Origin: a virus
IMG/VR virus record: IMGVR_UViG_3300008448_009521
Location: 1-29,030 of that record
Reading direction: 5' to 3' (one strand)
DNA length: 29,030 nucleotides
Shown here piece after piece: positions 1 through 29,030 of this stretch. Each line of letters begins with the position of its first letter. The stretch's first letter is position 1. A program made the translations under genes and the position numbers. The notes under the pieces are model-generated. The model saw only the letters and a list, made by a program, of their open reading frames with translations. It was not told where the DNA came from and searched no databases.

Positions 1-285
1 GATCTTCATGAGTTTATGAAGGACGAACACTTAGATAAAGCTCTGGCTATTGTTGTAAAATTACTTATGAATCCCGATGTTCCCTCCGCTAAATCTCCAA
101 TGCTTATAATGGAGTTGCAGGCAATGTCTACAAAATTTGCCGTACTTGCCTCATATTATTCTACAATAGCTAAAGATAAGGCTGGAACTATAAATAACAA
201 TAAAAAGAATGTGTACTATTCTCTAAAGGAGTCTATAGACAAACTTGTAGATGCACTCAAGTATGTCGTTAGGTATAATTCATAA
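1..285 (+). CDS. Hypothetical phage protein, left-truncated or starting at 16
   Basis: The frame is open to the left edge. An ATG lies at 16, but no convincing Shine-Dalgarno precedes it, so the gene may begin outside the window; from position 16 it encodes 89 residues. The product looks helical and soluble, with no signal peptide, membrane segment or metal motif. Its TAA overlaps the ATG of the Cas4-like nuclease gene by one base, so the two are probably co-translated. Similar small proteins beside the exonuclease are familiar from actinophages, but I know of no function. Confidence 0.7.
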   Translation, partial: DLHEFMKDEHLDKALAIVVKLLMNPDVPSAKSPMLIMELQAMSTKFAVLASYYSTIAKDKAGTINNNKKNVYYSLKESIDKLVDALKYVVRYNS

Positions 286-1076
286 TGGGTAGAGATATAG
301 TCAAGAATCTTAAATTTAAAAAGCACACAGGGAAACACTTTGACCCAGAAAGATTTGCCGAGTTGCTCGATGAGTCATATCGAAATACAAAACGTGCAGA
401 TGGAGAGATGACTAAAAAATCTTTTAGCCCAAGCTCGCTTGGTTATGGACACGGAAGATGCCCCAGATATTGGTATATGGCATTTAGTGGTGCGATGTTT
501 ATTGATGATAACGATGCTGTCGCAGTTGCTAATATGGCACAAGGGACCCAAGCTCATGAAAGACTGCAAAAGCTTATAGCAACAATGCCAGAGTTTGTAT
601 CAGAAGAAGAAGAAATAATTAATGATTATCCTCCAATCAGGGGATTCATAGATCTAATTATGAGCTATGATGGAGAGACCGTAATCGGAGAAATTAAAAC
701 AGCTAAGCAAGAAGTATGGGATGCTAGGCAGGCTGAAATGAAATCCTCACCCAATCATATGCTTCAGCTTTTGACTTATATGAAATTAAAGAATGCTAAA
801 GAAGGATTCTTTCTTTATGAAAATAAAAATACACAAGAAATTTTAATAATACCAGTATCAATGAATGATAAAAATAAAAAAATTATTGAGGATACATTTA
901 TTTGGATGCAAGAAGTTTGGGATAATTTTCAGAGCGGTGATCTTCCAATGAGACCTTCAGGTGCCACAAAATCAAAAATGCCGTGTACATACTGTCCAGT
1001 AAAGAAAGAGTGTTTTGCAAAAGATGCCAAGCTTGGTACAGTACAGATAGAATTATTTGAGGTGCCAGTAATATGA
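285..1076 (+). CDS. Cas4-like PD-(D/E)XK exonuclease with Fe-S cluster cysteines
   Basis: This 263-aa protein has the layout of the Cas4/RecB-like nuclease family (PDDEXK_1). An early Cys59 is followed by a conserved His (H91, in GTQAHERLQ), the catalytic core D123 (GFIDLI) with E136-x-K138 (GEIKT), a QxxxY motif (Q161, Y165) and a C-terminal cluster C234, C237, C243. The four cysteines match the 4Fe-4S cluster of Cas4. Such enzymes resect DNA ends 5'-3'. In phages they are usually replication or recombination nucleases and are not tied to CRISPR, and no CRISPR array is visible here. The gene lies between two small genes with overlapping ends, upstream of a RuvC-like resolvase, which fits a recombination and packaging role. 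Confidence 0.88.
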   Translation: MGRDIVKNLKFKKHTGKHFDPERFAELLDESYRNTKRADGEMTKKSFSPSSLGYGHGRCPRYWYMAFSGAMFIDDNDAVAVANMAQGTQAHERLQKLIATMPEFVSEEEEIINDYPPIRGFIDLIMSYDGETVIGEIKTAKQEVWDARQAEMKSSPNHMLQLLTYMKLKNAKEGFFLYENKNTQEILIIPVSMNDKNKKIIEDTFIWMQEVWDNFQSGDLPMRPSGATKSKMPCTYCPVKKECFAKDAKLGTVQIELFEVPVI

Positions 1077-1351
1077 TATGCAGCAATAAAGAATGTGCTA
1101 AAGAATTTGATTCTAAAACACATAATCAAAAGTATTGTTGCGATGAATGTTGCAGAGTTGCAACTAATCGCAGAATCATGGAAAAGTATTATGAAAAGAA
1201 GGCCATTAAAAATGGCGCATTTAGGGGTTGTAAAAAGTGTGGCAGCAGACTAAGTAGATATAATAAGAGCAATATTTGTGCTTCATGTGAAAAAATTGGT
1301 AGCCTAAATAATAAAAAAAATATATTGGGTCGGATAAATGAAATTAGCTGA
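1073..1351 (+). CDS. Double zinc-finger protein
   Basis: This 92-aa protein carries two Cys clusters. The N-terminal one has C3, C8 and the pairs in KYCCDECC at about 22-27. The second is a CxxC...CxxC ribbon (CKKC near 54-57, CASC near 69-72). The region between them is basic and helical. It overlaps the end of the nuclease gene and the start of the resolvase gene, so it belongs to the same DNA-processing operon. A nucleic-acid-binding role is likely from composition and context only. Confidence 0.75.
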   Translation: MICSNKECAKEFDSKTHNQKYCCDECCRVATNRRIMEKYYEKKAIKNGAFRGCKKCGSRLSRYNKSNICASCEKIGSLNNKKNILGRINEIS

Positions 1352-1904
1352 CCTTATAAAAGTTAAAGCACATAGAGTATTGGGTATAGATGCCTCTACA
1401 AACTCAATAGCATTTTGCCTTATGGAAAATGATATTCCTCTTAAATGGGGAAAAATAGATCTATACGGCAATGACATTTATGAAAAAATACATGACGCAA
1501 AGAAAAAAATGTCTGTTATGTTGAATGAATTAAAGTCAGATTATATTGTAGTAGAGGGTGCGGTACTTGTCAGATCACCAGATGCTGTGATAAAATTATC
1601 TTATGTGTACGGAGTAGTAATTGCTGAGCTTATGTCTACAGGTGCAAAAGTAATTACCATTAGCCCTACTGCATGGCAAGCTTATATAGGAAATAAAAAT
1701 CCTAATAAAGATGAAAAAGCGGCTATAAGGCTAAAACATCCAGGATATGCAGATTCATGGTATAAAAATCAGATAAGAAATATGAGAAAGCAGAGGACTG
1801 TGGATTACTTTAATAAAAAGTATGATCTGTCTTTAAATGATTTTGATGTTGCAGATAGTTTTGGTATTGCACACTATGCTAATAAGGTGTTAACAGAGAG
1901 ATGA
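1338..1904 (+). CDS. RuvC-like Holliday junction resolvase
   Basis: This 188-aa protein has the RNase H-fold RuvC pattern: a first strand with GIDAST (D18), a second acidic residue in IVVEGA (E73), and a C-terminal DxxDS segment (D170, D173) before a helix ending in HYAN. RuvC-type enzymes cut four-way junctions, and in phages they debranch replicative DNA before packaging. The position between a Cas4-like nuclease and the terminase genes supports that. The start at 1338 overlaps the zinc-finger gene by 14 nt. Length is normal for phage RuvC-like proteins. Confidence 0.85.
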   Translation: MKLADLIKVKAHRVLGIDASTNSIAFCLMENDIPLKWGKIDLYGNDIYEKIHDAKKKMSVMLNELKSDYIVVEGAVLVRSPDAVIKLSYVYGVVIAELMSTGAKVITISPTAWQAYIGNKNPNKDEKAAIRLKHPGYADSWYKNQIRNMRKQRTVDYFNKKYDLSLNDFDVADSFGIAHYANKVLTER

Positions 1905-2047
1905 AATTTTACCAAAGTAAGGATTGGCTATATAGAAGATACATAGTTCAAAAAAAGACAGTAACAGAAATAGCTAAAGAATGTAATGTATCTGTAATGA
2001 CTATTCAAAGATACCTAGACCAGTTTGGATTAATTAAAAAAAGATGA
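1901..2047 (+). CDS. Small helix-turn-helix protein (48 aa)
   Basis: This short gene starts in an ATGA overlap with the resolvase stop and ends in an ATGA overlap with the methyltransferase start, so it is embedded in a coupled operon. The central segment TVTEIAKECNVSVMTIQRYL reads as a classic helix-turn-helix, a minimal resolvase or sigma-like DNA-recognition unit. It has no other domain, so it probably acts as a small DNA-binding protein. The target is unknown. Confidence 0.75.
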   Translation: MKFYQSKDWLYRRYIVQKKTVTEIAKECNVSVMTIQRYLDQFGLIKKR

Positions 2048-2607
2048 AAATATATAAAAATGGCAATGGGCAAGCCAAGCAGGATTCATTTGTATTAAAT
2101 GTTTTAAATGAAAAAAGAAATGGTTGGTATGTTGAAGTTGGCTCTAATGATCCTATAATATATAATAATACCTACTTATTGGAAACAGAGTATGATTGGA
2201 ATGGAGTAGGTTTTGATTGGGATCAAAGCCTAGTTGATAATTATAATAATGTAAGAAAAAATAAATGCATTTCTACAGATGCTACAAAATTTGACTATTT
2301 AAAATATTTTAAAGAAAACAAATTTCCAAAACAAATAGACTACTTACAGCTCGACATAGAACCAGCTCATCAAACCCTAGCAGCATTAAAACAAATGCCC
2401 TTAGATGAATATAGATTTTCTGTAATAACATATGAACACGATTTGTATGCAGATCCATCAAACAAAGAGATTAAAAAAGAGTCAATCGATATATTGTCTT
2501 CTTTAGGATATAAGCTTTTAGTAGAAAATGTTGATGATAGTTCCCCAGACAGAGTGTTTGAGGATTGGTGGATAGACCCAGAGGTAATTAGGAGCACAAA
2601 TATATGA
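2044..2607 (+). CDS. FkbM-type SAM-dependent methyltransferase
   Basis: This 187-aa protein matches the FkbM methyltransferase layout. A SAM-binding start YVEVGSNDP (29-37) is followed by a second element NNTYLLE, then LQLDIEP (101-107) and VITYEHD (127-133). FkbM enzymes O-methylate sugars or small hydroxylated substrates. The gene overlaps the HTH gene upstream and the glycosyltransferase downstream by ATGA junctions, so the methyl acceptor is probably a sugar handled by that trio. Whether the decorated molecule is a virion protein, the host envelope or DNA cannot be told from sequence. Confidence 0.82.
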   Translation: MKIYKNGNGQAKQDSFVLNVLNEKRNGWYVEVGSNDPIIYNNTYLLETEYDWNGVGFDWDQSLVDNYNNVRKNKCISTDATKFDYLKYFKENKFPKQIDYLQLDIEPAHQTLAALKQMPLDEYRFSVITYEHDLYADPSNKEIKKESIDILSSLGYKLLVENVDDSSPDRVFEDWWIDPEVIRSTNI

Positions 2608-3365
2608 TATCAAAAACAATATGGCAAACATACGAGACGCCTATCGAGGGCTTGCCTTTACAGGCACAGCAAAGTTTAGAAACTTGGAAAAATATAAATC
2701 CAGATTGGTCTCATGGATATATGAGCGGTCAAGACAGAGAAGACTTTTTTAGAACTGAATTTGGAGGAGAAGTTTTTGATACATACATGAAGTATCCACT
2801 CGGAGTAATGAAGGCTGGTTTGTGGAGATTTGCTATTCTTTATATTAATGGTGGAGTGTACGCTGATTTAGATACAGAGTGCATAAATCCAATAGATACT
2901 TGGTTAGACCCTAAATACGACATGATTCTTGATTTAGAAGGAAACACACCATGGTATGCCACTCAGGTAATTGCTTCTTCTAAAGGACATAAGTTTTTAG
3001 AAGATGCTATTAGCATGGCTGTAGAAAGAGCAAGAAACGGTATTGTAGAGCAACAGCATATGGTTCATTACTATACAGACGTAGCAATGTTTACCGATAG
3101 CTTATTTAAATCAATGAGCATAGAAGATGGGTATAACGGAGATTTAAAGCAGCGCACAATTGAATTCAATAATTTACCAGTAGCAAAAGAAAATAAATTT
3201 TTTAGCTTTGGAGGAGACGATGCTCGAAGGTTATTAGATAAAGATGTTAAGCACCTTTATTGGGGAGACGGAAGATTAGAAAATTACGTAGCATGGAAAA
3301 AAGATTCAATTTTTGAAAATTTAACTGTTAAAGATGTGCAAGAAAGTCAAGGAAATAATAAATGA
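2604..3365 (+). CDS. DXD glycosyltransferase (Gly_transf_sug / OCH1-like)
   Basis: This 253-aa protein begins with the typical KTIWQTY strand and contains R75, INGGVYADLDTE with the DXD motif at D88-D90, and NP shortly after. This is the signature of GT32/capsular-sugar glycosyltransferases, in which DXD coordinates the metal and nucleotide-sugar. It has no transmembrane segment and is probably cytosolic. It is translationally coupled to the FkbM methyltransferase before it and the nucleotidyltransferase after it. Confidence 0.85.
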   Translation: MISKTIWQTYETPIEGLPLQAQQSLETWKNINPDWSHGYMSGQDREDFFRTEFGGEVFDTYMKYPLGVMKAGLWRFAILYINGGVYADLDTECINPIDTWLDPKYDMILDLEGNTPWYATQVIASSKGHKFLEDAISMAVERARNGIVEQQHMVHYYTDVAMFTDSLFKSMSIEDGYNGDLKQRTIEFNNLPVAKENKFFSFGGDDARRLLDKDVKHLYWGDGRLENYVAWKKDSIFENLTVKDVQESQGNNK

Positions 3366-4021
3366 GTGTTATAGGAATTCTACCAGCATCTGGTAAAGCA
3401 TCTAGAGTTGGAGGCATACCTAAATTTTGCTTACCAATTTCAGATGAGAGATCCCTTTTACAATGGCATGTAGAGCAAATGCTAGAAGTTTGTGATGAAG
3501 TTAGGGTATCAACAAGAGCTGAATGGGTTCCTATTATTCAGAATATGGATATGAATATTAAACTTATTGTGCGTGAGCCTTCAACTATGTCTGATGCCGT
3601 AAAATTTATGGTAGGAGAACATAACCACACAGTTTTTATTGGAATGCCAGATACATTTATATTGGGTGCCCAGACAAATATATATAAAGAAATGATTAAG
3701 TCAGAGGGGGATGTAGTTCTCGGAGCATGGGAATGTACAGATGACCTAAAGGGAAGAGTTGGGCAGATATCTTTATCTGGAGACAAGGTTCTGTCTTCTA
3801 AAGATAAAGTTCAAGACTGCGAATATGAGTATATGTGGGGCACTATGCTATTTAGAAAAAATTTGATAAGATATGTAGATGCAGATTTAGATCATCCAGG
3901 CAAACAAATTCAGGAATGGATTGATATGAATTTAGATATTCGTGCCGTAAAACCAGGGGGACAGTACATGGACATTGGCACATTAAAAGGCTTAAAAAAA
4001 CTATATAAAGAAATGGAATAA
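3362..4021 (+). CDS. Sugar-phosphate nucleotidyltransferase (NTP_transferase fold)
   Basis: This 219-aa protein starts with GILPASGKASRVG, followed by PKFCLPI. This is a variant of the Gly-rich NTP-binding loop of nucleoside-diphosphate-sugar pyrophosphorylases, with K21 as the phosphate-contacting Lys. GMPDTF (D97) fits the metal-binding Asp position, and YMDIGT near the end is typical of the family. The reaction would be NTP plus sugar-1-phosphate to NDP-sugar, supplying the adjacent glycosyltransferase. The start overlaps the glycosyltransferase stop by ATGA. Confidence 0.8.
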   Translation: MSVIGILPASGKASRVGGIPKFCLPISDERSLLQWHVEQMLEVCDEVRVSTRAEWVPIIQNMDMNIKLIVREPSTMSDAVKFMVGEHNHTVFIGMPDTFILGAQTNIYKEMIKSEGDVVLGAWECTDDLKGRVGQISLSGDKVLSSKDKVQDCEYEYMWGTMLFRKNLIRYVDADLDHPGKQIQEWIDMNLDIRAVKPGGQYMDIGTLKGLKKLYKEME

Positions 4022-4022
4022 A

Positions 4023-4349
4023 ATGGCGGGATACCCACAAAAAGATAAAGGCTACCAAATGTGGATTACAGATCTACAGGTAATAGCAACAGATGCTCCA
4101 TCAGGCAATAAGATTCTTAATCAATGCCTAGAAGTATCAGAGATGTTAATTAAAAAGAATATATCATATGGAGATTCAGCATTAAATCCGATGAGGCTAT
4201 TTGCTACATCTAATTCGGTAGAGCAGCTTAAAGTTCGTATTGACGATAAGTTAAATAGAATTAGTCATGCACAGGGCTTTGCTGGAGACAATGATATAGA
4301 TGATTTAATTGGATATTTAATTCTTCTTAAAATTGCTAATCAATCTTAG
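4023..4349 (+). CDS. Phage protein resembling DUF1599 / Nmad1-type domain
   Basis: This is a 108-aa protein. The C-terminal two thirds has the run KNISYGDS, then VRIDDKLNRI, then a helix DIDDLIGYLILLKI. That order (KxxxYGdS, a basic helix with KLNRI, an acidic helix) resembles DUF1599 and nucleotide-modification-associated domains in phages, but I cannot confirm it without a profile search. It starts one base after the preceding stop and has only a weak ribosome site, suggesting coupling. Confidence 0.65.
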   Translation: MAGYPQKDKGYQMWITDLQVIATDAPSGNKILNQCLEVSEMLIKKNISYGDSALNPMRLFATSNSVEQLKVRIDDKLNRISHAQGFAGDNDIDDLIGYLILLKIANQS

Positions 4350-4362
4350 TCAACTAAAATAT

Positions 4363-4370
4363 GGTATACT
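4363..4370 (+). promoter_or_regulatory. Extended -10 promoter for a leaderless terminase transcript
   Basis: TGGTATACT contains a -10 hexamer at 4365-4370. The A of the next ATG (4377) is exactly 12 nt after the hexamer start, so transcription should begin at the start codon. No ribosome site lies between. A good -35 is not apparent. Confidence 0.6.
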
Positions 4371-4376
4371 TATATA

Positions 4377-4919
4377 ATGACAATGGAAATTGACCTTCCT
4401 CAGCACATGGATAGAATGAATAATGTAGTAGAAAAATTACTACAGGGAAATAACCCTACCCAAATTGCAACTATAACTGGACTTCAGAGAAAAGAAGTGG
4501 TCGAGCTTATAGATGAATGGAAGAACATTGTTCATAATGACAATGCTGTTCGTGATAGGGCAAAAGAGGCTATTTCTGGTGCAGACCAGCATTATGCAAT
4601 GCTTATCAAAGAGGCGTGGAAGACAGTTGATGAGGCAGATCAATCTGGCCAATTAGCCATTAAATCTGGAGCGCTTAAGCTTATTGCAGATATAGAGACT
4701 AAAAGAATTGCAATGCTTCAGTCCGTCGGCGTTCTTGAGAATAACGAACTTGCCACACAGGTTGCAGAAGCGGAAAGAAAACAAGAAGTGCTTGTTAAGA
4801 TATTAAAAGAAGTTACCTCTACCTGTCCAAAATGTAAAATGGAAGTTGCTAAAAGGCTTTCTCAAATTACTGGAATTGTAGAGGCAGTAGTAATTGAGGA
4901 AAATGTCAGTGGAATTTAG
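4377..4919 (+). CDS. Probable terminase small subunit
   Basis: This 180-aa protein lies directly before the large terminase. Residues 14-48 look like a helix-turn-helix (LLQGNNPTQIATITG then RKEVVELIDEW). Residues 60-145 are strongly helical, as expected for the oligomerisation region, and a CPKC pair sits at 150-153. Small terminases bind packaging sites and hand DNA to the large subunit. The role is inferred from position and architecture, since the family is too divergent for a motif call. Start ATG 4377 is predicted to be the transcript 5' end; an in-frame ATG at 4383 is an alternative. Confidence 0.7.
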   Translation: MTMEIDLPQHMDRMNNVVEKLLQGNNPTQIATITGLQRKEVVELIDEWKNIVHNDNAVRDRAKEAISGADQHYAMLIKEAWKTVDEADQSGQLAIKSGALKLIADIETKRIAMLQSVGVLENNELATQVAEAERKQEVLVKILKEVTSTCPKCKMEVAKRLSQITGIVEAVVIEENVSGI

Positions 4920-6726
4920 TTTTGATGATTTAATTGACATATTGGATGGCGAAGAGTTTGAAGAGCGCCCAGTAGATTTACAGACATTTGTAACTAGTCC
5001 AGACTACCTAGGTCTTCCACCACTTTCTGAATTACAATACACTTTAATTGAAAAAAGTTCTCAGATATATAAAGAAGCAACCCTAAAGAAACTATTTGGA
5101 GAGCAAGAAGGCGAAAGAATATATAAGCAAACATGCACAGAAGTTATTGCCCAGTTAGGTAAAGGTTCTGGTAAAGATTATTCTTCTACAATAGCTGTTG
5201 CATATATTGTTTATTTACTTTTATGTTTAAAGGATCCAGCTACATATTATGGAAAGCCTCCTGGAGATTCAATTGATATTCTTAATATAGCAATTAACTC
5301 ACAACAGGCCAACAACGTGTTCTTTAAGGGTTTTAAGACACGAATAGATCGCTCCCCATGGTTCATTGGCAAGTACGACCCAAAAGCCTCTGAGATGAAA
5401 TTTGACAAGGCTATAACAGTGCATTCTGGCCACTCAGAGCGTGAGGCATGGGAAGGCTATAACGTAATTGTTGTTATTCTTGATGAGATTTCAGGTTTTG
5501 CAATTGAAAATACGACTGGTCATGACCAAGCTAAAACAGCTGATGCTATTTATGAGATGTATCGTGCATCTGTTGACTCACGTTTCCCAGACTTTGGAAA
5601 GGTAATATTACTTTCATTTCCACGATTTAAAAATGATCCTATTCAAAAGTTTTATAATTCTGTAATTGCAGATAAAGAAACTATTATTAGGTCTTATAAA
5701 TTTAAGATGGACGAAGACTTGCCAGATGGAACAGAGGGAAACGAATTTGAAATTGAATGGGAAGAAGATCACATTAATTCATATTTGATACCAAAGGTTT
5801 ATGCTTTAAGGCGTCCAACATGGGAGGTAAATCCTACTAGAAGCATAGAAGATTTTAAGACAGCTTTTTATAAAAATTCTTTAGACGCCCTTGGAAGATT
5901 TGCATGCATGCCTCCAGAAATGATTGATGCTTTCTTTAAGTCTAGAGAAAAAGTAGAGAAAGCTTTCAATAGTACAGGGCTTGCAGTAGATAAATTTGGA
6001 AGACTAGAGGAATGGTTTAAGCCAGACCCAGATAAAAAATATTTCCTACATGTAGACTTAGCACAAAAGCATGACCACTGTGCAGTAGCAATGGCACATG
6101 TTGAGAGCTGGGTTAATGTAAGGGTAACTAATGAATACTCTCAGCCAGCCCCAATAGTGTCTGTGGATGCTGTTAGGTATTGGACGCCAACACCAGATAA
6201 GTCTGTAGATTTTACAGAAGTTAAAGATTACATATTATCCTTAAGAACTAGAGGATTTAATATAACAGTCTGCACATTCGACAGATGGAACTCACATGAT
6301 ATGATGCAGCAGTTAAAACAATATGGAATTAATACAGAGATACTTTCTGTTGCTAAAAAACATTATGACGATATGGCAATGGTAGTTCTAGAAGAAAGAC
6401 TCCATGGTCCGCATATACCATTGCTCATAGATGAACTACTTCAGCTTAAAATTATGAGAGACAGAGTAGATCACCCTAGAAAAGGGTCTAAAGACTTGGC
6501 TGATGCGGTATGCGGTGCAATATACAATTCAATTAGCAGAACAAGGCCTAATGTAAATGATGAAGTAAATATTCATACATACGAGTCTTTTGTTGAAGAT
6601 AATTATTTAGAAGAAGATCAAGAGGTTTACAGAGATAACTTAATTAGAGCACCAAGAATGCCTGAAAGATTGGCGGGAGAGATAGATAAAATGTCAAGAG
6701 CACTAGAGAATATGGAAATACTATGA
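4903..6726 (+). CDS. terL: Terminase large subunit (packaging ATPase/nuclease)
   Basis: This is a 607-aa protein. The Walker A-like loop is at 84-92 (QLGKGSGKD) and the Walker B with catalytic Glu is VVILDE (D194, E195). The C-terminal RNase H-like nuclease has D385 (HVDLAQKHDH), D460 (CTFDRWNS) and D534 (KDLADAVCG). Together these define a TerL motor that translocates and cuts concatemeric DNA. ATG 4903 follows GAGGA closely and is preferred over the in-frame TTG at 4894. The gene overlaps the small-subunit candidate by 17 nt. Unusually, no portal or capsid gene follows. Confidence 0.95.
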   Translation: MSVEFSFDDLIDILDGEEFEERPVDLQTFVTSPDYLGLPPLSELQYTLIEKSSQIYKEATLKKLFGEQEGERIYKQTCTEVIAQLGKGSGKDYSSTIAVAYIVYLLLCLKDPATYYGKPPGDSIDILNIAINSQQANNVFFKGFKTRIDRSPWFIGKYDPKASEMKFDKAITVHSGHSEREAWEGYNVIVVILDEISGFAIENTTGHDQAKTADAIYEMYRASVDSRFPDFGKVILLSFPRFKNDPIQKFYNSVIADKETIIRSYKFKMDEDLPDGTEGNEFEIEWEEDHINSYLIPKVYALRRPTWEVNPTRSIEDFKTAFYKNSLDALGRFACMPPEMIDAFFKSREKVEKAFNSTGLAVDKFGRLEEWFKPDPDKKYFLHVDLAQKHDHCAVAMAHVESWVNVRVTNEYSQPAPIVSVDAVRYWTPTPDKSVDFTEVKDYILSLRTRGFNITVCTFDRWNSHDMMQQLKQYGINTEILSVAKKHYDDMAMVVLEERLHGPHIPLLIDELLQLKIMRDRVDHPRKGSKDLADAVCGAIYNSISRTRPNVNDEVNIHTYESFVEDNYLEEDQEVYRDNLIRAPRMPERLAGEIDKMSRALENMEIL

Positions 6727-6953
6727 GCACATATCAAGAAAAAGCAAAAGAATGTAAATGCTGTGGTAAGCATGTACCTCTACCTACAGTATTAAGGGAG
6801 TACGAGGGTATAACTGTGTGCCCCACCACATTTTCCAATATTATAGAGTATAAAAGGATATGGACATCACTAGGATCACGCCCAAACGGGTCTATAAGGA
6901 AACATTTTTCAGAATTTGTACAGCAAATTGTTGAAGATTCAAACGCTAAATAG
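6723..6953 (+). CDS. Small zinc-finger protein downstream of terL
   Basis: This 76-aa protein begins in an ATGA overlap with terL. CKCCGKH near 11-17 and a later Cys (VCPTT, about 33) suggest one metal site. The rest is mixed helix with basic patches and ends in an HFSEFVQQIVEDS helix. Proteins of this appearance recur beside actinophage terminases, but I know of no assigned function. Confidence 0.75.
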   Translation: MSTYQEKAKECKCCGKHVPLPTVLREYEGITVCPTTFSNIIEYKRIWTSLGSRPNGSIRKHFSEFVQQIVEDSNAK

Positions 6954-7015
6954 ACTAAGATAAATAATAATAGTTTAAGCACAAAATGGCATCCTTTAAT
7001 GAATGATAAAAATGA

Positions 7016-7021
7016 TATAAT
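7016..7021 (+). promoter_or_regulatory. Candidate -10 (TGATATAAT) upstream of the 7075 gene
   Basis: In the 121-bp gap after 6953, TGATATAAT forms an extended -10 with TATAAT at 7016-7021. The implied transcript would start near 7028 with a 47-nt leader ending in GAGGGAG, 6-7 nt before ATG 7075. The rest of the gap holds nothing recognisable. Confidence 0.45.
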
Positions 7022-7074
7022 TGAGTAGTAGTCTAAATATAAAGGTAAAATAATTTTATTAATGAGGGAGAAAT

Positions 7075-7674
7075 ATGAAAAATAACATAATCTATAATGT
7101 TTTTACTAAGGATGAAATAAAAGATATCGAAACTGCAGTTTCCTTAAAAAAAGATGATACTGAAGTACAAACATTTTTGGGCAGAACAAGGCTAGATTAT
7201 TCTAATAAAGATATAGACAATCTGCCTCATAGCATATTGAGTAAAGCAAATGATTTAATTAAAGAATTTTCCGATAAAGATCAAAGAAGGTATTCATTTA
7301 AATACTTCACACTTGTAGAATATAATAATGAATTTGGAATGCCACAACTGGGTCCACACAAAGACACATGTGCTTTTACTGGGACTATATTGTGTCAATT
7401 GGATTCGAATGTGTCTTGGGATATATATGTTGAAGGAATACCGTACACTCTCATAGATAACAGTGCATTGCTAATAAATGCAAGGGACCAAGATCACTGG
7501 AGAATGCATAAAGAATTCAATGATGGGGATTATTTAAAAATGGTATTCCTACATTATTTAGATTTAGATGATCAAGAAATGAATGTGTCAAGCCCTGATC
7601 AACTACATGAGGTTAATATGAAATGGGCTCATATAACTGGCTACAAGCCAGAAGAAAGAACCTATAACAATTAA
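7075..7674 (+). CDS. Possible 2OG-Fe(II) dioxygenase-like protein
   Basis: This 199-aa protein has HKD at 95-97 in LGPHKDTCAF, matching the HxD iron-binding motif, and histidines at 141 and 145 (QDHWRMH) in the region where the third ligand of a double-stranded beta-helix oxygenase would sit. A beta-rich middle supports the fold. The 2OG-binding Arg is not obvious, so the assignment is tentative. A clearer oxygenase lies at 26440. The start has a strong GAGGGAG site. The next element is a promoter and a tRNA, so this gene is probably expressed on its own. Confidence 0.5.
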   Translation: MKNNIIYNVFTKDEIKDIETAVSLKKDDTEVQTFLGRTRLDYSNKDIDNLPHSILSKANDLIKEFSDKDQRRYSFKYFTLVEYNNEFGMPQLGPHKDTCAFTGTILCQLDSNVSWDIYVEGIPYTLIDNSALLINARDQDHWRMHKEFNDGDYLKMVFLHYLDLDDQEMNVSSPDQLHEVNMKWAHITGYKPEERTYNN

Positions 7675-7679
7675 CACTA

Positions 7680-7708
7680 TTGACTATTTTAATAATAATT
7701 AATATAAT
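7680..7708 (+). promoter_or_regulatory. Sigma70-type promoter for tRNA-Met
   Basis: TTGACT (7680-7685), a 17-nt spacer and a consensus TATAAT (7703-7708). The predicted start near 7715 is 4 nt before the tRNA. This is one of the best canonical promoters in the window. Confidence 0.75.
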
Positions 7709-7718
7709 AGACAACTAG

Positions 7719-7792
7719 GCAACAGTAGCTTAGTTGGTTAAAGCCCCGAACTCATAATTCGGTAATCGTCGGTTCAAGTCCGACCTGTTGCA
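7719..7792 (+). tRNA. tRNA with CAT anticodon (Met, possibly Ile2)
   Basis: The cloverleaf is complete. GCAACAG pairs perfectly with CTGTTGC, the D stem is GCTT/AAGC, the anticodon stem is CCGAA/TTCGG with loop CTCATAA, and the T arm is GTCGG/CCGAC. The discriminator is A and no CCA is encoded. CAT reads AUG as elongator Met, or AUA if lysidine-modified; sequence alone does not settle which. ACAGAAAGGTA, containing a ribosome site, follows directly and leads into the next gene. Confidence 0.92.
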
Positions 7793-7807
7793 CAGAAAGG
7801 TAACAAC

Positions 7808-8512
7808 ATGCTGTATTCAATTGGAGATAGTCATCAGTTCAGACTCGCATTATCTGGGAAAACAGATATTGTAAGCTACTGTAATTGGGGTCAAAGCCCA
7901 CTGCCTCCCCACGAAGATTTTCCAAACCCTTCAGATTGTGTTGGGTATCATGTATCCACTTCTCGTGAACTTAGAGAAAAAATTTATTTTTCTGGATTTA
8001 GAGGTGCAACAGCATACTCTTCAACATACACAAATGGTGGATTTCCCTGCATCCTAAAAACTCTTAAAGAAGATTTTACCGTACTCCCGTCATTTGGATA
8101 TATTGATATTAAAGCACACCTACCACATGAAAAAAATACAGAAGAAACCGTGTCTAGGTATGTAAATAAAACACTTTCATTCTTTAAAGGATATAATATA
8201 CAATTTGTAGAACCAATTCCACAATTTATAAATCCTTTAGGAAGTGGAAATCCAAACTATGATTTTGATGACAGGTTTCCATATCATCAGGAGTTTAAAT
8301 ACTTTTTAAAAAAATATGTAAACGATCAAGGCTTAAATGATCCAATATCTATTGAAAACATACTGGGGGTTGATAGGCTGGATGAGTCATTTGAATGTAG
8401 TGATTGTCCAGACTGTGAAAGAGAAAGATATAAAGGAGTTAAGCTGGATCATTTAAAAAAGCCTTTTAGTCAAAAAATAGTTAACGGCATACTTGACGCT
8501 ATGGGATACTAA
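7808..8512 (+). CDS. SGNH/GDSL-like protein, paralogue of 25340-26110
   Basis: This 234-aa protein opens with SIGDSHQFR, the Ser block (GDSH) of SGNH-type hydrolases. It shares an ordered set of segments with the product of 25340: a GYID strand, a KNTEE helix start, a SFFK helix, then VEPIPQF against IEPFPQF. A late segment VKLDHLKKP may hold the Asp-His pair. SGNH enzymes often add or remove acyl groups on polysaccharides. It follows the tRNA on the same probable transcript with AAAGG as ribosome site, and precedes a sulfotransferase. Cysteines near 196-204 (CSDCPDC) are absent from the paralogue. Confidence 0.6.
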   Translation: MLYSIGDSHQFRLALSGKTDIVSYCNWGQSPLPPHEDFPNPSDCVGYHVSTSRELREKIYFSGFRGATAYSSTYTNGGFPCILKTLKEDFTVLPSFGYIDIKAHLPHEKNTEETVSRYVNKTLSFFKGYNIQFVEPIPQFINPLGSGNPNYDFDDRFPYHQEFKYFLKKYVNDQGLNDPISIENILGVDRLDESFECSDCPDCERERYKGVKLDHLKKPFSQKIVNGILDAMGY

Positions 8513-8530
8513 AATAAAAATGAAAAAGTT

Positions 8531-9106
8531 ATGCTAGAGCTAAGTAAAGATAATAATATATCTCTGTTAACCTATCCAAGATCTGGAAGACATTGGCTAT
8601 ACTGGTATATAAATACAAATACAAATTTGAAGGTTAACTTTACTCATTACGATATAAAAGAAGCAAATGACCCTACAGAAATACTTTATCAAAAAATTTT
8701 GTCTGATCCAATAATAACAATAGTTAGAAATCCAGTAGACTGCCTTTCATCAATCAATACAATGGAAGACAACGGAATGTTTATGTATAGGGCACAGCAA
8801 TACTTAGACCATTATAGGTTCATGTTAGAAAACTGCTCAATATTTTTTAAATTTGAAGATTTAAAAGAAGACACAGAAAAAGTTGTAAGATACATCTGTG
8901 AAAAATTTAATGGAACTTTAGATATTAAATCAGATTCTTTTTCTGAATACGAGGCTTGGTATAAAGAAACACAAAACCCCTTTAAGCTAATTTCTTCTAA
9001 GGCTAAACCAAAGTATATAAATAATTTAGATTATATAAAGCAGATGGATCTTTCTGAGCATTATAGACTGTACTCAATTGCAAGATTAAGATGCATAAAT
9101 CTTTAA
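8531..9106 (+). CDS. Sulfotransferase-family protein
   Basis: This 191-aa protein has both PAPS-binding signatures of the sulfotransferase superfamily: YPRSGRHWL at 15-23 (the 5'-phosphosulfate loop) and IVRNPVDCLSS at 64-74 (the 3'-phosphate site, R66 and S73/S74). The family moves sulfate from PAPS to hydroxyl or amino groups of sugars, lipids or proteins. It is short but covers the core. An ATG at 8520 is out of frame and closes at once, so 8531 is the start. The ribosome site is weak. With the SGNH gene before it, sulfation of a glycan is a reasonable guess. Confidence 0.82.
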   Translation: MLELSKDNNISLLTYPRSGRHWLYWYINTNTNLKVNFTHYDIKEANDPTEILYQKILSDPIITIVRNPVDCLSSINTMEDNGMFMYRAQQYLDHYRFMLENCSIFFKFEDLKEDTEKVVRYICEKFNGTLDIKSDSFSEYEAWYKETQNPFKLISSKAKPKYINNLDYIKQMDLSEHYRLYSIARLRCINL

Positions 9107-9132
9107 AAACTCTTTAAATATTTTAAAATATC

Positions 9133-9141
9133 TGATACAAT
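9133..9141 (+). promoter_or_regulatory. Extended -10 promoter for the UAA-anticodon tRNA
   Basis: TGATACAAT has its hexamer at 9136-9141, predicting a start near 9148, two bases before the tRNA 5' end. No clear -35 is present. Confidence 0.5.
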
Positions 9142-9149
9142 TACGTTAG

Positions 9150-9222
9150 GCCCTCATAGCCCAGCGGTAGAGGCAGTGGACTTAAAATCCATCCAGCGTA
9201 GGTTCGAATCCCACTGGGGGTA
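9150..9222 (+). tRNA. tRNA with TAA anticodon (Leu-UUA) and a short variable loop
   Basis: A full cloverleaf can be drawn. Acceptor GCCCTCA pairs with TGGGGGT using two G-U pairs, the D arm is GCC/GGC, the anticodon stem is GTGGA/TCCAT with loop CTTAAAA, and the T arm is GTAGG/CCCAC with one A-C mismatch. The discriminator is A. The variable loop is only 5 nt (CCAGC), although bacterial tRNA-Leu normally has a long class II arm. It could be a reduced tRNA-Leu, a tRNA charged with another amino acid, or a decayed copy. It leads directly into the next gene through ACAGAAAGGTA. Confidence 0.8.
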
Positions 9223-9235
9223 CAGAAAGGTAGAC

Positions 9236-9532
9236 ATGGAAGACAGCGACGACAAGATGTACGAGTATCTTCAAATGGGTGTTATTGAAGTTATTGGCAT
9301 AGAAGAAGATGGCGAGTTTATATTTAAGATAACTGAACTAGCCAAGGATCTTGCACCAGAGCTATGGGAAGTTCATGTAGAAGAAATCGATAAGATATTC
9401 ATGGAGTTATTTGATATGGGCTTGGTAAATATAACATACAATGAAAATTTAGAGGCAGAGTTTGAGTTAACAGAAGAAGGCAGGGTAGTTGCCAAAGAAT
9501 ACGGAATCATTCCTATTGAGGATGACATATAA
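9236..9532 (+). CDS. Acidic protein with winged-helix-like pattern
   Basis: This 98-aa acidic protein starts at ATG 9236, placed by AGAAAGG about 6 nt upstream. An earlier in-frame start would lie inside the tRNA. GEFIFKITELAKDLAPELWE and, later, MELFDMGLVNITYNENLEAE with FELTEEGRVVAKEYG look like helix and beta-wing units of MarR/winged-helix proteins, but the protein is too acidic for an obvious DNA binder. It is co-transcribed with flanking tRNAs. Function unknown. Confidence 0.72.
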   Translation: MEDSDDKMYEYLQMGVIEVIGIEEDGEFIFKITELAKDLAPELWEVHVEEIDKIFMELFDMGLVNITYNENLEAEFELTEEGRVVAKEYGIIPIEDDI

Positions 9533-9536
9533 AAAT

Positions 9537-9609
9537 GCCTTCGTAGCTCAGGGGATAGAGCGACGGACTTCTAATCCGCAGGTCGCTGGTTCGATTCCAG
9601 CCGAGGGCA
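9537..9609 (+). tRNA. tRNA-Arg (TCT)
   Basis: Acceptor GCCTTCG pairs with CGAGGGC. The D stem is GCTC/GAGC, the anticodon loop is CTTCTAA with anticodon TCT, and the T arm is GCTGG TTCGATT CCAGC. The first anticodon-stem pair is A-C. The discriminator is A and no CCA is encoded. It reads AGA, a codon common in the AT-rich genes here. Confidence 0.93.
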
Positions 9610-9621
9610 CAAAATATTAAA

Positions 9622-9630
9622 TGGTATAAT
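9622..9630 (+). promoter_or_regulatory. Extended -10 promoter for the endolysin
   Basis: TGGTATAAT has its hexamer at 9625-9630 and predicts a start near 9637. The leader holds GGGAGGA at 9650-9656, well spaced from ATG 9663, the strongest kind of ribosome site in the window. Confidence 0.6.
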
Positions 9631-9662
9631 AAATATAATAAAATTTCTGGGAGGAAATCAAA

Positions 9663-10292
9663 ATGACAGCGGTACAAGGATCAGCAGCAAGACTAGTAGA
9701 AGTAGCACTGGGAGAAATTGGATACATTGAAGGTCCAAAAGATAATGAAACAAAGTATGGAAAGTTTGCTAAGGCTAACTTTCAGCCATGGTGTGGATCA
9801 TTCGTAATGTGGTGTGCTAACGAAGCAGGAGTAAAAGTTCCAAATACAGTTTATACTCCAACAGGAGCACAAGCATTTATTAAAGCAGGAACATGGCAGC
9901 CAGTAGAAACAGCAGCCCCAGCAGTCGGAGATATATGTTATTTTGATTTCCCAAACGATGGCGTCGATAGAATTTCTCATGTAGGAATTGTTACTGCAGT
10001 CAATGCAGATGGAACGGTAGATGTTGTAGAAGGAAATACTTCAGCAGATAAAAAGGGAGACCAGAGAAACGGCGGAGAGGCTTGCCTTAAGAATCGTGCA
10101 TACAAGAAGAAGAATGGTTCAAAGCTTCGTAAGAGCCAGCCAGTATTCATTGTAGGATTTGGAAGACCAGCATTTGGAACTCCAGTAAAGACTAAGAAAG
10201 ATACCACAACAAAGAAGGCAGCGCCAGTCAAAAAAGCGGCAGTAGCAAAGCCAACAAAAGGTGGCGGGGCAAAGTCAGTAGTAGCAAAGTAA
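9663..10292 (+). CDS. CHAP-domain endolysin (cell-wall amidase/peptidase)
   Basis: The N-terminal 165 residues form a CHAP domain: C44 in QPWCGSFVMW, H106 in ISHVGIV and E123/N125 in VVEGNTS give the Cys-His-Glu/Asn catalytic set that cleaves peptidoglycan peptide bonds. Residues 170-209 are a Lys/Ala/Pro/Thr low-complexity tail in place of a recognisable wall-binding domain; its positive charge may hold the enzyme on the anionic wall. There is no signal peptide, so release would need a holin. Two candidates lie at 14655 and 14828. A very good ribosome site suggests strong expression. Confidence 0.88.
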   Translation: MTAVQGSAARLVEVALGEIGYIEGPKDNETKYGKFAKANFQPWCGSFVMWCANEAGVKVPNTVYTPTGAQAFIKAGTWQPVETAAPAVGDICYFDFPNDGVDRISHVGIVTAVNADGTVDVVEGNTSADKKGDQRNGGEACLKNRAYKKKNGSKLRKSQPVFIVGFGRPAFGTPVKTKKDTTTKKAAPVKKAAVAKPTKGGGAKSVVAK

Positions 10293-10296
10293 AAGC

Positions 10297-10977
10297 TTGT
10301 TAAATAAATATGTAATTGTAACTGGGGCAAGCCGTGGTGTCGGGGAAGAAACATGCAAGCTCCTTTCCTCGAAGTATAACGTTATCGCTGTTTCTAGAAA
10401 CATTGAAAGAATGAATGTTATTTTTTCTGAATATAAAAACATTTATCCTTATCAAATGGATGTTACAGACTTTTCTTTATATGATAATTTTCAAAATTAT
10501 ATAAAAGATAAAGAGATAGTGGCATTAGTTAATAATGCGGGTGGTGGCAGCGGATCATATTTAGTAGAAAATGATTTGCCTGAGTCATGGCAGTACGCAT
10601 ATAATTTAAATGTTGTTTCTCCAATGAGTCTTTCTAAAATGGTTATTCCCATTATGAAAAAAAATGGCTATGGTGATATAATAATTATAACTTCTATTTG
10701 TGGATACTATCCATATAAAAAAGGTGGACACTACTCAACTGCAAAACGTGGTGCCATATCTTTGGCAGAAACGCTAAGAATAGAAATGTCTGGATCTGGA
10801 ATTAAGATTTCTCAAATAGCTCCAGGAAGCATAGATACTAATCAAAAAGTTAAAAACGATATAGCAATACAAGCAAAAGATGTGGCTGAAGCCATTAGAT
10901 GGATTATTGAACTTCCACCAACAGTCAATGTTGATTCTATGACAATAATGCATCCAGAAAATCAAAGACACGGATAG
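10297..10977 (+). CDS. Short-chain dehydrogenase/reductase (SDR)
   Basis: This 226-aa classical SDR has TGASRGVG at 9-16 (NAD(P) binding), NNAG at 79-82, the catalytic S133, Y146 and K150 (YSTAK), and PGSIDT at 176-181. R13 in the Gly-rich motif is often seen in NADPH-using members. The start is taken as TTG 10297, four bases after the endolysin stop, because the only nearby ATG is out of frame and the first strand begins at residue 5. The substrate is unknown; sugar or lipid reduction would fit the other accessory genes. Confidence 0.88.
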   Translation: MLNKYVIVTGASRGVGEETCKLLSSKYNVIAVSRNIERMNVIFSEYKNIYPYQMDVTDFSLYDNFQNYIKDKEIVALVNNAGGGSGSYLVENDLPESWQYAYNLNVVSPMSLSKMVIPIMKKNGYGDIIIITSICGYYPYKKGGHYSTAKRGAISLAETLRIEMSGSGIKISQIAPGSIDTNQKVKNDIAIQAKDVAEAIRWIIELPPTVNVDSMTIMHPENQRHG

Positions 10978-10985
10978 GATAAAAA

Positions 10986-11390
10986 ATGTTTGAATATTAT
11001 GTAAAAAAGGTTACTAATGTTGTTGACGGAGATACAATTGATGTTGACATTGATTTAGGATTTAGTATATCTTATTCACAAAGAGTGAGACTTGCTGGTA
11101 TAGATACTCCAGAAAGCCGTACATCAGATAAAGCAGAAAAAGTTTTAGGACTGGAGTCAAAAGAATTTCTTAAGTCTAAAATTAAAGATGCTAAAACCGT
11201 TGTGATAAAGACAGAAAAAATGGATAGCTCAGAAAAATATGGAAGAATATTAGGCTGGGTATATTTAGATGGATCAAGTATTTCTATAAATGAGCAAATG
11301 ATCGCTGATGGTTACGCTTGGGGATATCTAGGAGACACAAAAGTAAAAGACTTCGAGGCACTTGCAAAGATAAGGGCTAAAAAGAAGTAG
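10986..11390 (+). CDS. Staphylococcal-nuclease-like (SNase/TNase) protein
   Basis: This 134-aa protein covers the SNase OB-fold: VVDGDT with D14/D16, RVRLAGIDTPES with R35, D40 and E43, and KYGRILG with R87. These are the catalytic Arg, Asp and Glu positions of thermonuclease. It has no signal peptide, so it acts in the cytosol or virion, perhaps degrading host nucleic acid or trimming phage DNA. AGGA lies 7 nt before the ATG. It follows the SDR by eight bases. Confidence 0.85.
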   Translation: MFEYYVKKVTNVVDGDTIDVDIDLGFSISYSQRVRLAGIDTPESRTSDKAEKVLGLESKEFLKSKIKDAKTVVIKTEKMDSSEKYGRILGWVYLDGSSISINEQMIADGYAWGYLGDTKVKDFEALAKIRAKKK

Positions 11391-11416
11391 ACAAACTATA
11401 AATATTTTGTTATAAT
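11388..11416 (+). promoter_or_regulatory. Promoter for hsp20
   Basis: TAGACA (11388-11393, overlapping the SNase stop), a 17-nt spacer and TATAAT (11411-11416) preceded by TG, so it has both a -35 and an extended -10. The predicted start is about 11423. Confidence 0.7.
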
Positions 11417-11451
11417 AATATATGGATCGCTCAATAGAGGGTCCATATATT
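11417..11451 (+). promoter_or_regulatory. Stem-loop at the 5' end of the hsp20 mRNA
   Basis: TATATGGATC (11419-11428) pairs with GGTCCATATA (11440-11449) with one G-U pair. After a one-base bulge, CTC/GAG extends the stem to an AATA loop. From the predicted start (11423) the RNA would open inside this stem. The ribosome site GGAGG is 17 nt further on and is not sequestered, so it may be an RNA-stabilising structure and not a thermosensor. Confidence 0.6.
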
Positions 11452-11478
11452 AACTTATTCGCTTGAAGGAGGAATAAA

Positions 11479-11895
11479 ATGGTAACACAATTTGCTATGG
11501 ATCTTTTTAAGGATCCATTTTTTATTGGTTTCAACCGAGAGTTGGAACGATTTAATAGTCTAAGTAGGGTAAACAATACTGCTTTCCCGCCGTATGATTT
11601 ACTTAAGCTAGACGAAGATAACTATCAGCTAACTCTAGCAGTTGCTGGGTTTACAAAAGATGATTTAACAGTATCTATAGAGGACGGAAGTCTTTGGATT
11701 ACTGGTGAAATCACAGAGGTAATTGATGCAGAGGTTGTTCATAAAGGAATAGCTGCACGTAAATTTACTAGAATCTTTGAACTAAGTGAGTACATGGAAG
11801 TTTCTAATGTTGAACTTAAAGATGGTATGCTACATATCAGAGTAATTAGAAATGTTCCAGCAGAAAAGAAGCCAAAGATTCTAAAAATTAAATAA
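11479..11895 (+). CDS. Small heat-shock protein (Hsp20 / alpha-crystallin)
   Basis: This 138-aa protein has an alpha-crystallin domain at about 33-125: PYDLLKLDEDNYQLTLAVAGF, LTVSIEDGSLWITGE, then RKFTRIFEL and LKDGMLHIRVIRN. The C-terminal PKILKIK contains the I-x-I/L type tail that links oligomers. The N-terminus (ATG 11479, ribosome site GAAGGAGGA) is Phe-rich as in other Hsp20s. It would bind unfolded proteins without ATP, possibly protecting virion proteins during assembly. Hsp20 is known in some cyanophages. A phage GroES is encoded 12.5 kb downstream. Confidence 0.9.
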   Translation: MVTQFAMDLFKDPFFIGFNRELERFNSLSRVNNTAFPPYDLLKLDEDNYQLTLAVAGFTKDDLTVSIEDGSLWITGEITEVIDAEVVHKGIAARKFTRIFELSEYMEVSNVELKDGMLHIRVIRNVPAEKKPKILKIK

Positions 11896-11897
11896 TC

Positions 11898-11942
11898 TTC
11901 GATTCGCTACCGAAGGAGACCTGAGCAAGTCTTTAAAAGGCT
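11898..11942 (+). promoter_or_regulatory. Two small stem-loops between hsp20 and the FmdB-like gene
   Basis: CTTCG and CGAAG flank a nine-base loop at 11898-11916. TGAGC and GCTCA flank a second loop at 11923-11945. Neither ends in a T-run, so they are unlikely to be a strong terminator; they may process or stabilise the transcript. Confidence 0.3.
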
Positions 11943-11963
11943 CACTACAATCAAAGGATAAAA

Positions 11964-12152
11964 ATGCCAGTATATGAGTATAAGTGTACAGAAGATGAGT
12001 CACATGCACTTCTTTCTGTGACAAGATCTATCTCTGAGGATGACCCAGGATATGTTTGTGAAGAATGTGAGTCTTTAATGTCTAGACACTTCACCCCATT
12101 TGGCGTACAATTTAAGGGCCAAGGCTTTTATAAAACTGATAATCCTAAGTAA
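11964..12152 (+). CDS. FmdB-type zinc-ribbon protein
   Basis: This 62-aa protein starts MPVYEYKC, close to the MPTYEY-C opening of the FmdB regulatory-protein family, and has a second knuckle CEEC at about 31-34. The C-terminal part (GVQFKGQGFYKTD) is also typical of FmdB. These proteins bind zinc; their role in phages is unknown. AAAGGA precedes the ATG. Confidence 0.82.
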   Translation: MPVYEYKCTEDESHALLSVTRSISEDDPGYVCEECESLMSRHFTPFGVQFKGQGFYKTDNPK

Positions 12153-12166
12153 TTAAAACTTAAATC

Positions 12167-12202
12167 TGATATAATTACTATGTAATGCAACAAGTGTGTT
12201 AC
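12167..12202 (+). promoter_or_regulatory. Extended -10 promoter and 5'-terminal stem-loop for the PA14 gene
   Basis: TGATATAAT (hexamer 12170-12175) predicts a start at 12182. From that base GTAATGC (12182-12188) can pair with GTGTTAC (12196-12202), using two wobble pairs and a 7-nt loop. AGGAGA (12205-12210) follows directly. A minimal ATG-TAA overlaps the start region (12180). Confidence 0.5.
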
Positions 12203-12216
12203 TTAGGAGATCCTAA

Positions 12217-14661
12217 TTGAGCAGAAAGTTTAGATTACTACTTGTCAGCCTACTTTCATTTGGCTGGCTTCTTGCAATTCCAGCCGCAAATGCTGTGCAG
12301 GGATTAAATTTAGAAGCATACGATTGTGGATGGTACTATAATCAATCTCCCCCAGAGGGATGTAACACAACGGGACAATCTCTTGGAGTTGTTCCTTATA
12401 TAGATTTTAATGATGGAAGTAGCGGCCCATTAGGAGTTTCAGAAGACTATCAATATCATTGGTCTGGATATTTACAACAAACAAATGGCTTAACTGTACA
12501 ATTTAGAGCATGCTCTGATGATGGCATGAGACTATACATTAATGGACAGCTAATCGTAAACAACTGGTTTGATAGAGGCGGACAGTGTGGCTTGCCAGTT
12601 TCATATGCCATGACAAATAATGATTGGGTTCCAATAGACGTATGGTTTTATGAAAATGGCGGAGGATCAAATGGTAGTCTTCAATGGAATATTGGAGATG
12701 GTTGGGTAGTAGTCCCATCATCTGTATTTAGCACAACTCAGGTTGCACCTGTAGTAAAAACAATAGGTGCCCCAAGAAATTTAACAATTAGCAGTGGAGA
12801 AACATCAACAGTGTTAAGTTGGGAGCCTCCAAATACTGGAAATACTCAGCCAGAAAGATATGCGATTAGTTTTAATTGTACTGGTTGCAATGGCTGGGGA
12901 ATTGCTACTGGAAATGTTGGCGGACCAAATTCCTTAAATACAACAATTACAATTGATAATTCCTTGCTAAATGGACTTATGCCAGCAGGAACTATATGGT
13001 CATTTCATATCAGATCTGACAATGATACATTCTCTCTTTACTCTGAAAATTCAAATGTTGTTACTGGTTCTACATATGTAGCACCTGCTCCAGAACCTTA
13101 TGTTGCAGCACCTTTACCATTTAATTATACCTATAGAGTAGACGAAAATGGATCGTTTAGCATCAATGCTCCATCTGGGAAAATGATAGAAACAATTACA
13201 GCATGGTATGGTGATCCTAATGATGGAAATTACGGAGCACTTGTGACAGATACCCTAACAGCCTCACATAGTGGAGAAACAACAACCGTAATTTATGCAA
13301 ACAACGATGTGTTTGGAGATCCAGTTCCAGGAGTAGGAAAAATTTTAATTGCCAATGTAACGTTTATTGATCTGCCTGGACCAACACCAGAAGAAATAGC
13401 TGCTCAGCAAGAAGCGGAGTCTGAAACAGTCAGACAAAATCAAGCTAGTGCTGCTGTATTAATTTATGAGACGGCAACAATGACAAGTCTATCTGATTAT
13501 AATCCAATAACTGGATTAAAGGATGCAGCACAATCATTAGTAGACTTAGTTAGAAATTTAGCTGCTAAGGCTGGATTTCAATCTAGAATTGATTATAAAT
13601 CCGCATCTATAAATGATACTAAAGTCAGGCTTGAGGCAGAACAGGCAGCCATTGTTGCTGAAGCAGCAAGACTTGAACAGGAACGTTTAGCTGCAATTGC
13701 AGCAGCACAGGCTGCTGCAGAAGCACAGGCTAGAGCAGAGGCACAGGCTGCTGCAGAAGCTAAGGCTAAAGCAGAACAAGAAGCCAAAGAAAAAGCAGAA
13801 GCAGAGGCCAAAGCTGAAGAAGAGCGGCTAAAAGCAGAAGCAGAGGCCAAAGCAGAAGAAGAAAGATTAAAGGCAGAACAAGAGGCTAAGGAAAAAGCAG
13901 AAGCTGAAGAGAAGGCTAAAATAGAGGCTGAAGAAAAAGCAAAGGCAGAACAAGAAGCAAAAGAAAGGGCCGAAGCAGAAGCTAAAGCGGAAGAAGAAAG
14001 ATTAAAGGCTGAAGCAGAAGCAGAGGCCAAGGCGGAAGAAGAGGCAAAGGCTAAAGCTGAAGAGGATCGTATAAAGGCTGAAGAAGAAGCAAAGCTATTA
14101 GAAGAAAAAGAAAAGGCTGCTGCTGAAGAAAAAGCAAAAGAAGAAGAACTAAATCAGGCTGAAGAAGATGCAAAAGATGGTAAAGAATTAACTGAAGAGC
14201 AAAAGGAAGTCGTAGTTGAGGCATTATTAGAAAACCTTAAGCCTGGTGAAGCTGTTACAGCAGCAGCAATTGCTGCATCTGGAATTTCTTATTCAGATCT
14301 TCCGCCAGAAACACCAGTTGAATTAAGAACAGATATAAATGGAAATGAAGTTGTTATAACTGCAGAAGTTGCAGCGCAGGTTGAATTAATAACAGACCCA
14401 GGCGCATTTGCTCAAGAATTATTTAGCGACCCAGTAGCTGCTCTTGCTGCCCTTGGAAGTATTGGCGCTGATATGTCAGATGAAGAAAGAAAAGAATCAA
14501 CAGAGGCTGTCGTGGCTACGGTTATTGCAGCAGGTGCTGCCATAAACGCTGTAGGGGCTGCCACAGCTGGCGGAGCACCATCAGGAGGATCAACTGGTGG
14601 AGGAAATTCTGGAGGGTCTGGAAACGGCTCTACGGGGTCGAGGAGGAACGGAAAATGGTAA
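12217..14661 (+). CDS. Large secreted PA14 / FN3 / coiled-coil protein (putative adhesin)
   Basis: This 814-aa protein starts at TTG 12217, 6 nt after AGGAGA. A signal peptide (basic start, Leu-rich core, ANA cleavage near 26) precedes a PA14 domain at about 30-172, with the hallmark FRACSDDGMRLYINGQ. An FN3-like domain spans 182-286, followed by a beta-rich segment. A long Ala/Glu/Lys coiled coil runs from about 469 to 658, an Ala-rich domain follows, and the Gly/Ser tail ends RRNGKW. PA14 domains bind carbohydrates. A signal peptide is unusual for a virion fibre, so export into the host envelope is possible. It overlaps the next gene. Confidence 0.8.
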   Translation: MSRKFRLLLVSLLSFGWLLAIPAANAVQGLNLEAYDCGWYYNQSPPEGCNTTGQSLGVVPYIDFNDGSSGPLGVSEDYQYHWSGYLQQTNGLTVQFRACSDDGMRLYINGQLIVNNWFDRGGQCGLPVSYAMTNNDWVPIDVWFYENGGGSNGSLQWNIGDGWVVVPSSVFSTTQVAPVVKTIGAPRNLTISSGETSTVLSWEPPNTGNTQPERYAISFNCTGCNGWGIATGNVGGPNSLNTTITIDNSLLNGLMPAGTIWSFHIRSDNDTFSLYSENSNVVTGSTYVAPAPEPYVAAPLPFNYTYRVDENGSFSINAPSGKMIETITAWYGDPNDGNYGALVTDTLTASHSGETTTVIYANNDVFGDPVPGVGKILIANVTFIDLPGPTPEEIAAQQEAESETVRQNQASAAVLIYETATMTSLSDYNPITGLKDAAQSLVDLVRNLAAKAGFQSRIDYKSASINDTKVRLEAEQAAIVAEAARLEQERLAAIAAAQAAAEAQARAEAQAAAEAKAKAEQEAKEKAEAEAKAEEERLKAEAEAKAEEERLKAEQEAKEKAEAEEKAKIEAEEKAKAEQEAKERAEAEAKAEEERLKAEAEAEAKAEEEAKAKAEEDRIKAEEEAKLLEEKEKAAAEEKAKEEELNQAEEDAKDGKELTEEQKEVVVEALLENLKPGEAVTAAAIAASGISYSDLPPETPVELRTDINGNEVVITAEVAAQVELITDPGAFAQELFSDPVAALAALGSIGADMSDEERKESTEAVVATVIAAGAAINAVGAATAGGAPSGGSTGGGNSGGSGNGSTGSRRNGKW

Positions 14662-14825
14662 AGATACTAAAAGATATGGTTGACCAGCTATGGACCCTGC
14701 TTGGCATGTTTATTGCTTGGGTTGTTTTGGACGGAAGTGCAAAAACAATAGTTGGCTATGCAATAATATGTACACTCATTGCATGGGTAATTACATACCC
14801 ATTGCGTAATAGAGAGGAGGACTAA
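14655..14825 (+). CDS. Small two-TM protein, holin candidate
   Basis: This 56-aa protein has two hydrophobic segments, WTLLGMFIAWVVL and TIVGYAIICTLIAWVITYPL, and a charged C-terminal RNREED. Size and topology fit a small class II holin. It overlaps the end of the PA14 gene by 7 nt and is followed two bases later by another membrane gene, so the two form a pair. It is five kilobases from the endolysin. The phage holin class is too diverse for proof. Confidence 0.6.
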   Translation: MVKILKDMVDQLWTLLGMFIAWVVLDGSAKTIVGYAIICTLIAWVITYPLRNREED

Positions 14826-14827
14826 CT

Positions 14828-15139
14828 ATGGAAAGCGTAAAAAATATTAAAAATATAATAATGCGTATAGTAGCAGTCTTCGCCGCAAATGGCTTGGCTG
14901 TTATTGGAGCAGGAGCAATTGCTGGTATTTCTACGGCTAAGGCTATAACTGTGGCAGGACTCACAGCCGTTGCAGCCGTAATTGAAAAGCTGGCTCGTGC
15001 ATTTATGGATGACGGAAAGCTTACAGCAGATGAAATTAATTCTGCATTTTCTACCGTTGATAAAGGTGCAAAAACTGTTGCCGATGTAGAAGTAGAGGAA
15101 AGACGAGCTTCTCAAAAAGCTAAAGCCAATAAGGGCTAA
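14828..15139 (+). CDS. Holin-like membrane protein
   Basis: This 103-aa protein has one or two hydrophobic stretches at about 10-48 (VAVFAANGLAVIGAGAIAGI then a Gly/Ala-rich helix), followed by a soluble tail DDGKLTADEINSAFSTVDKGA and a charged C-terminus. This layout is common in actinophage holins and holin-associated proteins. AGGAGG lies 7 nt before the ATG, so translation should be strong. With the 56-aa gene upstream it may form a holin/antiholin pair. Confidence 0.62.
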   Translation: MESVKNIKNIIMRIVAVFAANGLAVIGAGAIAGISTAKAITVAGLTAVAAVIEKLARAFMDDGKLTADEINSAFSTVDKGAKTVADVEVEERRASQKAKANKG

Positions 15140-15142
15140 AAA

Positions 15143-15151
15143 TGGTATACT
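15143..15151 (+). promoter_or_regulatory. Extended -10 promoter, leaderless start at 15158
   Basis: TGGTATACT has its hexamer at 15146-15151. The ATG at 15158 is exactly 12 nt downstream of the hexamer start, and no ribosome site precedes it. Confidence 0.6.
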
Positions 15152-15157
15152 AGTAAC

Positions 15158-15301
15158 ATGAATATTTACAAGGTGTCCTTGGAGGTAGAGGTAGAAGTCG
15201 AAGCCTTTACCTCTGAGGACGCTTCTGAATATATATATGATATTTTTAATGTAGATGATGAGATTAAAAAGGTTAATATAGTTAGTATTAAGGAGAAGTA
15301 A
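15158..15301 (+). CDS. 47-aa acidic protein
   Basis: Reading from ATG 15158 gives a 47-aa protein with an alternating strand YKVSLEVEVEVEAF, an acidic helix SEDASEYIYDIF, and a closing strand KKVNIVSI. The compact beta-alpha-beta pattern suggests a folded mini-domain. The mRNA is predicted to be leaderless. The 3' end contains the AAGGAGA ribosome site of the next gene. Confidence 0.65.
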   Translation: MNIYKVSLEVEVEVEAFTSEDASEYIYDIFNVDDEIKKVNIVSIKEK

Positions 15302-15302
15302 G

Positions 15303-16175
15303 ATGGCAAAAGAAGGATACAAGCCAACTGCAGGAATGCAGTCTGCTGCTCGTAGAGCAATTAAACTAAAAGAGCAGGGCAAGGCCAAAGGTGCGGGAAC
15401 CGCTGTAGGGTGGACTCGTGCAGGACAATTGGCTAGAGGTGAGACACTTAGTCTTTCAACAGTAAAGCGGATGTATTCTTATTTTTCCCGTCATGAAGTA
15501 GATAAAAAGGGTAAGGACTGGGATAATTCAGAAAGTCCTTCAAATGGAAAGATTATGTGGTTAGCATGGGGCGGAGACGCAGGTTTCTCTTGGTCTCGTA
15601 AAATAGTAGAGAGAGAGAAAAATATGAAGAAATCAATTACAACAAATGAGTTGGTAGAAGAGATTAAAGATATATTAGATGATGTAGTTAATCCAGTAGA
15701 TACAGTAGTAGAAATTGCAGATGACGAGGAAGTTACAAAAGCCTTGCGCTCTGAAATTACAAAAGAGCAGCTTGGTATGGTTATAGAACACCTTATGGAA
15801 GCAATTGAATCGATGATTGAAGTTCCAGAAGAAGAGGAAGAAGACTCAGAATCAGAGTCAGAAGATATTGAAGTTGAAAATGGAAATCCTGCTCCAATTG
15901 GAGATCCAGAAAAAAATGATGTTAATTGGCCAGTAACAAAAGTAGATGGCCAAACTGATATAGAGACTGAAAATGAAACCTATAAATCAGATAATCAGGA
16001 CGAAGATAAATGGGATAATGAAATGCAGAAATGCTGGTCTGGATATACTCAACGTGGTATGAAAGAAAAGGGTGGCAGAATGGTTCCAAATTGTGTCCCA
16101 GTAGAAAAAGCAGAAGATTTATCTGAAGCGGATCAGGTTAAAAAATCATTTTGGGGTAAAGTATTTATAAAATAA
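15303..16175 (+). CDS. Probable virion-assembly protein with conserved phage N-terminal domain
   Basis: This is a 290-aa protein. The N-terminal 105 residues carry the motifs MQSAARRAIKLKEQG, LSTVKRMYSYFSRHEVDKKGK and WLAWGGDAGFSWSRKIVE, a module I know from many phage proteins, often next to or fused with capsid-maturation proteins. A long acidic stretch follows at about 170-225, then QKCWSGYTQRGMKEKGGRMV with VPNCVPVEKA, another recurrent phage motif. The acidic region would suit a scaffolding role. Function is inferred. A strong AAGGAGA site precedes the ATG. Confidence 0.6.
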   Translation: MAKEGYKPTAGMQSAARRAIKLKEQGKAKGAGTAVGWTRAGQLARGETLSLSTVKRMYSYFSRHEVDKKGKDWDNSESPSNGKIMWLAWGGDAGFSWSRKIVEREKNMKKSITTNELVEEIKDILDDVVNPVDTVVEIADDEEVTKALRSEITKEQLGMVIEHLMEAIESMIEVPEEEEEDSESESEDIEVENGNPAPIGDPEKNDVNWPVTKVDGQTDIETENETYKSDNQDEDKWDNEMQKCWSGYTQRGMKEKGGRMVPNCVPVEKAEDLSEADQVKKSFWGKVFIK

Positions 16176-16179
16176 TCCA

Positions 16180-16209
16180 TTGACAGAGCCGCAACTCTTG
16201 CTGTATAAT
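16180..16209 (+). promoter_or_regulatory. Sigma70-type promoter for tRNA-Asn
   Basis: TTGACA (16180-16185), an 18-nt spacer and TATAAT (16204-16209). The predicted start is near 16216, 20 nt before the tRNA. CCGCAAC in the spacer (16189-16195) and GTTGCGG downstream (16220-16226) form an inverted repeat that brackets the -10, a possible operator. Confidence 0.75.
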
Positions 16210-16235
16210 ATATATAGTTGTTGCGGTTTTGTTAT

Positions 16236-16308
16236 TGGTCCATAGCTCAGTTGGTAGAGCGCCGAACTGTTAATTCGGATGTCCCAGGATCGAGGCCTGG
16301 TGGATCAG
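16236..16308 (+). tRNA. tRNA-Asn (GTT)
   Basis: Acceptor TGGTCCA pairs with TGGATCA (one G-U). The D stem is GCTC/GAGC, the anticodon stem is CCGAA/TTCGG with loop CTGTTAA, and the T stem is CCAGG/CCTGG. The T1-A72 pair and the G discriminator fit tRNA-Asn. The T loop reads ATCGAGG, with A where T54 is almost universal, which is odd. No CCA is encoded. Confidence 0.9.
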
Positions 16309-16344
16309 CTAAGAATCTAGGCGGACTTACTAGATAGGGAAAAA

Positions 16345-16578
16345 ATGCTTAACCTTACACTAAAGGGTGTAGAAGTTTTTATGAATAGATCAAAGACCAA
16401 AAGTCAGGAATCATTTTGGGATAATTACGATCTTATAATATGGAAAAAAGATAGCGGCGGATATACTAACATCAAGGGGATGTTTAGAAAAAATTCATGG
16501 GGTACAGCAGAAACAATTTCTGTTGATGATCATGGGATATGGAAGCTGCCTTTAAAATATGTCAAGCATTTTAAATGA
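16345..16578 (+). CDS. Hypothetical 77-aa protein
   Basis: The protein has a central YDLIIWKKDSGGYTNIKGMF and ends ETISVDDHGIWKLPLKYVKHF. It has many aromatics and basic residues, suggesting a small beta-rich fold with nucleic-acid affinity. The start at 16345 follows GGGA; an in-frame ATG at 16381 is possible. The end overlaps the WhiB gene by 20 nt, so they are co-transcribed from the tRNA-Asn region. Function unknown. Confidence 0.7.
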   Translation: MLNLTLKGVEVFMNRSKTKSQESFWDNYDLIIWKKDSGGYTNIKGMFRKNSWGTAETISVDDHGIWKLPLKYVKHFK

Positions 16579-16858
16579 TTTAGGTATAGACAAAGAGGAT
16601 TTTGACTGGTTTGATTTTGCGATATGCAAAGGAATGGACACTAACCTATTCTTTGATCAATACGAAACAGATATAAATATAGCACAAAATATTGATCAAG
16701 CATGCATATCCTGCCCAGTAAAAAAGAATTGCTTGTTAGCAGGGCAGACAAATAATGAGTACGGTGTTTGGGGAGGAATATATTTATCAGCAGGATCTAT
16801 TGATACAAATAAAAATATTCATAAGACACCAGATGTCTGGAAAAGGCTAAAAAAATGA
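16559..16858 (+). CDS. WhiB-like Fe-S transcription factor
   Basis: This 99-aa protein has the four WhiB cysteines, C23, C49, C52 and C58 (CISCPVKKNC), and the GVWGG turn at 69-73 followed by a basic C-terminus. WhiB proteins hold a 4Fe-4S cluster, contact the main sigma factor and are essentially confined to actinobacteria and their phages. This is the best host indicator in the window. Known phage WhiBs can redirect host transcription. The gene is coupled to its neighbours by overlaps. Confidence 0.93.
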   Translation: MSSILNDLGIDKEDFDWFDFAICKGMDTNLFFDQYETDINIAQNIDQACISCPVKKNCLLAGQTNNEYGVWGGIYLSAGSIDTNKNIHKTPDVWKRLKK

Positions 16859-17175
16859 CTTTTATAGATAGAAGTAAGAATCACTTTAAGTTCGGGGTAA
16901 ATGAATGGACTGGTGATCCAAACAAGCCAGTATTTTATACAGATGAGATGCGTAAAAAGGTAAGAGAGATACCAAAGCCTACATATGATTTGCTTATGGA
17001 TATTGTTATGTATCCAGAATTTTTAGCAATCAGACTTTACGAGGATAACTTTTTACAGTTTAGTGGTAATAAAAAAGAAATGGTAATTGATTACGTTTCA
17101 AAAGTTAAAAATCTAATAGAATCTTACGGAGTAAGATGTGAATTGGAAGGTGCCCCAAGTGATAGAGTATTATGA
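16855..17175 (+). CDS. Hypothetical 106-aa protein
   Basis: The gene starts in an ATGA overlap with WhiB. The central part PKPTYDLLMDIVMYPEFLAI with RLYEDNFLQF and the end DYVSKVKNLIESYGVRCELE look like a compact alpha/beta fold. No catalytic or metal motif was seen. It overlaps the next gene by 17 nt. Function unknown. Confidence 0.75.
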   Translation: MTFIDRSKNHFKFGVNEWTGDPNKPVFYTDEMRKKVREIPKPTYDLLMDIVMYPEFLAIRLYEDNFLQFSGNKKEMVIDYVSKVKNLIESYGVRCELEGAPSDRVL

Positions 17176-17356
17176 TAGAGTCCCGATAGCATATATTTTT
17201 GATGAAAAAACTACAGGCACCGTAGAGACTCTTGGTGCATATGTGTCAATTATTAAGTATATAAAAGATGGAATAGAAACAACAGAAAGCATAAACAATG
17301 AAGATTTTGTCATTATAGATGAAATCGTATTTCAACACTCTGAGGAAGAAAACTAA
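17159..17356 (+). CDS. Hypothetical 65-aa protein
   Basis: GTG 17159 is chosen as start because GGAAGG lies 8 nt upstream and the result is a compact protein beginning VIEYYDRVPIAYIFDE. A GTG at 17138 would add seven residues and lengthen the overlap. The protein is beta-rich and acidic at the C-terminus. No motif recognised. Confidence 0.65.
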   Translation: MIEYYDRVPIAYIFDEKTTGTVETLGAYVSIIKYIKDGIETTESINNEDFVIIDEIVFQHSEEEN

Positions 17357-17592
17357 TGGAAAAAATATTATGTTACTCATGCAATAAGACAAAAAATCAG
17401 TTGCATGTCAGGAGATCATCTCTTCTCCCAATAAATTTACTAATGTGCGAGACATGCATATCCTCTAAGTTTGAGCCTAGATGGGTCGTTATTTTGGCAG
17501 GAAGACAGAATGGTTCTGAAATCGTAAGAGACTTTGTATTGAAGAAAAGATACATTGGAAATGATATTTCAGCATCAGAACTATTAGTTTAA
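17356..17592 (+). CDS. Zinc-finger protein (CxxC...CxxC), 78 aa
   Basis: C6-C9 (CYSC) and C31-C34 (CETC) form a four-Cys zinc site around NLLMCETC. The second half (EPRWVVILAGRQNGSEIVRD) is a mixed alpha/beta region. The ATG overlaps the preceding TAA by one base. Proteins like this are frequent in actinophages but uncharacterised. A nucleic-acid-binding role is possible. Confidence 0.78.
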   Translation: MEKILCYSCNKTKNQLHVRRSSLLPINLLMCETCISSKFEPRWVVILAGRQNGSEIVRDFVLKKRYIGNDISASELLV

Positions 17593-17604
17593 TTATATAT
17601 ATAC

Positions 17605-17613
17605 TGGTATAAT
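17605..17613 (+). promoter_or_regulatory. Extended -10 promoter (TGGTATAAT)
   Basis: The hexamer at 17608-17613 predicts a start near 17620, only 4 nt before ATG 17624, so the mRNA is nearly leaderless. Confidence 0.5.
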
Positions 17614-17623
17614 ATTACCTATA

Positions 17624-17929
17624 ATGGTAATTGATGCTAACTCTATAATTATTGCTATTCTTGCCTCTATACTAAGTGGGGCTGGAACTGCTTTAATTGC
17701 GATAATTAATGAAAATAAAAAAGAAAAGGTTCGTCAGTACGAAAAAGCTCAGGATGAGCTTAAAATGGACTTGAAAGACCTTCAAATTAAATTGTATAAA
17801 TTAGAAAAAGATCTTTCTGAATGGAAGGATAAATATTATTCCACTATACAAGAGCTGATATCAGTTCGTGCTGAATTAGAAGAGACCCTAATTAAATTAT
17901 CTTTAATTCATTTAGAAAATGAGGGCTAG
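17624..17929 (+). CDS. Membrane-anchored coiled-coil protein, spanin-like layout
   Basis: This 101-aa protein has one N-terminal membrane segment (about 6-27, IIIAILASILSGAGTALIAI) and then a long heptad-rich helix (about 30-95). It looks like an i-spanin, but actinobacterial hosts lack the classic outer membrane that spanins bridge, so a scaffold or lysis-regulator role is equally likely. Not assigned. Confidence 0.65.
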   Translation: MVIDANSIIIAILASILSGAGTALIAIINENKKEKVRQYEKAQDELKMDLKDLQIKLYKLEKDLSEWKDKYYSTIQELISVRAELEETLIKLSLIHLENEG

Positions 17930-17949
17930 CACTACGAATTTAAAAATAG

Positions 17950-17961
17950 TATACTAGTATT
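17950..17961 (+). promoter_or_regulatory. -10 (TATACT) for the leaderless Ntn-hydrolase gene
   Basis: TATACT at 17950-17955 starts exactly 12 nt before ATG 17962, so the mRNA should begin at the ATG. Confidence 0.55.
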
Positions 17962-18516
17962 ATGACCTGCATAGTTGCTATTGCTCAAAATGGGACCGTT
18001 TATATGGGATCCGACCATGCCGCATCAGATGATAAAACTGGGTGGATCCTGTCCAGAAGAGAGCCAAAAGTTTTTAAGGTTGGGCAGTATGGTGTAGCTT
18101 TTACAGATAGCTTCAGAATGGGTCAGATATTGCAATATAATTGGAACCCTCCAAAATATACCCCTACTAAAACTAATTCAGGATTAGATAAGTTTATGCG
18201 TACAAAATTTATTGATTCAGTAAAACAAGCATTTAAAGACAATGGTTATGGAACAATTGGTGGGTCAGAAGAAGACTCAGGTGGAATATTTATAATTGGT
18301 GTAGAGGGAAGAATCTTTACTATAGATGAAGACTTTCATGTCGGAGAAAACATAGTTAATTATATGGCAGAGGGTAGCGGAGCGTTCTTTGCCCTAGGCG
18401 CATTGCATGCGACAAAAAATCAAAAGAACCCTAAGATGAGGCTAAAGGCAGCATTAGAAGCATCTGCAGAATTTTCAATGAGCGTATCTCCCCCATTTAC
18501 ATACATTCAAGTTTAA
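17962..18516 (+). CDS. HslV/proteasome-like Ntn hydrolase
   Basis: This 184-aa protein begins MTCIVAIAQNGTVYMGSD. Removal of Met would expose Thr1, and the Asp then falls at position 17, matching T1 and D17 of proteasome beta and HslV; K35 (EPKVFKVG) is close to the usual Lys33. Glycines in the loops near SGGIFIIG also fit. This suggests a self-contained peptidase or amidase of the proteasome-like fold. No ATPase partner is nearby. The start is tightly constrained because the nucleophile must follow Met. Confidence 0.8.
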   Translation: MTCIVAIAQNGTVYMGSDHAASDDKTGWILSRREPKVFKVGQYGVAFTDSFRMGQILQYNWNPPKYTPTKTNSGLDKFMRTKFIDSVKQAFKDNGYGTIGGSEEDSGGIFIIGVEGRIFTIDEDFHVGENIVNYMAEGSGAFFALGALHATKNQKNPKMRLKAALEASAEFSMSVSPPFTYIQV

Positions 18517-18518
18517 GG

Positions 18519-18524
18519 TATAAT
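18519..18524 (+). promoter_or_regulatory. -10 (TATAAT) just upstream of the 18532 gene
   Basis: TATAAT starts 13 nt before ATG 18532, again near-leaderless. The hexamer overlaps another possible ATG at 18523, which makes that start unlikely. Confidence 0.5.
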
Positions 18525-18531
18525 GGTAGTT

Positions 18532-18858
18532 ATGAAACTATTTAAAATATTAGCTAGTCTCTCTACAGTATATGCAGGGTTTCGTTTTGTGCAAAGTATT
18601 TTAAGTAAGTACGCTGTCGGAATATATTATGTAGACAAAGAAGAAGAAAAGAAGATAGAGGAAGACAATTCTGGAATTCCAAAAAATGCAATGGATCTTC
18701 GTGGAACACCAACCCACCAGTGCATTTGCGGAAATGAAGTTTGGAATCTTCAAGTACTCTTTAGCGATTATGAAATTGCTACATATTATTTAGACATGCA
18801 TTGTGTCCAGTGTGGCAGTGTAGCAACTGCTCCAACCCCAGTAGATAGAGAAGTATAA
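18532..18858 (+). CDS. Zinc-ribbon protein with hydrophobic N-terminus
   Basis: This 108-aa protein begins with a hydrophobic, partly basic stretch (MKLFKILASLSTVYAGF), followed by a charged linker and a C-terminal ribbon with CICG and CVQCG cysteine pairs. The start at 18532 is preferred because the ATG at 18523 falls inside the -10 hexamer. No known family recognised. Confidence 0.65.
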   Translation: MKLFKILASLSTVYAGFRFVQSILSKYAVGIYYVDKEEEKKIEEDNSGIPKNAMDLRGTPTHQCICGNEVWNLQVLFSDYEIATYYLDMHCVQCGSVATAPTPVDREV

Positions 18859-18859
18859 A

Positions 18860-19021
18860 ATGAGAAAATCAGAAAGAATCAGACAGTTAGAGCTTGAAAT
18901 GGTAAGAATTCAATTTCATCTTGAGGTAATTACTTCAGCCCTAACATCTTTTATGGAGCAAAACCAGATGTCAATCCCAGACCTAGATTCTGGTAAATGG
19001 TACGACAAAAAGGCAAAGTAA
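18860..19021 (+). CDS. 53-aa helical protein
   Basis: This open frame starts one base after the previous stop. It gives a helix rich in heptad-like Leu/Ile (LELEMVRIQFHLEVITSALT) and a short polar tail. It is likely a small coiled coil; the function is unknown. Confidence 0.6.
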   Translation: MRKSERIRQLELEMVRIQFHLEVITSALTSFMEQNQMSIPDLDSGKWYDKKAK

Positions 19022-19023
19022 GT

Positions 19024-19230
19024 ATGGCCAATATGACAGTGCTTGAAGGCATCATAGAAGATGTTTCAACAGAGCTGTACCAAAAACTTTGGAATGCTAT
19101 TCCAATAGAAGAGCAGACGGAAGATTCTTCACGAGCAATAGGATTAAACTCCAGAGAAACTACCATATTTGTTATTCAATCTTTTATGAATAAGTTTAAT
19201 GCTGCTGCAGAGGAACTAAAAGATAAATGA
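19024..19230 (+). CDS. 68-aa helical protein
   Basis: ATG 19024 lies two bases after the previous stop and is preferred over an upstream in-frame ATG (18997) that would overlap the neighbour. The acidic, helical product includes EGIIEDVSTELYQKLWNAIP and a C-terminal FMNKFNAAAEELK. Its last codons overlap the thioredoxin start. Function unknown. Confidence 0.65.
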   Translation: MANMTVLEGIIEDVSTELYQKLWNAIPIEEQTEDSSRAIGLNSRETTIFVIQSFMNKFNAAAEELKDK

Positions 19231-19532
19231 TTGATTTGACAGACTTAAGCTTTGATGAGGAAATAAATTCTTCTAAGAAGTGCCTAGTATATTTTTGGGC
19301 TGACTGGTGTGTTCCATGCAAAAGGCTATCACCAATAATGCAGGAGATAGAGTCAGAGTATGATATTAGTGTATTTAAAGTTAATTCTGATGAAAATCCT
19401 ATCAAAGTTTCTCAATTCTCAGTATTCTCAGTACCAACTGTGGTATTATTTAAAGATGGTGAACCAATTAAGACCATAATAGGCGCTATGCCTAAACATT
19501 TAGTCGTAAAGGAATTTAGTCAATGGATTTAA
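19227..19532 (+). CDS. Thioredoxin-fold protein
   Basis: This 101-aa protein carries WADWCVPC with the redox Cys28 and Cys31 and the cis-Pro motif FSVPTVVLF near 65-75, as in classical thioredoxins. The spacer V-P differs from the usual G-P, which can change redox potential. It likely reduces disulfides in the host cytosol, for example in ribonucleotide reductase, none of which is in view. ATG overlaps the preceding stop by ATGA. Confidence 0.92.
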   Translation: MIDLTDLSFDEEINSSKKCLVYFWADWCVPCKRLSPIMQEIESEYDISVFKVNSDENPIKVSQFSVFSVPTVVLFKDGEPIKTIIGAMPKHLVVKEFSQWI

Positions 19533-19693
19533 ATTATTCGGATTGGATGAAAATTGGACAAGAAAATGGTTGGATATCAGAAGTATTTTGTGATACTCAT
19601 GATGGACCACCATTAACAGATGAAGAAATGCAGGAATGGGATGATGGTGGAGATCCATGTTCTTTTCATGTAAAGATGCTAGAACTAAACTAA
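19523..19693 (+). CDS. Conserved 56-aa acidic protein
   Basis: The small frame starts inside the thioredoxin tail and encodes a protein with SDWMKIGQENGWIS, then VFCDTHDGPPLTDEE and a C-terminal DDGGDPCSFHV. The Cys/His/Asp pattern could bind a metal. I recall similar small proteins from actinophages, without a function. The overlap with the previous gene suggests coupling. Confidence 0.72.
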   Translation: MDLNYSDWMKIGQENGWISEVFCDTHDGPPLTDEEMQEWDDGGDPCSFHVKMLELN

Positions 19694-19737
19694 TAGAATT
19701 CTGTGCTCAAAAAGAGGCAGATAAAACAAGGAGAAAA

Positions 19738-21444
19738 ATGAATTCATTTAAAAAAATTGCTCTAGGACTTGCTGCAGCTATGTCCTTCGGCGTATTATCA
19801 GCACTTCCGACAAGTGCTGCTGTAAATGCACCAACTCTAACGATTGATTCGGCAACAGATGCCGTTACATCTGGAGAGTCTGCTACAGCAGTCGTAACAT
19901 TGTCATTTATTTCAGAAACATCAGCAGATACAGCAACAATTATTTCTGCTATGTTTTCTCAGCCAGCAGGGGCAGCAAAGTCTGCAACCCTATCACTTCT
20001 AGAAACATCAACATCCTCAGTAGTTATTGCAGGAAATAATGTTTCAGCAAACGTTAACTCAACAGTTAACACACCAACATATGTAACAGCAAAGTTCTTG
20101 GTAACTTTGAATGCACCAACAGTTGCAGGTACATATGATGCAAAGATTTTAACAACAAGCCCAATCAACGGACCATCAGTTTCATGGACAGTAACAGTTA
20201 AGGCAGCGGATCTAACTCCATCTGCTTCAACTACTACATCTATCCTTAATTCTGGTGAGGTAACAACTGCAACAGCAGATGCTACAGTTTATGCTCCAAA
20301 AGCTACTTCAACAGATGCAGCAGCAGTAATTGTTGTTACACCTAAGAATGCAGCAGGAGGATCAGCAACTGAGTCAATTCTTGCAACAGTTTCAGGTTCA
20401 GGAATGATTGGTAGTGGATCAAATGCTACATCGATTTCAGCACAAGGTCGCTCATTGGTAATTCCTTCAGGAAACCACATTGGTGTATTTGCTGACGGTA
20501 CAGCAGGAGTATCAACAATTACTCTTACAACACTTGCAGGTGTAGTTCTTGCAACTGAGAAGGTAACATTCTACGGAGATATCGCATCTATCGTAGCAAC
20601 AACAGTTAAGTCTGTTATCCCAGTGGGATCAAATGCTTCAACAATTAAGGCAGTAGCATACGATGCTTCAGGCGTAACAGTTGGAGCAGGAACACTTAAT
20701 GCTTTCTCAAGCGATGTTTCAGTGGTATCCGATTCAGGAACTGCAGCAACAATCGTAAATGGTGAAGCAGTGTTTACTCTTACGGGAGTTAAGACAGGTG
20801 GAGTTGCTGTAACTGTTAAGTCAGGTACAGTATCATCTGCACCAGTTGCCACTCGTGTAGAAGGAACCGCAACAACAGTTAAGCTATCTTTTGATAAGGC
20901 TCGGTACCTTCCAGGAGAAGCAGCAAACATTACAGTCCAGGTTCTAGATGCAGCAGGACTTCCACTATCTGGAAAGACACACGCTAATCTATTTGCTACA
21001 GGTGGAATTGTTTCTAACTACGCATTTGGATCAGCATCTGATGTACTAACAGCGACTTCTGTTACAACAGATACAGCAACAGTTAAGACTTACAAGGTCT
21101 TTATGCCACTCGTACAAAATACAATTAAGATTACAGCAACTGGTGGATCATCTCTTCCAGTAGCAGGTCAGGTTGTAGTTTCTGCAGAAGCAGTTGTTGA
21201 AGATTCTGCACAGAAAGCAGCAACAGATGCAGCTAAAGAGGCTCTAGAGGCTTCTAACGCAGCAACAACTGCAGCGCTTGATGCAGCTAAAGCAGCTGAT
21301 GCTGCAACCGCAGCAGCACAAGCAGCAACAGATGCAGTCGCAGCTCTTTCAGAGTCTGTAACCAAGTTGATCGCAGGCCTACAGGCTCAGATCAAGTCAC
21401 TTGCAGCAGCAGTTGCAAAGATTGCTAAGAAAGTAAAGGCGTAA
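19738..21444 (+). CDS. Secreted Ala/Thr/Ser-rich surface-type protein with host-like features
   Basis: ATG 19738 follows AAGGAG. The 568-aa product has a signal peptide (KK start, Ala/Leu core, TSA cleavage near 27), repeated beta-sandwich-like units rich in Thr, Ser and Val, and a C-terminal Ala-rich helical tail at about 490-568 (AAKEALEASNAATTAALDA then a Lys end). This is reminiscent of surface-layer-like proteins of AT-rich freshwater actinobacteria. The codons are richer in GC than the surroundings and look optimised. It may be a host-derived surface protein used by the phage. A strong terminator follows. Confidence 0.78.
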   Translation: MNSFKKIALGLAAAMSFGVLSALPTSAAVNAPTLTIDSATDAVTSGESATAVVTLSFISETSADTATIISAMFSQPAGAAKSATLSLLETSTSSVVIAGNNVSANVNSTVNTPTYVTAKFLVTLNAPTVAGTYDAKILTTSPINGPSVSWTVTVKAADLTPSASTTTSILNSGEVTTATADATVYAPKATSTDAAAVIVVTPKNAAGGSATESILATVSGSGMIGSGSNATSISAQGRSLVIPSGNHIGVFADGTAGVSTITLTTLAGVVLATEKVTFYGDIASIVATTVKSVIPVGSNASTIKAVAYDASGVTVGAGTLNAFSSDVSVVSDSGTAATIVNGEAVFTLTGVKTGGVAVTVKSGTVSSAPVATRVEGTATTVKLSFDKARYLPGEAANITVQVLDAAGLPLSGKTHANLFATGGIVSNYAFGSASDVLTATSVTTDTATVKTYKVFMPLVQNTIKITATGGSSLPVAGQVVVSAEAVVEDSAQKAATDAAKEALEASNAATTAALDAAKAADAATAAAQAATDAVAALSESVTKLIAGLQAQIKSLAAAVAKIAKKVKA

Positions 21445-21454
21445 TAAATTAGAT

Positions 21455-21482
21455 AAAGGGGCAAGGGAAGCCTTGCCCCTTT
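21455..21482 (+). terminator. Rho-independent terminator
   Basis: AAAGGGGCAAGG (21455-21466) pairs perfectly with CCTTGCCCCTTT (21471-21482) around a GAAG loop; a T-A pair at 21454/21483 extends it. It is one of the strongest hairpins in the window and closes the 19738 transcript. Confidence 0.9.
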
Positions 21483-21492
21483 ATTACTTAAA

Positions 21493-21501
21493 TGATAGAA
21501 T
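21493..21501 (+). promoter_or_regulatory. Extended -10 (TGATAGAAT), leaderless start at 21508
   Basis: The hexamer TAGAAT (21496-21501) begins exactly 12 nt before ATG 21508. No ribosome site is seen. Confidence 0.5.
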
Positions 21502-21507
21502 GGGAAC

Positions 21508-21708
21508 ATGGAATCAACTAAAAGAACTTCTTTAAAAACAATAAGCTGGGAAGTATTTCATCTTGTTGTGCTTTCTGGAATAATATTTTTATTTACTGGA
21601 GAGTGGGAATATGCAACTCTCGGAGCCATGCTTTATATAGCTTTTGAAGCAGCAGGGTACTTTATTCACGAAAGAATTTGGGCTAGATTTGGAAAGAAGA
21701 TTAAATAA
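21508..21708 (+). CDS. DUF2061-like membrane protein (66 aa)
   Basis: The protein begins with basic residues and SLKTISWEVFH, then has two hydrophobic stretches (LVVLSGIIFLFTGEW and ATLGAMLYIAFEAAGYF) and ends HERIWARFGKK. This order matches the DUF2061 family of small membrane proteins. The role is unknown. It lies in the micro-gene unit between two terminators. Confidence 0.8.
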   Translation: MESTKRTSLKTISWEVFHLVVLSGIIFLFTGEWEYATLGAMLYIAFEAAGYFIHERIWARFGKKIK

Positions 21709-21851
21709 TGTCAAAGCACCATGATAAAATTAAAAAGGCCTTAGAGCAAAGAATCGCTGCTACCCCAAATGGGGCAGGGTATAAGAAGCCAGGATCAATG
21801 AATAAGAAAAAAACTGGCTATAGAGGGCAAAGGGCAAAGGGCCCAAAGTAA
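21708..21851 (+). CDS. 47-aa basic protein
   Basis: ATG overlaps the preceding stop by one base. The product is strongly basic (KKALEQRIAATPNGAGYKKP then KKKTGYRGQRAKGPK) with few hydrophobic residues. It probably binds nucleic acid, but this is inferred from charge alone. Confidence 0.65.
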   Translation: MSKHHDKIKKALEQRIAATPNGAGYKKPGSMNKKKTGYRGQRAKGPK

Positions 21852-21854
21852 TAT

Positions 21855-21971
21855 ATGTCCGAATCTTGTGAAAATAAAGATTGCTTAAAGCCAGCCAAGT
21901 ATATAACTACCAATGAAACTAGATATGTGTATCTGTGCTCAGACTGCTATGTCGACAAATACAAGTCTTAA
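21855..21971 (+). CDS. 38-aa zinc-binding protein
   Basis: The small frame starts at ATG 21855, 3 nt after the previous stop. CENKDC and CSDC provide four cysteines in the pattern CxxxxC...CxxC, a minimal zinc ribbon. No other feature. Confidence 0.65.
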   Translation: MSESCENKDCLKPAKYITTNETRYVYLCSDCYVDKYKS

Positions 21972-21980
21972 TCAACTAAA

Positions 21981-22019
21981 TGCTATAATAGAGTATGGGT
22001 AGATTTCTAGAACTATCCA
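21981..22019 (+). promoter_or_regulatory. Extended -10 promoter with 5'-terminal hairpin
   Basis: TGCTATAAT (hexamer 21984-21989) predicts a start near 21995-21996. TGGGTAG (21996-22002) pairs with CTATCCA (22013-22019) around a 10-nt loop. A 9-codon ORF starts at ATG 21995 and ends at 22024. AGGAGA at 22032 belongs to the next gene. Confidence 0.5.
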
Positions 22020-22043
22020 AATAAAACCTATAGGAGAAATAAA

Positions 22044-22205
22044 ATGACAGACGGATTGAATTTAACAGGATTTAACGATACAAAGCCAGCAGGAACTAAT
22101 GATATTAATGAATCTGGTAATTACTCACCAGCTACAGGATCATTCCCAGCAGCATCAGACAAGTCTTCACAAGACAACGCAGGCCTCGGCAACGGTGGCA
22201 AGTAA
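22044..22205 (+). CDS. 53-aa low-complexity protein
   Basis: AGGAGA lies 7 nt before ATG 22044. The protein is rich in Asn, Gly, Ser and Asp (LNLTGFNDTKPAGTNDINES) with no clear fold, so it may be disordered. A strong ribosome site and a 5' hairpin suggest high expression. Confidence 0.65.
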   Translation: MTDGLNLTGFNDTKPAGTNDINESGNYSPATGSFPAASDKSSQDNAGLGNGGK

Positions 22206-22207
22206 CA

Positions 22208-22372
22208 ATGTGCGTAATGTGTGGATGCAGCTCACAAGAATTTATGGGAGTAAGTCTTTCAGCACCAGCAGCTATTAATGCTGGCCCATCAGAGATGCCA
22301 TCACCAGAAATGTTTAACACAGACTCCATGAACAACCTTGGAGTTTCAAAAACAGAAATGGATATGAATTAA
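22208..22372 (+). CDS. 54-aa protein with N-terminal MCVMCGC
   Basis: The gene starts two bases after the previous stop. Three cysteines near the N-terminus (C2, C5, C7) could bind a metal. The rest is Pro/Ser/Met-rich and probably disordered. Function unknown. Confidence 0.65.
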   Translation: MCVMCGCSSQEFMGVSLSAPAAINAGPSEMPSPEMFNTDSMNNLGVSKTEMDMN

Positions 22373-22575
22373 TGTCAACTGATGGAACAGGTATGACCCC
22401 TCCTCCAAATTCAGCACCATCTGGTGCTGTTACAAGTTCTGAGGCAACAAGAAAGAAACCAAATCAGTCGGGATTTAGATCTGGCATAAAGCCAAAAATT
22501 GATACTAACAGACATGGTATTCGTAGAGAGACATTGCCGTCTCAGCCAAAGAAAACTGGAAGAAAAAAAGTTTAA
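22372..22575 (+). CDS. 67-aa basic low-complexity protein
   Basis: ATG overlaps the preceding stop by one base. Pro/Ser/Thr-rich first half, basic second half (GIKPKIDTNRHGIRRE, then KKTGRKKV). The C-terminus might bind nucleic acid or an acidic partner. It closes the micro-gene unit before a terminator. Confidence 0.65.
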   Translation: MSTDGTGMTPPPNSAPSGAVTSSEATRKKPNQSGFRSGIKPKIDTNRHGIRRETLPSQPKKTGRKKV

Positions 22576-22586
22576 TTAATTACTTA

Positions 22587-22619
22587 AGTAAAGCCCATGC
22601 CATAGGTATGGGCTTTACT
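22587..22619 (+). terminator. Rho-independent terminator
   Basis: AGTAAAGCCCATGCC (22587-22601) pairs with GGTATGGGCTTTACT (22605-22619), a 15-bp stem with one G-U pair and loop ATA, followed by an AT-rich stretch. It ends the micro-gene unit. Confidence 0.88.
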
Positions 22620-22650
22620 ATATTTATAGCCATTGTCGTAGTATAAATCA

Positions 22651-22679
22651 TTGACAGAAACCTATAAATTATATATACT
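22651..22679 (+). promoter_or_regulatory. Sigma70-type promoter for the metallopeptidase gene
   Basis: TTGACA (22651-22656), a 17-nt spacer and TATACT (22674-22679). The predicted start near 22686 gives a 33-nt leader containing AGGA about 10 nt before ATG 22719. Confidence 0.8.
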
Positions 22680-22718
22680 AATGTAAAGATTTAAACCCAG
22701 AGACAGGACATTCTTACC

Positions 22719-23879
22719 ATGAGGCGGACTTCTACTATTGCAAGTATTGCGTTACTTGCCATATCTATTGCTATACCTTCATCAAATGCTGCAATCAAAT
22801 CTGGCAATGTTTGTAAAAAAGCAGGTATTACAATAATTGATAGTGGTCGCAAATATACATGTGTAAAGCAGGGTAAGAAGCTTGTTTGGAACAAGGTAGT
22901 GGTCGCAAAGACACCAACACCTACACCATCACCAAAACCTAAGACAACACCAACACCTAAGCCAACACCTACTTTTATAGAGCCAGTTAAAGCAACATCA
23001 TTTTCAAATTTGATTGAGAATTCTGACGGACTTACTTATTGGGCTTGGAAATTAGTTCAAGAGCGCATGAGTAATTTAGGTAAGGCTAATGTAGAATTTA
23101 ATATAGAAGTTGGGCCTAATACAAAATTAAATTTTGAAAATCCAATACAAGCTTTTCAGGATACAGCTAATTTCTACTCTTCTTTTGAGCAGGTATCAAA
23201 ATATTACGCAATTTTCTATGATCATGCTGACGTACAATGGGCCATGGAACTTGATCAGAAGTATAGCGCCAATCCAAGACAGAACCAAGTTAGAGACAAT
23301 TGTTTAATTCAATCAAAGTGCAATGGCGGTAATGCTTATGTAGACAGTAAATTAACAGGATTTACTTATATTGCCTCATCCCCAGAATTTTCATCTGAAA
23401 AAATTAGAGGGCTTGGAGTTATAGAGGCTCATGAGTATTTTCATACTATTCAGTTTTTGCCAATTGTTAAGTCTCAACAAATTGGAAACCCTATTGTGTG
23501 GCCACCAGATTGGGTGAGAGAAGGCTCAGCGCAATGGCTTTCAACTTCAATGTACTTTAAAAAATTTGAAGATTTAATAAATTATCAAAAATTAGATTCT
23601 GAAAATGACTTATATAGGGGAAAAATTAGTTCTAAGGAGATATTGAATGTCTTGACAATAAATGATGGGGTCTCTAAGAACGGCTGGCTTGCCTTTAGTG
23701 TAGGCGCCAAAGTTATGGAAATTTTTGTAGTTTTAAAAGGCGTGGATGTAGTACTAGATTTTTATATAGATGGATCCAAGGGGATATCATTCGAAACCTC
23801 GTTTGAAAAAATTTTTGGAATGTCTTGGAATAGTGCGAAACCTATAATTGCCGATGCTATTTCAAAGAAGTACCAGTAA
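22719..23879 (+). CDS. Secreted HExxH metallopeptidase-like protein with host-like N-terminal domain
   Basis: This is a 386-aa protein. A signal peptide (about 1-24, SNAA cleavage) precedes a small domain with C32 and C48 and the run GITIIDSGRKYTCVKQGKK, which I associate with actinobacterial surface proteins. A Pro/Thr/Lys linker follows at 65-85. The remainder has HEYFH at 238-242 and REGSAQW with E268, matching zinc-protease HExxH and the downstream Glu ligand of gluzincins. The enzyme probably acts outside the cell or in the wall. An own promoter suggests independent expression. Confidence 0.78.
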   Translation: MRRTSTIASIALLAISIAIPSSNAAIKSGNVCKKAGITIIDSGRKYTCVKQGKKLVWNKVVVAKTPTPTPSPKPKTTPTPKPTPTFIEPVKATSFSNLIENSDGLTYWAWKLVQERMSNLGKANVEFNIEVGPNTKLNFENPIQAFQDTANFYSSFEQVSKYYAIFYDHADVQWAMELDQKYSANPRQNQVRDNCLIQSKCNGGNAYVDSKLTGFTYIASSPEFSSEKIRGLGVIEAHEYFHTIQFLPIVKSQQIGNPIVWPPDWVREGSAQWLSTSMYFKKFEDLINYQKLDSENDLYRGKISSKEILNVLTINDGVSKNGWLAFSVGAKVMEIFVVLKGVDVVLDFYIDGSKGISFETSFEKIFGMSWNSAKPIIADAISKKYQ

Positions 23880-23886
23880 TGTATAT

Positions 23887-23959
23887 GCTCCTATAGCTCA
23901 GTTGGTAGAGCAGCAGACTTTTAATCTGCGGGTCGATGGTTCGAGACCATCTGGGGGCA
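23887..23959 (+). tRNA. tRNA-Lys (TTT)
   Basis: Acceptor GCTCCTA pairs with TGGGGGC (two G-U pairs). The D stem is GCTC/GAGC, the anticodon stem is GCAGA/TCTGC with loop CTTTTAA, and the T arm is GATGG TTCGAGA CCATC. The discriminator is A and no CCA is encoded. It reads AAA/AAG. It follows the metallopeptidase stop by 7 nt, so it probably shares that transcript. Confidence 0.94.
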
Positions 23960-23962
23960 CTA

Positions 23963-23991
23963 TTGACAATAGGGTAAATAAATTATATGAT
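23963..23991 (+). promoter_or_regulatory. Sigma70-type promoter, leaderless start at 23998
   Basis: TTGACA (23963-23968), a 17-nt spacer and TATGAT (23986-23991). ATG 23998 is exactly 12 nt after the hexamer start, so the mRNA should start at the AUG. The -35 lies 3 nt after the tRNA. Confidence 0.75.
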
Positions 23992-23997
23992 AGTACA

Positions 23998-24207
23998 ATG
24001 ATAAGCATGTACGAAATACCAGACCCTTTTGTAGATTTTATTGAAAGAAAATATGCAAATATTAAAGGATTAAAATATCATTTTTTTGATAAAATATGGA
24101 GTACTAAATGCGGTACATGCAATTTAGAATTAGACGGGCCAAGTAAAAAAATATTGTTAAAGATAAAGCTATATCACACTCGTAATGAATGTCTAAATGG
24201 ATACTAA
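23998..24207 (+). CDS. 69-aa protein with a single CxxC
   Basis: Translation from ATG 23998 gives an AT-coded protein with IPDPFVDFIERKYANIKG and CGTC near residue 40, plus one later Cys. An upstream in-frame ATG at 23848 would run through the tRNA and is rejected. Leaderless mRNA expected. Function unknown. Confidence 0.65.
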   Translation: MISMYEIPDPFVDFIERKYANIKGLKYHFFDKIWSTKCGTCNLELDGPSKKILLKIKLYHTRNECLNGY

Positions 24208-24219
24208 GGAAAAGGGAAA

Positions 24220-24399
24220 ATGAGTCAAAAACAAAGATCAAAAGATCTAAAGCGTTCTCAAAAAAAGAAATCACATGAAAACTATCTAAAAGGATTATTT
24301 AATAGATATGGCCATGGGCTGTTATTGAACAGTAATAGTGAGGCTCCAGGAAATAAATACTGGACTGAGATAAATGCAAAGAAGGCTTTAAATGACTAG
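24220..24399 (+). CDS. 59-aa basic protein
   Basis: AAGGAAAAGGG precedes ATG 24220. The N-terminus is highly basic (QKQRSKDLKRSQKKKSHENY); the rest holds a short helix and ends in an overlap with the GroES gene. Possible nucleic-acid binder; no motif. Confidence 0.65.
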   Translation: MSQKQRSKDLKRSQKKKSHENYLKGLFNRYGHGLLLNSNSEAPGNKYWTEINAKKALND

Positions 24400-24706
24400 T
24401 ATTAGACCATATGGATCATTAGTTTTAGTAAAAGAAAATGTTGTAACTGATACAACAACTGCATCTGGATTAGTTTTAACAGCTGGAATTGTTGATAGTT
24501 ATGTAAGGTCTGGTACTGTAATTGATGTTGGTCCAGGAGAAAGAAGTGCATTTAGTAATGATATTATGATAATGGATGGCATTGAAAAAGGTATGACTGT
24601 TTACTATGGTCGTGGTGCTGGAACAGATATTAAAGATGAAGATGGAGAAGAATACATCTTAATCAACTATAAGAATTTATTGGGGTTTAAATATACTAAT
24701 GCCTAA
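24392..24706 (+). CDS. groES: GroES-like co-chaperonin (Cpn10)
   Basis: This 104-aa protein has the GroES pattern: IRPYGSLVLVKEN at the start, a mobile-loop-like TTTASGLVL near 22-30, GTVIDVGPGE, then GMTVYYGRGAGTDI and EYILINYKNLLGF. Length fits the 95-105-aa family. It would cap the host GroEL and tune it for phage proteins, as T4 Gp31 does. No GroEL is encoded here. It overlaps both neighbours. Confidence 0.93.
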   Translation: MTSIRPYGSLVLVKENVVTDTTTASGLVLTAGIVDSYVRSGTVIDVGPGERSAFSNDIMIMDGIEKGMTVYYGRGAGTDIKDEDGEEYILINYKNLLGFKYTNA

Positions 24707-24830
24707 ACAATGTACATGTGGTCATTCTTCAAAATATCCTGTATGCGACGGAAGTCATAAAGCTTTAGATTCTGCTATGGAAGTAAGAATACCGTTGACT
24801 TTTAATGTTAAGGATGAGGATGCTGAGTAG
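24699..24830 (+). CDS. 43-aa CDGSH iron-sulfur protein
   Basis: The frame starts in the GroES tail (ATG 24699). It has C5-T-C7, then C16-D-G-S-H20. The spacing C-x-C-x2-S-x3-P-x-C-D-G-S-H is an exact match to the CDGSH (mitoNEET-type) 2Fe-2S motif with three Cys and one His. At 43 residues it is near the minimum for the fold. Such proteins transfer electrons or Fe-S clusters. The gene is missed by length-filtered gene callers. Confidence 0.85.
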   Translation: MPKQCTCGHSSKYPVCDGSHKALDSAMEVRIPLTFNVKDEDAE

Positions 24831-24942
24831 TCTTTTATGCCTATTTATAGGACATTCATTAACAATAGAGGCTGGCTCATGCCCATACACTGGAAAGACA
24901 TATAAGGCTTGTGGCAGGTGCATGAAGATGGAGGCTATTTAA
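24820..24942 (+). CDS. 40-aa small cysteine protein
   Basis: AAGGA lies 6 nt before ATG 24820, and an in-frame ATG at 24814 is an alternative. The protein has a hydrophobic N-terminus (LLCLFIGHSL) and CPYTGKTYKACGRC, a Cys pattern like small zinc knuckles. Its last codons include GGAGG, the ribosome site of the next frame. Confidence 0.62.
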   Translation: MLSSLLCLFIGHSLTIEAGSCPYTGKTYKACGRCMKMEAI

Positions 24943-25122
24943 ATTTATAAAAGAATCTTATTAAGTGGAGAAGAAGTAGAAAACTTAGATACTCCAGTTG
25001 ATCTAACAATACATACAAAGTGCCCAGAAAAATGGCTCCTGATTGATCTAGAGACTGGTCAAGAGTATCGTGGCCAAGCAATACCCAATCAATATGGGAA
25101 ATGGAAGAGGGTAAAAGAATGA
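24943..25122 (+). CDS. 59-aa protein with apparent ATT start codon
   Basis: From 24943 an open frame runs 60 codons to TGA, without any ATG, GTG or TTG in the first half. The first codon ATT is 8 nt after a perfect GGAGG, and TGA overlaps the next gene ATG (ATGA), both signs of a real gene. The product has TKCPEKWLLIDLETGQEYRG, a motif I know from actinophage proteins. The preceding stop is the adjacent codon, so read-through of TAA from the 24820 gene is the alternative. Confidence 0.65.
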   Translation: MYKRILLSGEEVENLDTPVDLTIHTKCPEKWLLIDLETGQEYRGQAIPNQYGKWKRVKE

Positions 25123-25349
25123 TGTGGTCATGGATACTAGCAGCTATAGGTGTTACAGGCATATTCCTGGTCGGTAGAAAGACCATATGGGGTTGGCTAA
25201 TACTATGTGTAAATGAATGCCTGTGGATTGCCTACGCCCTTGCAACAGACCAATACGGGTTTATAGCTATGGCTGTAGCATATGCAGCAGTATATATTAA
25301 ATCTTATATGCATTGGAAAAAAGATGAAAAGGTAGAAGAATGGATATAA
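25119..25349 (+). CDS. Small membrane protein, possibly PnuC-like half
   Basis: This 76-aa protein starts at ATG 25119 in an ATGA overlap, with GAGGG 10 nt upstream. Three hydrophobic stretches (WSWILAAIGVTGIFLVG, WGWLILCVNECLWIAYAL and FIAMAVAYAAVYI) end in a charged HWKKDEK. The W/Y pattern recalls the C-terminal half of PnuC-type transporters, but it is too short to be a full one. Function uncertain. Confidence 0.62.
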   Translation: MMWSWILAAIGVTGIFLVGRKTIWGWLILCVNECLWIAYALATDQYGFIAMAVAYAAVYIKSYMHWKKDEKVEEWI

Positions 25350-26110
25350 ACACAAAAGTCTATATTTTTGGTGATTGCCATACTGCCCGTATTTATAGTC
25401 ATCACATAATCGCTAATGTTACTAAAAATTATTTCGCCCCAGGTGGCTGGAACAAAGATAGAACAATTGGTGACACAGACATAAATTTAAAAATGTGGGG
25501 GCTTTCTGGATATAAGTGTTGGGGAACTGATTTTAATGAATATCATAATAGCAATACGTTATGTTCTCCTCAAGAAGATCTTCCAGAGTTATCTCCTATA
25601 ACTGATAACCTAATAGATCAATTTTCTTTTAGCGAAATAAAGTCAGCAGATATTGTAATGCCATGGCTGGGATACATAGATTGTAGGAATTGGCTACCTA
25701 AATACAAAAATACAGAAGAAGTTGTTAAAAACTACGTAGAAAATACTATTAGTTTTTTTAAAGAATCTGAAATAAGATTTATAGAACCTTTTCCACAGTT
25801 TGAAGAACTAGGAACGCAGAACTATCCAGAAACTTACAGATATGATTTAAAAAATGAACAGAATGATATATTTATAGAGATGCTTCATAAGTACTCAAAA
25901 AAGCATGGCTTGATGGCACCAGTAAGCCAGTCTATTGTTTATGATGCCGTTGAGGATACAAGGCTAGGCAAAAGGCATGTAAGGCTGGGGGGAGAGTATC
26001 AGAACTACACTCTGCTTGACGCCCTAAGACCAGAATATAATAAAAAAATATATTTAAGCTTAATACCAGAAATACAAAAAACAGTAGATTTTTATAAGTC
26101 TATTAACTAA
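25340..26110 (+). CDS. SGNH/GDSL-like protein, paralogue of 7808-8512
   Basis: This 256-aa protein begins YIFGDCHTAR, aligning with SIGDSHQFR of the 7808 product; the nucleophile position is Cys instead of Ser. Shared blocks include GYID, KNTEE, SFFK, IEPFPQF and a helix with KKHG. A late DALRPEY sits where the paralogue has DHLKKPF. It may modify sugars, or have lost catalysis through the Ser-to-Cys change. Ribosome site AAGGTAGA. Confidence 0.6.
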   Translation: MDINTKVYIFGDCHTARIYSHHIIANVTKNYFAPGGWNKDRTIGDTDINLKMWGLSGYKCWGTDFNEYHNSNTLCSPQEDLPELSPITDNLIDQFSFSEIKSADIVMPWLGYIDCRNWLPKYKNTEEVVKNYVENTISFFKESEIRFIEPFPQFEELGTQNYPETYRYDLKNEQNDIFIEMLHKYSKKHGLMAPVSQSIVYDAVEDTRLGKRHVRLGGEYQNYTLLDALRPEYNKKIYLSLIPEIQKTVDFYKSIN

Positions 26111-26170
26111 TAATATAAGCCATATTGACCGCAATTAGTGAAGCGAAAAGTGCGGCGGGAGAGAGAAGAC
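26102..26170 (+). repeat. Promoter-leader cassette, copy 1
   Basis: The stretch starts in the stop region of the 25340 gene and aligns with 27842-27906 through a TTaACTA...ATATTGACCGCAATTAGTGAA core and the CGGCGGGAGAGAGAAGACAT end. CCGCA (26129-26133) pairs with TGCGG (26151-26155). GGGAGA serves as the ribosome site of the 26171 gene. Confidence 0.7.
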
Positions 26171-26443
26171 ATGTTTAATATAGTAGGTAAATACCTATTG
26201 AGGAATAGACTACTTAATAAGGCGATAGAAGAAGTCCTCATGGAGGAGCAATCTCTACGTCAATCTAACAATGCTGGATTTGATATATGGGGAGCCAATA
26301 ATTTAGCCTGGAAAGAAGGCGATACTTGGTATGGCTGGACATATAACTATTCTAAGAATAGATACTTCTTTGATGATATTGGATCAACATCTCTCATGGA
26401 GCTATGGGAAACACAATGGGAATGGGAAGAGCTGGACACATGA
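26171..26443 (+). CDS. 90-aa protein under the repeated leader
   Basis: ATG 26171 is preferred over an upstream in-frame GTG (26138) that lies inside the repeated leader. The product has a helical N-terminus (VGKYLLRNRLLNKAIEEVLM) and a Trp/Tyr/Asp-rich C-terminal half (WGANNLAWKEGDTWYGWTYN). No known family. ATGA overlap with the oxygenase gene couples the two. Confidence 0.68.
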   Translation: MFNIVGKYLLRNRLLNKAIEEVLMEEQSLRQSNNAGFDIWGANNLAWKEGDTWYGWTYNYSKNRYFFDDIGSTSLMELWETQWEWEELDT

Positions 26444-27099
26444 ACAGAATAGTCTTAGGTGAAAAAGTACATTATTATGAAGATGCTATTATTGATTTTG
26501 AAAAATTAATAAATACACTTAAAGATATAGATAAAATAAACGATAAAGATACCTGGGAACCCTGGTCTGCATCAGATAACATAAATTCTATATATGGTGA
26601 AACTAAAACACTTAATTCGAAAGAATTTGATAAATTTGAAGAATTTTATAAGATAAAAATTAATTATGTTTATGAAACAATTATGGACTCTTTTTATAAT
26701 GTTTGTAAAGATTATGGACAATTTATTAAAGACGAAAATGAACCAAATTTTTTGCCTGCTTTTGACATAAAAAAATATTATGAGGGCACACACATGGGCT
26801 CTCATTTTGATCAACTGGGTGGGGATAAGACACTTAAGTACTCCCTTGTTATGTATCTAAATGACAATTACGAGGGTGGCGAGATTTCTTTTACTTTAAA
26901 AGATTTAAAAAGCAGTAACGAAAGAGGGCCCTTTCCTGACTATTCAGATAAAAGGAATAAAGATTTAATGAATTTTGGGGTAAAGCCGAAAGCTGGTAGC
27001 GTAATTATTTTTCCATCTTCTCTCCCATACTATCATACTGCACACCTTGTTAAATCAGGGACTAAATACATGGTCCCATCTCATTGGATAGAAACATGA
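26440..27099 (+). CDS. 2OG-Fe(II) dioxygenase (prolyl-4-hydroxylase-like)
   Basis: This 219-aa protein has H122-x-D124 (MGSHFDQ), GGEISF strand, PKAGSVIIFPS and then H199 with K209 (HTAHLVKSGTKY). H-D-H would bind Fe(II), and K209 takes the place of the usual 2OG-binding Arg. Many phages carry these hydroxylases, acting on proteins, nucleosides or other small molecules. ATG 26440 fits the ATGA overlap, though an upstream in-frame ATG exists at 26404. A probable second oxygenase lies at 7075. Confidence 0.88.
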   Translation: MNRIVLGEKVHYYEDAIIDFEKLINTLKDIDKINDKDTWEPWSASDNINSIYGETKTLNSKEFDKFEEFYKIKINYVYETIMDSFYNVCKDYGQFIKDENEPNFLPAFDIKKYYEGTHMGSHFDQLGGDKTLKYSLVMYLNDNYEGGEISFTLKDLKSSNERGPFPDYSDKRNKDLMNFGVKPKAGSVIIFPSSLPYYHTAHLVKSGTKYMVPSHWIET

Positions 27100-27545
27100 T
27101 TGAAATATCTATAAATAGCGCTAGAAGTTGTGGTACCTGTACTAAATGCTGTGATGGATATGCCTATGCAGATGTCTATGGGCATATTATGGGTTTCGGA
27201 GTTCCATGTCATTTTGTAAAAAGTGGAGAGGGATGCGGGATCTATGAAAATAGACCTAATTTCTGTAAAACCTTTTCATGTAATTGGTTAGTCAATGATG
27301 AGATTCCAGAAGAGCTAAAGCCCAATATAACAGGAAGCATGCCTAATTTGTTATCAACTCCTGATGGGGTTCAATATATTATTCTTACAAATGCTGGCAA
27401 TGACCCAAGAGAAGATGTCTTGAATTGGTATAAAAAATACTCAGAGTCTAAAGGATATGGGTTAGCCTATACAATTGACGGAGTAAAGCAATTTTTTGGA
27501 ACAAAGGAATTTGTAGAAGAAAGGCGGAGGCAATGGGAATCCTAG
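27096..27545 (+). CDS. YkgJ-type CxxCxxCC cluster protein
   Basis: This 149-aa protein begins with CGTCTKCC (CxxCxxCC), followed by PCHFV, EGCGIYENRPNFCKTFSC, the cysteine pattern of YkgJ-type proteins predicted to bind zinc or an Fe-S cluster. Function is unknown. It starts in an ATGA overlap with the oxygenase gene, so a linked function (metal supply or redox) is possible. Confidence 0.85.
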   Translation: MIEISINSARSCGTCTKCCDGYAYADVYGHIMGFGVPCHFVKSGEGCGIYENRPNFCKTFSCNWLVNDEIPEELKPNITGSMPNLLSTPDGVQYIILTNAGNDPREDVLNWYKKYSESKGYGLAYTIDGVKQFFGTKEFVEERRRQWES

Positions 27546-27622
27546 ATAACTTTGAAGCATACTTTGAATTACAACTTGATGATATAGATATGGAAGAAGA
27601 TATTGATAAAGAAGATAAATAA
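27533..27622 (+). CDS. 29-aa acidic micro-protein
   Basis: ATG 27533 is preceded by GGAGG at good spacing inside the end of the YkgJ-like gene, which supports translation. The product is very acidic and helical (DNFEAYFELQLDDIDMEED). It may serve only to couple translation to the next gene. Confidence 0.5.
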   Translation: MGILDNFEAYFELQLDDIDMEEDIDKEDK

Positions 27623-27836
27623 TCTATATTACGATATAGAGGAATATGTTCCTAAATTTAAGGCGGGACCAAACAATGGTAGAAATCCTAAGAGACTTGA
27701 ATCAAACTTTAGATTTGATCCATTACCCTATCAATGGACTATATATAACAATGGAAACATATTAACCTATGGATATTGTCATACAAGATCAGAAGCTGAA
27801 GATATGATTACAAGAGAGCTTAAGGTTAGATCATAA
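27603..27836 (+). CDS. Hypothetical 77-aa protein (TTG start)
   Basis: TTG 27603 is the only usable start. It overlaps the 29-aa frame and has only a weak ribosome site. The basic product contains FRFDPLPYQWTIYNNGNILT and CHTRSEAEDMI, an alpha/beta pattern like small SH3- or DUF-type phage proteins. Function unknown. Confidence 0.62.
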   Translation: MIKKINNLYYDIEEYVPKFKAGPNNGRNPKRLESNFRFDPLPYQWTIYNNGNILTYGYCHTRSEAEDMITRELKVRS

Positions 27837-27841
27837 AGCAG

Positions 27842-27906
27842 TTGACTAGAATATATGCTACTATATTGATCGCAATTAGTGAAAAATTCGGCGGGAGAGA
27901 AGACAT
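27842..27906 (+). repeat. Promoter-leader cassette, copy 2
   Basis: TTGACTAGAATATATGC leads to a -10-like TACTAT (27859-27864) with TGC before it. The predicted start 27871 opens CGCAATTAGTGAA, in common with copy 1. CGGCGGGAGAGAAGACAT ends it next to TTG 27907. AATT (27874-27877) can pair with AATT (27885-27888). Confidence 0.7.
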
Positions 27907-28419
27907 TTGAGTAATAGATGGGAATACAGCCTAACGGCTGAAGAAGAAGGCATCTGTGTAGAAGTTGGGTATCAGCGTCAGAAGCCATATTTTGGCGACC
28001 CTAGCAGAAATATAAACTATGCAGAAGGTGATCTTTGGGAGATGTGGCAGCATGTTGTATGTGCTGGATCAGAGCTTGCTTTCGCCAGAATGCTTGGTAA
28101 ATCTGACTTTATCCCTCATTTTAACAAATGGAAGACTGAATTAGATATACCTGGAGTAGGAGAGATTAGGTATTCATTTAATCCACAGGGTGGATTGAGA
28201 TTTACTAAAAGAGATAATCCTGATTTAAGATATGTCCTAATGATAGATGGCATGGCCATCAAGAATAGGACGGGGCGGGATGAGAAAAGAAGAAGTACTC
28301 CCTATAAAGCTATAGGATGGTTATATGGATATGAATGTATGCAAGATAAGTATCTATCTAAGTATAACAATAAGACATGGATAGTTCCTTTTGATCAATT
28401 AAAGGCAATGCCAAAGTAG
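27907..28419 (+). CDS. Nuclease-fold-like phage protein (hypothetical)
   Basis: This 170-aa protein starts at TTG just after the repeated leader. CAGSELAFARMLG, then DIPGVGEIRYSF and LRYVLMIDGM with AIGWLYGYE follow the order E...D...E-x-R/K and GWxxG seen in PD-(D/E)XK-like phage proteins. The active-site Lys is not certain, so it may be a non-catalytic relative. No other homology recognised. Confidence 0.6.
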   Translation: MSNRWEYSLTAEEEGICVEVGYQRQKPYFGDPSRNINYAEGDLWEMWQHVVCAGSELAFARMLGKSDFIPHFNKWKTELDIPGVGEIRYSFNPQGGLRFTKRDNPDLRYVLMIDGMAIKNRTGRDEKRRSTPYKAIGWLYGYECMQDKYLSKYNNKTWIVPFDQLKAMPK

Positions 28420-28442
28420 TTGACTAGAATATATGCTATAAT
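28420..28442 (+). promoter_or_regulatory. Promoter sharing the cassette's upstream half
   Basis: AAAGTAGTTGACTAGAATATATGCTA matches 27835-27860 except for one base. It leads into TGCTATAAT (hexamer 28437-28442). TTGACT is only 11 nt from the -10, too close for a classic -35, so it may be an activator site or part of an extended -10 promoter. Confidence 0.6.
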
Positions 28443-28462
28443 CATACCAAGGAGTAAATATT

Positions 28463-28582
28463 ATGGAATATCCAATGTGTATGTTTTGCGACAAGATGTC
28501 AAAGTATGATCAACCTGACAAGAACTCAGGAGTGATTATATCCGTATGTGAAAGACATTTCACCATGGATTTTAGCTCCTGA
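28463..28582 (+). CDS. 39-aa zinc-binding protein
   Basis: AAGGAG lies 8 nt before ATG 28463. The product has CMFC at about 6-9 and CERH near 29-32, a CCCH-like metal site in a tiny protein. It has its own promoter directly upstream. Confidence 0.68.
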   Translation: MEYPMCMFCDKMSKYDQPDKNSGVIISVCERHFTMDFSS

Positions 28583-28640
28583 TATCTTGCTACAAAAATA
28601 TTTTTAGATTAGGTAGGCAAGGATTGTGGAAAGATAAATC

Positions 28641-28814
28641 ATGCGCTTTAATTTTATATACAGCTATATATGTCCAGAATGCAAATCAGAGCTAGAATTT
28701 AAATCAATGAATAAGCCTTCAGATAAAGTTATGTGTCAATGTGGATCCTATATGCATAATGTAAGGCTATGGGCAATTAGCTCTGAAATGCTTCAAAATG
28801 GATCCATATCCTAG
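28641..28814 (+). CDS. 57-aa zinc-ribbon protein
   Basis: From ATG 28641 a frame of 57 residues has CPEC and CQCG pairs in a ribbon arrangement, preceded by aromatic residues (FNFIYSYI) and followed by a Trp-containing helix. GGAAAG precedes the start at 10-14 nt. Function unknown. Confidence 0.65.
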   Translation: MRFNFIYSYICPECKSELEFKSMNKPSDKVMCQCGSYMHNVRLWAISSEMLQNGSIS

Positions 28815-29030
28815 TATCCCCCCGAATATTAAAGTGTCTTAAAACCCCCTTAGAAGGCTTATTTGAGCCATTGAATCTAGATATCATAGATGCATTTGGC
28901 TATTAATTTATCTCTAAATACTATTATATTGTCGATAAATAGTTATATGTGTAATTGAGCCCTTTGTATCATATGCCCGTAATGTCCGATTTGCCCATAT
29001 ACTCTATATTGGCCTATAGCATAACTTCCA
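28815..29030 (+). other. Non-coding end region
   Basis: No frame with coding character is seen here on either strand. It is AT-rich, with C-runs at 28818 and 28855 and scattered palindromic AT stretches. The reverse strand has a TATAAT-like hexamer (about 28921-28926), too weak to call a promoter. It may be an intergenic regulatory region leading to a new gene block. Confidence 0.5.

Follow-up and report, generated by a model that had tools for sequence, protein, structure and literature searches.

The CDGSH iron-sulfur proteins of the CISD/NEET family (PF09360) have been divided into types 1 to 7, and the domain is defined by an N-strand with a hydrophobic residue (Phi1), a cluster cradle and a P motif (Lin et al., 2011, PMC3174974). 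According to the same work, the integral cradle structure requires a beta-sandwich. Neither phages nor viruses are mentioned in the two main surveys of the family.

The window analysed here, the whole 29,030-nucleotide stretch of the IMG/VR virus record IMGVR_UViG_3300008448_009521, encodes a 43-amino-acid protein with a CDGSH motif next to groES (Table 1). Loci are referred to by number, the window being L001. Its gene content identifies the window as an actinophage fragment, from a phage of an uncultured actinobacterium; the phage origin rests on the terminase, WhiB, five tRNAs and the IMG/VR virus record. The terminase is 65% identical to those of large (about 130-kb) Streptomyces phages, and WhiB serves as a marker of actinophages (PMC10202952, PMC6802176). 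The fragment also encodes Hsp20, thioredoxin and GroES, placing metal, redox and chaperone genes within the same 29 kb as the miniprotein.

Table 1. Features of the window, with positions counted from its first letter.
Feature	Position	Strand	Remarks
CDGSH miniprotein gene	24699..24830	+	43 aa, predicted to be cradle-only; MPKQCTCGHSSKYPVCDGSHKALDSAMEVRIPLTFNVKDEDAE
CDGSH cradle, C5xC7..S10..P14xC16DGSH20K21	24711..24761	+	17 residues, matching zf-CDGSH profile positions 32-48
C-terminal tail with RIPLTFNV, Pro at His+12	24762..24827	+	may be a degenerate P motif of the type 1 CISD kind
groES (Cpn10)	24392..24706	+	Pfam Cpn10 6.7e-14; stop overlaps miniprotein start by 8 nt (ATGCCTAA, 24699-24706)
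Small Cys-rich ORF, GSCPYTGKTYKACGRC	24805..24942	+	family adjoins miniproteins in L007, L027, L030, L037, L144, L121
Conserved downstream gene 'LTIHTK', VDLTIHTKCPEKWLLIDLETGQEYRG	24952..25119	+	common to miniprotein loci L030, L037, L144, L027
PnuC-like membrane protein	25101..25349	+	conserved neighbour
2OG-Fe(II) oxygenase (PF13640)	26404..27099	+	1.6 kb downstream of the miniprotein gene, same strand
Hsp20	11479-11895
WhiB	16559-16858
Thioredoxin	19227-19532
CxxCxxCC protein	27084-27545		PF03692-like, below cut-off

The miniprotein frame starts with ATG, with no in-frame ATG, GTG or TTG further upstream, and contains the complete CxCx2Sx3PxCDGSH motif of the family, as an earlier sequence-only reading of this DNA had proposed. 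The spacing is exact, and the four ligands C5, C7, C16 and H20 are all present together with S10, P14, D17, G18 and S19. The Pfam zf-CDGSH profile, named in that reading as a check, matched at its cut-off of 29.5 bits (29.1 bits, E 1.2e-6; 29.6 bits in the genome search). Only residues 5-21 were aligned and positions 1-31 of the 48 in the profile were left unmatched, which agrees with the earlier description of the protein as essentially one cluster-binding motif. None of 300 Markov-shuffled versions of the window contained the motif in any of the six frames, even in the looser form CxC...CDGxH. The top PDB matches by phmmer were all CDGSH proteins (3tbn, 6avj and 3tbm). A SEC-C type zinc motif was rejected: zf-CDGSH was the sole Pfam match, and a SecA peptide in the PDB reached only E 1.3. 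Since the match is confined to the end of the profile, the protein is predicted to be a 17-residue cluster cradle that lacks the strand region found N-terminally in known CDGSH domains.

An N-strand with a hydrophobic Phi1 is absent, as only MPKQ precedes C5 and the Phi1 position is Gln, and the sequence leaves no N-terminal room for a beta-sandwich. Of the P motif, [G-P-Phi-X-Phi], the tail has I-P-L-T-F at His+12 with the Gly absent. P-Phi-X-Phi is matched in the window pair, while the syntenic loci L030, L037 and L144 retain G(T/K)PF at His+12 and not Phi-X-Phi; most other miniproteins have no P motif. The structural prediction suggested in the sequence-only reading did yield an AlphaFold2 model, made for the miniprotein with 30 viral relatives, at a pLDDT of 64.7, but one with no secondary structure assigned and no Foldseek match in the PDB.

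A motif scan of IMG/VR returned more than 100 contigs with a CDGSH motif. About 66 distinct proteins have it 2-5 residues from their start, either standalone (24-60 aa) or fused (up to ~280 aa), although in a few cases the start may lie inside a longer protein. The smallest is 24 aa long (MKKCTCGKSKSKPTCDGSHQQKEK). Some cradles sit at the C-terminus of other domains in viral contigs: L021, L034 and L053 encode proteins of ~123 aa with a WYL_2 domain (Sm-like SH3 barrel, PF10902; Pfam match for L021), and a ~72-aa family (L025, L032, L104, L110, L115-L117, L324 and others) has an SH3/KOW-like N-terminal part, assigned by eye and with no Pfam match. For this ~72-aa family, a 2OG oxygenase lies within 1 kb in 9/15 cases.

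Because retrieval by motif cannot tell whether the motif is kept, loci were instead retrieved via two neighbour genes, the PnuC-like gene and the 'LTIHTK' gene. About 16 distinct CDGSH-type proteins were found at these loci by a profile search that can miss badly decayed copies, and all retain the three Cys and the His, the conservation in relatives on which the sequence-only reading had made its claim depend. The positions that drift are others (CNGTH, CDNTH and CDGMH, i.e., D to N, G to N and S to M). One diverged miniprotein, in L319 (2102-2293, MGKCACGFTRNEEKNCDGTHK), has a spacing of +1 through one extra residue and no cradle proline; it retains the four ligands.

We consider it rather probable that the miniprotein binds a [2Fe-2S] cluster in an ordinary CDGSH cradle. 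The CxC...CDGSH loop could instead be a zinc knuckle, in which Zn(II) takes the place of a redox cluster and the loop forms a small module with a structural role or for binding proteins or nucleic acids. Such a role would suit a very short protein without a beta-cap, many members of which have Lys-rich tails, and other short cradles are found on SH3-like domains (WYL_2 in L021; SH3/KOW-like in L025, by eye). However, the cradle-specific positions S/T7, P11, D14, G15 and S/T16 (Lin et al., 2011) are kept in most members and the D to N and G to N variants are few, so that we regard a zinc knuckle as unlikely.

The sequence-only reading had also taken the overlap with groES to couple Fe-S handling with protein folding, a link that is not supported. 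The overlap itself is consistent with translational coupling. A groES gene near a miniprotein is confined to the window type, L153, L052 and L027. Within the window's group there are other phages with groES and no miniprotein, and most miniproteins have no groES nearby. A functional GroES-CDGSH unit as a general rule was therefore rejected, given the rarity of the adjacency and a close relative (L004) with groES and no miniprotein, and the adjacency is a local arrangement. Further downstream, the 'LTIHTK' gene of the window has no ATG, GTG or TTG start within 24944-25122, nor does that of L004, and its homologues begin MRRLL, which suggests that translation begins at a rare codon (ATT) or is coupled to the stop just upstream.

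Compared with groES, 2OG-Fe(II) oxygenases, AhpC/AhpD and ribonucleotide reductase are stronger partners, and ones that recur. An N-terminal cradle is fused to a PF13640 oxygenase in L023, L010 and L007, where Pfam finds both domains. In L380 the cradle is C-terminal on an oxygenase-like protein, which is an oxygenase by sequence resemblance only, as Pfam finds the CDGSH part alone. A 2OG oxygenase lies within 2 kb of 36/66 miniproteins, compared with 86/370 random points on the same contigs (Fisher 9e-7, a value inflated by the relatedness of the phages and by the non-independence of points within a contig) and 0/121 cellular CDGSH loci among the matches listed. In one phage group (L018, L010, L023, L031, L039, L054, L059, L114 and L133), the miniprotein is surrounded by rows of several 2OG-Fe(II) oxygenase-like genes in tandem. 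The AlphaFold2 model of the fused L023 oxygenase has a good oxygenase core; its cradle, residues 1-22, was modelled at very low confidence (pLDDT <50, about 40-46), and a contact between cradle and active site cannot be claimed from it.

In relatives of the window locus (L030, L037, L144, L027 and L052), AhpC and/or an AhpD-like CMD protein stands beside the miniprotein; neither AhpC nor AhpD was found in the window. Among 80 neighbour-fetched loci, 19/25 with AhpD have a miniprotein, compared with 6/55 without, counts in which related phages are not independent and some loci are cut by the 3-kb flanks. In L139, nrdA lies upstream of the miniprotein gene, and nrdB and glutaredoxin lie downstream. 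The contexts differ between subfamilies and, the phages being related, are not independent; what they share appears to be chemistry that involves iron and redox reactions, rather than protein folding.

The confinement of similarity to the cradle, purifying selection, ligand invariance, the fusions and the iron/redox contexts led us to favour, at slightly worse than even chances, a role as a minimal [2Fe-2S] accessory to the iron and redox enzymes of phages. A self-contained 17-residue cradle of three Cys and one His, with its short tail, would hold the [2Fe-2S] cluster, whose loading we infer; it would have lost the N-strand along with the greater part of the beta-sandwich through which cellular CDGSH domains dimerise. 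Expression would be from the groES cistron, probably via stop-start coupling. The protein would most likely be redox-labile, serving as an electron or iron/cluster donor or as a redox switch, with partner and direction of transfer both conjectural. Its clients may be phage-encoded non-heme-iron and thiol-redox enzymes, kept working while the infected host is under peroxide stress or short of iron. Against such an accessory stand the structural requirements of Lin et al. (2011), both missing in most miniproteins, the low confidence of the AlphaFold2 models, the non-independence and variation of the contexts and, in the window, the failure to find AhpC/AhpD and the distance of 1.6 kb to the nearest oxygenase.

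A closely related possibility is a metallochaperone, dedicated to the delivery of iron or Fe-S clusters to phage 2OG-Fe(II) oxygenases and class I RNR and not to electron donation. NEET proteins transfer clusters, and the 2OG oxygenases of the fusions and the nrdA/nrdB neighbours are both iron enzymes. Nevertheless, a redox role is the better fit for the AhpC/AhpD context, and dedicated delivery seems to us improbable to much the same degree as the zinc knuckle.

Viral and cellular genomes were compared with an identical DNA pattern, an ATG two codons before the motif. In viral contigs there were 43 distinct cases, and 30/43 had no more than 12 open codons upstream, i.e., the motif was truly N-terminal. 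Among the matches listed for GTDB genomes (at least 117 distinct), 0/117 had no more than 20 open codons upstream; these were ordinary full-length or tandem CDGSH proteins with an internal ATG, plus a few C-terminal tails. In six Bacteroidetes and Verrucomicrobia loci (L202, L217, L230, L244, L245 and L252), a larger conserved protein ends ...GKGMND-CxCGxSxxMPxCDGSHK. Given such cradle-only tails, bare cradles are not strictly viral. A tblastn search of 50,697 phage records in INPHARED gave no convincing relative of the miniprotein, the recurring weak match being an unannotated gut-phage record (MT835643), and a literature search for phage CDGSH proteins found no paper. The earlier remark that no phage example had been characterised therefore stands, and the miniproteins form a widespread and conserved viral set that is apparently undescribed.

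In the class of Microbacterium sp. TPD7012 (actinobacteria), 116/198 genomes carry CDGSH proteins. Nearly all of the matches span profile positions 1/2-48; only two begin at ~30, of which one lies at the edge of its contig. A host gene as the direct source of the miniprotein was judged unlikely because these proteins are full-length. Their frequency would also provide partners if the miniprotein paired with a full-length host CDGSH protein and so altered or hijacked host Fe-S/ROS handling, and the dimer-interface residues P and Phi12 of the motif are largely retained. Such a partner swap is quite improbable in our view, since the phages that carry miniproteins are varied and the miniproteins form fusions with phage oxygenases or lie in their midst.

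Identical copies of the gene are present in L001 and L002. Between the window and L003 there are five synonymous and three non-synonymous changes, none of which alters a ligand (pS 0.195, pN 0.029, ratio 0.15). Purifying selection was found in nine miniprotein subfamilies (pN/pS 0.11-0.38), including members of 24 aa. The close relative L004 has a GroES 91% identical to that of the window and no miniprotein, the next small ORF following directly after groES. The gene is accessory, yet selected where present, because it is missing from L004 and has a low pN/pS against L003. A decaying CDGSH fragment or spurious ORF, as might be suspected from its tiny size, its absence from L004 and a Pfam score at the cut-off, is in the main refuted by this ratio, the syntenic orthologues with intact ligands, the many subfamilies and the lack of motifs in shuffles, and is very improbable indeed.

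More broadly, and with somewhat less assurance than for the [2Fe-2S] accessory, we propose that viruses have reduced CDGSH to nothing but the 17-residue cradle, used as a portable [2Fe-2S] module for phage iron/redox chemistry, while cells mostly keep the full-length form. The module might, equally tentatively, exist as standalone proteins of 24-60 aa, as N- or C-terminal tags of 2OG-Fe(II) oxygenases and as tags of SH3-like domains. If this is true, the CDGSH cradle works without the beta-sandwich thought necessary to build it, and miniproteins of 24-43 aa are among the smallest natural iron-sulfur proteins. It would also explain redox or iron support in phages for 2OG-Fe(II) oxygenases, which some carry in rows. 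The fused forms place the cradle and a candidate client enzyme on one polypeptide, making the idea directly testable.

The miniprotein shares the exact C-x-C-x2-S-x3-P-x-C-D-G-S-H cradle with types 1-7 of PF09360 (PMC3174974). It differs from them in being viral and in having no N-strand (four residues precede the first ligand), tandem motif, membrane anchor or profile positions 1-31. The Pro that the tail has at His+12 is similar to the P motif found C-terminally in type 1, but a type 1-like fold was rejected for the class as a whole since most miniproteins have no P motif. Type 4, the single-motif type of Actinobacteria, the likely host group (RsCISD, 3tbm; phmmer 5e-4), likewise has one motif; unlike the miniprotein, it has both a P motif and a sheet of five strands on the N-terminal side of the cradle. 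The best PDB matches, MmCISD (3tbn, 6e-6) and human CISD3 (6avj, 1e-4), are tandem proteins of types 5/6, which differ from it in having two motifs, about 80-90 aa and a monomer with an internal pseudo-dyad. Because the N-strand is missing, we describe the miniprotein not as a standard family member but as a reduced, cradle-only CDGSH derivative that probably works like a CDGSH centre.
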